A program made the position numbers and the translations under genes. 64,000 nt of DNA. Origin: Cyclobacteriaceae bacterium (GTDB lineage Bacteria; Bacteroidota; Bacteroidia; Cytophagales; Cyclobacteriaceae). The stretch lies in NCBI GenBank assembly GCA_019638395.1, contig JAHBTX010000003.1, positions 620,001 through 684,000 of the forward strand. The letters run 5' to 3'. The notes beneath the pieces are model-generated. The model was given only the letters and a program-made list of their open reading frames with translations. It was not told the origin of the DNA and searched no databases. The first letter of the stretch is position 1; each line of letters begins with the position of its first letter. Shown piece after piece: positions 1 to 64,000 of the stretch.

Positions 1-482
1 GAGATTTGTTGAGCATCAAAGCCATTAAAGTAATTTAAACGCTGGCATTCGCCTACTGTCTTTAGCAGGATATCAAAAGCACGGTCGCCCTCGTCCCATT
101 CTTCAAAGCAATTTGCCACATGCTTCAGCGGCTCTTCCATATTGAAGATAAGTTTATATATATCAGGGTTTTGTAAGGCAAATTGAATATAAGCTCTTCC
201 CATGCCTTTTAATCTCTCAAAAGGATGCGAAATGTGATTTAGTACTTCAAAATGGCTAACTAAAAGTTTAAACCCTTCGCTGTGCAAGGCATGCACAATT
301 TCATTTTTGTCTTTATAATAGAGATAGATAGTGGCAGGAGAGTACTCGATCTTTTCGGCAATAGCCCGTATAGAAGTAGCTTCAAGGCCCTTTTCGGCAA
401 ATAGAGACTTGGCAGCATCCAGGATTTCCCGTTTCAGGTCTTCCTTGTGGCGTTCTTTTCTTTCGGCTACTCCCATAAGCAT
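1..482 (-). CDS. TetR/AcrR family transcriptional regulator (3' end outside window)
   Basis: The minus-strand frame from an ATG at 482 (or the nearby ATG at 476) is open to the window edge, giving about 160 residues with no stop. The N-terminus reads as a TetR helix-turn-helix: KREILDAAKSLFAEKG, then TSIRAIAEKIEYSP, then ATIYLYYKDKNEIV. This is the classic TetR order with the recognition helix ending in the YxYYKDK block. The C-terminal part (FERLKGMGRAYIQFALQNPDIYKLIF) looks like a WHG/TetR_C ligand domain. Family members are repressors that release DNA on binding a small ligand. The gene is divergent from the receptor gene at 655, so the 172-bp spacer could carry an operator; I see no clear palindrome there. 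Target and ligand are unknown. Confidence 0.9.
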   Translation of the reverse strand, partial: MLMGVAERKERHKEDLKREILDAAKSLFAEKGLEATSIRAIAEKIEYSPATIYLYYKDKNEIVHALHSEGFKLLVSHFEVLNHISHPFERLKGMGRAYIQFALQNPDIYKLIFNMEEPLKHVANCFEEWDEGDRAFDILLKTVGECQRLNYFNGFDAQQI

Positions 483-654
483 GGCAAAGTAAACGGAAAA
501 TTATGAACAGTGTTTAGTATATCGTGTTTTTTTCCTTCATAAAATCCAAAACGTCAATTTTAGCCTGTTTGAGGCATTTGACCATTGATAATAGTTAAGG
601 TTACATGAGTTACTATTTTTCCGATCTTTAACCTGAACCAACGTTGATTTAGAG

Positions 655-2559
655 GTGCGCGCTTTTTTTTTATTTGTTTTGTTTACTATCGGCTGGGATG
701 CCCTGTCTCAAACAGCTACCACTCAGGATAATACCGATGAGCGGATTTTTTTTCTGAACGAACTGGAATTCTTAGTCGACTCTACCAACTCTCTTTCATT
801 CGAACAAATTTCGCAACCGCAGGCTGCTCAAAAGTTTAAACGCAGGCCGGCCTATCAAAACAAAGATTATCGATCTGGCGAATCATACTGGATTCGCTTT
901 TCTGTAGCGCATATTGCAACAGAAAAAGTTTGGCTGATTGAGTTTTATGATCAAACGATCGACCACATTGAAGCCTACATTCCTAAACCAGACGGCACGT
1001 ACGAAAAGCGAGTGATGGGCGATGCCTATCCGTTTCAGAATCGAAAATTCGGCCATAAAAATTTTGAAGTGCAGCTTTACCTGCACGATCCTTCCATACA
1101 ATATTATTACTTCCGCGTTCAATCGCACGAGTTTGCCGACATCCGCATTGCCTTTCGGTCTGTGGATCGCTTCATCTATTACTCACTCAACGAGTACTTC
1201 CTTTTCGGAACATTCTACGGCATGATTGTGATTATTGCGCTGTACAACTTTTTGGTATTTCTGGCCATTCGCGAAATCAAGAATGTTTATTATATCTTCT
1301 ATATTGTAAGCGTAGCGCTTTATGCCATGAGTTTAGATGGCGTAGGATTTCAATATATATGGCCCAACCATCCGCAATGGAATGATTATGCTTCGGGTAT
1401 CTGCCTGTATTCGGTAATACTATGGGCTCTTGTTTTTACCCGAAGATTTTTAAGTACCCGTGCAAAAGCGCCCCGCATCGATCTGGCGCTTAAGGTTATG
1501 ATTGTGGTACGTACACTTGTGTTCTTGTTCGAGTTATTCTTTTACCCGGAGTTTTTTGCTTTCCGGTTTATTGAAATCTTACCGCTATCACTCATTTATT
1601 ATGCTGGCGTGTATGTATTAATGCGCGGCTATCGCCCGGCCCGGTATTTCGTAATTGCGTACGGGTTGTTGCTGATTGGCTTCTTTGTTCGCACACTGGT
1701 GTTCTTCAATATTATAGCGCTTACTACGGTTTCGCACTACAGTTTGCACTTCAGTTTTGTGGTTGAAATGTTATTCCTCACGTTTGCGTTGGGCGATAGA
1801 ATTACGATTTTAAAAGATAATCGCGATCGGGCATTGCGCAGAATCATCCATCAGCATGAAGTGAACATGGCTCTAAAAGATAAGGTTACCCGCGAGTTGG
1901 AACAAAAAGTGAGCGAACGAACCATCGAACTGAATTTGAAAAATGCCGAACTAGAAGAAAGTAATGACCGCCTGACTCGGCAAACTTCCGAAATTAACAA
2001 GATCAATTCGGTGCTTGATCTTGATAACTGGAAATTAAAGAACCGGATAAAAGAAGTGTTAGAAGAGCGCTTGCTCGAAAAAACTATGGATTATGAGGAG
2101 TTTAAGACGCTTTATCCGGATACATTAGCCTGCCATCGGTTTTTGGAAGATTTAAAATGGCAGGCAGGGTTTACCTGCCGTAAGTGCGCAAACAACAAAT
2201 ATTTTGATGGAGCTCAGAAATTTGCCCGCAGGTGTACCCGCTGCGGCTATAACGAATCAATAACCGCATACACCGTTTTTCATGGCATAAAATTTCCAAT
2301 CGATAAGGCATTTTACATTGCTTATCTGGCCGTTACCGGAAGGAAGGGGGCAACATTAGAGGCACTGGCAGCGCAATTAGATGTAGGAGTTAATGCAATT
2401 TGGGGTTTTCGGAAGAAGGTTACAGATCGTATTGCCGAGCTTAGTGAACAAGGCAATGAAATAACAGCCTCCCGGTGGCAGGATATTATTCTTGATTTTG
2501 AGCAAAAAAGTCTAAGACCAAAATCTAAGTCGGCTAAACATGAAAACGTTTCCGAATAA
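655..2559 (+). CDS. 7TMR-DISM membrane receptor fused to IS1595-type transposase zinc-ribbon/HTH domain
   Basis: This 634-aa protein starts at GTG; an in-frame TGA at 634 rules out anything much further upstream. Seen: signal peptide (1-19); an extracellular beta domain of 7TMR-DISMED2 type (about 28-172); seven hydrophobic segments (about 183-205, 211-228, 245-264, 278-297, 303-324, 330-350, 360-382); a charged coiled coil (385-476). Then comes EFKTLYPDTLACHRFLEDLKW leading to a four-cysteine ribbon (Cys508, 511, 527, 530), VFHGIKFPIDKAF, and a helix-turn-helix-like LAAQLDVGVNAIWGFRKKV. That C-terminal block follows the whole N-terminal DNA-binding region of IS1595/ISXO2 transposases (Zn_Tnp_IS1595), but no DDE catalytic domain follows. 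7TMR-DISM proteins normally end in kinase, cyclase or other signalling modules. Inference: a membrane receptor with a domesticated transposase DNA-binding output. It lies 225 bp upstream of the SusC gene, the natural candidate target. Confidence 0.88.
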   Translation: MRAFFLFVLFTIGWDALSQTATTQDNTDERIFFLNELEFLVDSTNSLSFEQISQPQAAQKFKRRPAYQNKDYRSGESYWIRFSVAHIATEKVWLIEFYDQTIDHIEAYIPKPDGTYEKRVMGDAYPFQNRKFGHKNFEVQLYLHDPSIQYYYFRVQSHEFADIRIAFRSVDRFIYYSLNEYFLFGTFYGMIVIIALYNFLVFLAIREIKNVYYIFYIVSVALYAMSLDGVGFQYIWPNHPQWNDYASGICLYSVILWALVFTRRFLSTRAKAPRIDLALKVMIVVRTLVFLFELFFYPEFFAFRFIEILPLSLIYYAGVYVLMRGYRPARYFVIAYGLLLIGFFVRTLVFFNIIALTTVSHYSLHFSFVVEMLFLTFALGDRITILKDNRDRALRRIIHQHEVNMALKDKVTRELEQKVSERTIELNLKNAELEESNDRLTRQTSEINKINSVLDLDNWKLKNRIKEVLEERLLEKTMDYEEFKTLYPDTLACHRFLEDLKWQAGFTCRKCANNKYFDGAQKFARRCTRCGYNESITAYTVFHGIKFPIDKAFYIAYLAVTGRKGATLEALAAQLDVGVNAIWGFRKKVTDRIAELSEQGNEITASRWQDIILDFEQKSLRPKSKSAKHENVSE

Positions 2560-2643
2560 TTAACATCTGCCACGCATTGCGATTAAATGTTTTTTAATAA
2601 AAAAATTAATGCCTCAAGTCCTTCAATTATACATGCTAACGTT

Positions 2644-2682
2644 TGAAATCAATGTTTTTATTCAATGAAAACATGATTTTCG
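2644..2682. repeat. Imperfect inverted repeat upstream of susC
   Basis: Between the receptor gene and susC the sequence has ATGTTTT and AAAACAT arms (7 bp each) flanked by GAAATCA and GATTTTC, separated by about nine bases. The outer arms pair only with a one-base shift. It could be an operator for a dimeric regulator or just AT-rich coincidence. No clear TAnnTTTG promoter box was found nearby. Confidence 0.3.
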
Positions 2683-2762
2683 CAACTTCCAGTTTGCACT
2701 CGAAAAAATCATAAAATTTTAAAAAAATATCGCTTTAGTAGTTGCGTATTTCAAAATTAGAA

Positions 2763-2784
2763 GCGCGAAACAAATAAATCGCGC
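2763..2784 (+). promoter_or_regulatory. GC-rich hairpin abutting the susC start codon
   Basis: GCGCGA (2763-2768) and TCGCGC (2779-2784) are perfect six-base complements around a ten-base A-rich loop. The right arm ends exactly at the ATG at 2785. In the mRNA this would fold over the ribosome-loading region. ATGs at 2791 and 2794 are alternative starts just downstream. A translational control role is inference only. Confidence 0.35.
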
Positions 2785-5700
2785 ATGTCTATGATGAGAA
2801 AACTACTATTAACAGCCTTGTTTTCAGCTACTTTGCTGACAGTAATCATGGCTCAGGACCGGTTAGTATCCGGAAAAGTTACCTCTGCAGATGATGGATC
2901 CACCCTGCCGGGGGTAAGTGTGTTGGTGCAGGGTACCACAAAAGGTACCGCTACGGATGCAAACGGGGGGTTTTCGTTAACCCTTGCATCAGGCGAAAAT
3001 ACCCTGATTTTCAGTTTTATTGGGTATAAAACCCAAACTGTTGAGGTAGGTAGCCAATCAACAATCAACATTGTACTGGAAACAGACATTACTTCTTTGG
3101 ACGAAGTGGTGGTGGTAGGTTATGGTGTTCAAAAGGAGAAAGACCTTACTTCTTCTATTACTACTATTAAGGCAACCGAGTTAATGAAAACACCACAAGG
3201 CCAGGCTATGCAAGCCTTGCAGGGTAAAGTACCGGGTGTGCAAATTGTTAATAGTGGGGCTCCGGGCGCATCACCAACAGTACGTATTCGCGGTATTGGT
3301 TCGTTTCCGGGCTCAGGAAATACCAATCCTTTATACGTAGTGGATGGAATGTTTTTCGATAACATCGACTTCCTCAACCCATCTGATATCGAGTCGATTT
3401 CTGTAATGAAAGATGCCTCAGCGGCAGCTATATATGGTGTGCGCGCGGCTAATGGCGTGGTGCTCATTACAACAAAATCCGGAAGCAAAAACATGGCCCC
3501 TGAAATAACCTATGAAGGTTATTATGGAACACAGATAGCGCAAAACGTGCTGAAGATGGCTAACGCAGAACAATTCACCAACATGGCTATCGAATCAGGT
3601 GTGCCGGCCGATGCACTTTACATTCAAAATGCCATGCAGCGCTACGGGCGCAGCAGAATAAATCCGAACGTTCCCGATGTAAATACGGACTGGTACAAAG
3701 AAATTTTAAGACCTGCTGGTATTCAAAACCATAGTATTAACATGGCTGGTGGTGATAACAAGGCAACGTATGCCGTGGGTGCCAGCTACTTTGCGCAAGA
3801 TGGTATTCTGGATATGGAAAACAGCTATGAAAGATTTAACCTGCGCATGAAGTTAGATTACAACGCAACCGATTGGTTAACCGTAGGCGGTAACGTGATT
3901 ATTAGTAATGCCACGCGTTACGATCAGGCCGCCTCGGCCTGGAATGTTGCCTACTTTGCTGTGCCGGTAATGCCGGTTATTGACGAGCAAAATGTAAATG
4001 CAGTTCCAACCCGTTATGCCAGTGCACAAACCCTTGGTTATCGCGATGGTAAGAATCCGTTTCCGTACATGGACTATACCAAAAATCTGCAGCGCATACG
4101 CAAGGTGCTGGCAAACTTCTATGTAAAGTTTGATTTGATGCCGGAACAAAAGAATAAGCTCACGTTTATGTCGGCCTATAACAATGGTTCTACTTTCCTT
4201 AACACACGAAATGTCGGTTTACCATTTTTTGTGAGCGATGCCTTGCAACGAAACATCTCTACCATCAGCAAAAGCAACGACACCTATTTTAATCAGATTT
4301 GGGATAACGTGCTAACGTATAACGAATCGTTTGGAAACCACAACATAACCGCTATGGCCGGAGCTTCGTTCCGCGATGAATCGTGGGAGTATCTTACTGC
4401 AGCGGCTACTGATTTGATTACACCCGATCAGATTAATTCGTGGTATATCAGCCGCACAGGTGCTGCTGCCAACACACGAACCACCTCCGATGATGGAACC
4501 CGCCAATACGGAATGTCATACTTCGGTCGCGTGGCATACAACTTTAAAGATAAATACCTGCTGTATGGAACCATGCGTGCTGACGGTACCTCCAAGTATC
4601 AGGATAAGTGGGGATATTTTCCGAGTGTAGGTGCTGGTTGGGTTATTTCAGAAGAAGACTTTATGAGTGTACCGGCCATCAACTACCTGAAGCTTAGAGC
4701 AAGCTGGGGTAGATTAGGAAATAGCAGCGTGGCTGCCAGCGATGGTAACTTTACAACCAGTAGTGTAAACGTAGCCATTAACGGAGTGCAATATGCCGGT
4801 ACGTTAGCCAATAACACCTTTACTTATTTGAAATGGGAAGTAGTAGAGGAAACTAATATTGGTGCAACGGCAACCATCTTAAATAATAAGTTAACGTTGG
4901 ATGCTGACTATTTTATCCGCGATACAAAAGATGCAGTAATTCCGGTTCAGGTTCCCCTGATTGGTGGAACAGTAAGAAGACAAGTAGGTGTAATTCGTAA
5001 CTCAGGTTTTGAATTAGCACTAAATTGGAATGATAATATCGGATCGGATATCCGCTACAACGTAGGGCTTAACATCGGTACCCTTAAAAATCAAGCCCGC
5101 GATTTGTACGGCCAGGAATACATTGACGGTGGCTCTGCCGAATTCCGTCAGCGCACGATAGTAGGCAATCCATTGGCAGCTTTCTTTGGTTACGAAGTTC
5201 TTGGGGTATATCAAACTGCAGAAGAAGTGGCGGCCGATCCTACAGCGGTGGCACAGGGTGGTATTGTACCGGGCGATTTTAAATACAAAGATCAGAATGG
5301 CGATGGTGTAATTAACGATGCCGACCGTGTGGTCCTTGGCTCATACCTACCCACCTTTAGCTATGGCGCTAACCTGGGCATCAACTATAAGAATATCGAC
5401 TTCTCGCTTAACCTGATGGGCCAAAACGGAAACAAAATTTTGAATCGTAAACGTGGTGAAATAATCTGGACACCCGATGGCAACATGGATGCTGATCTCG
5501 CAATCAATCGCTGGCACGGGCCGGGTACTTCTAACAAGTATCCTTCTGCGGCCGGATTGCGCAAAAGCTGGAATCAAAAGATGAGCGATTATTTTGTTGA
5601 AGATGGTTCTTTCTTCCGCATTCAGAATATCAGCATCGGCTATAGCCTGAAAGGAAAAGAACTACTGGGCATACGCGTTCCGCAAACCCGTATATCGTTT

Positions 5701-5826
5701 ACAGCCGAGCGTCCGCTAACCGTTTTCCAATACAATGGCTTTAATCCGGAAGTGGAAAACGGAATTGACACACAAACGTACCCTATACCGGCTGTTTACA
5801 CTGTTGGACTGAATGTTAAATTTTAA
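2785..5826 (+). CDS. SusC/RagA family TonB-linked outer-membrane transporter
   Basis: A 1013-aa outer-membrane importer that takes up oligosaccharides with energy from TonB. Visible parts: signal peptide ending near MAQ (about 24); a carboxypeptidase-like regulatory domain (about 25-105, GKVTSADDGSTLPGVSVLVQ); a plug with the SusC signature (NPLYVVDGMFFDNIDFLNP, then IESISVMKDASAAAIYGVRA); a long beta-barrel; and an acidic DQNGDGVINDADR loop common in SusC proteins. It ends in aromatic YTVGLNVKF, as expected of a barrel. The length is normal for the family. The SusD gene follows after 14 bp, so the two should form the usual SusCD complex. ATGs at 2785, 2791 and 2794 are all possible starts. 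Substrate is inferred from the downstream hydrolases, not from this protein. Confidence 0.95.
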   Translation: MSMMRKLLLTALFSATLLTVIMAQDRLVSGKVTSADDGSTLPGVSVLVQGTTKGTATDANGGFSLTLASGENTLIFSFIGYKTQTVEVGSQSTINIVLETDITSLDEVVVVGYGVQKEKDLTSSITTIKATELMKTPQGQAMQALQGKVPGVQIVNSGAPGASPTVRIRGIGSFPGSGNTNPLYVVDGMFFDNIDFLNPSDIESISVMKDASAAAIYGVRAANGVVLITTKSGSKNMAPEITYEGYYGTQIAQNVLKMANAEQFTNMAIESGVPADALYIQNAMQRYGRSRINPNVPDVNTDWYKEILRPAGIQNHSINMAGGDNKATYAVGASYFAQDGILDMENSYERFNLRMKLDYNATDWLTVGGNVIISNATRYDQAASAWNVAYFAVPVMPVIDEQNVNAVPTRYASAQTLGYRDGKNPFPYMDYTKNLQRIRKVLANFYVKFDLMPEQKNKLTFMSAYNNGSTFLNTRNVGLPFFVSDALQRNISTISKSNDTYFNQIWDNVLTYNESFGNHNITAMAGASFRDESWEYLTAAATDLITPDQINSWYISRTGAAANTRTTSDDGTRQYGMSYFGRVAYNFKDKYLLYGTMRADGTSKYQDKWGYFPSVGAGWVISEEDFMSVPAINYLKLRASWGRLGNSSVAASDGNFTTSSVNVAINGVQYAGTLANNTFTYLKWEVVEETNIGATATILNNKLTLDADYFIRDTKDAVIPVQVPLIGGTVRRQVGVIRNSGFELALNWNDNIGSDIRYNVGLNIGTLKNQARDLYGQEYIDGGSAEFRQRTIVGNPLAAFFGYEVLGVYQTAEEVAADPTAVAQGGIVPGDFKYKDQNGDGVINDADRVVLGSYLPTFSYGANLGINYKNIDFSLNLMGQNGNKILNRKRGEIIWTPDGNMDADLAINRWHGPGTSNKYPSAAGLRKSWNQKMSDYFVEDGSFFRIQNISIGYSLKGKELLGIRVPQTRISFTAERPLTVFQYNGFNPEVENGIDTQTYPIPAVYTVGLNVKF

Positions 5827-5840
5827 TTACAGATAAGGTT

Positions 5841-7385
5841 ATGAAATTACAAACTAAACTCTTTAAAGTAGCTGCCTTAAGTACGCTTATGTTCGCGGCA
5901 ACTTCATGCCACGATCTGCTAAACGAACCACCCGAAAACACATCGTTTGTAGAAGATACAGACTATACCAATACCGAAAATATGATTTTACCCTTGCTGG
6001 GTGCTTACGGTAATTTTTATTCCCGTGGGTGGGAGGATATTCCATTAATTTCAGTTCGGGGCGATGATGTAAATGCCGGAGGGTTGGGCGATCAACAGCC
6101 CTATGCCGATACCGACAATTTTGTATATGATCAGGGATATTGGATGTATAACTCACTTTGGCAAAACTTCTTTGGCGATATTATTCGCATGCACTCTGCC
6201 ATGGAACAAATTGCACTCTATAAAGTGCATGCACCCAACCCGGCTGTGGCCGATCAGTATATTGCCGAGGTTAAAGTAATGCGTGCTTTCTTATTGCTTA
6301 ACCTGGCACGTGTTTGGGGAAATGTATTTATTCCGCAATCATCCGATCCATCTGAAATTCTGGTTGCACAACTGGCCACCAAAGATGAAGTGATGCTGCA
6401 CATTTCAAACGAAATGGATGCGGCTATACCCATGCTGCCTAACGTGCGCCCTAACCAGCGCACCGATATACCCGGGGGCATTACCCGCCACACTGCTTTG
6501 GCGGTTAAGGCAATGGCAAACCTGGAGTTGAAAGACTATCAGAAAGTAGCAGATGCCACATCGCTGATCATCAGTTCGAATTTATTTAACCTGCATGGCG
6601 ATTTTTACGAACTGTTTAAGTTAGATGGAAAACTTAACAACGAAAATTTGTTAGAGTTGCAATACTCTGATTTCGGACAAGGATCGGGGCCAGCCATCAC
6701 TTATCTGTTTGCATTCTTTGGCCCTCAAAACTGGACACCCGCAGTTACAGGTTCTGGTGGTGGATGGGGCTTCTACGAACCAAGTATGAAATACATCAAG
6801 TTCATGTTAGATCGCAACGAAACGGTAAGACTTGAAACCAGTGTTATTTTCACGAATCGGGGTATCGAGGCAATCAAAGCCGATCCGAATTATGCTACGT
6901 TGCCTGCGTGGGTTTCAAACACAACCCGCGATAACGACCGCTTCAATGATTATCCACGCGCTATGTTTGCAAGCGGTAAACACTACTGGCCATCTAATCA
7001 GCTTACAACCGGCCGCACGGAGTATGGTACCAACAAGAATTTTATTTGCATTCGGTATGCTGAAATATTGTTAATGCATGCCGAAGCATTAACACGCGGA
7101 GCAACCTCATCGGCTATGACTGCCGATGCGGCTGTAAATATGGTGCGTAACAGAGTAGGGTTGGGTAACCTTACTAACGTAACAAGTCAACAAGTAATGG
7201 ATGAGAAATTTGCCGAACTGGCAATGGAGTGGGGTACCCGCTATTACGACTTAATCCGGTTGGGTAACTTAACGGAGTTGAATTATGATGGCAGAACTTT
7301 TAATGCCTCGAAAACCTATTTGCCTTATCCGCAAGCGCAGGTAGATCAATTACCGGTTTTGAGAACGGCAGGAAGTGGTAATTAA
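5841..7385 (+). CDS. SusD/RagB family surface glycan-binding lipoprotein
   Basis: This 514-aa lipoprotein is the lid partner of SusC. It has a lipoprotein signal with Cys23 (lipobox region AATSC), an N-terminal SusD-like helical region, and the characteristic C-terminal block IRYAEILLMHAEAL followed by EWGTRYYDLIRLG. It is anchored in the outer membrane facing outward and captures oligosaccharide for the transporter. It follows susC by 14 bp and precedes the LamG lipoprotein gene by 25 bp, so one transcript is likely. Length is normal and no defect is visible. Confidence 0.95.
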   Translation: MKLQTKLFKVAALSTLMFAATSCHDLLNEPPENTSFVEDTDYTNTENMILPLLGAYGNFYSRGWEDIPLISVRGDDVNAGGLGDQQPYADTDNFVYDQGYWMYNSLWQNFFGDIIRMHSAMEQIALYKVHAPNPAVADQYIAEVKVMRAFLLLNLARVWGNVFIPQSSDPSEILVAQLATKDEVMLHISNEMDAAIPMLPNVRPNQRTDIPGGITRHTALAVKAMANLELKDYQKVADATSLIISSNLFNLHGDFYELFKLDGKLNNENLLELQYSDFGQGSGPAITYLFAFFGPQNWTPAVTGSGGGWGFYEPSMKYIKFMLDRNETVRLETSVIFTNRGIEAIKADPNYATLPAWVSNTTRDNDRFNDYPRAMFASGKHYWPSNQLTTGRTEYGTNKNFICIRYAEILLMHAEALTRGATSSAMTADAAVNMVRNRVGLGNLTNVTSQQVMDEKFAELAMEWGTRYYDLIRLGNLTELNYDGRTFNASKTYLPYPQAQVDQLPVLRTAGSGN

Positions 7386-7410
7386 TTCAAACCTCAAAAA
7401 AATTAATAGT

Positions 7411-9117
7411 ATGAGAACATTTAAAAATATTATTGCAGCAATAGCCATGATGGGCGTTGTGGGTGCCTGTAATGAGGGCATCGACCCGATTCGGGCTATA
7501 GCCCCGGGCCCGGATGAAACTTCGCCTGTTATTACTGTAACCTATCCGTTAGAAGGTACTGAAATTAAAGTAGCTGAAACTGTGGTTCCGATTAACATTA
7601 AGTTTGAAGTAACAGACGATATTGAAATTAAGAGTATCGTGGTAAAGATGGATGGAAATAATGTGGCAACTTTTAACGAGTTTCTGGATTACCGCAGAGC
7701 GGTTAAAGATATCGTGTATCCAAACCTGACAACAGGCACACACGTGCTAACCATTGAAGCTACCGACATGGAGAATAAGGTTACCACCAAAAACATCAAC
7801 TTCGAAAAAACGCCTCCGTATATTCCGGTTTTTGCGGGTGAAACTTTCTACATGCCGTTTGATGGAATATATACCGAACTAATTACCATCAGCAATGCAA
7901 CTGTAGTAGGTATGCCACAATTTGCCGGAGAAGGTAAGCGTGGTGGTAATGCTTATAAAGGTGCAACCGGTGCGTATTTAAGTTATCCTACGGCCGGTTT
8001 AACAGGTACAGAGTTTAGTGCTTCGTTCTGGATGAAAGTAAACAGTACGCCCGATCGTGCTGGCGTTTTGGTAGCGGGCCCTCCCGGTATTAATACGCGT
8101 ACCCAGGGTTTCCGCTTCTTCCGCGAAAATGCCGGTGGTAAGCAACGCTTTAAGTTAAATGTGGGCAATGGAACTTCCGACTTCTGGTTTGATGGTGGAG
8201 TTAATGCCGATGTGGTTCCCAACACAGGCGAGTGGGTTCACCTTGCTTTCTCTATCTCGGCCACCAATGCTGCGGTTTATATTAATGGCCAGGTAGCATC
8301 GCAAGGGCCGCTTACAGGCGGCATTAACTGGACAGGTTGCGATGTATTCTCTATCATGTCTGGTGCACCGCGCTTTACCGAGTGGAACCACAACTCAGAT
8401 CTAAGCTACATGGATGAACTGCGGTTTTTCAACAAAGCACTTACACAAGCCGATGTGTTGGCAATTATCGGTAGCGATTATTCACCCAAGTATGATGGCG
8501 AAGTATTCTATATGCCTTTCGATGCCGACTATGGCGATTTAGTAGGGGGCAGCAACGCAACTGTGGTTGGTACACCTTCTTTGGATACCGGTAAAAAAGG
8601 GAAAGCGTTTAAAGGTGCAACTGATTCATACCTGACTTATCCTATTGCCGATTTAGGATTAGGCAACGCATTCAGTATTTCGTTCTGGTACAAAGCCAAT
8701 ATTACTCCTGATCGTGCCGGTATTCTTACCGTAGGCCCACCCGGTATAAATACACGCACCAGTGGCTTCCGTTTGTTCCGCGAAAATGGTGCGAACGTGG
8801 TTAAAAGTAATGTGGGTATTGGAACAGGCGATTCCTGGAATGATGGTGGAGCTATATCAGCTACTGATTGGGTATTCGTTACCATGGTGGCCGGTGGCGG
8901 ATCGCATGGTATTTATGTTAATGGTACACTGTTAAGGGCCGAATCAACCTTTACAGGAAACCTTAGCTGGGCCGACTGTGAATTTATTTCGATTGGATCG
9001 GGTGCACCTCGTTTCACCGAGTGGGGCCACCTTTCCGACAATAGCTTGATTGATGAGATAAGAATATTTAATCGCAAACTTTCGCAAGCGGAAATTCAGC
9101 AAATGATGAACGATTAA
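7411..9117 (+). CDS. Surface lipoprotein with Ig-like domain and two tandem LamG domains
   Basis: 568 aa from the ATG at 7411, chosen because it gives a clean lipoprotein signal with Cys20 (VVGAC); an upstream in-frame ATG at 7375 overlaps susD and adds no useful signal. Residues about 35-135 form an Ig-like domain (VITVTYPLEGTEIKV...). Two concanavalin/LamG units of about 190 residues follow, each opening with FYMPFD and carrying GPPGINTRT and GAPRFTEW, so the domain duplicated internally. The gene sits in the SusE/SusF position of the locus and lacks any hydrolase motif. The likely role is binding glycan at the surface and feeding the transporter. Binding specificity cannot be read from the sequence. 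Confidence 0.85.
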   Translation: MRTFKNIIAAIAMMGVVGACNEGIDPIRAIAPGPDETSPVITVTYPLEGTEIKVAETVVPINIKFEVTDDIEIKSIVVKMDGNNVATFNEFLDYRRAVKDIVYPNLTTGTHVLTIEATDMENKVTTKNINFEKTPPYIPVFAGETFYMPFDGIYTELITISNATVVGMPQFAGEGKRGGNAYKGATGAYLSYPTAGLTGTEFSASFWMKVNSTPDRAGVLVAGPPGINTRTQGFRFFRENAGGKQRFKLNVGNGTSDFWFDGGVNADVVPNTGEWVHLAFSISATNAAVYINGQVASQGPLTGGINWTGCDVFSIMSGAPRFTEWNHNSDLSYMDELRFFNKALTQADVLAIIGSDYSPKYDGEVFYMPFDADYGDLVGGSNATVVGTPSLDTGKKGKAFKGATDSYLTYPIADLGLGNAFSISFWYKANITPDRAGILTVGPPGINTRTSGFRLFRENGANVVKSNVGIGTGDSWNDGGAISATDWVFVTMVAGGGSHGIYVNGTLLRAESTFTGNLSWADCEFISIGSGAPRFTEWGHLSDNSLIDEIRIFNRKLSQAEIQQMMND

Positions 9118-9197
9118 AATCTCGTTCAACGAAGATCGTGATGGGTAAAATACTCATCATATATAGGGTTAATTGTTGTTTAGGAGTTTGTTTACTT

Positions 9198-9224
9198 AAG
9201 AGGATACCGAAAAGGTATCCTCTT
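9198..9224 (+). terminator. Strong intercistronic hairpin before the GH144-type gene
   Basis: AAGAGGATACC (9198-9208) and GGTATCCTCTT (9214-9224) are perfect 11-base complements around a GAAAA loop. The tail TACTTACG is not U-rich enough for a standard intrinsic terminator. It may be an attenuator, a processing site or a stabiliser that sets unequal expression of the binding proteins and the hydrolases. It also argues that the glucanase gene starts at 9237 and not at the in-frame codon at 9138. Confidence 0.6.
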
Positions 9225-9236
9225 TACTTACGGGTT

Positions 9237-11210
9237 ATGGTACAGCGATTTTTTCTTGGTGTTTTTCTGGGTTCAGTTGTTTTCTTGTCGGGTTGTAAGG
9301 AGGATGAAAACGTTGCAAACCTGAAGTTGGTTAATGCATTTGTTGGGTCGGATCAATTGGATGTTTCGGGTGTAATAAATGCTAACCTCCCCACCGATCC
9401 GATTTTTACTTTACTGTTTTCAGCACCGGTTAATACTACTACCGCCACCACGGCTGTTCAGCTAAGCAGCAATGCAGGCCAGATCAACACTACGCTTGAT
9501 TTTCTCAATGATAATAAAACGATCAATGTTCAACCTGTTGGCGCGCTATCTCAAAGCACCACGTATAAGCTCACCATTACCGATCAACTTCAAGGTGTAA
9601 ATGGTGCCGCATTTACCACGCTTGAAATAACTTTTAAAACTGTAGCCGGAAGTCTGCAATTGGTAGCTACCCGCATCAACAACGAAACAATAACAACAGC
9701 GCGTGCCACGGGTGTTCCGGTTACCAACGTTCAGGTAGAATATGATTTTACCGTACCACTCGATCCTACAACTGTTAACAACACTACATTTAGAGTAACA
9801 GGGCCCACAGTGGTGGCGGTCTCCGTTCAATTGCTGAACGATAATAAAACCGTAAGGCTTACATCAACCTCAACACTTCAATACCTAAAACGATACACAG
9901 CTACGATTTCGAATGCGTTGAAAGGAGTGGAAGGACAATCGTACGCTGGCGCACAGCGCGAGTTCTATACAGTTTTTGATACCACACCTAAATTCCCCAC
10001 CATATCCGATGAAGAGTTGCTTACGTTGGTACAGCAACAAACCTTCAAATACTTTTGGGATTTTGCACACCCGGCCAGCGGTATGGCGCGCGAACGAAAC
10101 ACTTCGGGCGACCTGGTAACCAGCGGTGGTTCCGGTTTTGGATTAATGTCCATCATTGTAGGAATTGAACGCGGATTTATTACCCGCACACAAGGCATTG
10201 AACGCTTCGATAAAATTCTTGATTTTCTGGAAACAGCCGATCGTTTTCATGGTGCGTGGTCGCACTGGATAAACGGCAATACCGGCAAGGTAATAGCCTT
10301 TAGTGCCAACGATAATGGTGGCGATCTTGTAGAAACAGCCTTTTTAGTACAAGGATTGCTTACCGTGAGGCAATATTTAAACGCTGGTAATGCAACCGAA
10401 AATCAGCTAATAAGCCGGATTAACACCCTCTATCGTGGTGTGGAATGGGATTGGTACCGGAGAGAAAACCAAAACGTTATGTATTGGCATTGGTCGCCCG
10501 ATAAGGGGTGGACCATGAATTTGCCGATACGCGGTTGGAACGAAGCCCTGATGGTTTATGTGCTCGCGGCTGCATCGCCCACGCACACCATACCCAAAAT
10601 AGTTTATGACAACGGCTGGGCAAATAATGGGGGCATACGCAATGGTAATGTTTATGAGGGCATTACGTTGCCACTGGGTTATCCATTTGGTGGCCCCTTG
10701 TTTTTATCGCAGTACTCATTTCTTTCCTTAAACCCGCACAACCTGGCCGATGCTTACTGTACCGATTATTTTAATCAGAACAGAAGTCATTCATTAATCA
10801 ATTACAACTATTGCATTCGCAACCCGCGTGGCTATGTTGGGTACAGTAGTTCAAATTGGGGCTTAACGGCCAGCGATAATCATCAGGGCTATAATGCCCA
10901 TTCGCCCACCAACGATTTAGGTGTGATAACGCCAACGGCTGCATTATCGGCCTTTCCATACACACCTACTGAATCAATGGAAGCACTAAAATTCTTCTAT
11001 TATACATTGGGCGATAAGTTGTGGGGCCCCTACGGTTTTTACGATGCCTTTAATATTACAGAAGATTGGTATGCCAATTCTTTCCTGGCAATCGATCAGG
11101 GGCCTATAATTATAATGATCGAAAACCACCGCACCGGATTGCTATGGAATTTATTTATGTCGGCACCGGAAGTACAAGCGGGGCTAACCAAACTGGGTTT
11201 TACATATTGA
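9237..11210 (+). CDS. PF10091 glucanase of GH144 type (predicted endo-beta-1,2-glucanase), lipoprotein
   Basis: 657 aa from the ATG at 9237, which gives a lipoprotein signal with Cys20 (VVFLSGC); the longer frame from 9138 runs through the intercistronic hairpin. Two SusE/Big_5-like beta domains (about 25-270) precede an all-alpha catalytic domain beginning LLTLVQQQTFKYFWDFAHP. It continues with GGSGFGLMSIIVGIERGF, an acidic DNGGDLVETAFLVQGLL and a C-terminal ENHRTGLLWNLFMS. This is the Pfam 'glycoamylase' family (PF10091). Despite that name, characterised members, including one from Chitinophaga, are endo-beta-1,2-glucanases (GH144). The GH3 gene follows after 7 bp, matching the known pairing with sophoro-oligosaccharide beta-glucosidases. 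Substrate is therefore a family-based prediction. Confidence 0.85.
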   Translation: MVQRFFLGVFLGSVVFLSGCKEDENVANLKLVNAFVGSDQLDVSGVINANLPTDPIFTLLFSAPVNTTTATTAVQLSSNAGQINTTLDFLNDNKTINVQPVGALSQSTTYKLTITDQLQGVNGAAFTTLEITFKTVAGSLQLVATRINNETITTARATGVPVTNVQVEYDFTVPLDPTTVNNTTFRVTGPTVVAVSVQLLNDNKTVRLTSTSTLQYLKRYTATISNALKGVEGQSYAGAQREFYTVFDTTPKFPTISDEELLTLVQQQTFKYFWDFAHPASGMARERNTSGDLVTSGGSGFGLMSIIVGIERGFITRTQGIERFDKILDFLETADRFHGAWSHWINGNTGKVIAFSANDNGGDLVETAFLVQGLLTVRQYLNAGNATENQLISRINTLYRGVEWDWYRRENQNVMYWHWSPDKGWTMNLPIRGWNEALMVYVLAAASPTHTIPKIVYDNGWANNGGIRNGNVYEGITLPLGYPFGGPLFLSQYSFLSLNPHNLADAYCTDYFNQNRSHSLINYNYCIRNPRGYVGYSSSNWGLTASDNHQGYNAHSPTNDLGVITPTAALSAFPYTPTESMEALKFFYYTLGDKLWGPYGFYDAFNITEDWYANSFLAIDQGPIIIMIENHRTGLLWNLFMSAPEVQAGLTKLGFTY

Positions 11211-11217
11211 ATTTTGA

Positions 11218-13503
11218 ATGAACAAAACTATGAAATCACTTTATCCGCTCTTATGCATTGTGCTGCTCGCTTCGTGTAACGGGCCAGTACAAAAGCAAGC
11301 GGGCATTGATGCTCGTGTAGATTCCGTGCTTAGTTTAATGACGTTGGAAGAAAAAATCGGTCAACTCAATCTTCCATCGGCAGGGCAGTTTACAACAGGA
11401 GCTGCAGCTAACTCCGATATCGCAAAAAAGATTGAACAAGGGCAAGTGGGCGGATTGTTTAACATCAAACGCGTGGCAGCAATACGCGAGATGCAGCAAA
11501 TAGCCGTAGAAAAAAGTCGTTTAGGTATTCCACTCATGTTTGGAATGGATGTAATTCATGGTTATGAAAGTGTGTTTCCCATTCCGTTGGGATTAAGTTG
11601 CAGTTGGGACATGGAGTTGATAGAACGCAGTGCGCGTATTGCTGCAACCGAAGCCAGTGCCGATGGCATCAACTGGACTTTTTCTCCCATGTTGGATTTA
11701 TCGCGCGACCCGCGTTGGGGTCGCATCTCAGAAGGAAATGGTGAAGATACCTATTTAAGTTCCCAAATCGCGAAAGCCATGGTGCGCGGCTACCAGGGCG
11801 ATGATCTTACCGCTAATAATACCATTATGTCGTGTGTAAAGCATTATGCCTTGTATGGTGCCGCTGAGGCGGGACGCGATTATAACACAACCGACATGAG
11901 CAGATACAGGATGTATAACGAATACTTTCCACCATACAAAGCAGCGGTTGATGCCGGTGCCGGAAGCATCATGGCCTCGTTTAATGAAATTGATGGTGTG
12001 CCGGCTACAGCCAACAAATGGTTGCTAACCGATGTGTTGCGCAAGCAATGGGGCTTTAAGGGGTTTGTGGTTTCAGATTATACCGGAGTAAGCGAAATGA
12101 TCGCTCACGGTATTGGCGATTTACAAACAGTGTCGGCACGTGCTGTACAAGCCGGGTTGGATATGGATATGGTAAGTGAAGGATTGTTAACCACATTAAA
12201 AAAATCGGTTGACGAAAAGAAAATTACAGAAGCCGAAATTACAGAAGCCTGTCGTAGAATTCTGAAAGCAAAATTTCAATTGGGTTTGTTCGATGATCCT
12301 TATAAGTATTGCAATGAAGAACGGGCTAAAGCGGAAGTGTTTACTGCTGCCAACCGCGCTGAGGCCCGCAAGGCTGCAGCCGAAAGTTTTGTGTTATTAA
12401 AGAATGAGGGCAATATACTACCGATAAAAAAAGCCGGAACGATAGCCGTAATAGGCCCCCTGGCTAACACCCGCGAAAACATGACCGGAACGTGGAGTGT
12501 TGCAGCACGTTTTTCAGAATCCATTTCATTGATGGATGGCTTAACCAAAGCGGTTGGCAACTCAGCAAAGCTTGTATATGCACGTGGTTCTAACCTGCAC
12601 GAAGATGCAGCCATTGAAGAACGGGCTACCATGTTTGGCAAATCGCTTAATCGCGATAAGCGATCGGCCGAAGACATGCGCACCGAAGCTGTTCGTATTG
12701 CACGTTCGGCCGATATAGTGGTGGTGGCAATAGGCGAAGCCGCAGAAATGAGTGGCGAGGCAAGTAGTATTACCAATCTGGAGTTACCACAAACGCAACG
12801 CGAATTACTCAAAGCCTTGCTTCAAACCGGCAAGCCGGTTGTAGCAGTTTTATTTACAGGCCGGCCTTTGGTATTGAAGTGGGAAAATGAAAATATTCCG
12901 GCAATGCTGAATGTTTGGTTTGGCGGTAGCGAGGCTGGGGATGCCATTGCTGATGTATTGTTTGGTTTGGTAAATCCTTCGGGCAAGCTAACCACCACCT
13001 TTCCGCAAAACGTGGGGCAAATACCGTTGTATTATGCGCATAAAAATACGGGCCGGCCGTTAAGTGGTCCGTGGTTTCAAAAATTCCAATCCAATTATAT
13101 TGACGTTTCGAATGAACCGGTTTATCCATTTGGTTTTGGTTTAAGTTATTCCACGTTTATGTATAGCGATGTAAAGTTGGATAAAACTACGATCAATCAG
13201 TCCGAAACACTTACGGTTACAATAGATGTTACCAATGCCGGCCAGTACGATGGGGCCGAGGTGGTTCAATTGTATGTGCGCGATTGGGTAGGTTCTGTTA
13301 CACGTCCGGTTAAAGAGTTGCGTGGGTTTAAAAAAGTAATGATCCGGGCGGGTGAAACAAAAACAATAACCTTTCAACTTACTAAGGAAGATCTTTCATT
13401 CTACAACTATGATTTGAATTGGGTAGCAGAACCCGGTGAGTTTAGTGTGTTGGTAGGTGGCAACTCCAGGGATGTAAAGGAGGCGAAGTTTACGCTGCAA
13501 TAG
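11218..13503 (+). CDS. bglX: GH3 family beta-glucosidase (BglX-like), lipoprotein
   Basis: This 761-aa enzyme releases glucose from the non-reducing ends of oligosaccharides. It has a lipoprotein-type signal with Cys20 (VLLASC). The catalytic (alpha/beta)8 domain contains KHYALYGAAEAGRDYNTTD and the nucleophile block GFVVSDYTG with Asp287. The alpha/beta sandwich carries GEAAEMSGEASS, whose Glu514 is the expected acid/base. A C-terminal fibronectin III-like domain (VKELRGFKKV... LSFYNY) completes the normal GH3 layout. It is the last gene of the SusCD locus. Activity on beta-1,2-linked oligosaccharides is inferred from the adjacent GH144-type gene; GH3 specificity is broad. The start could also be the ATG at 11230. 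Confidence 0.93.
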   Translation: MNKTMKSLYPLLCIVLLASCNGPVQKQAGIDARVDSVLSLMTLEEKIGQLNLPSAGQFTTGAAANSDIAKKIEQGQVGGLFNIKRVAAIREMQQIAVEKSRLGIPLMFGMDVIHGYESVFPIPLGLSCSWDMELIERSARIAATEASADGINWTFSPMLDLSRDPRWGRISEGNGEDTYLSSQIAKAMVRGYQGDDLTANNTIMSCVKHYALYGAAEAGRDYNTTDMSRYRMYNEYFPPYKAAVDAGAGSIMASFNEIDGVPATANKWLLTDVLRKQWGFKGFVVSDYTGVSEMIAHGIGDLQTVSARAVQAGLDMDMVSEGLLTTLKKSVDEKKITEAEITEACRRILKAKFQLGLFDDPYKYCNEERAKAEVFTAANRAEARKAAAESFVLLKNEGNILPIKKAGTIAVIGPLANTRENMTGTWSVAARFSESISLMDGLTKAVGNSAKLVYARGSNLHEDAAIEERATMFGKSLNRDKRSAEDMRTEAVRIARSADIVVVAIGEAAEMSGEASSITNLELPQTQRELLKALLQTGKPVVAVLFTGRPLVLKWENENIPAMLNVWFGGSEAGDAIADVLFGLVNPSGKLTTTFPQNVGQIPLYYAHKNTGRPLSGPWFQKFQSNYIDVSNEPVYPFGFGLSYSTFMYSDVKLDKTTINQSETLTVTIDVTNAGQYDGAEVVQLYVRDWVGSVTRPVKELRGFKKVMIRAGETKTITFQLTKEDLSFYNYDLNWVAEPGEFSVLVGGNSRDVKEAKFTLQ

Positions 13504-13508
13504 AAAGT

Positions 13509-13567
13509 TAGTAGTAAGCAGGTAGCAGCAGGCAGTATAGTTAAGTTGACTGGCTGGCTACTGCAAA
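13509..13567. repeat. GCAG/GTAGC-rich imperfect inverted repeat
   Basis: Between the convergent GH3 and outer-membrane genes lies TAGCAGCAGGCAGTA, followed about 20 bases later by CTGGCTGGCTACTGC. The latter's complement (GCAGTAGCCAGCCAG) resembles the left arm. Similar sequence occurs at 14692-14712 and around 20732-20892. It is probably a degenerate palindromic intergenic repeat, possibly working as a bidirectional stop. Confidence 0.35.
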
Positions 13568-13582
13568 CGGTGTACTCTTATA

Positions 13583-14533
13583 TTAATTCTTCTTTTTCTT
13601 ACCGCCACCTTTTTGTTTGTGCATGCCACCGTGTACGGCACTGGTTGAGCGCGGTGGTTTTGCATTGGCTGCTTTAATTTGCTCGGCATGCGTTGTAACC
13701 TTGGGTTTGTAGGCATGTTTAATCTGAATAATGCGCGAAATGCCAAACGAAACAGACAGGAAAATTTCTCTTCGTTGTCCATAAATATCGGGTGCCCCCG
13801 GATTGCCATTAATATCCGCAGGGCCGGACGGATTTTTTAACTCATTCAGGTAAGTTGATTTGCGGGTATCAAAAATTCCGAAGTTGGCGCGGCCGTCAAA
13901 GTTAATACTCCAATCATCGTTCAGATCGAAATCGCTGCGTAAACCTACGGCACCAAAAAGTTGAAAGGCATTGAGTTTACTTTTCGGCACATAGACCTGT
14001 TTATCCAAAGGCGGCACAAAAACGCCATCGTAAACAATTTCGTAACCCGGATCGGTAGGTACACTCACTCCTTTCGGGTATTTTATCTTGGTAGCACCGG
14101 CAGGGCTGTTAATGGTTAGCGTTTCCTGGCCCGCAATCAGCACACTGGGCGCAATGGCAGCTACTAAACTCATTCTGAAAAACGACATATCGTTAACATG
14201 TAGTTTAAGTGCTACCGGCACACTTAAATAATTCATTTGAATATCCCGGATGCCCACATCGCCTCCGGTAGAGTTGCGAATAATAAATTTCTGACCAATG
14301 CGGGTGTAGTTGGGTGTAAGTAAAATACCATGCCCTACGCGGTCGTACCCATACGAAAAGCCAACCGGGGTAGCTTTAATTGTAAACTTGCCATAAAACC
14401 GGGGGTCTTTTTGTAGTCCCTGATCAACCGTTATAGGAAAGTTAAAGCCACCAAATAAACCATAGGCCTCTACATCCTGGGCGGCAGCGGGTAAAATCAA
14501 TAGAAAAAGTAAGCCGGTAAAGGTGGCCCTCAT
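13583..14533 (-). CDS. Outer-membrane beta-barrel protein (PorT-like fold)
   Basis: This 316-aa protein has a signal peptide (MRATFTGLLFLLILPAAAQ) and alternating hydrophobic/polar beta strands such as VGFSYGYDRVGHGILLTPNY and MNYLSVPVALKLHV. That pattern is typical of the outer membrane beta-barrel (PF13568-like) families of Bacteroidota. The C-terminus is unusual for a barrel: instead of ending in an aromatic strand it has a basic tail finishing KQKGGGKKKKN, which would lie in the periplasm. It is followed downstream on the opposite strand by the GH3 gene (convergent). No function beyond outer-membrane location can be assigned. Confidence 0.75.
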   Translation of the reverse strand: MRATFTGLLFLLILPAAAQDVEAYGLFGGFNFPITVDQGLQKDPRFYGKFTIKATPVGFSYGYDRVGHGILLTPNYTRIGQKFIIRNSTGGDVGIRDIQMNYLSVPVALKLHVNDMSFFRMSLVAAIAPSVLIAGQETLTINSPAGATKIKYPKGVSVPTDPGYEIVYDGVFVPPLDKQVYVPKSKLNAFQLFGAVGLRSDFDLNDDWSINFDGRANFGIFDTRKSTYLNELKNPSGPADINGNPGAPDIYGQRREIFLSVSFGISRIIQIKHAYKPKVTTHAEQIKAANAKPPRSTSAVHGGMHKQKGGGKKKKN

Positions 14534-14755
14534 CAGGATGTTCAGGTTGGGTTCAAATTCGTTCTATAAACGTCAAAAAAACCAGTTTCTGCTTTTGGCA
14601 GAATCACAAAACTAAGAAATTAAGGGAATATATAAGGTCTGTCGGGTGGCCGTTTACCGTGATTTTTGGCTGTTCATTCATCGGTTAAATATCAGCAGGC
14701 AGTAACCTGTTGCAATTGAATGCGGACGGTGCCGGTGGGGTAGGAAGATGTGTAA

Positions 14756-15493
14756 TTACTGATATGATCCAAACAAGGTTTTAATGTTCAGCGCTGTGAA
14801 GTTAAGTTGAACAATAACCATAGATGTATTGGCACGGTTGGTGGCAAACGTTACAAATCCGTTCTGATCTACCACTACCGAGTTGCGCACTACGTAGTTT
14901 ACTTCATCGCCCCATAAATAAAGTACTCTTAGCTGAAAGCCGGGGTTGATTGTTTTTAGTGGTTTAGTGTAGAAACCCAATCCAAGTCCATAGTTAAGCC
15001 CTGTATCTTTTACGTTATTAATAACCTCGCGCTGATCGGTATTGAAAATTATATCGGCTACGTTTTTATCGATCTTGGTTTTGGAATTGAATAATTTTAC
15101 GCCCAGCAAACCATCGGCAAATGGAATAACCCGATGCTGCAGGTATCGGGGTTGTATGCGTGCCAATCCATTCCAGGTAAAAACATTATGGGTGGTTTTT
15201 AACGGTGGCGAAACGGAAGTTCCTTTTTGTTTTTCGTTACCATAGGTGAAGTAGCCAAAATCAACACCCAACAAAAAAGGCGATGGTTTTTTTTCTCCTA
15301 ACGGACTAATGGCTATACCTAAGTTAAGTCCATACCCCAGGTTACCAAATGAGTTATCGATTACTTTCCGAAACTCGGGTGAAGGAACAGCGGTTTGAAT
15401 ACCTCCAAAGAAATGAATAGTAGAAAACCTGATGGAATCCTGACTTTGAGCAGCCGTTACATTGATCAATATTATAAAGGCTGCGAGTTTCAA
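14756..15493 (-). CDS. Hypothetical outer-membrane protein
   Basis: 245 aa with a signal peptide (MKLAAFIILINVTAAQSQ) and beta-rich repeats (GYGLNLGIAISPLG, GLGFYTKPLKTINPGF) suggesting an outer-membrane barrel. The start is TTG, directly after the stop codon of yebC (TGA-TTG); no in-frame ATG fits upstream, so translation is probably coupled to yebC. I do not recognise the family. Between it and the next minus-strand gene lie 222 bp that contain an AGCAGGCAGTAACCTG stretch akin to the intergenic repeats noted nearby. Confidence 0.65.
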   Translation of the reverse strand: MKLAAFIILINVTAAQSQDSIRFSTIHFFGGIQTAVPSPEFRKVIDNSFGNLGYGLNLGIAISPLGEKKPSPFLLGVDFGYFTYGNEKQKGTSVSPPLKTTHNVFTWNGLARIQPRYLQHRVIPFADGLLGVKLFNSKTKIDKNVADIIFNTDQREVINNVKDTGLNYGLGLGFYTKPLKTINPGFQLRVLYLWGDEVNYVVRNSVVVDQNGFVTFATNRANTSMVIVQLNFTALNIKTLFGSYQ

Positions 15494-16201
15494 TCAGGCA
15501 AGGTTATGGTAAACATTCTGAACATCGTCATCTGCTTCCAGCGCGCTAATGCATTCCATTACTTCGTCCTGTTCGGCTTCGCTTAGTTCTTTGGTGGTGG
15601 TAGGAATGTATTGTAATTCCGAGCTGGTGGGCTCCCAGCCTTTTGTTTCCAAAAACTTTTGCATGTGCCCGAATTCAGTAAACTTGGTATATACAATTAT
15701 CTCCTCTTCTTCGCGCTGTATATCTTCGGCACCGGCATCAATTAAATCCAACTCAACTTCATCTAAGTTTAATTTGGTGGGATCGAACTTAAAAACCCCG
15801 CGATGCTCAAACATAAACATAACCGAGCCTGAGTTGCCCATGCTACCTCCGTTCTTTGAAAAATGCAGGCGCACATTGGCTACTGTGCGGGTTGGGTTAT
15901 CAGTAGCGCAAGCAACAATAACCGGCACACCGTGTGGAGCATACCCTTCATATACAATTTCCTGAAAGTCTTTTTCTTCTTTGCTGGATGCCCGCTTAAT
16001 AGCAGCTTCTACACGATCTTTCGGCATGTTAACACCCTTGGCATTTTGAATGGCCATGCGCAAGCGCGGATTGTTATCGGGGTTGGGGCCGCCTTGTTTA
16101 ACGGCTATAGCAATGTCTTTTCCAATGCGCGTAAAAGCTTTGGCCATTTTGTCAAATCGCGCAAACATCTTGTGTTTTCTCTTCTCGAATATACGGCCCA
16201 T
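15494..16201 (-). CDS. yebC: YebC/PmpR family protein (translation factor/DNA-binding regulator)
   Basis: This 235-aa protein is the conserved YebC family. It opens MGRIFEKRKHKMFARFDKMA and has the NNPRLRMAIQNAKGVNMPKD block, IVYEGYAPHGVPVIV and HFSKNGGSMGNSGSVMFMF, all family hallmarks. Family members have been described as transcription regulators and more recently as ribosome-associated factors that help with difficult peptide motifs such as polyproline. Length is normal and nothing is missing. It is co-oriented with the outer-membrane gene that begins at the next base. Confidence 0.95.
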   Translation of the reverse strand: MGRIFEKRKHKMFARFDKMAKAFTRIGKDIAIAVKQGGPNPDNNPRLRMAIQNAKGVNMPKDRVEAAIKRASSKEEKDFQEIVYEGYAPHGVPVIVACATDNPTRTVANVRLHFSKNGGSMGNSGSVMFMFEHRGVFKFDPTKLNLDEVELDLIDAGAEDIQREEEEIIVYTKFTEFGHMQKFLETKGWEPTSSELQYIPTTTKELSEAEQDEVMECISALEADDDVQNVYHNLA

Positions 16202-16348
16202 AGTAACTGTAAAATAGGGGTGTAAAAATAGAAAATTGAAGCAAGGATGCCAGTGTTAAAATGCCCGCGGGCGAACAATTTTGTACGGAAATGTATGCAT
16301 CCCCGAAGGGTACCCGATAATTTGAATAAATAATGAATAACCGCCAGG

Positions 16349-16364
16349 TGGTATAATGCTTGCG
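16349..16364 (+). promoter_or_regulatory. Possible sigma-54 (-24/-12) promoter of the FtsX/MacB permease gene
   Basis: TGGTATAATGCTTGC matches the consensus TGGCAC-N5-TTGC at the GG (16350-16351) and the GC (16362-16363). The required ten bases lie between them, and the full TTGC is present. Transcription would begin near 16375, about 45 bases before the ATG at 16420. A second similar element precedes the ABC ATPase gene at 46239. Prediction by eye only. Confidence 0.45.
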
Positions 16365-16419
16365 ATTGTGCTTTGTAACCATTGCTGCTTACAGCAGTAT
16401 TATTCTAAACCCTCGCATC

Positions 16420-18834
16420 ATGATTCGTAATTACCTGACTTCCATCTGGCGCTATGTAGCGCGCAATCGGGCTTTCACTATCATTAATATATTAGGCCTT
16501 GTAATAGGCATGACGGCTTTTATTCTGATTGCTCAGTTTGTATTGCACGAATTCAGCTACGATAAATTTTGGGGTAATAGTAAGTCGGTTTACCGGGTGC
16601 ATTTAGATCGGTACGATAAAGGCGAGCTGGCTACACAATGGGCTTCGGGCGCTGCGGGTATTGGTCTTGATCTTAAAACGAACTTTCCGGAGGTAAAACA
16701 ATATGTGCGCATGCGGCAAACCAATGCATTGCTGGCCTATGGCGATACCTATTTCCGCGAAGAACATGTTTACTTTACAAGCCAGCATTTTTTTGATGTG
16801 TTTGGTTATTCCCTCACCGCAGGAGTTGATTCAACGGCACTAAAAGACCCCAACAAAATTGTACTATCGCAATCCCTTGCCACCAAATACTTTGGAAACG
16901 AGAACCCAATCGGTAAAACCATTCGGGGTAATGGCCGCTACGATCTGGAAGTTACAGGTGTGTATGCCGATCTGCCAGCCACCTCGCACATGCAGGTAGA
17001 TGCGATGATTTCGTTTATAACGTATGTGAAGTTGGTAGGTATGAACAACGAAAGCGAGCTGAATCAATGGCAGTGGGATGGATTTCTTACTTATATATTG
17101 TTGAATGATAATGCCAGCGCTGCCGAATTGGAAGCCAAGTTGCCGGCCTATGTTGAAAAGCGTGAAGGCGAAGAACTGAAACAATACAATGCCGCTATGG
17201 TATTTTCATTAATGCCAATAACCAACATTCACCTCGACTCAGATTTTATTGGCGAATTTAAAGCCAATGGCAACCGCGACTCCGTTTACTTTTTATTGAT
17301 AGTGGCTGGGTTAATTCTGGTTATTGCGTGGATCAATTATATCAATCTTTCAACCGCCAAATCCATCGAGCGTGCCCGCGAGGTGGGTGTGCGCAAGGTT
17401 ATGGGTAGTGTGCGGGGGCAACTCATTCAACAGTTTTTAGTTGAATCACTATTATTAAATAGTTTGGCGGTATTGGCCGCGATCGGATTTGTAATGGTAC
17501 TAACTCCCTGGTTCAGTCAAGTGGCTGGTCGCGAAATAGGGTATCAGTTATTTCAGCAACCTATGTTTTGGGGGTGGATGGCATTGTTGATTGCTGGTGG
17601 TGCCTTGCTGTCGGGTCTTTACCCGGCTTTTGTGTTATCCGCATTCAAGCCGGTAGAAGTATTGAAGGGCAGGTTTAAGAATACCCATCAAGGTGTAGTG
17701 TTCCGTAAGGGAATGGTAGTGTTACAATTCATGGCTTCCATTGCGTTGATTGTTGGCACCTACACGGTTTACAATCAAATTGAATTTATGCGCAATCAAA
17801 AACTGGGTGTGAATATCAATCAAACATTGGTAATGCGCTCGCCCAATATTACCGACTCAACTTACTCCAGCAAGTTTGAAGTTTTTAAAACCACCTTGCA
17901 GCAATATCCGGAAGTGGCGGCTGTTACAGCGTCTTCGTTTATTCCCGGTGCATCGCCCGATTGGAATGCAGGTGGCATCCGCAGATTAAGCCAGCGGGAG
18001 GATGAACAAAAGCAATATCGCGTAATCATGATGGATCATGATTTTATAAAATCTTACGGACTTGAAATGGTTACCGGCCGTGCATTCTCAGGCGATGTTC
18101 CCAAAGAATATGAAAATGTAATCCTGAATGAATCGGCTGCAAAGCATATGGGTTTCGAAAAACCTGATCTTGCCATTGATGATCAAATATTTTTCTGGGG
18201 CGATACTTTTCGGATAGTTGGTGTGGTGAAAAATTACCGGCAACAATCGCTGAAAGAAGAATTTGAACCTTTGATCTTTCGCTACAACAAAACACCCGGT
18301 GGTTATTATTCTATTAAATTCAACACAGCCGAAGTGCACCAGTCCATTTCTAAATTTGAAGCGCATTGGAAAGAATTTTTTCCGGGCAACCCGTTCAATT
18401 ACTTTTTTCTGGATGATCATTACAACAAACAATACAAGGCTGATCAGCAATTTGGAAAAGTCTTCGGATTATTTTCTGCCCTGGCAATTTTTATTGCTTG
18501 CCTTGGTCTGTTTGGGTTATCATCACTCACTGCACTTCAGCGCACGAAAGAGATTGGAGTACGTAAAGTGCTCGGGGCTTCTGTGCCAAGCATTCTTACA
18601 TTGGTGAGCCGCGATTACCTTGTGCTAATGGGACTCTCGATTGTGCTGGCTACTCCGCTTACATGGTGGATTATGAACAACTGGTTGTTGGAGTTTGCCA
18701 ATCGCATTTCATTGGCATGGTGGATTTTTGCATTGCCAAGTTTGATGGTAATTCTTGTTGCGTTGCTAACCGTAAGTTTGCATACATGGCGGGCAGCACG
18801 AACCAATCCGGCTACAGCCTTGCGTTATGAATAA
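16420..18834 (+). CDS. MacB/FtsX-type ABC transporter permease
   Basis: 804 aa from the ATG at 16420; an in-frame codon at 16360 lies inside the predicted promoter. It carries two copies of the MacB_PCD plus FtsX arrangement. An N-terminal TM follows IWRYVARNRAFTIINILGLV; a periplasmic part is followed by FtsX helices ending SAFKPVEVLKGRF. A second periplasmic part (RLSQREDEQKQYR...) is followed by FtsX helices with RTKEIGVRKVLGA near the C-terminus. Such proteins move signals or lipophilic compounds mechanically across the periplasm with a MacB-like ATPase and TolC. No ATPase gene is adjacent; the nearest in this window is at 46239. It is related to the protein at 37365. Confidence 0.9.
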   Translation: MIRNYLTSIWRYVARNRAFTIINILGLVIGMTAFILIAQFVLHEFSYDKFWGNSKSVYRVHLDRYDKGELATQWASGAAGIGLDLKTNFPEVKQYVRMRQTNALLAYGDTYFREEHVYFTSQHFFDVFGYSLTAGVDSTALKDPNKIVLSQSLATKYFGNENPIGKTIRGNGRYDLEVTGVYADLPATSHMQVDAMISFITYVKLVGMNNESELNQWQWDGFLTYILLNDNASAAELEAKLPAYVEKREGEELKQYNAAMVFSLMPITNIHLDSDFIGEFKANGNRDSVYFLLIVAGLILVIAWINYINLSTAKSIERAREVGVRKVMGSVRGQLIQQFLVESLLLNSLAVLAAIGFVMVLTPWFSQVAGREIGYQLFQQPMFWGWMALLIAGGALLSGLYPAFVLSAFKPVEVLKGRFKNTHQGVVFRKGMVVLQFMASIALIVGTYTVYNQIEFMRNQKLGVNINQTLVMRSPNITDSTYSSKFEVFKTTLQQYPEVAAVTASSFIPGASPDWNAGGIRRLSQREDEQKQYRVIMMDHDFIKSYGLEMVTGRAFSGDVPKEYENVILNESAAKHMGFEKPDLAIDDQIFFWGDTFRIVGVVKNYRQQSLKEEFEPLIFRYNKTPGGYYSIKFNTAEVHQSISKFEAHWKEFFPGNPFNYFFLDDHYNKQYKADQQFGKVFGLFSALAIFIACLGLFGLSSLTALQRTKEIGVRKVLGASVPSILTLVSRDYLVLMGLSIVLATPLTWWIMNNWLLEFANRISLAWWIFALPSLMVILVALLTVSLHTWRAARTNPATALRYE

Positions 18835-18865
18835 AGGAGCGGTTATAATGGATACTATACCAGAA

Positions 18866-19315
18866 TTATGTTGCTGTTAAGGAGATGGTAATTTTTCCCT
18901 TTCTGAAGGAGATTTGAAAAATTTGGTAGAAGTCAACCTCTTTATCTCCATTAATTGCGGCTGTCCATTTTAACTCTCGCTTAAGTATTTCTTTGATTTT
19001 AGGAACAAAGATTTCAAATGGACTTTTAATTATTTTACCTTCGCTATCTGCAAACTTTATAAGTCGAATATTCACGATCTCAGATTTACAGTTAATGACG
19101 TACCCTATTCCTAAAACGGATATACTATCCATAAGTTCGTTTGGAATAATAATCTCTTTTTTAATGGCTTCAAGAATTCTTTCTGGGGATGTTCGAAGTA
19201 CTGGTAAAATATCTGTAACATTATATGCTTTGTCATAGCACTGACCATTCGGAGATTGCCCGAAAATTAAAATAGGCAAAAATAATATGCTGATGAAGTA
19301 AAAATATCTCTTCAT
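18866..19315 (-). CDS. Secreted protein with TonB C-terminal-like domain
   Basis: This 149-aa protein has a signal peptide (MKRYFYFISILFLPILIFGQ). The second half resembles a TonB C-terminal domain: VINCKSEIVNIRLIKF, then a helix (IFVPKIKEILKREL), then KWTAAINGDKEVDFYQIFQISF. This last part parallels the 'W.P...NG..V...Y..PI.F' pattern of TonB_C. There is no proline-rich linker or membrane anchor, so it is not a working TonB; many Bacteroidota encode such stand-alone versions of unknown role. It is a single gene, convergent with the permease gene. Confidence 0.6.
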   Translation of the reverse strand: MKRYFYFISILFLPILIFGQSPNGQCYDKAYNVTDILPVLRTSPERILEAIKKEIIIPNELMDSISVLGIGYVINCKSEIVNIRLIKFADSEGKIIKSPFEIFVPKIKEILKRELKWTAAINGDKEVDFYQIFQISFRKGKITISLTAT

Positions 19316-19375
19316 TCAAGGTGAGAGCTAATGAGCAAAATCATTGTTTAAATTTTAAATCCTAAATTCGAAATT

Positions 19376-20731
19376 ATGAAAATTTTATTTATACCCCTTT
19401 TTGTATCATTTATAGGTTTTGGCTATAGCCAGCAACTCATTGACTCGAACCAACGCGAAATCGTATTCACATCCGTGAATGTGGTGCCGATGGATACCGA
19501 ACAAGTTTTACAGAACCAAATGGTGTTGGTAAAAGGTGGGCGCATTTCAGCGATTGGCAAAAAACTGAAGTATAGCAAAGACGCATTGGTAATTGATGCC
19601 AACGGAAAATACCTGATACCCGGATTGGCTGAGATGCATGCTCACGTACCACCTAACGATAATCTGGAAGCACACAAAGAAGTTCTCTTTCTCTTCGTGG
19701 CTAATGGTATTACCACTATTCGCGGTATGCTGGGCCATCCTAGTCACATTACGTTGCGATCAAAAATTAATACTGGTGAAGTAGTAGGGCCACGCTTTTA
19801 TACAACCGGCCCATCGTTTAATGGATTGAGCGTAAAGACTGCCGAGCGCGGTGCCGAGATGGTGCGCGAGCAAAAAGCAGCCGGTTACGATTTTCTGAAA
19901 CTACATCCGGGTCTTACCAAAGAAACCTTTGCAGCCATCAGTTCAACTGCAAACGAGATAAAAATTCCATTTGCCGGTCATGTGTCGTTTGGAGTAGGGG
20001 TGTGGCGCGCGATTGATGCCGGGTATTCGTCTATCGATCACTTAGATGGTTTTGTGGAAGCATTGGTGCCGGGCATTGAAAGTATGACCGAACAACAAAC
20101 CGGTTTGTTTGGAATGTATGTGGGTGATAAAGTGGATGAGTCGGGGATTCCTAAATTAATGCACGAACTAAAGACTAAAAATATATGGGTTGTGCCTACG
20201 CAATCGCTGGCCGATCGTTGGTTCGATGCAGATTTTACAGGTGATGAATTTTTGAAAGACCCCGATAGCAAGTACATGAGCAAACAAACCGTTAATCAGT
20301 GGATCGACTCTAAGAAAAATCTAATGGCCAACCCACAATACAATGCTGCCAAAATCGAAAACTTTATAAAACTAAGACGCAAACTTATTCTGGAATGCCA
20401 GCAAAATGGAGTTGGGTTGTTATTGGGTTGCGATGCACCACAAGTATTCAATGTACCGGGCTTCTCTACGCATAACGAACTAAAATACCTGGTTGATTCC
20501 GGACTTACACCTTACCAGGCATTGCGCACGGGAACAGTTAATGTGGCCACCTATTTGAATCAGAAAGATGCCGGTTCAATCAAACCTGGTAACGTGGCCG
20601 ACTTAATTTTGATTGATGGCAATCCTTTAACCGATATTACCAAGACTAAAAAAATTTCGGGCGTAATGCTACGCGGCCAATGGCTCTCAAAAGCTGAGAT
20701 TGATGCGGGATTGAAGAAGTTGGAAAAATAG
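19376..20731 (+). CDS. Secreted metal-dependent amidohydrolase
   Basis: This 451-aa enzyme belongs to the amidohydrolase superfamily (imidazolonepropionase-like branch). It has a signal peptide (MKILFIPLFVSFIGFGYS), the first metal pair in GLAEMHAHVPP (His88, His90), a likely bridging lysine in YDFLKLHPGL, further metal histidines in AGHVSFG and IDHLDGF, and the catalytic aspartate in LLLGCDAPQ. The C-terminal composite beta domain closes with GNVADLILIDGNPLTDI. The fold hydrolyses amide or ester bonds of cyclic or peptide-like substrates; the substrate here is unknown. All key residues appear intact. Confidence 0.9.
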   Translation: MKILFIPLFVSFIGFGYSQQLIDSNQREIVFTSVNVVPMDTEQVLQNQMVLVKGGRISAIGKKLKYSKDALVIDANGKYLIPGLAEMHAHVPPNDNLEAHKEVLFLFVANGITTIRGMLGHPSHITLRSKINTGEVVGPRFYTTGPSFNGLSVKTAERGAEMVREQKAAGYDFLKLHPGLTKETFAAISSTANEIKIPFAGHVSFGVGVWRAIDAGYSSIDHLDGFVEALVPGIESMTEQQTGLFGMYVGDKVDESGIPKLMHELKTKNIWVVPTQSLADRWFDADFTGDEFLKDPDSKYMSKQTVNQWIDSKKNLMANPQYNAAKIENFIKLRRKLILECQQNGVGLLLGCDAPQVFNVPGFSTHNELKYLVDSGLTPYQALRTGTVNVATYLNQKDAGSIKPGNVADLILIDGNPLTDITKTKKISGVMLRGQWLSKAEIDAGLKKLEK

Positions 20732-20892
20732 TGGCTGGTTGCTGGCGGCTGGCCTCTGGTTAGTATAGGTTTTTGAACAGATGCGATTATGAATTAAGAA
20801 ATTCTGTTTATTCGCATTTATGTTAGATACCAAAGTAGCATAAATTAAACTATGCTTCCAGCAACCAGAAGCCAGCAATCAAAAACCAACCA
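20732..20892. repeat. GCTGG-rich inverted repeat pair between two genes
   Basis: The left arm begins at the stop codon of the amidohydrolase gene (GGCTGGTTGCTGGCGGCTGG, 20733-20752). The right arm (TTCCAGCAACCAGAAGCCAG, 20856-20875) runs almost to the next start codon; its complement is CTGGCTTCTGGTTGCTGGAA. About 95 bases of AT-rich sequence separate the arms. The same vocabulary occurs at 13509-13567. It looks like a degenerate palindromic intergenic repeat. Confidence 0.4.
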
Positions 20893-21642
20893 ATGCACCT
20901 CTTCTCCTTTCACCTTAGCTACTACGAACTTGGTATTCTTCTAAGTGTAGCACTGCTCACGGGCATGGCTAAAACGGGTGTGCATGGTGCTGGTATGTTA
21001 TCGGTACCCTTACTGGCCGTTGTTTTTGGCGGGCAGATTTCCAGTGGCGTGTTATTGCCTATGCTTATCCTGGCCGATGTGTTCGGTGTTTGGTATTACC
21101 ATCGGCATGCTTCGTGGCAGCACTTAAAAATTTTATTTCCGTGGGCTGCAGTGGGGATAGTACTTGGTACCATTCTTGGACAGTACATTGACGACTCTGT
21201 ATTTAAAGTGATTATGGCCGGCACTATTGTGGTGAGTGTGGTAATCATGATCTGGCTGGAGCAATTAAGTCCCGATCGCCTCCCCAAACAAAAATCATTT
21301 GCTATTGCAACCGGGGTAGCGGGTGGTTTTACTTCAATGGTGGGCAACCTGGCGGGCTCGGTCATGAGCGTGTATTTGCTCTCGGTTCGGCTACCCAAGA
21401 ATGCTTTTATCGGAACAACAGCCTGGTTTTTTCTTGTAGTGAACTGGTTTAAAGTTCCGTTTCATGTTTTTGCATGGAAAACCATTACCTGGAATACAAT
21501 GCTGTTGGATTTACTAACATTGCCGGCAATTTTGGTAGGTGCCTGGTTGGGTATAGTACTTGTACGCCAGTTAACCGACACACTGTATCGGTGGTTTATC
21601 ATTGGTATGACGCTGCTTGCCGCTTTCGCGATGTTGATTTAA
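20893..21642 (+). CDS. TauE/SafE family sulfite/organosulfonate exporter-like permease
   Basis: This 249-aa integral membrane protein has about eight hydrophobic segments. The family pattern is visible as two related halves: LLTGMAKTGVHGAGMLSVPL near the N-terminus and GVAGGFTSMVGNLAGSVMSV in the middle, each glycine-rich and followed by a hydrophobic stretch. TauE/SafE proteins export sulfite, sulfonates or other small anions. No sulfur-metabolism gene lies nearby, so the substrate is open. It is bounded upstream by the inverted repeat region. Confidence 0.88.
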   Translation: MHLFSFHLSYYELGILLSVALLTGMAKTGVHGAGMLSVPLLAVVFGGQISSGVLLPMLILADVFGVWYYHRHASWQHLKILFPWAAVGIVLGTILGQYIDDSVFKVIMAGTIVVSVVIMIWLEQLSPDRLPKQKSFAIATGVAGGFTSMVGNLAGSVMSVYLLSVRLPKNAFIGTTAWFFLVVNWFKVPFHVFAWKTITWNTMLLDLLTLPAILVGAWLGIVLVRQLTDTLYRWFIIGMTLLAAFAMLI

Positions 21643-21742
21643 AAAGTGAAGTATGGCTTTGCGTTATGTCGCCCTTTGCAACCTTATTGCTGATAGGATC
21701 ATTTCACATTTATGAATATCTTCGAAACTTAAGTTTTTAAAC

Positions 21743-22105
21743 ATGCTATCCATCAACATTCTTAACAAGTTCGCACGCTTTTCAGAAACATGGACTCCCA
21801 AAATTATTGGCGAACTGAACGGACAATATGTAAAACTGGCAAAAGTGAAAGATGAGTTTGTTTGGCATAGTCATGAACATGAAGATGAATTGTTCTTGGT
21901 TTTTAAAGGCACCTTGTATATGGACTTTCGTGATCGTACTGAAATTATCCGTGAAGGCGAAATGATTATTGTGCCCAAAGGTGTGGAACACAATCCACGC
22001 ACCAATGGCGAAGAAGTGTGGCTGATGTTGTTTGAACCAAAAGAAACAGCACACACCGGAAACGTAGAACACGAGCGCACGGTACATAATCAAAAATGGA
22101 TTTGA
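21743..22105 (+). CDS. Single-domain cupin protein
   Basis: A 120-aa cupin. Motif 1 is WHSHEHEDELFLVFKG (His-x-His...Glu) and motif 2 is IIVPKGVEHNPR (final His), together giving the usual metal-binding set. Small cupins of this kind act as metal-dependent enzymes or sugar binders. The next gene overlaps its 3' end by 10 bp, so it begins an operon with the TIM-barrel and SGNH proteins. No specific substrate is evident. Confidence 0.85.
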   Translation: MLSINILNKFARFSETWTPKIIGELNGQYVKLAKVKDEFVWHSHEHEDELFLVFKGTLYMDFRDRTEIIREGEMIIVPKGVEHNPRTNGEEVWLMLFEPKETAHTGNVEHERTVHNQKWI

Positions 22106-22953
22106 GATTCAATACTTTTCTTAGGATTGTTATTTTTTGTTTGCCGCTCTGCGCCATTCAGGCGCAGCCGCAATTAGGGGTGGCAACGTCTATCACGCAG
22201 GATAGTATTTTAAATAAAGCCGGGTATAAATTTATTGTGGAGGCTGTTCCGCAGGTTGTCTCACCCACTTTAATTTCAGATTCGGCCTTTCAACAAAAGA
22301 GTCTTCAACTTAAAAAGCTGGCACTACCGGTTTATGCGCTTAATATTTTTATTTCGGGCGATTTAAAGCTGGTAGGCCCGAACGTGAATGAACAAGCGAT
22401 TCTGAACTACACCCAAAAAGTCTTTCAGCGATGTAAGCAAGCCGGAATTAATTTAATGGTATGGGGAAGTGGTGGTGCGCGCAGAATTCCGGAAGGGTAT
22501 TCAAGAGAAAAAGCCCGGCACGAGTTTATTCAACTGGCGAAGAAAGTAGCCGCGCAAGCTAAACAGTATGAAATTATCCTCGCGCTCGAAAATCTAAATC
22601 GGCAGGAAACTAATTTTATTATCACGGTAGCGGAAGCATTGCAGATAGTAAAAGCTGTGAATCATCCAAACTTTAAGTTATGTGCCGACATCTACCACAT
22701 GCTTAAGGAAAATGAACCAGCTTCGGTATTGTTAACTACAAAGGGTTATCTTATTCATTGCGACATTGCCGAAAAAGAAAATCGCACACCACCCGGCACA
22801 GCAGGCGATGATTTTACGACATACTTGCAGGCATTGAAACAAATCGGCTATTCCGGTAAGATTGTGTTGGAGTGCCGCTGGAATAATCTGGCGGTTGAAG
22901 CGCAGCCAGCCCGTCTATATTTACAAAAACAAATTAATAAAGTTTGGAAATGA
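22096..22953 (+). CDS. Secreted sugar phosphate isomerase/epimerase-like TIM barrel protein
   Basis: 285 aa with a signal peptide (MDLRFNTFLRIVIFCLPLCAIQAQ), so it acts outside the cytoplasm. The AP_endonuc_2/xylose isomerase-like barrel is visible in GINLMVWGSGGARRIPEGYS, IILALENLNRQETNFI (metal Glu), FKLCADIYHML (Asp-x-x-His), YLIHCDIAEKEN and a final KIVLECRW (Glu). Family members isomerise or epimerise sugars or inositols; exported versions in Bacteroidota often lack a known substrate. It overlaps the cupin gene by 10 bp and the SGNH gene by 4 bp, a tight translational unit. Confidence 0.85.
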   Translation: MDLRFNTFLRIVIFCLPLCAIQAQPQLGVATSITQDSILNKAGYKFIVEAVPQVVSPTLISDSAFQQKSLQLKKLALPVYALNIFISGDLKLVGPNVNEQAILNYTQKVFQRCKQAGINLMVWGSGGARRIPEGYSREKARHEFIQLAKKVAAQAKQYEIILALENLNRQETNFIITVAEALQIVKAVNHPNFKLCADIYHMLKENEPASVLLTTKGYLIHCDIAEKENRTPPGTAGDDFTTYLQALKQIGYSGKIVLECRWNNLAVEAQPARLYLQKQINKVWK

Positions 22954-23600
22954 GTTTTCGAAAGATACTGGTGGTTGTAGGGTTTGTGTTGTTCTCGGCT
23001 TGTGTTTGTGCACAAGATCCGCTTCGCTTTGAAAAAGAAATACTTGAATTAATTAAAGGCGACTCGGTTGTAAATACCAAAAATCTTATTTTGTTTACCG
23101 GTAGCTCCAGCATCCGACTATGGCCCAATCTACAGGTGAGTTTCCCGTCTAAGAATGTACTTAACCGGGGTTTTGGAGGTTCAGAAATGAGCGACTTATT
23201 GTATTATGTACAGCCCCTGATTTTATCGTATAAGCCAAAAACAATTTTTATCTACGAGGGCGATAACGATCTAAATGCCGGTCGCACGGCCGAACAAATT
23301 TTAATCTTTGCCGATTCATTGCTTACCGGCATCCGCAAAGAACTTCCTAAAACTAAAATTATCTTTATTGCTGCAAAGCCCAGCGAAGCCCGCTGGCATT
23401 TGAAACCAACATACGAAGACTTCAATACTAAACTGAAAGACTGGACAAAATCGCGGAAGCGTGTTTATTTTGCTGATGTATGGTCGCCCATGTTGGATAA
23501 CCATGGAAAACTATTACCCGACTTGCTGCAGGAAGATAATTTGCACATGACCGAAAAAGGTTATACTATCTGGACAAACGTATTAAAACGGTTTTTATAA
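22950..23600 (+). CDS. Secreted SGNH/GDSL-family hydrolase
   Basis: 216 aa from the ATG at 22950, overlapping the previous stop by four bases (ATGA). A signal peptide ends near CVCAQ. The four SGNH blocks are readable: LFTGSSSIRLW (nucleophile serine block, residues 50-54), NRGFGGSEMSDL (Gly), YEGDNDLNAG (Asn) and EDNLHMTEKGY (Asp-x-x-His). The family removes acyl groups, often acetyl groups, from carbohydrates or lipids. With the upstream cupin and TIM-barrel proteins it suggests processing of a modified sugar outside the cytoplasm; the substrate is inferred only this far. Confidence 0.88.
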   Translation: MSFRKILVVVGFVLFSACVCAQDPLRFEKEILELIKGDSVVNTKNLILFTGSSSIRLWPNLQVSFPSKNVLNRGFGGSEMSDLLYYVQPLILSYKPKTIFIYEGDNDLNAGRTAEQILIFADSLLTGIRKELPKTKIIFIAAKPSEARWHLKPTYEDFNTKLKDWTKSRKRVYFADVWSPMLDNHGKLLPDLLQEDNLHMTEKGYTIWTNVLKRFL

Positions 23601-23611
23601 AAGCTACACGC

Positions 23612-24331
23612 GTGCGCCCATTATTAATTACGTTTCTAAGTTTAATGTTGTTAGTGGCAGATCGTGCTACTGGTCAAGATAATCTGGAGGTACGTGTACC
23701 AAAAGTTATAACGCATCTAAAAGCCTCCAACAAACTTATCTTGCTTACAACACACGCACCCAAACATAACATCTTTAAAAAAATACTTTGTTCGAATGAG
23801 GGGTGCAGGCGTGCTGCCGGTTGGAGACGCGGCCAGGAAGCGCGCAGGTTTAACGATTACAAAAAGCACCCGCAGGTAAAGAAAATAAAACGCGACACCG
23901 TTCATGCCGAGGTACATACCACCGAGCCACCGGCACCTAAACCCGACACGGCTGCCATCAAAAAGAAAGTTGCACCCGTATTACCAGTAGAACGAAAATT
24001 TATTTTGAGTGATGTTTTATTTGATGTAAGCAGCCCCAATATAAACAAAGGAGTAACCCGGCAATTAGATACGCTTGTTAACTTACTGAGAGCGAATGAA
24101 AAAATTCTGGTGCACATAGTAGGCCATACCGATAATACTGGTCGCGAGGCCTACAACCAACGCCTGTCGTTTAGCAGGGCAGAAGCCGTTGGGCTTTACC
24201 TGATGGATAGTGGTATAGCTATCGGGCGCATAACGTTTGAAGGAAAGGGAAGCAACGAACCAATCGGGGATAACACATTCGAAGAAGGTCGTAGAAAGAA
24301 CAGACGGGTAGAAATAATTCTGAAAGAGTAA
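23612..24331 (+). CDS. OmpA-family peptidoglycan-associated protein
   Basis: 239 aa with a GTG start giving a signal peptide (MRPLLITFLSLMLLVADRATG). The middle is basic and proline/lysine-rich (about 60-125). The C-terminal OmpA domain (about 130-239) contains DVLFDVSSPNINKGVTRQLD, VGHTDNTGREAYNQRLSFSR and RRKNRRVEIIL, the usual peptidoglycan-binding motif set. There is no barrel domain, so it is a periplasmic tether, not a full OmpA porin. It starts 11 bp after the SGNH gene and may share the transcript. Confidence 0.88.
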   Translation: MRPLLITFLSLMLLVADRATGQDNLEVRVPKVITHLKASNKLILLTTHAPKHNIFKKILCSNEGCRRAAGWRRGQEARRFNDYKKHPQVKKIKRDTVHAEVHTTEPPAPKPDTAAIKKKVAPVLPVERKFILSDVLFDVSSPNINKGVTRQLDTLVNLLRANEKILVHIVGHTDNTGREAYNQRLSFSRAEAVGLYLMDSGIAIGRITFEGKGSNEPIGDNTFEEGRRKNRRVEIILKE

Positions 24332-24358
24332 GCATAACGAGCTTGTTCTTCTAAGTGT

Positions 24359-24366
24359 TAATTTTG
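24359..24366 (+). promoter_or_regulatory. Possible TAnnTTTG (-7) promoter box of the CotH gene
   Basis: TAATTTTG matches the Bacteroidota -7 consensus TAnnTTTG and ends only seven bases before the ATG at 24374. If used, the transcript would have almost no leader. No -33 TTG at the expected 19-base spacing was found, so it may be chance in AT-rich sequence. Confidence 0.35.
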
Positions 24367-24373
24367 GTTTACG

Positions 24374-25735
24374 ATGTACAAGATCACTTTATGCATGTTG
24401 CTTTTTCTGGTGTGGGCTTGTCGCGAGCCAGATACTACCCCAGAGGTTATAGAAAATCTGGAACTAACAGATTGGACTGATCAAACGCATGGAAATAAAG
24501 TTGCACCTGATTATGAAACTGTTTTTCCGCAGAATAAGGTTAACACAATTGAGATTTACCTGGGTAGTGTTAATTGGCAGGCTATTCAAACCGACATGCA
24601 GGTATTGTATGGTTTTAGTTTTGGTACGGCACAAGGTTCAGGCCGGGCAGGTTTTCCGGATGGTGAGCCCGGCTATGTGGCAGCACCGGTTAAGTTTAAT
24701 GGTAAAGAATGGTATAAAGTTGGTTTTCGACTAAAAGGTAACTCAACACTCAGCAGCAGTTGGCGTAATGGTATTTATAAACTTCCATTTCGATTAAACT
24801 TCGATCGGTTTGAGGATATCTATCCACAACTTAAGAACCAACGCTTTTTTGGTTTTAAAGAGTTGTCGCTTTCACCAGGAGCAAACGATGCTTCTTTAAT
24901 TCGCGAAAAGGCCGGAGCCGATATTTTCAGAATGGCCGGAATCCCCAGTGCTCAAACAGCATTTTATAAAGTGTTTATCGATTTTGGTAAAGGACTTACC
25001 TATTGTGGCGTTTATACCGTAGTAGAGGTGGTGGACGATACCATGATCAAAAATCAGTTTGGTTCAGATGCGGGAAATATTTATAAACCCGAAAGTGATT
25101 TTGTAAATTTTATCATAAGTAAGTTTGAAAAGAAAAATAATAAGGACGCGGCTGATTATTCGGATGTGGTAGCCTTGATTAATACCTTACATAGTACCTT
25201 ACGATTGCAAAACCCAGAACAATGGCGGGAACACCTTGAAGCTGCATTTAATGTAAATCATTTTTTGAAGTGGCTGGCCATAAATACAACCATGCAAAAC
25301 TGGGATACGTACGGCCGCATGGCGCATAATTATTATTTATACAACCACCCCGTTTATGGACTTACCTGGATACCGTGGGATAATAACGAGTCGTTATCCA
25401 ATCGGGGAAATACCATGTTAACGATAGGACTTGAAACGGTAACCAGCCAATGGCCACTTATCCGATACCTGATGGACGACCCGGTATATGCTGCCCGGTA
25501 TCGCTTTTACATGCAACAATTCCTGAACGAGGTATTTAACACCGCCACGATCAACAGCATGTTCAATACTTATTACAATTTAATTTCACCTTTTGTAATC
25601 GGGCCGCAATTAGCTGAACAGGGTAAATATTCACAATTACCCAATCCGGCCGCATTTACATCGGCACAAAGCATATTAAAACAACATGTAGCTACCCGTA
25701 TTCAGGTTGCAACGGAATACCTGCAAACCAATTGA
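24374..25735 (+). CDS. CotH-family protein kinase-like lipoprotein
   Basis: This 453-aa protein has a lipoprotein signal (MYKITLCMLLFLVWAC, Cys16). The CotH domain spans about residues 50-350, with VGFRLKGNSTLSSSWR, FGFKELSLSPGANDASLIREK, YCGVYTVVEVVDD and LTWIPWDNNESL, the last carrying the metal-binding Asp of this atypical kinase fold. In Bacillus, CotH phosphorylates spore coat proteins; exported homologues in Bacteroidota have unknown targets and often accompany surface proteins. All recognisable motifs are present. Confidence 0.88.
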   Translation: MYKITLCMLLFLVWACREPDTTPEVIENLELTDWTDQTHGNKVAPDYETVFPQNKVNTIEIYLGSVNWQAIQTDMQVLYGFSFGTAQGSGRAGFPDGEPGYVAAPVKFNGKEWYKVGFRLKGNSTLSSSWRNGIYKLPFRLNFDRFEDIYPQLKNQRFFGFKELSLSPGANDASLIREKAGADIFRMAGIPSAQTAFYKVFIDFGKGLTYCGVYTVVEVVDDTMIKNQFGSDAGNIYKPESDFVNFIISKFEKKNNKDAADYSDVVALINTLHSTLRLQNPEQWREHLEAAFNVNHFLKWLAINTTMQNWDTYGRMAHNYYLYNHPVYGLTWIPWDNNESLSNRGNTMLTIGLETVTSQWPLIRYLMDDPVYAARYRFYMQQFLNEVFNTATINSMFNTYYNLISPFVIGPQLAEQGKYSQLPNPAAFTSAQSILKQHVATRIQVATEYLQTN

Positions 25736-25867
25736 TAAGTTATTGTATGTAAGAGCGCAATAATGTAGCGTTAGGTTTTAGACTAATGCATTCCTGATCA
25801 TGTCATTTTCAACTTAAAAAATTTACGGTATCTTGAACCGTAGGCTCTTTCCCGCTGTTATCTTTTT

Positions 25868-26344
25868 ATGAAAACAAATGCCATTGGGTTAGATGCAGGC
25901 AAAGCCGAGCACCTGGCCAACCAACTAAACGAATTATTAGCCAACTATTCTGTATTTTATCAGAACACACGTGGCTACCATTGGAATATTAAGGGCGAAA
26001 AGTTTTTTGAACTGCACCTGAAGTTTGAAGAACTCTACAACGATTTGCTGCTTAAAATCGATGAAGTGGCAGAACGCATTCTTACATTGGGCTATTCACC
26101 CAACCATCGTTATACCGATTACCATTTGGTTTCAAAAATCAAAGAAAGCCCCAAGGAGTCGGATGGTTTGAAGGCTGTAGCTGAAATTCTGGAATCGTTT
26201 AAAATCATCATTACAATACAGCGCCAGTTATTAACACTTTCTGCCGATGCCGGAGACGAAGGCACCAACGCGCTGATGAGCGACTATATTCGGGCACAGG
26301 AAAAGTTAGTTTGGATGTATTCCGCTTTTATGAATAAGAAATAA
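25868..26344 (+). CDS. dps: Dps/ferritin-like DNA-protection protein
   Basis: This 158-aa protein is a Dps family four-helix bundle. The first helix pair carries NTRGYHWNIKGEKFFELH and the next FEELYNDLLLKIDEVAERI, which supply the ferroxidase histidine, aspartate and glutamate of the inter-subunit iron site. Dps dodecamers oxidise and store iron with peroxide and protect DNA. Length is typical. A TATCTTTT stretch (25859-25866) sits just before the ATG and differs from the TAnnTTTG box by one base; I do not call it as a promoter. Confidence 0.92.
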   Translation: MKTNAIGLDAGKAEHLANQLNELLANYSVFYQNTRGYHWNIKGEKFFELHLKFEELYNDLLLKIDEVAERILTLGYSPNHRYTDYHLVSKIKESPKESDGLKAVAEILESFKIIITIQRQLLTLSADAGDEGTNALMSDYIRAQEKLVWMYSAFMNKK

Positions 26345-26443
26345 ACCTGCTGGTAAGTCATCCTTAGTCTTGTAATTTTTTTTTCAAGCCGATAGGGGTA
26401 AGGTCGAGTATGGTTGTCGTACGGTTATAAAATCAATAATTGT

Positions 26444-27118
26444 ATGAAAACCAGTTTTATAGTTGTGTTGGTACTTGCTACAACCCATTTGGTAACAGCC
26501 CAGGAAATTCAAACTCTTTTTGGTCGCGGTAGTTCTACAGGAGGTTACGCGGCAATCTCTAATAAATTTACCACCATTAATGGCGACTACGCCAACCTGA
26601 ATGAGGTTTACGGGGGTGTGTTTATTAACCGCAGGTGGATGGTGGGGATGGGCTTTGCTGCTTCTACCAACGATATTCGGGTGCCACAACAACACAGTGT
26701 AAGCCCCATGCAACGCATGACGTACCAATACGGCCAGGGTGGTTTAATGCTGGAACGTGTAATTCACTCTAACCGCAGCATTCACCTGGTAGTTAATTTA
26801 TTCAGCGGTGTAGGATTTACCGCGCAATACAATCGGCCTGAGTGGAACGATTGGGATGATTGGCATGACTTCCGTGATTATGACTCGCACGATGAAAACT
26901 GGTTTTATGTAGTAGAACCTGGTGCACAACTGGAAATGAATTTGTTTCGCTGGTTGCGCTTTAGTCCCGGTATATCTTATCGCAATACCTATGGCAGCAA
27001 CGGCCTCGGGCTTTCTGATAGCGATTTGAGTAACTGGTCGTATAACCTTACCCTTAAAATTGGTGGCTTCGGAAAACGCCATCGCGTAAAGCACAGCTCC
27101 GAAGTAATTTCGAACTAA
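26444..27118 (+). CDS. Hypothetical secreted/outer-membrane protein
   Basis: 224 aa from the ATG at 26444, which gives a signal peptide (MKTSFIVVLVLATTHLVTAQ); an in-frame start at 26414 would spoil it. Beta-rich glycine segments (GRGSSTGGYAAISNKFT, GQGGLMLERVIHS, LRFSPGISYRN) suggest a small outer-membrane barrel. A distinctive loop rich in Asp, Trp and His (about residues 130-152) is predicted to be exposed and could bind metal. I do not recognise the family. It has no operon partner that suggests a role. Confidence 0.65.
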   Translation: MKTSFIVVLVLATTHLVTAQEIQTLFGRGSSTGGYAAISNKFTTINGDYANLNEVYGGVFINRRWMVGMGFAASTNDIRVPQQHSVSPMQRMTYQYGQGGLMLERVIHSNRSIHLVVNLFSGVGFTAQYNRPEWNDWDDWHDFRDYDSHDENWFYVVEPGAQLEMNLFRWLRFSPGISYRNTYGSNGLGLSDSDLSNWSYNLTLKIGGFGKRHRVKHSSEVISN

Positions 27119-27215
27119 TTTGGTTAATTGTGGTTTAGATAACTGTAAGGTAAAGTTGTTTGCAGATAACCTTCTTGGAAGGCAACCGGAACTAACAAAA
27201 TTTAAAACCACCACT

Positions 27216-27653
27216 ATGAAATGGCTTGATGTGCTGCACTATGCCAGCAAAGGAAATGCAACGCCACCCCGCAGGGTAGAAAAAACTGATGCGGAGTGGC
27301 GTGCCCTTTTAACAGAAGAAGAGTTTTATATAACGCGCAAGAAGGGCACCGAGCGTGCTTTTACAGGCGAATACTGCGAAGCCCACGAACCAGGCTTGTA
27401 TGCATGCCGGTGTTGTGGCACACCCTTGTTCGATTCACGCACCAAGTTTGAATCAGGCACCGGTTGGCCCAGCTTTACCGTACCCGTAGAACCAAACGTA
27501 ATCAAATACACGAAAGACAACAGCTATGGCATGACCCGCATTGAAGTAGAATGCAATGTGTGCGATGGCCACCTCGGCCACGTTTTTCCAGATGGTCCGC
27601 CACCTACGGGTTTGCGGTTTTGTATTAACTCAGCATCGGTGAAGTTGGTGTGA
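27216..27653 (+). CDS. msrB: Methionine-R-sulfoxide reductase MsrB
   Basis: 145 aa from the ATG at 27216; the longer frame from 27120 adds a non-conserved leader. MsrB reduces methionine-R-sulfoxide in proteins. Both zinc-binding pairs are present (CRCC and CNVC). So are the GTGWPSF block, GHLGHVFPDGPPPTGLRFC and the catalytic cysteine in RFCINS (about residue 136). No signal peptide, so it is cytoplasmic. The C-terminus is close to the minimal family length. Confidence 0.95.
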   Translation: MKWLDVLHYASKGNATPPRRVEKTDAEWRALLTEEEFYITRKKGTERAFTGEYCEAHEPGLYACRCCGTPLFDSRTKFESGTGWPSFTVPVEPNVIKYTKDNSYGMTRIEVECNVCDGHLGHVFPDGPPPTGLRFCINSASVKLV

Positions 27654-27736
27654 TTTTTTCGAACATGCACAAGCGGGTTGTTACAAACCTCTATCACCAG
27701 TGGATAATAAGTGCAAGGTAAAGGCTATTATGGGTT

Positions 27737-28462
27737 TTATATTCTACCTACTATTTTCTTAGCCACAAACTCATCGAAGAAATAACTGCGATATACGTTA
27801 CCGATTGGAATTTCGTGGTTGTTGATGTAAACCGTGTTGTTATCAAACGAAGTGATGTGTTGGGCATTAATGATGTACGACTTGCTGGTTCTAACAAATA
27901 GCTTTTGTGGTAATTGCTCATGAATAGTTTTTATATTCATGGCGGTTATTATTTTTCTTTCTTCGGTATGAAGAATGACGTAGTCTTTTAATCCCTCAAT
28001 AAATAAAATGTCTTTAAAAAATACTTTAAAGGTTTTACGGTCAGCTTTTACAAAAAAATAGTCGCTGGCTATTGTTTCGATGTTACTTGTTGTATTATCT
28101 GTCGCAAGTAATTTTAAATAAGCTTTTGCTTTATCCACAGCTTTTTGGAAACGATCGAACTTTACGGGTTTGATCAGGTAATCAATGGCATCTACTTCAT
28201 AGCTGTTTAATGCATATTCGCTAAAAGCCGTGGTGAAGATAACCAATGTTTTTGGAGCAATGGTTTTAGCAAAGTCAATCCCGTTGGTACCCGGCATCTG
28301 AATATCCAGAAAGATAAGGTCAACAGTATGTTCTTCTAAATAAATGGTGGCTGCATTGGCGCTACTAAAGCTTTCTAATAGGCGCAAATCTTTTTTTTTA
28401 CTCACCAGTAATTGAATAGCTTCCCGGGCTAATGGTTCATCATCAATTATAATACACGTCAT
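27737..28462 (-). CDS. LytTR-family response regulator
   Basis: 241 aa: a receiver domain (about 1-120) with the acidic pair IIDDEP, phosphoacceptor Asp53 in LIFLDIQMPG, and the conserved Thr and Lys (FTTAFSEYA, YLIKPVKFDRF). It is followed by a LytTR DNA-binding domain (about 138-235, DYFFVKADRKTFKV... FVRTSKSYIIN). It overlaps the kinase gene by four bases, so the pair is a standard two-component system. LytTR regulators bind paired direct repeats; I did not find a convincing pair in the divergent intergenic region. Confidence 0.95.
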   Translation of the reverse strand: MTCIIIDDEPLAREAIQLLVSKKKDLRLLESFSSANAATIYLEEHTVDLIFLDIQMPGTNGIDFAKTIAPKTLVIFTTAFSEYALNSYEVDAIDYLIKPVKFDRFQKAVDKAKAYLKLLATDNTTSNIETIASDYFFVKADRKTFKVFFKDILFIEGLKDYVILHTEERKIITAMNIKTIHEQLPQKLFVRTSKSYIINAQHITSFDNNTVYINNHEIPIGNVYRSYFFDEFVAKKIVGRI

Positions 28463-29511
28463 AATTGAATAGTTAGAGATGCGGTATAGGTATCGGGCTG
28501 ATCATCGATAATCAGCAGATGTTTTTCGGGGTAAATCAGTTCTAACCTTCGTTTTACATTTGCTAAGCCTAATCCACCCACATTGCTTTTCGATACTGTG
28601 ATTCGTGGTTTTGAATTAATGCATTTAAAATGCAACACACGGTTATGCACTGTAAAATACAATTGTACATAGGACTGCTTCTCTGAATCCATATTATGTT
28701 TCACTGCATTTTCTACAAAAGTAATAAACAGGAGGGGTGCCATTTGAATACCACTTAAATCACCCTGCTTTGAAACCAGGTACTCAAAGCTATCGCGTCT
28801 TGTTTTTTCCAGGTTCAGAAAATCCTCCAGAAAATGAATATCGGCTGTTAGCAGTACACTGGTTCGAGCACTATCGTATAGTTGATAGCGAAGTAAGTCG
28901 CTTAGCTTCATAAGAACCTGCGAGGCTTTGTGTGGATCTTTTTGCGTAAGTACGTTGACGTTATTCAACATATTAAATAAGAAGTGAGGATTGATCTGAT
29001 TCTTAAGTTGCTCCATTTCTGCCCTCATACTTGCTTTCTCTAGCTCGTTTATCCGCATACTATCCACCACTGCACGCTGAAATAACTTTATAGCCGTAGA
29101 TGACATGGTGAGCACTAAAATTATAAAGGAAACAGAGAGCACGCTGGCAGCTTCGCGGTATGCATCAGCTCGCCTATACTTTGCTAATATCTCCCAGCTT
29201 TTGAAGTAGATGAATACAATTATAGCGATGGTAATAATAATCAATATGGCGTAGTCGGTATAACGACTCTTGAAAAAGAATTTAGGAACAAACCAGTACA
29301 TGTTCAGGTAAAATAAAAGCACTAATGCAACTATTAATCCTATTCCGATAACGGATTGAAACGGTTCAATAAACTGGGGTTGAAAACTGAACACCACTAA
29401 CGTGATAAAGACAATCATGCTTACATGGCGGTAACGACTGTATTGGGATGAAACAAAAAATTTATACATCCAATCTCCTGCAAGCGATACTGTATTTACT
29501 GAATTAACCAT
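28459..29511 (-). CDS. LytS-type sensor histidine kinase
   Basis: 350 aa. Four hydrophobic segments occupy about residues 30-145 with almost no periplasmic sensing loop, as in the small LytS-type kinases of Bacteroidota. The His_kinase domain (PF06580) has QLKNQINPHFLFNMLNNVN with His176. The ATPase has FITFVENAVKHN and GGLGLANVKRRLELIYP. It phosphorylates the LytTR regulator whose gene overlaps it. The pair is divergent from the frameshifted TonB-dependent receptor gene, a plausible target. Confidence 0.94.
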   Translation of the reverse strand: MVNSVNTVSLAGDWMYKFFVSSQYSRYRHVSMIVFITLVVFSFQPQFIEPFQSVIGIGLIVALVLLFYLNMYWFVPKFFFKSRYTDYAILIIITIAIIVFIYFKSWEILAKYRRADAYREAASVLSVSFIILVLTMSSTAIKLFQRAVVDSMRINELEKASMRAEMEQLKNQINPHFLFNMLNNVNVLTQKDPHKASQVLMKLSDLLRYQLYDSARTSVLLTADIHFLEDFLNLEKTRRDSFEYLVSKQGDLSGIQMAPLLFITFVENAVKHNMDSEKQSYVQLYFTVHNRVLHFKCINSKPRITVSKSNVGGLGLANVKRRLELIYPEKHLLIIDDQPDTYTASLTIQL

Positions 29512-29838
29512 AACCTATAAACTCCTATCAGGCAAAAGTAGAATAGAAATGAAAATAACCTCATAATCTTATACAAAAGCTTGTAGCTGTTATACGAAAC
29601 CTGACAAAATCAATTATTCAGGTAATAATAGTTTGTTTATCTGATCCAGGCCAACGGATTTCTGAAATCGTGTAAAAATTCAAATTGCTATAAAAGCCAT
29701 AGTGTTTGGTATAATTCTAAAAAAGGATGTTCGCATCGACTATACTTTCGTGTCAATGAAAAACGGATGAACGAAGTATTCTGGGCTGCAAATTCGGTCA
29801 GAACTTGTAATAACAATAATTAGAATAACTAAACAAAA
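29512..29838. other. Divergent intergenic region, no clear gene
   Basis: These 327 bp separate the LytS kinase gene from the TonB receptor gene. The sequence is AT-rich with no open frame of note and no strong hairpin. It should hold both divergent promoters, but I see no clean TAnnTTTG box with a -33 partner; TATACTTTCG near 29740 is the closest. Confidence 0.5.
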
Positions 29839-32251
29839 ATGATAAAAATGAAACGGCATAACGGGAAGTTTAATTTGGTACTGATACTCATGTTGAATAT
29901 CATAAGTGTTCTTGCAATTGGCCAACCAACCGGCAATGTAAAAGGAAAAGTTATTGAGCAAACCACCAAGCAGCCCTTAGTGGGTGTAAATGTAATGCTC
30001 GACAATACACAATCAGGTGCGGTTACCGATACAGACGGTGTTTTTTCGATTAACAATGTACCTATTGGCTCCTATACACTTTCCATTTCGATGGTAAGTT
30101 TTCAAACTAAAAAGGTAACCGATATTATAGTAGCTGTTAACAAAACATACTATGCCGAGTTTGAGTTACTAGAAGATGTTGGTCAACTAAACGAAGTTAC
30201 TGTTGTTTCTTACAGGGGTGAGAATAACCCGCTAACACCAGTTTCATCTTTCTCTTACTCGCGCGAAGAAATATTTCGTAACCCCGGATCGCAAGGCGAT
30301 ATTATGCGTGCATTATCGGTGCTTCCGGGTGTGGTAAGTGCAGGGGCTCAATTTTCGGCCATAGCGGCTCGCGGGCAAGGCACACAGGATAATGTGTATA
30401 TGGTAGATGATATGCCTATGTTTAATCTATCGCACTTAGAAGCCGAGGGCATTGCCTCTGGCTTTAATGATCCTAATGGTGGGAGGTTTAGTATTTTCGC
30501 TCCGCGTGTGGTGGATAATGTGCAGTTTCAAAACGGGGGTTTTGATGCAACGTTCGGACGAAAATCTTCCTCCTACCTTGGGCTTGGTATTAAAGAAGGC
30601 AATAAAGAAACCAGTTCGTTTAGTGCCCAAGCTGAATTGTTAGGCATTACTTTAATTTATGATGGCCCACTCTCGAAAAAAACCAGTCTGTTCACATCGG
30701 CTCGGTATTTAAATTTTGCAGGTGTTGCAAACATGACGGGTATTGAAAACATGGGGTCTATCGCGTTAAGCGATTACATTATAAAAACCACTACGGAGAT
30801 TAATGCTAAAAATAAACTCTCGTTTATTGCCATGTATAATCCGGAGAGCCCCAGTAGAGGAATAGACGACATTAATCCGGGAAGTTTTGTAAATAATGAT
30901 AACAGTAGCGGCACAGCACTATGGAACCATCGGGGAGCAAATACATTAGTAGGATTTAATTTGCGAACGCTCACCAGCACCAGCAGCTATTGGAAAAATG
31001 TATTATACTTCCGAGCATCAACAGTAGATAACAACTTTGGTTCTTTTACACCATCCCTTACAGCAGAGGGCGAAATCATTGACCCGAAATTTGGTCGCTT
31101 TGAAGATGATTTGCGGAGTATTAAAAATAATCAACAAGAGTTTGGGTACCGATCCATCTTTACCAAAAATTACGATAAGCTAACACTTACTGCGGGTATG
31201 GATGCCATTGCCATTAATCTCGATTACGAAAGGAGTATTAAACGTGTTGACACACTTTTTACCTATCGTACAACTGATTACCGGCCTGATCCATCTCAAC
31301 AGTATCTGATTTTAAATCCAGCACTTTTTAATTCAGCATACAACAAATACCGCATTTAATGGTTCAGGGTACATAAGCTTGTCATGGAATGTAATGGGCA
31401 GGTTTACACTAAACCCTGGCCTGCGCTACGATTATACCGGCTTTGCAGAGCAGCACACGCTTTCGCCTCGCCTAAGCGGAAGTATTTTGCTCAACGAAAG
31501 ACATAGTCTGAATTTTGCTACCGGCATCTATTATCAGGATGTTGCCTACTCCAACGTGGCAGGGCGGTCGGCTGGTAATGTGGTAAAGAATGAACGCACG
31601 TTTCAAAATATTCTGGGCTACAAACTACAATTCTCCAGCGATTTAAAATTTACGGCAGAAGCCTGGCACAAACAATTTGATGATTTGGTAGTACAACCCA
31701 ACCGGGCTCAAAGTACGCTAAACAATAATGGAGCGGGTTACGCCTATGGTGCCGATTTCAGTTTAATCAAACGACTTTCACGTAAATATTATGGTCAGGT
31801 AAGTTATTCGTATATGGAAAGCGTGCGTGATGATAATAATGGATTGGGCGAATACGATTACACATTTAACATACCGCACGTAATCAGTTTGCTGGCTAGT
31901 TATAAGCCGAATGAAAAATGGATTGTTTCCGGCAAGTTTCGCTATGGCACGGGCCGCCCGGTAGATGATTTTATTATCCATGAAAATGTATTGAACGATA
32001 TAAATCGGTTACGCTATGCGCAAGAACTAACCTCTGTAAATGGAAGAAGGTTACCGGATTTTGTAAGCTTTGATATTCGGGCAGATTATAAAATGCAAAT
32101 GAAACGAAGCGACCTTACCTTGTTTCTCGACATTACCGACATTCAAAACACCTTTAACGTAAACTCTGAATTGTTTTTGCCCTTAATGGGGGAGGCAGTG
32201 CGAACGGGCTTGGGAATTTTCCCAACGTTTGGGTTGAAACTGGAGCTTTGA
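29839..32251 (+). pseudogene. TonB-dependent receptor with a one-base frameshift
   Basis: Two adjacent frames encode one receptor of about 803 aa. Frame one (29839 to a TAA at 31357-31359) has a signal peptide, a carboxypeptidase-like domain (GKVIEQTTKQPLVGVNVML), and a plug with DNVYMVDDMPMFNLSH and FGRKSSSYLGLGIKEG. Frame two continues the barrel (RFTLNPGLRYDYTGF) to the C-terminus at 32251. Removing one A from the AAA at 31345-31347 joins them as AYNNTAFNGSGYISLSW, ordinary receptor sequence. This may be a real inactivating mutation or a sequencing error. The lineage is not SusC: no SusD follows. The LytS/LytTR genes are divergent. As drawn the product would lack the last third of its barrel. 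Confidence 0.85.
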
Positions 32252-32369
32252 TCCGTTTCGATTTATAAATCAGAAACATGGTTTTGGCTACAACAAAAGT
32301 AGTATTGGCTTCATGTGCCAGTTAATGGTGCTGCAACTTTGTACCAGCAAATTTAAACAAGAAAACAAA

Positions 32370-33284
32370 ATGAAAAATTGGACAGTCTCTAACATTCCAC
32401 AAAGAAATGATGGTTTAGCGATAATTACGGGTAGCACCGAAGGTATTGGATATGAGGACGCGATAGCGTTATCAGCAGCGGGATGGAATGTGATTATGAT
32501 GGGGCGTAACCCTCAAAAGGGAGTTGAATCTATTGCTAAAATCCGTCAGGTTAATCCGAAGGCAAAAGTGAGTTTTGAAAAAATTGACCTTGCAGACTTA
32601 TATTCTATTAAGGCTTTTGCATCGAAAATGATTGCAAGAGATGAACCTATCAACCTGCTCATCAATAATGCTGGTGTAATGACACCACCAAAACGCCTCG
32701 AAACAGTAGATGGTTTTGAGTTACAATTCGGCACGAACCATCTCGGACACTTTGCATTAACTGCTCAACTGCTTCCTTTGCTTCGTAAAGCAGCTGATGC
32801 TCGTGTTGTTACCGTTTCAAGTGTAGCCAATCGCGAAGGACAAATCAATTTTGATGACCTTCAGTCAACCTCTTCGTATGTTCCCATGAAGGCATACAGT
32901 CAGGCAAAACTGGCTAACCTAATGTTTGCATTAGAACTTCAACGCCAAAGTGAAAAACACGGTTGGGGCGTTACCAGCATAGCGGCCCATCCTGGTGTTT
33001 CGAGAACCAACTTACTGATTACCGGAGCTGGACGATGGAGTGGCCCTGGGATAGCGAGAACTTTTCTTCCGTTTTTATTTCAACCATCGGCACAAGGCGC
33101 ATTGCCAACATTATATGCAGCAACTTCGCCTGAGGCTAAAGGAGGTTTTTATTACGGACCGAACAAACTGAGTGAAACTCGGGGATTTCCTGCCATCGCA
33201 AAAATACCTGCACAAGCAGAAGACAGAAGTGTTTCCTTAAAATTATGGGACGTATCGCAAAAGCTTGCCAAGGTTGAATTTTAG
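32370..33284 (+). CDS. Short-chain dehydrogenase/reductase
   Basis: 304 aa from the ATG at 32370; the upstream in-frame ATG at 32313 adds an unlikely leader. It is an NAD(P)-dependent SDR with the nucleotide loop TGSTEGIGYE (20-29), NNAGVMTPP, catalytic serine in VSSVAN and YSQAKLANL (Tyr-x-x-x-Lys). The long C-terminal region and NHLGHFALT block place it near the retinol dehydrogenase/WWOX-like group. Substrate unknown. Downstream lie a small membrane protein, a metallo-beta-lactamase-fold hydrolase and an AraC regulator in the same direction, possibly one stress or detoxification locus. Confidence 0.93.
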   Translation: MKNWTVSNIPQRNDGLAIITGSTEGIGYEDAIALSAAGWNVIMMGRNPQKGVESIAKIRQVNPKAKVSFEKIDLADLYSIKAFASKMIARDEPINLLINNAGVMTPPKRLETVDGFELQFGTNHLGHFALTAQLLPLLRKAADARVVTVSSVANREGQINFDDLQSTSSYVPMKAYSQAKLANLMFALELQRQSEKHGWGVTSIAAHPGVSRTNLLITGAGRWSGPGIARTFLPFLFQPSAQGALPTLYAATSPEAKGGFYYGPNKLSETRGFPAIAKIPAQAEDRSVSLKLWDVSQKLAKVEF

Positions 33285-33389
33285 TGGCTATAAATGCTTT
33301 ACAACCGTACCTCTTCGTAAAAGTTGATTTTCAAAAGTGAAGTTAAATGCATAAATTTTTTCTTCTAATCATAATTAAACTACAGCACC

Positions 33390-33734
33390 ATGAAAATTGT
33401 AAGTATTATACTCTTGTTGATTTCGGCAGCCCTGAGCCTGAAGCATGGCTGGGATGCCTTTCAAACCCCCACAGCCGAGCAAGCACGGATGATGACAAAC
33501 CTGGGTGTAACAAAATCCATTATGCCTTACTTTGGCGTATTTTCAATTATTGTGGGTTTGATGTTGTTCTTTCCGCAGACATTTTTTATGGGCAACCTGC
33601 TTAATGCAATCACCATTGTATTAATCATGGCCTTATCACTACGCGCAGGTGATTATAAAATGGCATTAATAGAAATTCCTTTTTTGGCTATGCCGTTGAT
33701 TTTGATTTGGCTTAAGTATCCTTTTAGAAATTAA
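33390..33734 (+). CDS. Small integral membrane protein (unrecognised family)
   Basis: 114 aa with about four hydrophobic segments: IVSIILLLISAALSL, IMPYFGVFSIIVGLMLFF, LLNAITIVLIMALSL and IPFLAMPLILIWL. An amphipathic loop (AFQTPTAEQARMMTNLG) follows the first helix. The overall shape is like DoxX-type small membrane proteins, but I cannot assign a family with confidence. The metallo-hydrolase gene starts 14 bp downstream, so co-transcription is likely. Confidence 0.7.
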   Translation: MKIVSIILLLISAALSLKHGWDAFQTPTAEQARMMTNLGVTKSIMPYFGVFSIIVGLMLFFPQTFFMGNLLNAITIVLIMALSLRAGDYKMALIEIPFLAMPLILIWLKYPFRN

Positions 33735-33748
33735 GGATTGGACAATAA

Positions 33749-34834
33749 ATGAAAAGAAGAACGTTTTTTATATTCACGATTGTTGTGGTCATCATTTTAA
33801 TACTTGCAAGCATATTCATGATGCCTTCCTCAAAAACAGTTAAAGTGGACGCGTACGTTAGCAACCCTGATTTAAAAACAATGCTACCCGATTGGAAAGG
33901 TACACCGGTGGATAAAAATGGACGCTTTATAAACCACGAATTTCCGGGTACCCAAACCTTTGGAGATGCATTAAAATGGATGCTTCAAAAAAACCCACAA
34001 AAGCAAACAAAGAAAAATGACACGTGGCGTATGCAGGTGGTAAAAGATGATAGTTTTATAAATTCGAAAGAAGATGTTATTGTATTACTGGGGCATTCAA
34101 CTTTTTTTATTCGCTTAAATGGGAAGCAAATACTTATCGATCCTCTATTTGAAACACTATCGCTTCATACCCGATTTACCGAATTCCCAATCGAAGCAGC
34201 TAATTTAACGAACATCGATTATGTATTGATTTCACATTCGCATTATGACCATTGCGATAAAGCCAGTATAAAAACTATTAAAAGTCAGAATCCTGGTGTT
34301 GTATTTCTTGCGGGATTGAATATGAAAAGTTTACTAAGCGATTGGGTTGGTGATAACGAAGTACAGGAGGCAGGCTGGTACCAGCGCTATAACCTCGGTG
34401 AGGAATTGGAAATTATTTTTTTACCGGCCAGGCATAGTTCAAGGCGATCCGTTAACGATGTTAACAAACGCTTATGGGGGGCTTTTGCGATCAAAAGCAA
34501 AAACAAAACAATCTACTATGGTGGCGACTCCGGCTATGGTAGTCATTACAAGGAAGCAAGCAAACTTTTTCCTAACATTGATGTTGCACTTATTGGTGTT
34601 GGGGCATATTCGCCACGTTGGTTTATGTCACCCAATCACCAGGACCCGCAACAGGCCGTTCAGGCATTTAATGATACGGAGGCAAAGATGATGATACCGT
34701 TTCATTATGGTACTTTCGATATGGCAGACGAACCTTTATCAGAGCCAGTGGTTATTTTAAATAGCTTGAATGAGGAAAAGAAAATTAAACAGCACTTAAA
34801 AATTGTAAAAACCGGAGAAGTCGTTTTTTTTTAG
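33749..34834 (+). CDS. Membrane-anchored metallo-beta-lactamase-fold hydrolase (UlaG/NAPE-PLD-like)
   Basis: This 361-aa protein has one N-terminal TM (FIFTIVVVIILILASIFM). The MBL fold shows HSTFFIRLNGKQILIDPLF at the start, the metal motif SHSHYDHCDK (His-x-His-x-Asp-His), PARHSS, YYGGDSGYG (Asp) and MIPFHYGTF (final His). All expected metal ligands are present. Related enzymes hydrolyse lactone or phosphodiester bonds (UlaG, NAPE-PLD). It starts 14 bp after the small membrane gene. Confidence 0.9.
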   Translation: MKRRTFFIFTIVVVIILILASIFMMPSSKTVKVDAYVSNPDLKTMLPDWKGTPVDKNGRFINHEFPGTQTFGDALKWMLQKNPQKQTKKNDTWRMQVVKDDSFINSKEDVIVLLGHSTFFIRLNGKQILIDPLFETLSLHTRFTEFPIEAANLTNIDYVLISHSHYDHCDKASIKTIKSQNPGVVFLAGLNMKSLLSDWVGDNEVQEAGWYQRYNLGEELEIIFLPARHSSRRSVNDVNKRLWGAFAIKSKNKTIYYGGDSGYGSHYKEASKLFPNIDVALIGVGAYSPRWFMSPNHQDPQQAVQAFNDTEAKMMIPFHYGTFDMADEPLSEPVVILNSLNEEKKIKQHLKIVKTGEVVFF

Positions 34835-34904
34835 ATTGAGCATGACTTACCATGCCCAATTAAATGCTTACCGATTAAAAACTAAATTATTTTAACTTTT
34901 AAAA

Positions 34905-35813
34905 ATGGCAAAGGCTCAACCATACCGAATTAAGACAATAACCGATCTGCACCGCATAGGCGGATATGACAAGCCGCAGCATCCGCTTATCAGTATACTA
35001 AACCTCGAAGGTCTAACAAATAATACAGGCGTTAATTCGGTGATATTTGATTTTTATGTGGTATCGCTAAAAAGAGGTTGCGATAAACTTTTTTATGGAC
35101 AACAGAAATATGATTTTGACGAAGGTGTGATGGCGTTTCTATCGCCCGGGCAAATTTTGCGGGGCGAAGAAAATGGTGTTCCGGCAAAGCTTTCAGGTTG
35201 GATGTTGTTCATTCATCCCGATTTTTTGTGGGGCACATCGTTAGCGAATAAAATTAAAAAATACGAATACTTCGACTATACAATCAATGAAGCATTATTC
35301 CTTTCCGATAAGGAGGAAACACTTATTAATGGAATTGTGGATAACATAAAAAGTGAGTATCAGGCTAATATTGATAAATTTAGTCAGGATATTATTATTT
35401 CGCATTTAGAAACCTTGCTCAATTATTCCGAACGGTTTTACCAACGTCAATTCATTACCCGCAAAAAATCAAATCATCAGCTACTCAGCCAGCTTGAAGA
35501 ATGGCTCAATGCTTATTTTAACAACACCGATTTAATAGAAAAAGGGTTACCGTCAGTTCAGCATATTGCCGATTCATTAAATGTATCGCCAAGCTATCTA
35601 AGCAGTTTATTAAAATCACTTACCGGCCAAAGTACGCAGCAACATATTCATAACAAGCTTATTGAAAAAGCCAAAGAGAAACTTTCTACTACAAATTTAT
35701 CTGTGAGCGAAATAGCTTTTCAGTTAGGATTTGAGCATCCACAATCCTTTAGTAAATTATTCAAGACAAAAACCAAACAATCGCCTTTGGAGTTCAGGCA
35801 ATCATTTAATTGA
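34905..35813 (+). CDS. AraC-family transcriptional regulator
   Basis: 302 aa with a C-terminal double helix-turn-helix (about 215-300). HTH1 is VQHIADSLNVSPSYLSSLLK and HTH2 is SVSEIAFQLGFEHPQSFSKL, ending KTKQSPLEFRQ. The N-terminal part looks like a cupin-type ligand domain (YGQQKYDFDEGVMAFLSPGQ). AraC proteins usually activate adjacent genes in response to a small molecule, so the SDR/membrane protein/MBL genes upstream are the natural targets. Between it and the MBL gene lies a short GCATG/CATGC dyad (34838-34853). Confidence 0.93.
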   Translation: MAKAQPYRIKTITDLHRIGGYDKPQHPLISILNLEGLTNNTGVNSVIFDFYVVSLKRGCDKLFYGQQKYDFDEGVMAFLSPGQILRGEENGVPAKLSGWMLFIHPDFLWGTSLANKIKKYEYFDYTINEALFLSDKEETLINGIVDNIKSEYQANIDKFSQDIIISHLETLLNYSERFYQRQFITRKKSNHQLLSQLEEWLNAYFNNTDLIEKGLPSVQHIADSLNVSPSYLSSLLKSLTGQSTQQHIHNKLIEKAKEKLSTTNLSVSEIAFQLGFEHPQSFSKLFKTKTKQSPLEFRQSFN

Positions 35814-35879
35814 CTTCAATTATTCGGAAGTTAAAATAAATTTTCGGGAGATACGTCTTTAAGTTAAAAGAATTGGGGT

Positions 35880-36653
35880 ATGGTGCGTGGCTGGTGGATT
35901 ATATGTCTTTTCCTGGGCGGATGCATATTTGAATTTCATCCTTATGAGATTAGGCTAACAGCAGAAAAGCAAAATTTAAATGCAAAGGCAATAACCCGCA
36001 TTCAGGCTACTGTGCCGCACGATACACTGCGCATAGCCCTTATAGCCGATACACAGCGGGCGTACGATGAACTAAGCATGATTGTGCGAAGCGCAAATGC
36101 GCAAACTTACGATTTCATGTTAATTGCTGGAGATATAGCAGAGTATGGGTTGCAATGGGAGTACGACCAAATTTTCGAAATCCTGAAAGACTTAAAAAAA
36201 CCTTTCGTAAGTGTTATTGGTAATCACGATTATCAAGGTGATGGCAGGCATATATTTAATCGGATGTATGGCCCTACAAACGATTGGTTTCGGTATGGCC
36301 GCTTCAATTTTATTTTGCATGATACCAATTCGCGTGAACATAATTTTTCGGGGTTAATACCTGATTTGTCGTTTCTGTCAAACCATTTGGCTGACTCGCT
36401 TACCAATTTGGTTATTGGTCATATTTCTCCATTCTCGCCCGATTTTGACCCAAACATTTTCATCCCTTACACCCAACTTTTGAATGACCGTGCGGTACTG
36501 CTGGGAGTTTACGGTCATGATCATTCCTTTAAGATTTTAAAAGATGAACACACGGAGGTAACTTATGTTGTATGCCCTGCACCCGATAAAAGATTTTATT
36601 TGATGCTAACGGTATGGTCGGATGATTTTGAATTGGAACGAATCTATTATTGA
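35880..36653 (+). CDS. Calcineurin-like metallophosphoesterase lipoprotein
   Basis: 257 aa with a lipoprotein signal (WIICLFLGGC, about Cys15). Metallophosphatase motifs are visible: LIADTQRAYDEL (here Asp-x-Gln instead of Asp-x-His), LIAGDIAEYG (Gly-Asp), VIGNHDYQG (Gly-Asn-His-Asp), VIGHISPF and GVYGHDHSF (Gly-His-Asp-His). The Asp-x-Gln first motif occurs in some members of the superfamily and need not inactivate it. It likely hydrolyses a phosphoester outside the cytoplasm. The next gene starts within its stop codon (TGATG). Confidence 0.88.
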   Translation: MVRGWWIICLFLGGCIFEFHPYEIRLTAEKQNLNAKAITRIQATVPHDTLRIALIADTQRAYDELSMIVRSANAQTYDFMLIAGDIAEYGLQWEYDQIFEILKDLKKPFVSVIGNHDYQGDGRHIFNRMYGPTNDWFRYGRFNFILHDTNSREHNFSGLIPDLSFLSNHLADSLTNLVIGHISPFSPDFDPNIFIPYTQLLNDRAVLLGVYGHDHSFKILKDEHTEVTYVVCPAPDKRFYLMLTVWSDDFELERIYY

Positions 36654-37234
36654 TGAAATACTACCTGTTACCGATAGCATTCTTAATTTGTTTGCCGTTT
36701 GCAGCTTATGCGCAAGGCAGCCATTGGCTCATACCAGATCATGTTACTATTCAGTTTGCTGGTAGCATGGGGTTAGTTGCAGGTGGTTTTGGGTATGCTA
36801 ATGAAAGTAATAGAATGCACCTCGATCTGTTAATGGGTTATGTTCCCAAACAGTATAGCTATAACCAGCTTGGGGTTGCCTCGCTAAAATATACACAAGT
36901 AATTTGGCGTAGCCGCCTGTTGCCCGAACCGTGGAGTTTAACTCCATTAACAGGCGGGGCTTACTTAACTTATACTTTTGGTAAAAATTTTCGATGGCCT
37001 GAACATTACGCGAAAGGATATTACTGGTGGTCTGAATCCCTCAGACCCAATGTGTTTTTAGGCGGTAATGTGAGTAAGAAATTTGACTCCACTTATTCTT
37101 TTTCACGAATTACCTTCTATTACGAAGTGGGAACTAATGAATTGAAACTTACAAGCTATTATGTAAATCCTGATATGATTTCCCCACTACAAATCCTGCA
37201 TGCTGGACTGGGTTTGCGCTTTTCATTTCGATAG
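36653..37234 (+). CDS. Hypothetical outer-membrane protein
   Basis: 193 aa from the ATG at 36653, which overlaps the previous stop by one base. It has a signal peptide (MKYYLLPIAFLICLPFAAYAQ) and aromatic beta strands (HLDLLMGYVPKQYSYNQLG, GGAYLTYTFGKNFRW), ending GLRFSFR as an outer-membrane barrel should. No known family is apparent. It is translationally coupled to the phosphoesterase lipoprotein and may work with it at the outer membrane. Confidence 0.7.
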   Translation: MKYYLLPIAFLICLPFAAYAQGSHWLIPDHVTIQFAGSMGLVAGGFGYANESNRMHLDLLMGYVPKQYSYNQLGVASLKYTQVIWRSRLLPEPWSLTPLTGGAYLTYTFGKNFRWPEHYAKGYYWWSESLRPNVFLGGNVSKKFDSTYSFSRITFYYEVGTNELKLTSYYVNPDMISPLQILHAGLGLRFSFR

Positions 37235-37364
37235 AACAGGATTTATAAATGTTGTTACCCACTACAACTTTTCTACACTTCACGGCATCGTATCTCCGGT
37301 TAAGGTCGGGCGGGTTGGTTTGTAAAGTCCTATCGGCCACCTTCAAGCATTAAACCGGTTTGCC

Positions 37365-39806
37365 ATGTTTCAGAACTACCTCAAAATTGCTTTTCGGGCC
37401 TTATGGCGCAGCAAAATTCATTCTTCTATTAATGTGTTGGGCCTTAGTCTCGGCATTGCCTGCTGTGTGCTCATTGCCCTTTTTGTAAAAGATGAGTTAA
37501 CCTTCGATACATTTCACACCAAGGCAAATCGCATTTACCGCGTGTTTGTAAAAGAAGACTGGGGCGAAAACCAACAGTTCTTCAATACTACTACACCCAT
37601 GCCAATGGGTCCGGCTTTGAAAGACAACCTGCCCGAAGTAGAAAGCTTTGTGCGGTTTGTAGCGATCAATACCATGGTGAAGGTTGGCGAGAAGCAATTC
37701 AGCGAAGGTGTAATGCTGACCGATCGGGCATTGTTTTCGGTATTTGATTTCGATTTGGTTGAAGGAGAACGCGAAGTTGTGTTACAAGACCAGTATAACA
37801 TCGTCATCACGCAAAACATGGCCGATAAATATTTTGGATCGACCAACCCAGTGGGGCAATCGCTCTCTATCCAACTAGGCGAAAACTTTGAGGAGTTCAC
37901 GGTAACCGGTGTAGTTTCTATTCCTACCAATTCAGGTATCCGGTTTAACATGCTTATACCCGATCATAACTATAGCAAAATATTTTCGGAGCGGCAGTTA
38001 AACTCCGGTTGGTTTAATATTCATCCGTCCACCTATGTGTTACTGCGCGAGGGTAGTATGGCAACGGAAGTAGTAAGCAAGTTCCCCGATTTATTTCGCA
38101 GGCTGTTAGGCGAAGAAGATTTTAAACAAAGTAAATATGCACCGGGCTTACAACCGCTTACTTCCATCCACCTCGATACGTCCTATCCGGTAGGCGATGC
38201 CCCGGTAAGCGATGCGAAGTATTCTTACATTCTGGGTGCAATTGCTATCCTGATTTTAGTTGTGGCTTGTATCAATTTTGTTACGCTTTCGGTGGGCCGA
38301 TCGTTAAAGCGCGCCCGCGAAGTAGGGATTCGGAAAGTGGTGGGCGCAGAGCGCAGGCAATTAGTGGCACAGTTTATTGGTGAAGCAATTTTGATTACCA
38401 CTATTGCCTTGGTGGTAGGTATTTTATTATCGGTGTTAGGCTTGCCGTTATTCAATCAGCTATCGGGTAAGCAATTGATGTTTTCATGGAATGGTTTTTT
38501 GGTGATTGTAGTTGCAAGTTTGTTGCTCATCATTGGATTAATGGCGGGTAGTTATCCGGCATTTGTATTATCAGCATTCAAACCCATTGCTGTATTGAAA
38601 GGTTTGCAAATGGGTAGTACCAAACAGCGGGTGCGTCAGGTATTGGTGGGTGTGCAATTGGTACTTTCTATTTTTTTGGTTTCAAGCACGCTTATCATGC
38701 AGCAGCAATTGGATTTTCTGCAAAACAAGAACCTCGGTTTCAACAAAGAACAGTTGGCGGTTATTCAATTAAATGTACCTCGCGTGGGTAGGTTGGGTGA
38801 ACGGGTGAATAAAGGTTTTGAGATGGCTGAACAATTCAAGACCGAGCTTGGTAAAATTCCGGGTGTCTTGGCTGTGTGTGCATCTTCACATGATTTTGGT
38901 GATGGCAGTTGGACAGCAGTAGGGTTTACAGATGATCAGGGCACGTATCGCAATTTTAATGTAAACGTGGTGGATGATGACTACATTCCTGTAATGAAAA
39001 TGGAACTGGTAGCCGGAAGAAACTTTACCGATGCTCCGGCTGATCGTAAAGGTGTGATTGTAAACGAAGCGTTTGCAAAAGAATACGGCTGGACAGATGT
39101 AAGTGGTAAGCGTATTCCCGGCAAGGGCTTTGGAGATCATGAAGTGATTGGCATTGTGAAAGACTTTAACTACACTTCGCTTTATACTTCGGTGCCGCCA
39201 TTGGCGTTGGTACAAAACCCGGTCATAATTCTGGCAGGTTCTGAAAATATCAACTTCGAAAACAATCCTATGCCGAAGTTATTTGTACGGCTTGCGCCTG
39301 ATAACATGCAGGCTACCTTAGAGCAGGTAAAAACTGTTTGGGATAACTTAACCGGTGCTGAGGAGTTTGATTTTACGTTTGTGGATCAGGCGTTAAATGC
39401 ACAATACCAAAGCGATCAGAATCTGGGTAAGATTGTGAGCCTGGCAACATTACTGGCAGTTGTTATTGGTAGCCTGGGCTTGTATGCGCTGGCTTCGTTG
39501 GCCATGCAAAACCGAACTAAGGAAATTTCCATTCGCAAGGTTATGGGTGCCACCGAACAATCGCTGTTGGTTTTGCTTTCGCGCGATTATGTGATGATGA
39601 TTTTTGTTTCGCTGGCGTTGTCGGTTCCGATTACGTGGTACCTCATGACTAACTGGCTACAAAACTTTCAGTACCGAATTGAGGTAGGGTGGCAGGTGTT
39701 TGCATTGGCTGGTGGAATTTCACTGGTAGTTGCATTAATTACCATCAGCTACCAGGCATTAAAAACCGCCTGGACGCGCCCGGCTGATACGCTGAAGTAT
39801 GAGTAA
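37365..39806 (+). CDS. MacB/FtsX-type ABC transporter permease
   Basis: 813 aa with the same two-unit MacB_PCD/FtsX layout as the protein at 16420. It begins MFQNYLKIAFRALWRSKIHS and has the first TM NVLGLSLGIACCVLIALFV. The FtsX helices carry RAREVGIRKVVGAERRQLV and SYPAFVLSAFKPIAVLKG, with a C-terminal repeat RTKEISIRKVMGA. No ATPase or TolC gene is adjacent. It probably shares the ATPase encoded elsewhere. A sigma-54-like promoter was looked for and only a weak GG-N10-GC was found (37335-37348), which I do not accept. Confidence 0.9.
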   Translation: MFQNYLKIAFRALWRSKIHSSINVLGLSLGIACCVLIALFVKDELTFDTFHTKANRIYRVFVKEDWGENQQFFNTTTPMPMGPALKDNLPEVESFVRFVAINTMVKVGEKQFSEGVMLTDRALFSVFDFDLVEGEREVVLQDQYNIVITQNMADKYFGSTNPVGQSLSIQLGENFEEFTVTGVVSIPTNSGIRFNMLIPDHNYSKIFSERQLNSGWFNIHPSTYVLLREGSMATEVVSKFPDLFRRLLGEEDFKQSKYAPGLQPLTSIHLDTSYPVGDAPVSDAKYSYILGAIAILILVVACINFVTLSVGRSLKRAREVGIRKVVGAERRQLVAQFIGEAILITTIALVVGILLSVLGLPLFNQLSGKQLMFSWNGFLVIVVASLLLIIGLMAGSYPAFVLSAFKPIAVLKGLQMGSTKQRVRQVLVGVQLVLSIFLVSSTLIMQQQLDFLQNKNLGFNKEQLAVIQLNVPRVGRLGERVNKGFEMAEQFKTELGKIPGVLAVCASSHDFGDGSWTAVGFTDDQGTYRNFNVNVVDDDYIPVMKMELVAGRNFTDAPADRKGVIVNEAFAKEYGWTDVSGKRIPGKGFGDHEVIGIVKDFNYTSLYTSVPPLALVQNPVIILAGSENINFENNPMPKLFVRLAPDNMQATLEQVKTVWDNLTGAEEFDFTFVDQALNAQYQSDQNLGKIVSLATLLAVVIGSLGLYALASLAMQNRTKEISIRKVMGATEQSLLVLLSRDYVMMIFVSLALSVPITWYLMTNWLQNFQYRIEVGWQVFALAGGISLVVALITISYQALKTAWTRPADTLKYE

Positions 39807-39836
39807 AGAAAGTGGGTGAACCATTTTAGAAGTGCT

Positions 39837-39844
39837 TAATTTTG
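39837..39844 (+). promoter_or_regulatory. Possible TAnnTTTG promoter box before the cysteine-cluster gene
   Basis: TAATTTTG matches the Bacteroidota -7 box and ends four bases before the ATG at 39849. If real, the message would be leaderless or nearly so. No -33 partner is visible at the right spacing. Confidence 0.35.
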
Positions 39845-39848
39845 GGCT

Positions 39849-40421
39849 ATGACCCTGCCCGAAAAAGTAGATGCTGTTAACAAGGTTTTTGATGAACTGG
39901 ATAGTCGCATTGCAGCATTTCAATCGCACACAACCTTGCACTGCCAGTTTGGGTGTGGTAAATGTTGTTTCAAACCCGATATCGAGGCAAGTGTGTTGGA
40001 GTTTTTGCCCTTTGCTTTGCACTTGTATCAACAACAGCTTGCTGCACAATGGCTGGAACAATTAGAAAAAAAGAACGATCTACTTTGTTTAATACTTAAT
40101 CCTACACAAGCAGGAGCCGGGTTATGTAGCCAATACAAACACCGCGGCCTTATCTGCAGGTTGTTTGGTTACTCTTCCCGTACCAATAAATACGGCCGTA
40201 AAGAACTGGTTACGTGTACTATCATAAAATCAGAACAGACAAATGCTTATACGTTGGCTGAAAAAGAAATTGATACCGGCTTGGATGTTCCGGTTATGAA
40301 TCAAGTGTATATGCAATTGCATGCCATCGATTTTGAGTTGGCCCAAAGGTTTTATCCAATCAACCAGGCTATCCGGCATGCAATTGAAACGGTGCTGCAA
40401 TACTATGCGTATCGCACTTAA
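39849..40421 (+). CDS. YkgJ-like cysteine-cluster (putative metal-chelating) protein
   Basis: This 190-aa cytoplasmic protein carries the CxxxCxxCC-type cluster (CQFGCGKCCF, about residues 35-44) and further cysteines later (GLCSQYKHRGLICRLFGY, then TCTII). That is the YkgJ/zinc- or iron-chelating family pattern. The biochemical role of the family is not settled; a metal cluster is likely. Its stop overlaps the end of the convergent 91-aa gene by four bases. Confidence 0.85.
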   Translation: MTLPEKVDAVNKVFDELDSRIAAFQSHTTLHCQFGCGKCCFKPDIEASVLEFLPFALHLYQQQLAAQWLEQLEKKNDLLCLILNPTQAGAGLCSQYKHRGLICRLFGYSSRTNKYGRKELVTCTIIKSEQTNAYTLAEKEIDTGLDVPVMNQVYMQLHAIDFELAQRFYPINQAIRHAIETVLQYYAYRT

Positions 40422-40693
40422 AACCTGCTTGAGATTACATTACCAATTTTGTGAAACACAGTTTGTGTAACGTTCAGGTCCGGCCACACTCGCAACGATT
40501 CGGCCTGCGATTGTACATCCCACATCCAGGTAGTAAACAAAATCAGTAGGGCAACCAAAATACCGGCTACCAGAATCAGGTCTTTATGCGAGATTTTAAA
40601 TTGCACAGACCGTTGCTTTCCAAAATCAATGCCATCAGCCTTAAAGCTTATTTTTTCTGAATTTTTATGGTTTTTGGTTCGCCTCATGTTCAT
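40418..40693 (-). CDS. Small single-pass membrane protein, hypothetical
   Basis: 91 aa. A basic N-terminal stretch (MNMRRTKNHKNSEKISFKAD) precedes one TM helix (LILVAGILVALLILFTTWMW), with a short soluble C-terminus. I do not recognise it. It is convergent with the cysteine-cluster gene and divergent from the thioredoxin gene, so it is transcribed on its own. Confidence 0.6.
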   Translation of the reverse strand: MNMRRTKNHKNSEKISFKADGIDFGKQRSVQFKISHKDLILVAGILVALLILFTTWMWDVQSQAESLRVWPDLNVTQTVFHKIGNVISSRF

Positions 40694-40782
40694 TTTTGTA
40701 CAATTCTGCCGATCTTAACCGAACAACCTGGTTACAGCGGCCCGTTGTTTGTTAATTAAGCCAACGGAACGTGTTTTCTTTT

Positions 40783-40790
40783 TACATTTG
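40783..40790 (+). promoter_or_regulatory. Possible TAnnTTTG promoter box of the thioredoxin gene
   Basis: TACATTTG matches the Bacteroidota -7 consensus and lies 30 bases before the ATG at 40821, a sensible leader length. A -33 TTG at the right spacing is not evident. Confidence 0.45.
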
Positions 40791-40820
40791 TTACTTGTTC
40801 GTAGCCAGAATTACAGTTTT

Positions 40821-41396
40821 ATGAAAAAATATTTGCTCGTATTGCTTTGCGCGATGGTAGGCCAGGTGAGGGCACAAGAAAAATCAGAATCAGTTGTTAA
40901 ATGGTTAACATTTGAGGAGGCCGTTGAAAAATCAAAAACTGAAAAACGAAAGATTTTTATAGATGTATATACCGATTGGTGTGGCTGGTGCAAAGTAATG
41001 GACAAGAATACTTTTACAGACCCAAAGATTGCCGCCTTGCTGAATGAAAAATTTTACGCTGTAAAATTCGATGCTGAGCAAACTGCCGATGTGGTGTTTC
41101 GTGGTACTACTTTTAAATTTGTGCCTTACGGAAATAAAGGTTCGCATCAGTTAGCCATGGCCTTACTGAACAACCAGATGAGTTATCCTAATTTTGTTTT
41201 TCTGGATGAAGAATTTCGGATTATACCAGTTATACAAGGGTATCAATCGTTGCCCGGCTATCGTAAGCCGGAAGATTTTCACATTTTTGTAAGTTATGTA
41301 ACGGGCGATTTTTATAAAACCAAACTTATTCAGGATTACCAGAAGGAGTACAAATCGCCCTACGGCACTACAACGCCTGCTACCGCTGGTAAGTAA
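40821..41396 (+). CDS. Secreted thioredoxin-fold protein
   Basis: 191 aa from the ATG at 40821, which gives a signal peptide (MKKYLLVLLCAMVGQVRAQ); the longer frame from 40749 runs through the promoter box. The thioredoxin domain has IDVYTDWCGWCKVMDKNTF with the redox pair Cys54/Cys57 and a SYPNFVFLDEEF strand carrying the cis-proline. Homologues of this DUF255-like group reduce disulfides in the periplasm. A strong terminator follows at 41420. Confidence 0.92.
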   Translation: MKKYLLVLLCAMVGQVRAQEKSESVVKWLTFEEAVEKSKTEKRKIFIDVYTDWCGWCKVMDKNTFTDPKIAALLNEKFYAVKFDAEQTADVVFRGTTFKFVPYGNKGSHQLAMALLNNQMSYPNFVFLDEEFRIIPVIQGYQSLPGYRKPEDFHIFVSYVTGDFYKTKLIQDYQKEYKSPYGTTTPATAGK

Positions 41397-41419
41397 CACA
41401 TCCCCGTGTTAGGTAATAA

Positions 41420-41450
41420 AAAAGCCACGCATCGGTGGCTTTTATTTTTA
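41420..41450. terminator. Bidirectional intrinsic terminator
   Basis: AAAAGCCAC (41420-41428) and GTGGCTTTT (41435-41443) are perfect complements around GCATCG. They are followed on the plus strand by TATTTTTA and preceded by an A run that gives a U tail in the other direction. It separates the thioredoxin gene from the minus-strand 43-aa gene. Confidence 0.85.
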
Positions 41451-41467
41451 TAGGGATAGCTTAGGTA

Positions 41468-41599
41468 TTAGTGCTTCTTTTCGTTTTTCGAGGTTTTCAT
41501 TTTATCCAGATAGCCTACAGCTGCAACAAACCCAATAATCACGGCTACAATAGTTACAAACAGATTAGCTCCGTCTCCTACATTTTGCTCAAAAAACAT
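41468..41599 (-). CDS. 43-aa single-pass membrane microprotein
   Basis: The minus strand reads ATG (41599) to TAA (41468), 43 residues: an acidic N-terminus (MFFEQNVGDGAN), one TM helix (LFVTIVAVIIGFVAAVGYL), then a basic tail (DKMKTSKNEKKH). The charge order suits an N-out, C-in membrane protein. It stands alone between terminators and other genes and is followed by the bidirectional terminator at 41420-41450. Coding potential is good for its size but no family is recognised. Confidence 0.7.
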   Translation of the reverse strand: MFFEQNVGDGANLFVTIVAVIIGFVAAVGYLDKMKTSKNEKKH

Positions 41600-41709
41600 A
41601 TTGCTTTGATTTAGATTTCGTCTCAAATGTAAGTGTAATAGGCTTAAAATTCAACACCTTATTTTACAAACAAAAGCTAATTGATTTTGCTATCAAATGA
41701 TATAAGGAA

Positions 41710-42252
41710 TCAAATTCCCAATTCTTCCTGGTTTGCCTTCAAAACCTCAATTATAAAAGCGATGTGGGTGGTAAGGTCAACTTCCAGCAATTCAACGCCT
41801 TTGTAAACTTCATCGCGTTCTACCTTAGCGGCAAAGCCTTTGTCTTTCAGTTTTTTAATAACCGATTTGGGTTCCAATGTAGCAATACCTTCGGGCCTAA
41901 CCTGGGCACAAGCCACAATAAATCCGGTCAGTTCATCACAAGCCAACAGCGCTTTGTCCAACCGCGTTTCGTACGGCACGTTCCATTTGGTATAGTGAGC
42001 CGAAATAGCGTGTGCAATTTTGGTTTCGCCCATCGCGTTAAGTTGTTCAACAATTATGTGTGGATGTTTGTCAGGGTAAGCCTCGTAATCAGCATCGTGC
42101 AACAGGCCGGCAATGGCCCAGGCCTCTTTGTCTTCGCCAAATTTTTCAGCGTAAGCTTCCATCACCAACTCAAGGGTGCGCATGTGGCGTAATAAGCTCT
42201 GGCTTTGGGTCAGGTTGCTCAGTATTTCGCGAGCTTCCGTGCGACTAATCAT
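41710..42252 (-). CDS. HD-domain phosphohydrolase-like protein
   Basis: This 180-aa HD-family protein has the metal motif GLLHDADYEAYP (His-Asp), an upstream histidine (LLRHMRTLE) and HAISAHYTKW plus LLACDELTGF (Asp). The HDxDY...AHY pattern matches the small predicted HD hydrolases annotated as HD domain-containing or HDIG proteins. The substrate is likely a nucleotide or phosphate ester. It overlaps the end of the TPR gene by 8 bp, so the two are translationally linked. Confidence 0.88.
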   Translation of the reverse strand: MISRTEAREILSNLTQSQSLLRHMRTLELVMEAYAEKFGEDKEAWAIAGLLHDADYEAYPDKHPHIIVEQLNAMGETKIAHAISAHYTKWNVPYETRLDKALLACDELTGFIVACAQVRPEGIATLEPKSVIKKLKDKGFAAKVERDEVYKGVELLEVDLTTHIAFIIEVLKANQEELGI

Positions 42253-43411
42253 TTGATCTGCGTTTTACAGCGGTGATGGATTTACGTTTGGAATAAAACA
42301 AGTTAAAGCCGCCCACCACCAAAGCCAAAACCAGTATGATTATGGTTATAATCATTCTGGTTTTTTGTAGTTCAAGCGCATTAATTTCAGCTTTGATTTT
42401 GATCTCCTCCATCTCGCGTTCTTTCTCTTGCAAGTCCAGTGCTATTTCCATCTGGGCAATTTTGCGGCTGCTTTCTTCACCATAAATTTTTTCTTTCACT
42501 ACGTCATAACGCAACATGGCCTCATAAGCTTCTTTCATTTTTCCTTGCTTGGAATAGTTAAGCGCCATGCTTTTCAGAATGTTGGGTTCAAAAATGAAAG
42601 CTTGCATCTGGCCACTCATGGTCATGGCACTGTCCAGATAGGCTTGCGCAGTTTTAAATTGTCCCGCGCGGGCATAAACTTCTCCTAAACTGGTAAGTAC
42701 ATTTAAGGCTAACAGGTTGTCGGTATTTTTTCGTGCCAGTGATAAGGCTCGTCCGTAATATTCGGCTGCTCGTTGGTAATTACCTTGTTTAAAATGAATG
42801 TTACCGATATTATTAAGCGGGTCAGCAAACAATTGGCCCTTCCTTTCGGCTAATTTATAGGCATCGGTGTAGTACTTCAGTGCCTGGTCTTGTTCTTGCA
42901 CATTATTATGCAAGTTACCCAGGTTGTTCAACGATTTAATAAGATTGGTGGAATCTCCCGATTCCATAAAGTACTTGTGCGCATCTTCATAGTATTTCAT
43001 AGCCTGGCCATGGTCTTTCTTAAAAGAGTAAATGTTACCGATATTACTTTTGGTAGCGGCAATCCCCTCTTTATTATCCAACTTGGTGTAAAGTTGCAGG
43101 CTTATAAGATAATACTCCAGCGATTTATCAAGTGCACCCTGGTTACGATAGGCAACACCCAGGTTGTTGTATGAGGCCGCCCTCCCTTTTTGATCGTCAA
43201 TTTCGGTGGCGAGTGCAAGTGCCTGCCGGGTGTATTCAATGGCTTTTACAGGATCAGTATTAACATAAACCCTAAAAAATTCATTCAGGGTTTTTACCTT
43301 TAAATCGCCTTTGGCAGTTTCAAGCGCTCGTTCCAGGCTGTCGGTTTTACTTTGCGGGAAGGCCGTAAGGCTTGCGCCAAAAATCAGTACAACAATACCA
43401 ATACGCTTCAT
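42245..43411 (-). CDS. TPR protein with C-terminal TM, sensor-kinase-like but lacking an output domain
   Basis: 388 aa: a signal peptide (MKRIGIVVLIFGASLTAFPQ), about seven TPR units (AASYNNLGVAYRNQGALDKS, KSLNNLGNLHNNVQEQDQAL, PLNNIGNIHFKQGNYQRAA), a coiled coil (about 315-350), then one TM (MIITIIILVLALVVGGFNLF) and a short basic tail. In Bacteroidota this same order usually continues into a histidine kinase or LuxR domain; here the protein stops 16 residues after the membrane. The HD-protein gene follows with an 8-bp overlap and may supply an output partner. Confidence 0.88.
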   Translation of the reverse strand: MKRIGIVVLIFGASLTAFPQSKTDSLERALETAKGDLKVKTLNEFFRVYVNTDPVKAIEYTRQALALATEIDDQKGRAASYNNLGVAYRNQGALDKSLEYYLISLQLYTKLDNKEGIAATKSNIGNIYSFKKDHGQAMKYYEDAHKYFMESGDSTNLIKSLNNLGNLHNNVQEQDQALKYYTDAYKLAERKGQLFADPLNNIGNIHFKQGNYQRAAEYYGRALSLARKNTDNLLALNVLTSLGEVYARAGQFKTAQAYLDSAMTMSGQMQAFIFEPNILKSMALNYSKQGKMKEAYEAMLRYDVVKEKIYGEESSRKIAQMEIALDLQEKEREMEEIKIKAEINALELQKTRMIITIIILVLALVVGGFNLFYSKRKSITAVKRRSND

Positions 43412-43538
43412 AGAAGTTTGTTTAATCTCCTAAAATTAAGAATTATCCATTAACCCTATTCTCAACCGTACGTATAGAAGATTTTGTATTGCGTTCAATT
43501 TTTTAGGCATCTTCACACCAACATCAAAAAAGTTACGG

Positions 43539-44024
43539 ATGAAACACATAATTATTTTCCTTTCCATTATTTGTGCCGGATCACTTCAGGCACAAACAAC
43601 AACCGAGCAAGCTGTAATGGAGCCAATTGTGAGATTGTTTACGGGCATGAATAAAGGCGATAGCGCCTTGGTGCGCAGTGCATTTGCCAACGAAATAACA
43701 ATGGCCACGGTTACCAAAGATAAAGCAGGCAATGTGGTGGTGAGACGCGAAAATTCCATTGCGGGTTTTTTGAAAGCCATTGCTACACCCAGACCCGAGC
43801 CATTGAGTGAACCCATCTGGAATACTAAAATAGAAGTGGATGGTAATTTTGCGCAGGTATGGACCGATTATGCGTTCTACATCGGTAAAAAATTCAGCCA
43901 TTGCGGAGTGGATGCATTTCAATTGGTGAACAATGGTTCTGGTTGGAAAATTATACACCTGGCCGACACCAGGCGCACAACCGATTGTAAAATTCCACCG
44001 GCTGTTGCCGATCAGTTTAAATAG
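43539..44024 (+). CDS. Secreted NTF2-like (SnoaL-type) protein
   Basis: 161 aa with a signal peptide (MKHIIIFLSIICAGSLQAQ). The rest is an NTF2-like cone fold: MEPIVRLFTGMNKGDSALVR, FLKAIATPRP, QVWTDYAFYIGKKFSHCGVDAF and GSGWKIIHLADTRR, the usual DUF4440/SnoaL-like sequence of strands. Such proteins bind small hydrophobic molecules or act as isomerases; no catalytic residues stand out. It precedes the histidine phosphatase gene by 6 bp. Confidence 0.88.
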   Translation: MKHIIIFLSIICAGSLQAQTTTEQAVMEPIVRLFTGMNKGDSALVRSAFANEITMATVTKDKAGNVVVRRENSIAGFLKAIATPRPEPLSEPIWNTKIEVDGNFAQVWTDYAFYIGKKFSHCGVDAFQLVNNGSGWKIIHLADTRRTTDCKIPPAVADQFK

Positions 44025-44030
44025 AAAGTT

Positions 44031-44528
44031 ATGAGGCAACTCTTGATAATTTTTATTGCACTGGGGTTTCAGTTTGTTAATGCTCAGCCACCAACCATTA
44101 CAACCGTAATACTAGTTCGGCATGCCGAAAAGGAAACAGACGATCCGAAAGATCCTGAATTGTCTGAATCCGGAAAGCAACGAGCCCAACGGTTGGCCGA
44201 GGTACTAAAAGAAATCAAAGTGGATGCAATCTATTCTACACCGTATAAACGCACGCGCTATACAGTAGCACCGCTTGCCGAGGCCAAGGGGCTTTCTGTT
44301 TCAACATACGATCCTTCAAAGAAGGAAGAGATAGATCAACTCTTACAAAAATTTGCTGGCGGTACAATTGTAGTGGCCGGTCATTCCAACACGGTGCCGG
44401 ACTTTGCGAATTACCTTACCGGTAAAACTGATTTTCAGAATTTTGATGACAGCGATTACGATAATTTGTTAATCGTAAACGTTATTGAACGTGGAAAATC
44501 TGCTAAGGCAGTTTGGTTAACATATTAG
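44031..44528 (+). CDS. Exported histidine phosphatase (SixA/phosphoglycerate-mutase-like)
   Basis: 165 aa with a signal peptide (MRQLLIIFIALGFQFVNAQ). The histidine phosphatase superfamily signature is clear: VILVRHAEKET (Arg-His-Ala, nucleophile His), YSTPYKRTRYT (Arg) and IVVAGHSNTVPD (second His). It hydrolyses a phosphoester outside the cytoplasm; the substrate is unknown. It lies 6 bp behind the NTF2-like gene and overlaps the convergent OmdA-family gene by four bases. Confidence 0.93.
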   Translation: MRQLLIIFIALGFQFVNAQPPTITTVILVRHAEKETDDPKDPELSESGKQRAQRLAEVLKEIKVDAIYSTPYKRTRYTVAPLAEAKGLSVSTYDPSKKEEIDQLLQKFAGGTIVVAGHSNTVPDFANYLTGKTDFQNFDDSDYDNLLIVNVIERGKSAKAVWLTY

Positions 44529-45124
44529 CGTTTGGTGTATTGGTTAGCCCGAATGTTTTTTGCTGCTAATGCTACCGTTTCATTAATTCGCTTGGCGCGC
44601 GTGGTTTCCATTTTTGCATTTTGAATCCATTCCAATATTCCTTTTTTAACAGAAGGAGGGAATGCTTCAAAATAACTGGCTGCTTTAGGGTTTGATGCAA
44701 ACAGAGATTTTAAATCGGCTGGAAGAGTAAGTTTGGTAATATCGTTTAGCGCATTCCATGTTCCAGTCTTTTTTGCAAGTGCAACCATTTTCATACCGGC
44801 CTCGGTCATCAGCCCGGATTTAATCAAACGGGCCACTCGTTTTTTGTTTACGCTCGACCAATTGCTTTTTGGCTTGCGCGGTGAAAGCAAAATCTTGTAC
44901 CGCTTGTCATCCACTTTGTTGGGTACGCTATCAATCCAACCAAAACACAATGCTTCCTCTACGGCATCTCCTGCCGGTAACGAAGGCAAACCACTATCTT
45001 TTTTTGCTAACACTAACCAGATGCTCTCTTGTTGGGTATGATTTTTTTGTAACCATGCGCGCCACCCTGCACGGCTTTTCGGTTCTACTACTTTAAAGTC
45101 TTTTTGAAGACGAGCTTTCGTCAT
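44525..45124 (-). CDS. YdeI/OmpD-associated (OmdA) family protein
   Basis: 199 aa. It has the N-terminal SRAGWRAWLQKNHTQQESIW, the conserved ALCFGWIDSVPNKVDDKRY block, and WSSVNKKRVARLI. A C-terminal OmdA helix region (LPADLKSLFASNPKAASYFE, PPSVKKGILEWI) completes the YdeI family layout. In Bacillus the related YdeI is linked to resistance to bacteriocin-like peptides. It overlaps the upstream lipoprotein gene by four bases. Confidence 0.9.
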   Translation of the reverse strand: MTKARLQKDFKVVEPKSRAGWRAWLQKNHTQQESIWLVLAKKDSGLPSLPAGDAVEEALCFGWIDSVPNKVDDKRYKILLSPRKPKSNWSSVNKKRVARLIKSGLMTEAGMKMVALAKKTGTWNALNDITKLTLPADLKSLFASNPKAASYFEAFPPSVKKGILEWIQNAKMETTRAKRINETVALAAKNIRANQYTKR

Positions 45125-45528
45125 AAATTCTTCCTGTATTTGATCAACGTAGCTTTAATCATCTGGCCTTTGGTGTATTTTGTTTTGGAACCAAAAATTC
45201 CCAAAAAACCACGCCTTCTTCCGGTACCAGCAGCAGCCGCACCGGTTGAACTTCCTGTGTTGGTTAATGCTACTTCATCAAACAAAATGGCATCGGCACC
45301 TTTCATTTTCATTCGACTTACAATTTTCTCCTGCACCTTATCGGAACTGCGTTTGGCTGTTACTTCATAAGTTACTTTTCCCATTACCTCATTTGGTTCA
45401 GTAATATCGCTTTCGCGGAAAAAGATATCCATGTTTTGTGTAGGCTGATAGGAGCGACCGTAATAAATAATTTTGTTGGAACAGGATGAGGCGATGATCA
45501 GAACAAGAAACAGAGTTGGTTTCATCAT
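45121..45528 (-). CDS. Hypothetical lipoprotein
   Basis: 135 aa from the ATG at 45528 (or 45525), chosen for the lipobox LIIASSCSN; longer in-frame starts exist up to 45576 but would push the signal inward. The mature part includes VMGKVTYEVTAKRSSDKVQE and MKMKGADAILFDEVAL, then a basic Gly/Arg stretch (AAAGTGRRRGFLGIFGSK). The family is not recognised. It precedes the OmdA-family gene and overlaps it by four bases. Confidence 0.7.
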   Translation of the reverse strand: MMKPTLFLVLIIASSCSNKIIYYGRSYQPTQNMDIFFRESDITEPNEVMGKVTYEVTAKRSSDKVQEKIVSRMKMKGADAILFDEVALTNTGSSTGAAAAGTGRRRGFLGIFGSKTKYTKGQMIKATLIKYRKNL

Positions 45529-45593
45529 ACAGGTTTTAACAATCGCTAAGGTAATTGCTTTCATTTTTATGAACATAAGGTTAAATTCGATTT

Positions 45594-46034
45594 ATGAAAT
45601 GGCTTTCAGTAAACCGAAACCCAACATATGGCTCGGGCCTGGTACTTTTTTGCCTGCTTTTAAATCTGAATGTACTCGCCCAAACGGATCAACTCCGTAA
45701 AAGTATTTACTTCAACGGTGGCAGTTTTGATATAGACGAGTTTCAGGCCGAAATGCTTTCCGATTGGCTCGATTCAATTCCCAACCTGCTGGATAAGTAC
45801 CAGGTTCAACTTATCAGCCACACCGACCCGATTGGCGGCAAAGAATACAACCAGTGGCTTTCGCAAATGCGGAGCAATGAAGTGTTTCAATTGTTATTGC
45901 AAAAGGATATTCCTGAAAAATCCATCAGCATAAAAGACTGGGGCCTCGAAAATCCAGTATATACCAACCAAACCTACAGGGGTATGCGGTTAAACCGAAG
46001 GGTGGACGTAATCTTGTATCCACTTGTGTATTGA
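45594..46034 (+). CDS. OmpA-like domain protein (degenerate)
   Basis: 146 aa with a signal peptide-like N-terminus (GLVLFCLLLNLNVLAQ). The remainder resembles an OmpA C-terminal domain: FNGGSFDIDEFQAEMLSDWL, QLISHTDPIGGKEYNQWLSQ and YRGMRLNRRVDVIL. The HTDP...RVDV pattern is kept, but the Asp/Arg set that grips peptidoglycan is only partly present and there is no barrel. It is divergent from the lipoprotein gene. A TAAATTCG near 45583 is one base off the TAnnTTTG box. Confidence 0.7.
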   Translation: MKWLSVNRNPTYGSGLVLFCLLLNLNVLAQTDQLRKSIYFNGGSFDIDEFQAEMLSDWLDSIPNLLDKYQVQLISHTDPIGGKEYNQWLSQMRSNEVFQLLLQKDIPEKSISIKDWGLENPVYTNQTYRGMRLNRRVDVILYPLVY

Positions 46035-46084
46035 GTAACCAGCTTGAATTTGAATTGATGTTGCAAGAGCAGGATTGATTAAAA

Positions 46085-46125
46085 GTCGGTCGCTTTCGGA
46101 CACCTTTTTTCACTTACGGACGTGA
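46085..46125. promoter_or_regulatory. Possible activator-binding sites upstream of the sigma-54 element
   Basis: Two CGGAC-containing segments, GTCGGTCGCTTTCGGACACC (46085-46104) and CACTTACGGACGTGA (46111-46125), lie about 70-100 bases upstream of the predicted sigma-54 element at 46177. That is the usual place for enhancer sites. The first has only partial dyad symmetry; the second has a short TCAC/GTGA dyad. Inference only. Confidence 0.3.
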
Positions 46126-46176
46126 TTTTGTGCAACTAATCGCGTATTTGCGCGTCTAAATCAACTATTACGGTCT

Positions 46177-46192
46177 TGGCATGCTATTGGCC
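46177..46192 (+). promoter_or_regulatory. Possible sigma-54 (-24/-12) promoter of the ABC ATPase/tolC operon
   Basis: TGGCATGCTATTGGC matches TGGCAC-N5-TTGC with two mismatches. The GG (46178-46179) and GC (46190-46191) are exactly ten bases apart. Transcription would start near 46203, about 36 bases before the ATG at 46239. CGGAC-containing segments lie upstream (46085-46125). Confidence 0.5.
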
Positions 46193-46238
46193 AACTTAGG
46201 GCTGGCTGCCAAGGCTTCACAAACAAAAGCCAAAATTC

Positions 46239-46916
46239 ATGATTGTTTTAAAAAACATCGACAAGTACATCGACTCCCGTTTTCAGCGCACATTTATACT
46301 TAAAGGAATTGACCTGGAAGTAAAGCAAGGCGAATTCGTAACCATTATGGGCCCCAGCGGTTCGGGCAAGTCAACTTTAATGAACATTGTAGGAATGCTG
46401 GACGAACCTTCGGCTGGTGAATATTACTTTTTTGACGAGCCCGTGCACAAGATGCGCGAGAAGCAAAAAAGTGATATGCACAAAAACTATATCGGGTTTA
46501 TCTTTCAGGCCTATCACCTGATTGATGAACTAACGGTGTATGAAAATATTGAAACACCACTTTTGTACAAAGGTGTAAGCGGAAGCCAGCGCAAAAGCAT
46601 GGTAGCCGAAATGCTCGATCGCTTTAACATGGTGGCCAAAAAGGATTTATTCCCCGAGCAACTTTCGGGTGGACAACAGCAATTAGTAGGCATTGCCCGG
46701 GCCATTGTAGGGCAGCCAAAATTATTGTTGGCCGATGAGCCTACCGGTAACCTGCATTCCGAACAAGGCAAACAAATCATGGATATTTTTCAAAAGCTGA
46801 ATGAAGAGGGCATTACCATCATTCAGGTAACACACTCCGAAGAAAACGCAAGGCGCGGTAAACGCATTGTGCAAATAGCGGATGGTGCTATAGAGTCAGA
46901 CGAAAAGGTTAGTTAA
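46239..46916 (+). CDS. MacB-type ABC transporter ATP-binding protein
   Basis: 225 aa, a full nucleotide-binding domain: Walker A GPSGSGKST (38-46), Q-loop in YIGFIFQAYHLIDELTVYEN, signature LSGGQQQLVGIARAI, Walker B LLLADEPTG and H-loop VTHSEENA. It belongs to the LolD/MacB/FtsE-like group that drives two-unit FtsX permeases. The TolC gene follows after 8 bp, but no permease or membrane-fusion protein gene is adjacent. The FtsX/MacB permeases at 16420 and 37365 could be its partners. Confidence 0.95.
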   Translation: MIVLKNIDKYIDSRFQRTFILKGIDLEVKQGEFVTIMGPSGSGKSTLMNIVGMLDEPSAGEYYFFDEPVHKMREKQKSDMHKNYIGFIFQAYHLIDELTVYENIETPLLYKGVSGSQRKSMVAEMLDRFNMVAKKDLFPEQLSGGQQQLVGIARAIVGQPKLLLADEPTGNLHSEQGKQIMDIFQKLNEEGITIIQVTHSEENARRGKRIVQIADGAIESDEKVS

Positions 46917-46924
46917 TAAAAGTT

Positions 46925-48262
46925 ATGAGGAAGGTTTTGGTTTTTACACTGCTGATCGCAAGCGTGCTATGCTTGCAGGCCCAGCAAACACTTACATTCA
47001 AGCATGCTATTAAAATGGGTTTGGAAAACAACCTGCTTCTCAATCAGCAAAAAAATCTGCTGATAAGTACCGGGGTAAACCGAACTTCAAGCTTATTGCA
47101 GATGACACCGAGCGTTTCGGCTGGTGGAAGTGTTGGCAGGTTTGATGGTAACTCGTTTAATCAACAACGAGGTGAGGTTGTAAATGGTCAGGTAGATTTT
47201 ATTAATGGTGGGTTATCTGCCAGTATCCCTATTTTCAATGGGTTTAATCAGATTAATCAATACCGGCAGGCAGCTAGCCAGAATGAAGCACAGTTAAATT
47301 TTGTGATGCGCACCAAGCAAGATGTAATTCGCAACGTAGCATTTCAATATTTAACATGCCTGCTCGATCAACAACTATTAAAGATTGACCAGCAGAATCT
47401 GGAAACACAAAAAACTCAATTAAACCAGATTAAGCAGCAGGTTGAGTTGGGTAGCAGGGCCGAAGCCGATTTATATAACCAGGAGTTTCAGGTACGAAAT
47501 GCTGAATTATTAGTGGTGCGATCATCCAACCGGCTCAAGAACGATAAGGCATTACTCGCTCAAACACTCATGATCGATCCGATTGTTTCATTTGAACTGG
47601 AAGATGTGAGTTGGGGTGCTGATGATTATCTGGTAGATAATTTGGCGGTAGAGAATCTCAATACCACCGCATTGCAAAGCCGGGCCGATTTAAAGCAGGC
47701 ATCTAGCACCGAGCGGGCTGCACAATTAAGTTACTATGCGTGGCGTGGCCGGTACTTACCAAATGTATCGGGCTTTGCAGAGTTAAACTCACGATATAAT
47801 TACATTCATGGGGCACCGGATAACCGCTCATTCGAACAACAATTCAGATCGGATAACCGTCAGTTTAACTATGGGGTCTCGGTGCGGGTACCTATTTTCA
47901 GTGGTTTTTCGAACAGAGCCCAGGTAACGCAACAGCGGGTGTTATTCGAAAACGCAAGGCTGGCCACCAAAAATGCTGAGGTACGGGTAAAATCAGATGT
48001 GCTTATAGTATATCAAAATTATGAAGATGCTAAAGCAAGTTTTGCATCGGCCCAGGCTCAACTTAAATCGGGCGAACTGTCGTACAAAATGGAGAAAGAG
48101 CGTTACGATCTCGGAATTTCGAACATTGTTCAGTTAACCACCGCACAACAATCGTACGTAAAAGCACAATCGGATTTTGCGAGCGCTCAGTTTACACTTA
48201 TGTTTCAAAAATTACTCATTAATTACGCCACGGGAACGCTGCAAGAGGAGGATATCCCCTAA
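46925..48262 (+). CDS. TolC-family outer-membrane efflux channel
   Basis: 445 aa with a signal peptide (MRKVLVFTLLIASVLCLQAQ). It shows the two TolC repeats with long coiled-coil helices: FKHAIKMGLENNLLLNQQKN and LNQIKQQVELGSRAEADLYN, then ALQSRADLKQASSTERAAQL and ELSYKMEKERYDLGISNIVQ. The strand regions GLSASIPIFNGFNQ and GVSVRVPIFSGFSN form the outer-membrane barrel. It should be the exit duct for the ABC ATPase encoded just upstream. Confidence 0.93.
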   Translation: MRKVLVFTLLIASVLCLQAQQTLTFKHAIKMGLENNLLLNQQKNLLISTGVNRTSSLLQMTPSVSAGGSVGRFDGNSFNQQRGEVVNGQVDFINGGLSASIPIFNGFNQINQYRQAASQNEAQLNFVMRTKQDVIRNVAFQYLTCLLDQQLLKIDQQNLETQKTQLNQIKQQVELGSRAEADLYNQEFQVRNAELLVVRSSNRLKNDKALLAQTLMIDPIVSFELEDVSWGADDYLVDNLAVENLNTTALQSRADLKQASSTERAAQLSYYAWRGRYLPNVSGFAELNSRYNYIHGAPDNRSFEQQFRSDNRQFNYGVSVRVPIFSGFSNRAQVTQQRVLFENARLATKNAEVRVKSDVLIVYQNYEDAKASFASAQAQLKSGELSYKMEKERYDLGISNIVQLTTAQQSYVKAQSDFASAQFTLMFQKLLINYATGTLQEEDIP

Positions 48263-48295
48263 GGTTAAAGCCACGCTCTAAATCAAATATTTTAC

Positions 48296-48303
48296 TACAT
48301 TTG
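48296..48303 (+). promoter_or_regulatory. Possible TAnnTTTG promoter box of rpsA
   Basis: TACATTTG matches the Bacteroidota -7 consensus. It lies directly before the GCCCCATC hairpin, so that hairpin would sit at the 5' end of the rpsA transcript, leaving a leader of about 100 bases before the ATG at 48407. Confidence 0.5.
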
Positions 48304-48305
48304 CA

Positions 48306-48334
48306 GCCCCATCAAAACGATGGGGCTTGTTTTT
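48306..48334 (+). terminator. Hairpin with U-tract between tolC and rpsA
   Basis: GCCCCATC (48306-48313) and GATGGGGC (48319-48326) pair perfectly around AAAAC and are followed by TTGTTTTTA. It fits an intrinsic terminator for tolC. Because the promoter box at 48296 would start transcription at its left edge, it could also be a 5' leader hairpin of rpsA, which encodes a protein known to control its own translation in other bacteria. Confidence 0.65.
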
Positions 48335-48406
48335 AGTATAAAACAGGTTTTTAAAACAAAATTTGTAGCCACCTGCCCGCTGGCTGCATGTAAAAAGGGC
48401 GAGATT

Positions 48407-50422
48407 ATGGCGAAAGTCCAGAAAGAGAAAAACGAAGAGTCGAAATCAAAAGCTGCAAAGCCGGTTATTGACGATGCCCCGGTAAAGAAGGCCGTTAAAG
48501 GTGCAGCTGCCGAAGAGCTTTTCGAAAAAGACGAGCTAACCGAATTCAAGCAAGCTAAAAAAGCGGAAGAAGAAGAGGGTATCAGCCGTATGATTAAAGA
48601 TGTAACTGCCCGTAAGGCTGCTACAGAATCAAGCATTTCAACCGAAAATTTTGACTGGGATGCGTACGATCGCAAAGGGTTTGGCGAAGGTTATTCTTCT
48701 AAAGACCGCGAAGCATTATTAAAGAAATATGAAGGTACTGTAACCACCATCAACGAAAGTGAGTTGGTTGTAGGCACTGTAGTTGGTATTAACGATCGCG
48801 ATGTTATCCTTAACATCGGTTTCAAGTCTGATGGTCTTGTGCCATTGGCTGAATTTAAAGATATGCCTAACCTGAAGATTGGCGATTCAGTTGATCTTTT
48901 TATTGAAGAACGCGAAAACCTGATGGGCCAGTTAATTCTGAGCCGCAGAAAGGCCAAGTTGTTGAAAGGATGGGAAAATGTGCAGAAAGCATTGGATAAC
49001 GATTCGGTTATTGAAGGCTTTGTGAAGCGCAGAACCAAAGGTGGTTTGATTGTAGATGTATTTGGCATCGAAGCATTCTTGCCAGGTTCACAAATTGATG
49101 TGAAGCCAATCCGCGATTTCGATATTTATGTGAACAAGAACATCGAGGTGAAGGTGGTGAAAATCAACTATACCAACGACAACGTTGTGGTATCGCATAA
49201 AGTGCTGATTGAGAAAGACCTTGAACAACAGAAAGCAGTAATTCTTACCAATCTGGAGAAAGGCCAGGTGTTGGAAGGTGTTATCAAGAACATGACCAAC
49301 TTTGGTGTATTCATCGACCTGGGTGGTGTAGATGGCTTGTTGCACATTACTGATATTTCATGGGGTCGCATCAGCCATCCGGAAGAGTTATTGAAACTTG
49401 ACCAGACGGTGAAGGTTGTAGTATTGGATTTTGATGGCGATAAGAAGCGTATCTCCTTGGGTATGAAACAACTTACTCCTCATCCTTGGGAATCGCTTGC
49501 CGCTGATGTGGCAGTAGGTTCTAAGGTAAAAGGTAAGATTGTAAACGTAGCCGATTACGGTGCATTCCTTGAATTGCAACCGGGTGTAGAAGGTTTGATT
49601 CACGTAAGTGAAATGAGCTGGAGCCAGCACCTGCGCAATCCACAGGATTTCATTAAAGTAGGCGATGAGTTAGATGCTGTAGTGTTAACTATCGATCGTG
49701 AAGAGCGTAAAATGTCACTCGGTATCAAACAACTTACCGAAGATCCTTGGACTCGTCAGGATGTATTGGCGAAGTATGCAGTTGGCACCCGTCACAAAGG
49801 TGTGGTGCGTAATCTTACCAACTTCGGTTTATTCATTGAACTGGAAGAAGGAATTGATGGACTTGTACACGTTTCAGACTTAAGTTGGACCAAAAAGATC
49901 AAACATCCGTCAGAGTTTACAAAAGTAGGAGAGTCTTTGGATGTACAAGTGTTGGAATTGGATGCTACCAATCGCAGACTGGCCCTCAGCCACAAGCATT
50001 TGGAAGAAAATCCTTGGGATACATTCGAAACCATCTTCACCATAGGTTCAACCCATAAGTGTACTATTATCAGCAAGAGCGATAAAGGTGCCGTGTTGGA
50101 ATTGCCCTATGGAATTGAAGGCTTCTGTTCGGCCAAGAACTTGGTAAAGCAAGACGAAAGCAAACCCGAAGTTGGCGAAGCTTACGACTTCAAAGTGCTT
50201 GAATTCTCAAAAGAAGAGCGCAGAATTGCATTAAGTCTAAAAGCAACCTGGTCAACCGAGGTTGAAAAGACAGAGCAACCTGCAGCTAAGAAGAAAGCAG
50301 CACCTAAAGGCAAGAGCATTGATAAGATTAACCAGGAAGCAGAGAAATCTACTTTGGGTGATATCGAGGCCTTGAGTGCACTGAAGGAGAAAATGAGTGC
50401 AGCCAAGAAGACAAACGAATAA
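48407..50422 (+). CDS. rpsA: 30S ribosomal protein S1
   Basis: 671 aa from the ATG at 48407; an in-frame ATG at 48320 would lie inside the hairpin and is rejected. S1 unfolds mRNA at the ribosome. A charged, disordered N-terminus (about 1-100, rich in Lys/Glu/Ala) is a Bacteroidota trait. Six S1 RNA-binding repeats follow, with repeated signatures [40 protein letters not shown] and [20 protein letters not shown], then an Ala/Lys-rich tail. Bacteroidota mRNAs mostly lack Shine-Dalgarno sequences, so S1 matters for start selection. A strong terminator follows at 50444. Confidence 0.97.
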
Positions 50423-50443
50423 CTGAAAAAGATTATCCGTATT

Positions 50444-50477
50444 AGAAGGTGGCTGAAATAGCCACCTTCTTTTTTTA
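50444..50477 (+). terminator. Intrinsic terminator of rpsA
   Basis: AGAAGGTGGCT (50444-50454) pairs perfectly with AGCCACCTTCT (50460-50470) around GAAAT, followed by a run of seven T (50471-50477). Confidence 0.92.
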
Positions 50478-50483
50478 AGTTGG

Positions 50484-50513
50484 TTGTAAAGCGAGGTGAT
50501 TTTTATAGTTTTG
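50484..50513 (+). promoter_or_regulatory. Bacteroidota-type promoter of tRNA-Cys
   Basis: TTG (50484-50486) and TAGTTTTG (50506-50513) match the -33/-7 consensus TTTG-N19-TAnnTTTG with exactly 19 bases between them. The tRNA begins 13 bases downstream at 50526. This is the best promoter match in the window. Confidence 0.7.
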
Positions 50514-50525
50514 TAAATCAATTAA

Positions 50526-50596
50526 GGTTCCGTGGCCGAGTGGCTAGGCTGAGCTCTGCAAAAGCTCCTACAGCGGTTCGAATCCGCTCGGAACCT
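50526..50596 (+). tRNA. tRNA-Cys (GCA)
   Basis: The acceptor arms GGTTCCG and CGGAACC pair over 7 bp with discriminator T (U73, a cysteine identity base). The anticodon arm is GAGCT-CTGCAAA-AGCTC with GCA in the loop, and the T arm is AGCGG-TTCGAAT-CCGCT. CCA is not encoded. Length is 71 bases. Confidence 0.95.
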
Positions 50597-50601
50597 CAGT
50601 A

Positions 50602-50635
50602 AAAAAAGAGAATTCAGGATTGAGTTCTCTTTTTT
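50602..50635 (+). terminator. Intrinsic terminator of tRNA-Cys
   Basis: AAAAAAGAGAATTCA (50602-50616) and TGAGTTCTCTTTTTT (50621-50635) pair over 15 bases with one G-U wobble around GGAT; the T run ends the stem. The same stem, with a different loop, occurs again at 50777-50809. Confidence 0.88.
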
Positions 50636-50643
50636 ATTTATCA

Positions 50644-50698
50644 AGGCTGAGTTCTTCAAAAGCTATCCCGATAAGCTATCGTGCCCGCTCAGAACCTC
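50644..50698 (+). pseudogene. Decayed tRNA-Cys relic 1
   Basis: AGGCTGAGTTCTTCAAAAGC aligns with the D-arm end and anticodon arm of the tRNA (AGGCTGAGCTCTGCAAAAGC), and GCTCAGAACCTC with its 3' end (GCTCGGAACCTC). The part between is replaced by CTATCCCGATAAGCTATCGT, so it cannot fold as a tRNA and the anticodon is lost. Confidence 0.7.
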
Positions 50699-50726
50699 CG
50701 ATTATTCTTGATAGTAATATTATTCG

Positions 50727-50776
50727 CAGCGGTTCGTCCCGATGGCTATCAGATTCATTCGGGAATCTCCAGCACT
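50727..50776 (+). pseudogene. Decayed tRNA-Cys 3'-half relic 2
   Basis: CAGCGGTTCG repeats the T-arm start of the tRNA, and after an inserted CCCGATGGCTATC-type stretch the tail GGGAATCTCCAGCAC resembles GGAACCTCAG of the tRNA 3' end. It runs into a second copy of the tRNA terminator stem (50777). Confidence 0.6.
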
Positions 50777-50809
50777 AAAAGAGAATTCAAAAATGAGTTC
50801 TCTTTTTTT
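50777..50809 (+). terminator. Second copy of the tRNA-Cys terminator stem
   Basis: AAAAGAGAATTCA (50777-50789) and TGAGTTCTCTTTT (50794-50806) have the same arms as the terminator at 50602 with loop AAAA, and a T tail to 50809. It marks the end of a duplicated and decayed tRNA unit and would still work as a terminator. Confidence 0.8.
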
Positions 50810-50901
50810 GTTTGTTACTTCCTGGTATAATCATGTTGGCCGAGATACATCCATAACAAAATTGCTACCATTCAATTCTGGTTTTTATTTATCTTTCCAA
50901 A

Positions 50902-52008
50902 ATGAAGAAATTCTTAATTATGGGGGTGCTGTTAGCGGCAGGTTGTTCAGCTCCCAAAAAACAAGATGTTATGGAGAGCACAACTTCTCAACCCTCATTG
51001 AACGAACAAACCATTACCCTCACAAACAGCAATGGTTTAAAGGCTACTATCACGCCCTATGGTGGTAAAGTAATTAGTCTTTGGGTACCAGATAAGAATG
51101 GAACCCTGGGCGATATTGTTTTGGGCTACGACTCAGCCAGTCAGTATCCATCTGGTAATCCCTACTTTGGTGCACTTATCGGGCGCTATGGAAACCGAAT
51201 AGGCAAAGGGCAGTTTTCAATTGATGGTACCGCCTATCAGTTGGCTACCAACAATGGTGCAAACTCTTTGCATGGCGGACCGGGTGGATTCCATAATGTG
51301 CTTTGGACGGTTGCTGAAACAACACCCAACAGCACAACCCTTACTTATAATAGTGCCGATGGTGAAGAGGGGTATCCCGGCACACTAACGGCCAAAGTAA
51401 TTTATACTTTAACAAACGACAATGAGTTGACCATCGACTATGAAGCCACAACCGATAAAGCCACAGTAGTAAACCTTACCCATCATTCATTCTTTAACCT
51501 TGCCGGTGAGGGTGTGGGCGATATACTGAATCATAAATTGCAAATTATAGCCGATGCCTTTACACCCGTAGATGAAGGATTGATTCCAACAGGTGAATTA
51601 AAACCCGTTGCCGGAACTCCGTTTGATTTTAATAAACCTACTGCCATTGGTGCACGCATCAATCAGGAAGATGTTCAATTGAAATTTGGTAAAGGCTATG
51701 ATCATAACTGGGTATTAAAACGTACAGGCGAGGGACTAAGTCTTGCGGCAGTTGTAAGCGAACCTATATCCGGCCGCACAATGGAAGTGTGGACTTCGGA
51801 ACCCGGCCTTCAGTTTTATTCCGGTAATTTTCTGAATGGTACCGAAGGTGGGAAAGATGGAAAGCAATATCCGTATCGCTCCGGATTTTGTTTAGAAGCT
51901 CAACACTTTCCCGATTCACCCAATAAACCAGAATTTCCATCTACGCTGTTAAAGCCCGGTGAAGTTTATAAGCAGCAAACAGTTTATAAGTTTGGATTGG
52001 GTAATTAA
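50902..52008 (+). CDS. galM: Aldose 1-epimerase, lipoprotein
   Basis: 368 aa; interconverts alpha and beta anomers of sugars such as glucose or galactose. A lipoprotein signal (FLIMGVLLAAGC, Cys15) shows it works outside the cytoplasm. Conserved GalM features: GRYGNRIGKGQF, NNGANSLHGGPGGFHN (His), LTHHSFFNLAG (catalytic His), GYDHNW (Asp) and a C-terminal FCLEAQHFPDSPN with the catalytic Glu. Length is typical. It could support the sugar-harvesting locus at 2785-13503, but it is not in that operon. Confidence 0.95.
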   Translation: MKKFLIMGVLLAAGCSAPKKQDVMESTTSQPSLNEQTITLTNSNGLKATITPYGGKVISLWVPDKNGTLGDIVLGYDSASQYPSGNPYFGALIGRYGNRIGKGQFSIDGTAYQLATNNGANSLHGGPGGFHNVLWTVAETTPNSTTLTYNSADGEEGYPGTLTAKVIYTLTNDNELTIDYEATTDKATVVNLTHHSFFNLAGEGVGDILNHKLQIIADAFTPVDEGLIPTGELKPVAGTPFDFNKPTAIGARINQEDVQLKFGKGYDHNWVLKRTGEGLSLAAVVSEPISGRTMEVWTSEPGLQFYSGNFLNGTEGGKDGKQYPYRSGFCLEAQHFPDSPNKPEFPSTLLKPGEVYKQQTVYKFGLGN

Positions 52009-52202
52009 ACTTTAATTACCCAATCCACTAACACCATACTGATTAAAAGCAGTGTGAGCAGGAGTATGGCCAGGCTTATGTGCATCCACGGTTGCCTGGG
52101 TTCTTTAAGAATTAAAACCGGAAATAAAATCAAAAGCATTAACTGTACTGGTTGCTCCGACAAAGAGTAGGAACACAGCAACAGGTTTTTTACATCAGGC
52201 AA
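52005..52202 (-). CDS. Small two-TM protein or gene remnant without ATG
   Basis: The minus-strand frame encodes two hydrophobic segments (VQLMLLILFPVLIL and ISLAILLLTLLLISMVLV). The only start candidate for the 65-residue version is TTG at 52202. The same frame stays open upstream to a stop at about 52308, adding protein-like sequence (FWYDGRSSQIIKLYSLSDYF) but no ATG or GTG. It may be a small membrane protein starting at TTG, or the C-terminal remnant of a decayed gene. Its stop overlaps the galM stop by four bases. Not recognised. Confidence 0.4.
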   Translation of the reverse strand: MPDVKNLLLCSYSLSEQPVQLMLLILFPVLILKEPRQPWMHISLAILLLTLLLISMVLVDWVIKV

Positions 52203-52447
52203 AAAATAATCACTTAAGCTGTATAACTTGATGATTTGACTACTCCTCCCATCGTACCAAAATTTGGTGCTGCTACTGTGCTTTGTTGAATCCTGTGCCC
52301 TTAATCTTTATATAAATCCTTAGAATTTTTATGCGTAGGCGCATAAACACCAAAAACGACTTGCATAGTAACGGCAAAAATATTTTATTTTATACCACAC
52401 TTGAGTCACAAGCTGAGTTCAGACGGCTTTGGTAATTTTATAACCAG
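52203..52447. other. Spacer before the multi-PAS kinase gene
   Basis: Apart from the palindrome at 52328-52347 and the upstream open extension of the small minus-strand frame, I see no gene or RNA structure here. TAATTTTA (52433-52440) just before the kinase ATG is one base off the -7 consensus TAnnTTTG. Confidence 0.5.
52328..52347. promoter_or_regulatory. Perfect palindrome upstream of the multi-PAS kinase gene
   Basis: TTTATGCG (52328-52335) and CGCATAAA (52340-52347) are perfect 8-base complements around TAGG. This is the size and symmetry of a dimeric-regulator operator. It lies 100 bases before the kinase ATG and between divergent frames. Function is inferred only from symmetry. Confidence 0.45.
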
Positions 52448-55198
52448 ATGAACACGTCATTGAATCGACAAGAGATAATGGATGGTATGCTGGAAGGGGT
52501 CCAAATTCTGGATTACAACTGGCGGTATGTCTATGTGAACGATGTTGTTGTACAACAAAGTAAACTTTCACGAGATCAGTTATTGAATTCAACTTTTTTA
52601 GAATGCTATCCCGGAGTCGAACAAACCAACCTCTTTCAGGTGCTCCTCCGGTGTATGAAGTTACGAATAGAAGAAAAATTCGAGAATGAGTTTGAGTTTC
52701 AGGATGGGTCAAAAGGTCAATTCAGCCTGCGTATTTTTCCTGTTCCGGAAGGTATTGCGATTTTGTCGCTAGACCGCACGGAGTACCACCGTGCGGTGGA
52801 AAAGTTTACTAAGGCCAACAGGTTACATAAGTATCTCAGTGCTATCAATCAAAGTATTGTTCATCTGACGGATGATAAAACTTTACTTGATAATGCTTGT
52901 CGTGTGGCTGTGGAAATCGGACTTTTCCAAATCGCCTGGGTAACTAATTTGGATACAAATGGGAATGTTACCCTGACGACTATTTATCCCAATGTCAAGT
53001 TGGAAGGTATTCATGTAATGAATCTATCAGATCCACAAATGGCAGAAACACCCACAGGACGCGCACTTAAAACAGGGCAGACTGCTATAACGAATGACAT
53101 ATGGGAAGATGAAGGGGTGGCCCATTTGCGAAATGAGTTGATGCGTGCAGATATCAGGTCGATGGCTGCTTTACCATTGAAAAAATTTGGAGTTTTAGTT
53201 GGTTCAATGGGTTTTACTTCCATAAGAAAAAATTTTTTCGATGAACAAGAGTTAGAGCTGCTCAACGAAGCAGCGGGAGATATTGCCTTTGCACTGGAAA
53301 ATTATGAACGCGTACGTCAGCATAAGCGAATGGAGGAGAAGGTGCTTGAAAGTGAAATACGTTTCCGCTCATTAATAGAAAAAAGCGCGGATGTGAAGAT
53401 GCTTTCCACCGTGCAAGGAGAACACCTGTATGCAAGCCCATCTGCAATGTCTGTATTAGGGTATCGCTGGGAAGAATTACAGACTATGAAAGTCTTTGAC
53501 TTAATTCATCCTGAAGATGTAAATGAATTTCAGCAAAAACGTGAGGCAATACTTCTTTCTCCTGGAGCTTTTTTTTCCTTTCAACATCGTAGAAAACACC
53601 GCGCAGGCCATTGGATCTGGTGTGAAGGGACACTAACCAATATGCTGCATGAGCCAGGCGTACGAGCATTGGTTTCAAACTTTGTTGATATAACAGGAAA
53701 GAAACTGGTAGAAAGGCAACTAGAATTTGATCGAACCAATAGTCAGGCTCTCATTAACAATACCTTAGACCTTATGTGGAGTGTTGACAAAGATCTTAAT
53801 CTTATCACTGCCAATGAACCGTTTCAGCAAATGCTGATTAAATCAGGAAGCAAGCGCCTCAGGCCAGGTGAAAGTATATTAAGGGGGTCTCAATCCCAAG
53901 AACAGCTAATTAGATTTCGCGAAGCCTACCAAAAGGCTCTTCAAGGTGCAACATTTACCCAACTAGAACATGGAAATCAACCATCTGATTACTGGCTTGA
54001 AGTTTCGTATTGTCCCATCACGCAAGATAGTGATGTTGTAGGTGTTGCCTGCCACTCGCGGGACGTTACAAACCACAAAAAGACGGAGATGCAACTTCAG
54101 CAGTCTTTAAGGCAGGTACTCGATTATAAGTATGCGCTAGATGTATCGTCAATAATAGCAATTACTGATAGGCAAGGTGTTATTACCTATGTAAACGATA
54201 ACTTTTGCCGGATATCACAATATTCCCGAGCAGAACTTATTGGTAAAGATCACCGAATAGTTAATTCAGGAAAACATCCCCGTGAATTTTTTAGGGGCCT
54301 GTGGACTACGATTAGTAGAGGTGTAGTTTGGAAAGGGGAAATTCAAAACCGTACAAAAAGCGGAACCTTCTATTGGGTGGATACGACCATCATTCCGTTT
54401 GTAAACGATCGCAATAGCCCCTACCAGTTCATGGCTATTCGACATGATATCACCGAACGTAAACTGGCAGAAGAAAACTTGGTTAAGAACAACCAAGAAC
54501 TTCAGTCAACCAATTCTGAGTTGGATCGTTTTGTATATAGTGTCTCGCACGACCTCAGATCACCACTCGCATCAATACTTGGGTTGGTTTCTCTTGTAGA
54601 AAAGGAGTCGAAAGAGGAGGGAACACACCAGTATGCACGCATGATTAGGGACTCTATTGAGCGGCTCGACAACTTCATTCGGAATATACTTAATTATTCG
54701 CGTAATAACAGGCTTGAGCCCACAATCGCGAGTGTGCAGGTTAAACCACTTATAACAGAAATATCCAATTTATTTGCACTTTCAGAAGCAGGTACCCGAA
54801 TTCACTTTGAAGTTGAAGTAGAAGAATATGCAGAGTTCTTTACGGATAAGCAGCGATTAATAATCGTGCTAGAGAATCTTATTGGTAATGCAATAAAGTT
54901 TGCTGATTTAGAAAAAGGTAAACCGTTTGTTCGAATTAGTGGTTACACTACCGAACAAAATCTACACCTGGAGGTAGAAGATAATGGCATCGGGATAGAA
55001 TTGGAGTATCTCAATAAGATTTTTAATATGTTCTTTCGGCTGGATGTTAACAAGGCTGGCTCAGGGCTTGGACTTTATATCGTACAAGAGACTTTAAAAA
55101 AACTAGGAGGCTGCATACATGTAAGCTCAGATGGAAGAACCGGTACTTGCTTTGTAATTCAGATACCAAACCACAAAAACCAACCATTGCTTCATTAA
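52448..55198 (+). CDS. Cytoplasmic multi-PAS/GAF sensor histidine kinase
   Basis: 916 aa with no signal peptide or TM, so it senses inside the cell. Domains in order: N-terminal PAS (about 1-115); GAF (about 125-295, ACRVAVEIGLFQIAWV... AAGDIAFALE); PAS (about 300-425, LYASPSAMSVLGYRWEELQ); PAS (430-545); PAS with PAC (555-680, IAITDRQGVITYVNDNFCRI); HisKA with His701 in VSHDLRSPLASILGL; HATPase_c with LENLIGNAIKFAD, VEDNGIGIE and GSGLGLYIV. No receiver domain is fused and no response regulator gene is adjacent, so it is an orphan kinase here. The downstream giant secreted protein is on the opposite strand. Confidence 0.94.
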   Translation: MNTSLNRQEIMDGMLEGVQILDYNWRYVYVNDVVVQQSKLSRDQLLNSTFLECYPGVEQTNLFQVLLRCMKLRIEEKFENEFEFQDGSKGQFSLRIFPVPEGIAILSLDRTEYHRAVEKFTKANRLHKYLSAINQSIVHLTDDKTLLDNACRVAVEIGLFQIAWVTNLDTNGNVTLTTIYPNVKLEGIHVMNLSDPQMAETPTGRALKTGQTAITNDIWEDEGVAHLRNELMRADIRSMAALPLKKFGVLVGSMGFTSIRKNFFDEQELELLNEAAGDIAFALENYERVRQHKRMEEKVLESEIRFRSLIEKSADVKMLSTVQGEHLYASPSAMSVLGYRWEELQTMKVFDLIHPEDVNEFQQKREAILLSPGAFFSFQHRRKHRAGHWIWCEGTLTNMLHEPGVRALVSNFVDITGKKLVERQLEFDRTNSQALINNTLDLMWSVDKDLNLITANEPFQQMLIKSGSKRLRPGESILRGSQSQEQLIRFREAYQKALQGATFTQLEHGNQPSDYWLEVSYCPITQDSDVVGVACHSRDVTNHKKTEMQLQQSLRQVLDYKYALDVSSIIAITDRQGVITYVNDNFCRISQYSRAELIGKDHRIVNSGKHPREFFRGLWTTISRGVVWKGEIQNRTKSGTFYWVDTTIIPFVNDRNSPYQFMAIRHDITERKLAEENLVKNNQELQSTNSELDRFVYSVSHDLRSPLASILGLVSLVEKESKEEGTHQYARMIRDSIERLDNFIRNILNYSRNNRLEPTIASVQVKPLITEISNLFALSEAGTRIHFEVEVEEYAEFFTDKQRLIIVLENLIGNAIKFADLEKGKPFVRISGYTTEQNLHLEVEDNGIGIELEYLNKIFNMFFRLDVNKAGSGLGLYIVQETLKKLGGCIHVSSDGRTGTCFVIQIPNHKNQPLLH

Positions 55199-55295
55199 TT
55201 TGAAGTGTATCACTCTGGGGGTCTTCTTTTCATAAATGCCGGTTTTTTAATAGCATATTAATTTCTAAAAGAAATACAATATGAATATAACCGCA

Positions 55296-55540
55296 TTAAA
55301 GCTTGATCAGTCTTTCTGTAATTATGTGATTTCCGTAGGAAAGTTTAATGGTATATGCACCAGAAGGCAAATTTTCAAGAGAAAGTTTACGATGACCAAC
55401 GATTTCATATACACCACATACTTGCCCAAACACATTGGTTATAACTGCCCTGCCCGAAATTATACCCTCTGGTAATACAATATTCAATTCATCATCTGCC
55501 GGATTTGGATAAACCTGAACCAGCAAACGTGTCGATATTA
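55296..55540 (-). other. T9SS type A C-terminal sorting domain of the giant protein
   Basis: The last 80 or so residues contain VQVYPNPADDELNIVLPEG, a middle strand AVITNVFGQVCGVYEI, and a final LENLPSGAYTIKLSYGN ending in ITERLIKL. This is the Por secretion system C-terminal signal that is recognised by the type IX machinery and cleaved at the surface. It implies that this genome encodes T9SS. Confidence 0.93.
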
Positions 55541-58500
55541 CCTCGGAAATGAATAACTCAATCGTTCCTTGATATACACATCCATTAGAAGAAATAGTAA
55601 CTTCATAGATTCCAGACTTATCGGCTTCCACACTTGATCCCCGTGCACCTGAGATAGGTTCGCCATTGAAATACCATTGAATACCTTCTGTAAAGGATAC
55701 GGATAGAATATGATCGTTCGCCTGAATGACCACAGGGATAGGCGGTTCTGCTATAACGATGGCAAACCGGCCTAAACCAAACGAAGCTGTGTTGCTGGTA
55801 ACCTTAAATGAATAACTGTAATCATTTTCAATCTCAATTGTTTGATTGGTAAATTTATCCTGAAGCTGAACTTTAGTTCCTTCCGGAAAAGAATTTAACT
55901 CCGAAAATTTAAGTTGGTATGAACCAGGAACTACATTTTCAATCACCAATTTAATCTCCTCCCTACAAGCAAGCGGTGCAAGAGAGTTAATGGCGAGCTT
56001 CGTTCCATCGGACATCATGGATGATAGATTGAATATTCCATTCATTAGTTTAATGGCATCGGCATGAGAATCAAAATTTGATGTTGCATCTTTTCGGAAA
56101 TGAATTACTGCCTCATCGTATGTGTTTCCTTGTTCAAGCGTAACTCTTAAAATATTCTCAGGTGTCCTTTCACGAAAAAAAGTAGTTTGCGTACCGGGTG
56201 TTTTTACATTCTCATCAACCTGAAGCATTGGAGTACCCTGTCCGTTGGCCTTTACCCAGAAGCCTTGACCTGTGGCAATGTAACGCGATCCGCCATTTGT
56301 TCCTGTAGTTCCGTTCCATGTAGTATATCGTAATGAGGTAGTACTTCCATTATCGGATATATATATTGTGCCATCAATATTGCTTTTTGTCCACCCTCCA
56401 GATGCATTCCAATCAATGGTGGATGGAAAAGGATTTCCAACCAGGTTCCAGCCATCATCTGAAATTGAACCAGATGATGTGAATGAAACAGGCAGTGTTA
56501 AAGGAACTATGTTACCAGAATTTATAACTCCTCTTAAATCCCACATGGTGGAGGGAAGAATGTTGCCGCGTGTGAAAAGTGCATAACCCAAACCCGGTAT
56601 AAATGTTTCGGAATTATCTTCATCAGGAAACTCAACGTATCCATCATTAAAATCAGCTGTACCACTGCCGTTGCTATCCGAGATAATTGTTTCATCGTAA
56701 TAGAAGAGCGATGGATTAGTTAAACATCCGGAGCAACTGCTGGAACCTGTAAAGGAGCCTGTTACAGGAATTTCATTTTGAATATCCGCAACCGTGCCGT
56801 TTTGGACTGGTGATGAAATGTAACGATAAATACGTTGATTGTTCCCGCCCTGTCGGGTCATGTACCTTTGTACTGTTACCTGGCCAGTAACTTGTGCTCC
56901 GGCTGGAAGTGCACCAATGGCTGCATCGTTGGTAGGTTCGTCTCCACCAGAGATCAATGTGAGAACAGTATTGTTATTACTTCCGTCAGCATCCAGTATT
57001 ACATTGTTGCTGAGTGTAAGAACGCCCCATAAATTTTGATTTGATTCTATCTGCACACCCGGACTGGCTGTGTTGGTAACATGTATGTTGTGAAAATTAG
57101 TTGGAGATGAACCACTAATCTGTTGGGTGGTGGTTCCATTAAAAGTGACAGTACTGGTGTTTGCTATAAATGTTCCATTATTGATCCAATCACCACCTAA
57201 AAATATTCCTGTTCCGTTGCTTGTGAGTGTTCCTGAAGTAATAATTAAATCCTCCGATATGGTAAGAGAGTTTCCAGATGTAACGGTGAGGCTTAGCGAA
57301 GGATTGTTTAATGTAAGCCGATTACCTACCGCTGGAACATTTACATTAATGGAAAAGGCACCGCTTATCTCAATATTATCGGTAGCTGCAGGCACTCCAT
57401 CCGTACTCCAATTATTTGCATCTCCCCAGTTGTTGGTACCGGCTCCGCCATCCCATACTTTGATATTATTAATGATAGTTACATCGGCAGTAGTTGTGTA
57501 TAACAAACAACCCCCCGAAGCGGCTATGGTATAAGTAACCGTGTATGTATTTGCGGTACTGGTTAATAAATCAATTTCACCGGTGTTTGTATCAAGAACA
57601 AGTCCGGGGGTAGATGAATATGTTCCGGCAGAAGGTGGTGTGGTGGTTTCATTTAAGGTAACGGTAGCTGTACCAATACCTACCGAATACGGTGAACCTT
57701 CATAAGAAATTGTAGCATCCGGGTTTTCGGTGATAGTGACCGATGTAGTTGCGATTTGTTCATCACATCCTTCTGCAGCGGGCATAGTATAGGTCACGGT
57801 ATAGGTTCCTCCGGTGCTGGTAGAAGGTGTTATTGTTCCGGTTGTTGGATCAATGGTGAGACCAGCCGTAGAAGAAAAGACTCCACCGGGTGTTCCCGAA
57901 AAAGTGACAGGTGCAGATGCTACAGTAGTACAAAAAGGTGTATTCACATAACTGATGGTAGCAGATGGTGCTGCTGTGATGGCTACCGTTGCCGTATTGG
58001 AGTAGGCTGCACATCCACCAAATGCATCTACATTATAAGTTACGGTATATGTTCCGGGCGTACTGGCGGCAAGATCAATAACGCCTGTAGGCGGATCAAT
58101 CACAAGTCCCGGAGTAGAAGTAAGCAATCCGGGTAATCCTACGGCAAAGCCGGTGGGAAACGCAATACCATCGTTCGAACAGTAAGGATTTCCTTCGTAC
58201 GTTCCTGAAGCAAATGGCTGAAGAGTAATGGTGATTTGTGTGCTGGTGGAAAACGCTGCGCAACCAGAACCTGCTTCAATGTCATAAAACACATTATATG
58301 TTCCCGGTGTACTATTCTCCAGATTAACAGTTCCGGTAATCGGATCAAGGTCTAACCCGGAAATAGCACTGAACGTACCACCGGTACTACCAATTAAAGT
58401 AATAGCTGCAGTACCGGTAGAACTACAATACGGTGTTCCGGGGTAGGCAATAGTAGCGGAAGGTGCTACGGTAATAGTTACATCAGTATTGGTAATAAAA

Positions 58501-61500
58501 GCCGGGCAGCCACCGGATGCGGCAACCGTGTACACCACCACATAAGAACCAGCAGTACTTGCATCGAGATCAATTTCACCCGTGCTGGTATTTAAAGCAA
58601 GACCCGTTGTAGATGAAAACGTACCACCCGATGTTCCGGTAAGTGTAACGGTAGCATTTCCACCATCCGAGCAATACGGTGATGCTGAATAGGCAATGGT
58701 AGTACCGGCATTACACACTTCGCCTACAGCAATATCTCCCGTAAGGGTAAGATTGGTGGCTTGGATGGATGTGGCAGTTGGGGAGACTGTGGTTGGAAGT
58801 ATCCACGAAGTACCATCGTATATACCCACCTTAAAAGCAGACGTATTTGCACCGCCATCTACATCGGCTGCCACCCATGTAGGTGTGGCGGAATAATTCG
58901 TAAACACAACACCATTGTTCTGCAATGTCCAGAATCGATTTACACTTCGGGTTGGATTGATAGAGGAGTTGGTAAGCGAAGGATGATCTCCTGTGGTTGT
59001 AGAAGCGGTCATTAAACCACTGCTACTTACCGATGAAAAATTTAATGTAATCGGAGTGTAACTTACACCATTGCCAACCTGAAAGGTGCGGGTTGAGGCA
59101 CCCGTTGCAATTTCTTTCTGGAAATTTCCGTTTACCCATCCACTGCTCTGTGCAGCACCTAATACTGAACCGGATAGGGGTTGGATGACGTTGTGGTTAC
59201 CCGTTGTTATTTTTCCTGCAACAAAATTGATGGAACCATTTACAGTCAGATTGTTGAGCAACGTGATAGGGCCGGTTGCGTTGGTAACAACAATGTTATG
59301 TAAAGCCGAAGTAGTAGAAATTTCCTGTGTACCGGTTCCATTAAAGGTAAAGGCAGAAGTGCCACTGTTTAAGGTGCCACTTGCCAACAAATTTCTGGCA
59401 ACGGAATAGGAACGACTGTTTGCATGGAAGGTGGCTCCACTATTCAGTATAATATCACGGCCAACAATCCAATTTGATGAAGGTGTAATACCACTTGCGT
59501 GTGTATTCGAGATCGTAACGTTATTAAAGGTAAGCTGGGAAGCTCCTGCCAATGTCATAGCTTCATTGCCTCCGAAAATTACCAAGCCTGTACTGGTAAA
59601 ATTGGTTCCCAGATTTATTGTCGCTGGGATGTTTGCCAGAAGCCGAATGGTGCCATTGCTGGTAATCGTTCCATTGTTAGTCACAGAACCATAAATAGAC
59701 TGCGTAGTAGTTCCTGCATTGAAGGACGCACCACTGCCTACCGTCAGAGCAAAAGCAATGTCCCAATCTACACTGGGATTTACGCCACTTGTATTGTTGA
59801 TGTTCAGGAAGCCGTATTGCGGTGTTGAGGTGGAGTTGAGTACAGGTGAAACTGTACCGTTAAAGTTTACCGTGATCGCTACCGTCTGTACCGCATTGAT
59901 GAGACTGAGGGTTTGTAATACATTGCCACTAAACGTTGTAGTTCCTGCTGTATTTAAGATACCGCTGTTAATCAAGTCTCCATGAAGCGTGGTGTGAATA
60001 GAACCTCCGCCCACCAGCGAACCTGAACTGGTAATATTCAGTAAACCATTAAACGCTACGTTGTTCAGGATGGTATAGCTGCCTGTTACGGTCATCCGGT
60101 TAAAGGTAGTATTGCCTGAAATGTTTTTGGAGATACCTGCACACAGTACCGTGCTGGTTTCGGGAATAAAGGTCCCGCTGTTGAACCAATGCCCGTTCAA
60201 TGTCAGGGTATTTGAACCGCCTTGCAAAGTTGCTCCACTCTCAATCGTTAAATCGCCATTAATGGTATTGGATGAAGCCAACGTTTTAATACCGACATTT
60301 CTGAAAATCAGATTTCCTAAGCTGATGCCTGGTAATTCCAATGTTTGTGCTCCGGTACCATTAAAAATAACGGTGCTGGCAGGCGCTATGGAATAGCTTG
60401 CAAAATTTATGGGTGGATTATTCGCTCCGATAATAATAGTTCCATTATTGGCCAGGGTAGCGGTACCTCCCAATACACTTCGGTTACTATTAAAGGTTTG
60501 GATGTTGAGTGTTCCGGAAGTAACTGTCAGATCTCCATTCAGTACTATGTTTCCGGTAAGGATAGCATTCGTGCCGACAGGTTTATTGATGATAACATTG
60601 TTAAACGTGGTAGCGGAAATATTCTGAGAGCCGGTACCATCAAAATACACGGTAGAACCAGCGCCTGCGTAATTGCCACTGTTGCTCCAGTTACCGCCAA
60701 CGTTCAATTGATTGTTGTTTTGAATTGAGCCTCCTGAACCAATGGTTACATTACCAACGATGACAGTCGGAGCAAAAATATCCAACGTACCATTCGTTAC
60801 GGTAAGATTATTACCTATAGTAGATGCATTATTGATAGAGGTTAATCCACCCGTTTTATTGATGGTAAGATTATAATAACTCACCGGGCCAATAGTTTGA
60901 TTGGTGGCGCCTGTATAACTAACGGTACTGGTAGCCGCTGTAAATGTTCCGTTGGTGTAACTGAAATCGTTGGTGAGGGTGAGATTACCGGCACCACTGA
61001 AAATCACAGAAGCATTTCCGGATTGATACAACGAACCATTTATCGTTACAGATCCGGTACCAACCCATAAATTAATAACATGCCCGTTAGTACCATCGCT
61101 CAAATACAAATCGCCATTGATGGTAATGCTTTGATTATTTACCTGGATAGCATGGGTGCGCGCGGTAGTCCAGATACCTCGTACATCGCTTGCCGTCAGT
61201 GATCCACCACTATTCAAACTAAGTGTTGCGGCTTGCACATCGCCAAATACAATATTTTTAACAGTAACAGCATTTGTAATAGCGGGTTGATTGGTAAATG
61301 CGGCTGTTCCGATGTAAGCAATATCATTTGCGGCAGGCGGTCTGGATGCTGCACCTTGAATGATGGTCCAGTTGTTGGCAGTATTCCAATCTGTACTCAC
61401 ACTGCCATTCCATTGTACAATGCTGGCGGTACCCGAAGCAGTCCATCTTCCGGCAAGATTGTTAAGTGCAGATGTATGTTCAATATAGTTAGAAGTTGTG

Positions 61501-64000
61501 TTTTGGGTAACCGGACTTACCGATGCCCAACCTGGATTTGCCCGCCAAAGGCCCATGGTTGCTTCATTGTTACCGTTTAGTTCTGTGTCTTCATAATGAA
61601 TTCGATGTGTGTACCCTAAATAAGTACCGGCAGGTATAGTAACATTATAGAGTCGACTAATAGAATTACCTGCTGGGAAATCATTAATTGAACCGAACGT
61701 TACCGATACCGTTACACTGGTTATGCCAACGGGCGTGGTGAACGAAATTGTATTGTTCGGTCCTTCAAACGCATAGGCTGTTCCGTTTAAGAAGGTATGG
61801 TTGCGTTGAATATTTCCATATATATAACCATTGCCGGTTCGGGTATTGGTGATTGTAAGTGTATTGGTTCCGGTTTGAATAATTCCGTTAGTCATGTTTA
61901 CAGTTGAAGCTGAAACATTACTTTGTAAAATCAATTCTGTAGAGGCTCCGGTTGTATTGCTGGTTAGTGTATTAAACGTGGTGGCACCGGTAACATACGA
62001 AGTGGCTGCTCCTAAAAACTGCACCGTACTGGTACCCGCTGTAAATGTTCCATTGTTAATCCAGTTGCCATAGACGGAATGTGTAAATGAGGAGGCGCTG
62101 AATGTGGTACTTGTTCCAATCGTAAGGGTGCCGCGGATGTCGAGATTTCCTGCCGCTGTTTTGGTGTTGCCATTGGATAAAATAAGATTACTATAGGTTA
62201 GCGCGTTCACGGTCTGCGCGCCTGTGCCATTAAAGTTTACAGTATTGGGTGCCGATGAAGTTGCATTGAATGTACCCGCTGTTACGGTAAACGCATTGGC
62301 AATTCCTAACGTGGAGTTAGCAGAAAGTTGAAGTGAAGTGCCGTTTAGCGTAACATTAAAAAGATTAGCCGTTCCACTTAGTGAAGAAGTACCGGCAAAG
62401 GTGGCTGTGCCAGCTGATGCGGAGAAACTTCCGCTTACACTTAAGCCTGAGGTGATGGAGAAATTTACAGCAGTAGTCAACGATCCGGTAACTGCCAAAA
62501 TACTAAAACTTTTTGTTCCTGCTCCCGAAATGGTTTTGGTTGCTCCACTCATGGTTAGTGTTCCGGTACTTGCCGTGAATGTTCCGGATACAGCTAAATT
62601 TCCAGTTAGTGCCAGTGATGCAGTGGTACTAACTGTTCCACTAACAGTGAGGTTATCGAGGGAGATTCCAGTGCCACTGATCGTGGTTCCGGTACCGGTC
62701 ATGGTTAATGTTCCACCAGATGCCTGCGTAAATGAACCTGCTCCTGTTGTGGCCAGGTTACCAGATAAGGTAAGTGTTGGTGCAGTAAAGTTAACAAGGC
62801 TTGCGGCCACCGTAAGGTTATGAAAATTTTGAGCTCCTGATCCACCCACTGTTGTGCCCGTACCTGATAGTGTTATTGTGCTCGTATTGCCCGTAAAAGT
62901 TCCATTGTTGATCCAGTTACCACCTACTGTGTGTGTAAAACTTCCACCATTAAAGGTGGTTGATGTGCCAAGCGTAACATTACCGCCAATGGTGAGGGCT
63001 GAAGCAGCCGTGAAAGAAACTGAAGTACCTGATCCTACGGAAGTGGTTAAGTTGCCAGCAATACTAAATCCACTACCCGGAAAAGTTTTCACTGCCGCAC
63101 CCGATGAACTGCTGAGTAACAAATTGCCATAGGTTTGACTGGCCACGGTTTGGTTTGTGCCTGCATACTCAACCGTACTGGCAACTACCAACGTATTAGT
63201 GGTATAGTTGGCAGGATATCCTTGTGTACCTCCAATACGCAAGGTAGCGTTATTTGCAACAGTAAGCGTTCCACCGGCACTGGTACGGTTGGCTGTAAAT
63301 CCAGCCAGGTTGAATGTTCCACTTGCGATATTAAGGTTACCGGCCACATTTGTATTTGCCCCCAGCGTAACAGTATTTCCAATATTTGAAATAGTTAAAT
63401 TATTAAACGTGGTCGCAAAAAAACCACCTATTGCTTGTGCATTGGTGCCGTTGAAGGTAACGGTACTTGTACCAGCTGTAAGCGCTGATGTAGAGGCATT
63501 ATTGGTCCAGTTTCCGCCAAGAGCGATATTAAAATTGTTTGCATTTAATATGCCGGCAGTAAGTGTAAGGTTATTACTTATGGTAACAGGTGCGGGTAAT
63601 AAAAGACCATTCGCATTGTTAAGGGTAAGATTGTTGAATGTAGTAACACCGTTGAAAGTCTGTTGTCCGGTGGTACCATTAAATACCGTGGTTCCGTTGT
63701 TTGTCATGGTGCCACTATTGGTTAATGTACCGGCAATGGAAAGCGTACCGGCTGCGGAGGTAGTGAGCGTGGCTCCGGATTGTATGGTTAAATTTCTACA
63801 GACCACAGCTGTGGAGATCACCGGCATTTGAGCTGCACCCGAAGTGATTACCACATCTGTCGTGTTTGTGGGTACTACTCCGGTACACCAGTTTCCTGCC
63901 GTTGCCCAATCACTGCTTACGTTTCCTGTCCATTGCCCGGCATTGGTAGAAGTTTGAACAAGCGTGGATGCACTGGTACTACAACCCGCTACCGTCACTT
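55296..64000 (-). CDS. Giant T9SS-secreted repeat surface protein (5' end outside window)
   Basis: The frame is open from the right edge to a stop at 55296, over 2,900 residues, and continues beyond the window. Composition is Thr/Asn/Ser/Gly-rich. Three lattice-like modules each open with a W-x-G...W-x-x-A-x-N-W motif (GNVSSDWATAGNW at the start, GSVSTDWNTANNW near 61400, GGAGTNNWGDANNW near 57420). Each is followed by many strand repeats of the type GNWTNNGTFTAGTSTVTFNG and FNNLTISNIGNTVTLG, as in beta-helix adhesins. Five tandem Ig-like units sit at 57480-58705. Near the end is a domain with GWNLVGNPFPSTIDW, then an Ig-like unit, then a type A sorting signal (VYPNPADDELNIVLP... GAYTIKL) that sends it through T9SS to the surface. 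Role is presumably adhesion or a cell-surface matrix. Confidence 0.9.
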   Translation of the reverse strand, partial: VTVAGCSTSASTLVQTSTNAGQWTGNVSSDWATAGNWCTGVVPTNTTDVVITSGAAQMPVISTAVVCRNLTIQSGATLTTSAAGTLSIAGTLTNSGTMTNNGTTVFNGTTGQQTFNGVTTFNNLTLNNANGLLLPAPVTISNNLTLTAGILNANNFNIALGGNWTNNASTSALTAGTSTVTFNGTNAQAIGGFFATTFNNLTISNIGNTVTLGANTNVAGNLNIASGTFNLAGFTANRTSAGGTLTVANNATLRIGGTQGYPANYTTNTLVVASTVEYAGTNQTVASQTYGNLLLSSSSGAAVKTFPGSGFSIAGNLTTSVGSGTSVSFTAASALTIGGNVTLGTSTTFNGGSFTHTVGGNWINNGTFTGNTSTITLSGTGTTVGGSGAQNFHNLTVAASLVNFTAPTLTLSGNLATTGAGSFTQASGGTLTMTGTGTTISGTGISLDNLTVSGTVSTTASLALTGNLAVSGTFTASTGTLTMSGATKTISGAGTKSFSILAVTGSLTTAVNFSITSGLSVSGSFSASAGTATFAGTSSLSGTANLFNVTLNGTSLQLSANSTLGIANAFTVTAGTFNATSSAPNTVNFNGTGAQTVNALTYSNLILSNGNTKTAAGNLDIRGTLTIGTSTTFSASSFTHSVYGNWINNGTFTAGTSTVQFLGAATSYVTGATTFNTLTSNTTGASTELILQSNVSASTVNMTNGIIQTGTNTLTITNTRTGNGYIYGNIQRNHTFLNGTAYAFEGPNNTISFTTPVGITSVTVSVTFGSINDFPAGNSISRLYNVTIPAGTYLGYTHRIHYEDTELNGNNEATMGLWRANPGWASVSPVTQNTTSNYIEHTSALNNLAGRWTASGTASIVQWNGSVSTDWNTANNWTIIQGAASRPPAANDIAYIGTAAFTNQPAITNAVTVKNIVFGDVQAATLSLNSGGSLTASDVRGIWTTARTHAIQVNNQSITINGDLYLSDGTNGHVINLWVGTGSVTINGSLYQSGNASVIFSGAGNLTLTNDFSYTNGTFTAATSTVSYTGATNQTIGPVSYYNLTINKTGGLTSINNASTIGNNLTVTNGTLDIFAPTVIVGNVTIGSGGSIQNNNQLNVGGNWSNSGNYAGAGSTVYFDGTGSQNISATTFNNVIINKPVGTNAILTGNIVLNGDLTVTSGTLNIQTFNSNRSVLGGTATLANNGTIIIGANNPPINFASYSIAPASTVIFNGTGAQTLELPGISLGNLIFRNVGIKTLASSNTINGDLTIESGATLQGGSNTLTLNGHWFNSGTFIPETSTVLCAGISKNISGNTTFNRMTVTGSYTILNNVAFNGLLNITSSGSLVGGGSIHTTLHGDLINSGILNTAGTTTFSGNVLQTLSLINAVQTVAITVNFNGTVSPVLNSTSTPQYGFLNINNTSGVNPSVDWDIAFALTVGSGASFNAGTTTQSIYGSVTNNGTITSNGTIRLLANIPATINLGTNFTSTGLVIFGGNEAMTLAGASQLTFNNVTISNTHASGITPSSNWIVGRDIILNSGATFHANSRSYSVARNLLASGTLNSGTSAFTFNGTGTQEISTTSALHNIVVTNATGPITLLNNLTVNGSINFVAGKITTGNHNVIQPLSGSVLGAAQSSGWVNGNFQKEIATGASTRTFQVGNGVSYTPITLNFSSVSSSGLMTASTTTGDHPSLTNSSINPTRSVNRFWTLQNNGVVFTNYSATPTWVAADVDGGANTSAFKVGIYDGTSWILPTTVSPTATSIQATNLTLTGDIAVGEVCNAGTTIAYSASPYCSDGGNATVTLTGTSGGTFSSTTGLALNTSTGEIDLDASTAGSYVVVYTVAASGGCPAFITNTDVTITVAPSATIAYPGTPYCSSTGTAAITLIGSTGGTFSAISGLDLDPITGTVNLENSTPGTYNVFYDIEAGSGCAAFSTSTQITITLQPFASGTYEGNPYCSNDGIAFPTGFAVGLPGLLTSTPGLVIDPPTGVIDLAASTPGTYTVTYNVDAFGGCAAYSNTATVAITAAPSATISYVNTPFCTTVASAPVTFSGTPGGVFSSTAGLTIDPTTGTITPSTSTGGTYTVTYTMPAAEGCDEQIATTSVTITENPDATISYEGSPYSVGIGTATVTLNETTTPPSAGTYSSTPGLVLDTNTGEIDLLTSTANTYTVTYTIAASGGCLLYTTTADVTIINNIKVWDGGAGTNNWGDANNWSTDGVPAATDNIEISGAFSINVNVPAVGNRLTLNNPSLSLTVTSGNSLTISEDLIITSGTLTSNGTGIFLGGDWINNGTFIANTSTVTFNGTTTQQISGSSPTNFHNIHVTNTASPGVQIESNQNLWGVLTLSNNVILDADGSNNNTVLTLISGGDEPTNDAAIGALPAGAQVTGQVTVQRYMTRQGGNNQRIYRYISSPVQNGTVADIQNEIPVTGSFTGSSSCSGCLTNPSLFYYDETIISDSNGSGTADFNDGYVEFPDEDNSETFIPGLGYALFTRGNILPSTMWDLRGVINSGNIVPLTLPVSFTSSGSISDDGWNLVGNPFPSTIDWNASGGWTKSNIDGTIYISDNGSTTSLRYTTWNGTTGTNGGSRYIATGQGFWVKANGQGTPMLQVDENVKTPGTQTTFFRERTPENILRVTLEQGNTYDEAVIHFRKDATSNFDSHADAIKLMNGIFNLSSMMSDGTKLAINSLAPLACREEIKLVIENVVPGSYQLKFSELNSFPEGTKVQLQDKFTNQTIEIENDYSYSFKVTSNTASFGLGRFAIVIAEPPIPVVIQANDHILSVSFTEGIQWYFNGEPISGARGSSVEADKSGIYEVTISSNGCVYQGTIELFISEVISTRLLVQVYPNPADDELNIVLPEGIISGRAVITNVFGQVCGVYEIVGHRKLSLENLPSGAYTIKLSYGNHIITERLIKL
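57480..58705 (-). repeat. Five tandem Ig-like repeats of about 82 residues within the giant protein
   Basis: Repeat starts read TIAYSASPYCSDGG, TIAYPGTPYCSSTG, SGTYEGNPYCSNDG, TISYVNTPFCTTVA and TISYEGSPYSVGIG. Each continues with GGTFSS..GL..D..TG.I.L..ST.GTY.V.Y...A..GC. The paired cysteines of the first four units probably form disulfides. In the fifth unit the first Cys is replaced by Ser while the second (SGGCLLY) remains unpaired. Confidence 0.85.

Follow-up and report, generated by a model that had tools for sequence, protein, structure and literature searches.

The gene at positions 655..2559 (+) of the window, as we call the whole 64,000-nucleotide stretch of DNA analysed, encodes a seven-helix membrane receptor fused to an IS1595-type zinc-ribbon/HTH domain. 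The protein is, with high probability, a membrane-anchored one-component activator of the adjoining susCD-lectin-glucanase-GH3 operon, acting via two direct-repeat boxes. These boxes, which lie 64-66 bp apart in the susC promoter, are new here, and comparison of loci shows both that the two-box element exists and that it occurs together with the receptor. A preliminary description of this DNA had proposed that a domesticated IS1595 domain serves a membrane receptor as its output and may control the adjoining susC. This proposal is supported because the fusion is conserved and the receptors group beside DDE-bearing IS1595 transposases in a tree, because the linkage to the same susCD/glucanase operon is conserved, and because the two-box element tracks receptor and operon even where these lie ~0.5 Mb apart or are divergent.

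The receptor-regulator gene (ORF call) has a GTG start and encodes 634 aa. The protein comprises a 7TMR-DISMED2 extracellular sensor domain (residues 36-165, 760..1149, +; PF07696, 6e-26), a 7TM domain (residues 180-382, 1192..1800, +; PF07695, 9e-45, with helices in the AlphaFold model), a long helix taken as a coiled coil (residues 383-469, 1801..2061, +; S-helix-like ERT, AlphaFold model), an IS1595-type zinc ribbon (residues 492-532, 2128..2250, +; PF12760, with Cys508, 511, 527 and 530) and an HTH region common to IS1595 transposases (residues 546-595, 2290..2439, +; NF033547 in part, and profile A2). DISMED2, 7TMR-DISM_7TM and Zn_ribbon_IS1595 are the only Pfam matches at E<=1. The last of these, PF12760, reaches 3e-6 with the full protein, above the Pfam cut-off, and 2e-7 with the C-terminal piece alone. 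PF12762, the DDE domain against which the preliminary description had also suggested checking the C-terminus, has no match in the window receptor (Pfam) or, at E<=0.001, in the members of alignment A1, and Pfam finds no catalytic domain in the receptor. The HTH (residues 546-595) is also hit by NF033547, the IS1595 model of NCBIfam, with 6e-4 and 19.7 bits, far short of the cut-off of 75. In profile A2 the zinc ribbon and HTH align with the N-terminal ~120 aa of DDE-bearing transposases. The layout originally reported (DISMED2, 7TM, coiled coil and IS1595 zinc ribbon/HTH, with no DDE domain) is confirmed by Pfam, model and alignment, and the four cysteines and both peptides quoted with them were found exactly as given. 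The zinc-ribbon/HTH domain is predicted to be DNA-binding.

A structure prediction, likewise proposed earlier, was run with AlphaFold on alignment A1 (pLDDT 81). The model begins with a hydrophobic helix at the N-terminus, followed by a beta domain, then by seven membrane helices and finally by the C-terminal domain, which reaches pLDDT 90 when modelled alone. The seventh membrane helix continues as a long helix (358-469), and a low-confidence stretch (460-476) lies between this helix and the C-terminal domain. Because there are seven membrane helices, the C-terminus would be cytoplasmic if the beta domain is periplasmic. In Foldseek searches, the beta (DISMED2) domain resembles the RetS periplasmic domain (3jyb, E=1e-4; 2xbz, E=1.4e-4) and the membrane part resembles human Wntless (1e-4), with GPCRs appearing from 0.012 on. 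The C-terminal domain retrieved nothing at E<0.001 among PDB folds, just HTH and zinc-ribbon fragments, and no match below 0.03 among PDB sequences. Within the long helix, R422 and T423, part of the ERT described as an S-helix signature in the accessible part of PMC1592074, are invariant in A1. The segment preceding the C-terminal domain (consensus INSxLDLDNWKLKN) is strongly conserved in the same alignment, and the HTH is conserved together with the zinc ribbon.

A scan of genome contigs returned 42 related loci, 41 of which have a long frame with two C-terminal CxxC pairs; the one exception, L044, resembles 7TMR-GGDEF proteins. Alignment A1 combines the window receptor with 39 of the 41 relatives (L015, L018 and L044 are omitted). 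Both 7TMR-DISM domains (PF07695, PF07696) are called in all 40 members and PF12760 in 37 of them (E<=0.001), and the four zinc-ribbon Cys are invariant throughout. Receptor and C-terminal domain also share one frame in 40 of 40 further loci of the order, which were picked from full-length matches. An artefact of assembly or annotation fusing two genes, against which the preliminary description had cautioned, is ruled out, its probability being negligible, because the same single-frame layout recurs in 41 of the 42 returned loci and in all 40 chosen ones. The CxxC...CxxC pattern is present in 158 of 158 receptor C-termini (126 distinct), for which a profile match was the entry condition. In at least 57 of the 194 genomes of the order, matches extend into the C-terminal domain (profile column >=600, counted by eye, and including some matches that count a stop inside); several genomes of the order hold three or more matches. 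Class-wide, the C-terminal-domain profile matches 60 of 295 genomes. In ten of these 60 the match lies in a receptor, with a frame of 623-718 aa, four of the ten being outside the order; most others have frames of ~300 aa.

The tree of 87 C-terminal domains comprises 68 receptors, after thinning, and 19 other ORFs, in part of which DDE was checked. Every sampled receptor falls on one side of a branch (100/94), and nearest to the receptors are transposase L054 and then L058-L062. Eight of the ten scanned non-receptor ORFs (157-309 aa) carry a DDE domain; L065 and L068 showed the zinc ribbon alone. The receptor grouping fits a single capture of a transposase domain, which stays unproven because the tree is unrooted. 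At L065 (1498-2358), the ORF is 287 aa long, with a zinc ribbon and no DDE match, and the C-terminal-domain profile matches four times in its genome, G062.

The gap between receptor and susC measures 225 bp (2560-2784), as first reported. The predicted target operon, all on the + strand, begins with a susC-type TonB-dependent transporter (2785..5826; Plug, CarboxypepD_reg) that clusters with the susC of relatives. It continues with susD (5841..7385; PF07980), a lectin-like surface glycan-binding candidate (7375..9117; Laminin_G_3 twice, Big_7), an endo-beta-1,2-glucanase homologue with Big_5 domains (9138..11210; PF10091; PDB 5gzh, E=8e-153) and a GH3 enzyme (11218..13503; PF00933, PF01915). 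In the PDB ranking of the glucanase homologue, 5gzh is preceded by three "putative glucoamylase" entries and 5gzk. We take the PF10091 enzyme of the window to be GH144. This family is counted among those for beta-1,2-glucan in the part of the literature at hand (PMC12102758). The endo-beta-1,2-glucanase match and the GH3 enzyme together suggest beta-1,2-glucan as the operon's substrate, and the operon under receptor control is probably a beta-1,2-glucan locus.

The conserved linkage to SusC genes for which the preliminary description had advised a survey was found: susC lies downstream, on the same strand and within 700 bp, in 33 of 43 loci (window counted). The usual order is receptor, susC, susD, another gene (often lectin-like) and the PF10091 enzyme. 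At L033 the receptor is divergent from its susC; L034, L041, L043, L045, L199 and L206 are receptors without a recognised adjoining susC, and at L022 and L024 the contig ends. Counted by eye, 31 of 78 family genomes have a receptor orthologue (E<1e-220) and 40 a PF10091 gene. The latter is present in 30 of the 31 genomes with a receptor orthologue (the exception is G493) versus 10 of the 47 without. Of other regulators, just a TetR gene was observed repeatedly next to the receptor, at five loci of the closest relatives; in the window this TetR-type gene (3-482, -) is divergent from the receptor, and its cluster of five loci includes the window.

Predicted operator box 1, TAAATGTTTTTTAATAAAAAAA (2584..2605, +), comes from the two-box model, and predicted operator box 2, TCAATGTTTTTATTCAATGAAA (2649..2670, +), lies within a conserved 32-bp element (2640-2671). 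In the window, 114 bp separate box 2 from susC, and the box 2 site ranks first of 127,938 window positions. The 32-bp element of the receptor-susC gaps reads CGTTTGAAATCAATGTTTTTwTTgcGtAAAAA, with a log-likelihood of 402 versus 117-132 in 12 shuffled sets; the search used 29 of 33 gaps, L018 being dropped for its Ns and three others as near-copies. The element is the top site of the entire locus, both strands included, in 26 of 33: in this leave-out test all 21 loci with training sites rank first, as do five of the other 12, for which no relatives were removed. The exact 22-letter core occurs a single time in the source genome, at window 2640, and with <=3 mismatches the 22-letter pattern has two matches there versus one for the control. 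Counted by eye, 17 of the order's 194 genomes contain a 25-letter pattern with <=2 mismatches, versus six for the reversed control; of those 17, only the source genome and G457 are known to have the match beside a receptor. Close relatives alone have the 32-bp form: of 27 further family loci 3 exceed 20 bits, as do 4 of the 8 loci L080-L087.

The core derived from 64 non-redundant orthologue regions, out of 97 extracted, reads TCAATGTTTTTaAaGCGtaAAA; it scored 367 versus 123 in regions upstream of the receptor and 74-83 in shuffles, in a search where the controls had 40 and 15 starts versus 60 and the upstream control regions were shorter. Among 42 regions with a best site above 12, a second box above 8 bits occurs solely at offsets of 64-66 bp (range scanned, 13-160), and self-repeats scanned without a matrix in the 64 regions are strongest at 66 bp (z 7.4) and 65 bp (z 5.9). 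With the two-box model, 48 of 64 regions score above the 99% shuffle level (11.7), versus 2 of 64 control regions; its matrix was trained on those 64 regions, and on many of the loci counted. Across the 42 loci of the contig scan, a pair above 20 is found at 64-67 bp in 33, and at five other spacings in 1-5. Forty other loci contain no such pair across 1.43 million positions. The pair threshold of 20 was our choice, and the top of 1,280 shuffles reached 21.3, which makes L033 and L205 marginal. Divergent loci are found by the two-box model and missed by the single-box matrix. Measured from the aligned susC start, the end of box 2 is 113-205 bp upstream, with a median of 128, and box 1 lies ~65 bp farther upstream.

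The pair accompanies the receptor. It scores above 20 before susC in 37 of 41 receptor loci versus 0 of 8 operons of the same type without a receptor orthologue (Fisher 1.1e-6, relatedness ignored). Of the 47 receptor loci entered, 41 have a recognised susC start and six do not; with L201 and L204 taken as the same records as L020 and L033, the count becomes 35 of 39. The four misses are L010 (18.6), L018 (Ns in the gap), L031 (7.6) and L037 (5.0). Regions outside the training set score 36.1 (L198), 34.0 (L035, whose relative L013 was in training), 22.9 (L205) and 21.5 (L033). Ten genomes have the enzyme and no receptor orthologue; eight of their operons were examined, the others being G525 (L208, a partial scan without a susC start) and G481 (a fragment). 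None of the eight has a pair above 20 before susC, the top score being 13.2, at L191. One pair at L191 (20.6) lies inside a 428-aa ORF matching McrBC, ~2 kb from susC, and was taken as chance.

Separation of receptor and operon is seen in G512, where the operon lies ~0.5 Mb from the receptor: the susC promoter scores 36.1 (L198), and the receptor's own locus (L206) has no pair. In the divergent loci L033/L204 and L205, weaker pairs (21.5 and 22.9) stand before susC and read towards it. Two other explanations of the motif were excluded. The 3' end of the receptor gene is not its source, since the pair precedes susC in these divergent loci and at L198, and it is not general to susC promoters, since pairs above 20 occur at 0 of 12 susC starts near other family members and in 0 of the 8 receptor-less operons.

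In four of the eight receptor-less operons (L192-L195), FecR directly precedes susC, with a sigma-70-type factor in L192, L193 and L195; the gene tested as sigma in L194 is a signal peptidase. The STN match of the L194 SusC falls under the cut-off (25.8 versus 28.4 bits), and none is listed at E<=1e-5 for that of L192. Among the few neighbours tested at L190, L191, L196 and L197, there was no sigma factor or FecR. SusC is ~1120 aa long beside FecR (L192-L195) and ~1010 aa beside the 7TM receptor, as in a swap of regulators at one PUL.

In the mechanism that we favour, the periplasmic DISMED2 domain would sense a fragment of a glycan, the likeliest being a beta-1,2-gluco-oligosaccharide. The signal would pass through the 7TM bundle and the S-helix-like coiled coil, and the captured IS1595 zinc-ribbon/HTH domain, as a dimer in the cytoplasm, would engage both boxes, activating the susCD-lectin-glucanase-GH3 operon; no kinase, response regulator or sigma factor would be needed. 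Zinc ribbons can also contact proteins, some receptors have no susC neighbour, and binding of the receptor to the boxes is deduced from sequence. These points favour boxes that are operators of another regulator or a PUL promoter element, with the 7TM zinc ribbon contacting that regulator or RNA polymerase. Such an arrangement is nevertheless unlikely, given that pairs above 20 are absent from all eight receptor-less operons and one occurs in trans at L198, that the HTH is conserved along with the zinc ribbon, and that only TetR recurs beside the receptor, at five loci of closest relatives.

Sequence does not reveal the sign of regulation, so that the receptor might instead be a membrane repressor that holds the susC promoter down and releases it on glycan binding. 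This is quite improbable, as the distance of the boxes from the susC start (113-205 bp for box 2, ~65 bp more for box 1) is more like an activator's position, and SusR, the closest analogue, activates, according to the portion of PMC3878776 consulted. Regulated proteolysis, whereby the C-terminal domain is cut off and acts as a soluble regulator, would suit the low-confidence stretch 460-476 ahead of that domain but is very unlikely in view of the strong conservation of the INSxLDLDNWKLKN region before it and of the lack of any protease gene recurring beside the receptor in clusters of at least five loci.

The origin of the boxes may be sought in the donor element. By eye, the IS ends of the closest multi-copy group (G596; L231 of G696) resemble the boxes, for example L230R and the L032 box. 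Against shuffles, p fell under 0.01 for one of 14 IS ends (L230R, 0.0075) and under 0.05 for a second (L241L, 0.042); among comparison IS ends, one of eight reached 0.015 (L064L, from a distant element). Derivation of the operator boxes from the donor's terminal inverted repeats thus remains a lead. Genome G596 has 15 matches to one IS1595-type transposase (L230, L235-L247, L222); matches other than the query are 43-64% identical to it instead of being identical copies, and several ends read TAATTAGTTATTTA.

Other members of the family have mixed neighbours. Among 20 proteins scanned, glycan-type neighbours comprise GH18, GH9, CE2/deacetylase, GH3 with susCD and sulfatases with susCD; others are PriA, PEP carboxylase, a patatin and an AcrB-type pump. 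Twelve of the 40 loci have a recognised susC start. A role at glycan loci is therefore common, though it may not extend to every member. A self-repeat scan gave no support for the same two-box pattern at these members: their 40 downstream regions peak at 80 bp (z 3.4), no better than the upstream regions at 35 bp (z 3.3). L131, L142, L147 and L148, which lie beside susCD, have their own 80-bp-spaced repeat, TTTTTTTTAARTGATA, in the receptor-susC gap as the best or joint best. The Flammeovirga receptors L041, L043 and L045 show a 14-column insertion in the long helix (A1) and adjoin genes whose lengths correspond to a metal ATPase and to a barrel protein of the outer membrane, with no PUL; the Pfam check for these two was made in L122, a locus with near-identical gene lengths. 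At L127 and L129 three genes come after the member, encoding a sugar kinase of the PfkB type, a protein of 332 aa and a protein of the ADP-ribosylglycohydrolase family. The kinase and the ADP-ribosylglycohydrolase were Pfam-checked in L127, and the gene lengths in L129 are the same.

A broader reading is possible but doubtful: that a receptor of GPCR topology turned into a membrane-bound transcription factor when it captured a transposase's DNA-binding domain, and that the resulting family expanded across Cytophagales as a regulator class of its own for glycan loci (with GH9, GH18, CE2, sulfatase and SusCD neighbours), interchangeable with ECF sigma/FecR and with operators that still resemble the donor's IS ends. 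The receptor itself would place a further class of PUL regulator next to SusR, HTCS and ECF sigma/anti-sigma systems, and it clearly exemplifies how a DNA-binding domain from a bacterial transposase can become a receptor output. The family is large in Cytophagales, its other members often lying beside polysaccharide-degrading genes, and the predicted operators supplied here are testable at once.

With the IS1595/ISXO2 transposases (L054, L058-L062), the receptor has in common the zinc ribbon and HTH (~120 aa); it differs in lacking the DDE catalytic domain, in its fusion to a receptor and in being kept beside a PUL across genera. 7TMR-DISM receptors occur with kinase, GGDEF or PP2C outputs; the sensor and 7TM domains are the same here, whereas the output is a DNA-binding-type domain. 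ECF sigma/FecR/STN-SusC systems and HTCS likewise control PULs by a signal across the envelope, but the receptor has no sigma factor, anti-sigma factor, kinase or receiver, and Pfam found no sigma-70 regions, FecR or STN in the receptor or in the window susC. ChiS controls chitin use. A 7TMR-DISM joined to the ChiS DNA-binding domain is listed in proteobacteria (PMC8092284, in the part available), so that the ChiS family resembles the receptor as a sensor protein, sometimes 7TMR-DISM, with a C-terminal DNA-binding domain. In the same source the ChiS domain is a cryptic HTH of proteobacteria, whereas that of the receptor is transposase-like, with a zinc ribbon, and belongs to Bacteroidota.

The preliminary description had stated that its author knew of no description of a one-component membrane system like this. 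That stands for the DISMED2-7TM-IS1595 layout, of which there was no description among the literature listed, with subscription journals thinly covered; it does not stand for the general kind, which the accessible parts of the sources exemplify by SusR and by 7TMR-DISM with ChiS. In those parts, neither PMC3878776 nor PMC8092284 has a transposase-type DNA-binding domain on a 7TMR-DISM sensor. SusR of Bacteroides is described there as a membrane PUL regulator with a periplasmic sensor and a cytoplasmic DNA-binding domain, which activates; its motifs are predicted to be direct repeats with a spacing of 67 or 77 bp (PMC3878776). By that description, the receptor would work like SusR, which it resembles in spanning the membrane, in lacking a kinase domain and in its predicted operator of two direct repeats, spaced by 64-66 bp instead of 67 or 77 bp (spacing, not box sequence, is compared). 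Unlike SusR, it senses through DISMED2 and 7TM domains and carries an IS1595 zinc ribbon and HTH as its DNA-binding-type domain, and it is found in Cytophagales and a few other Bacteroidia, whereas SusR is found in Bacteroides.
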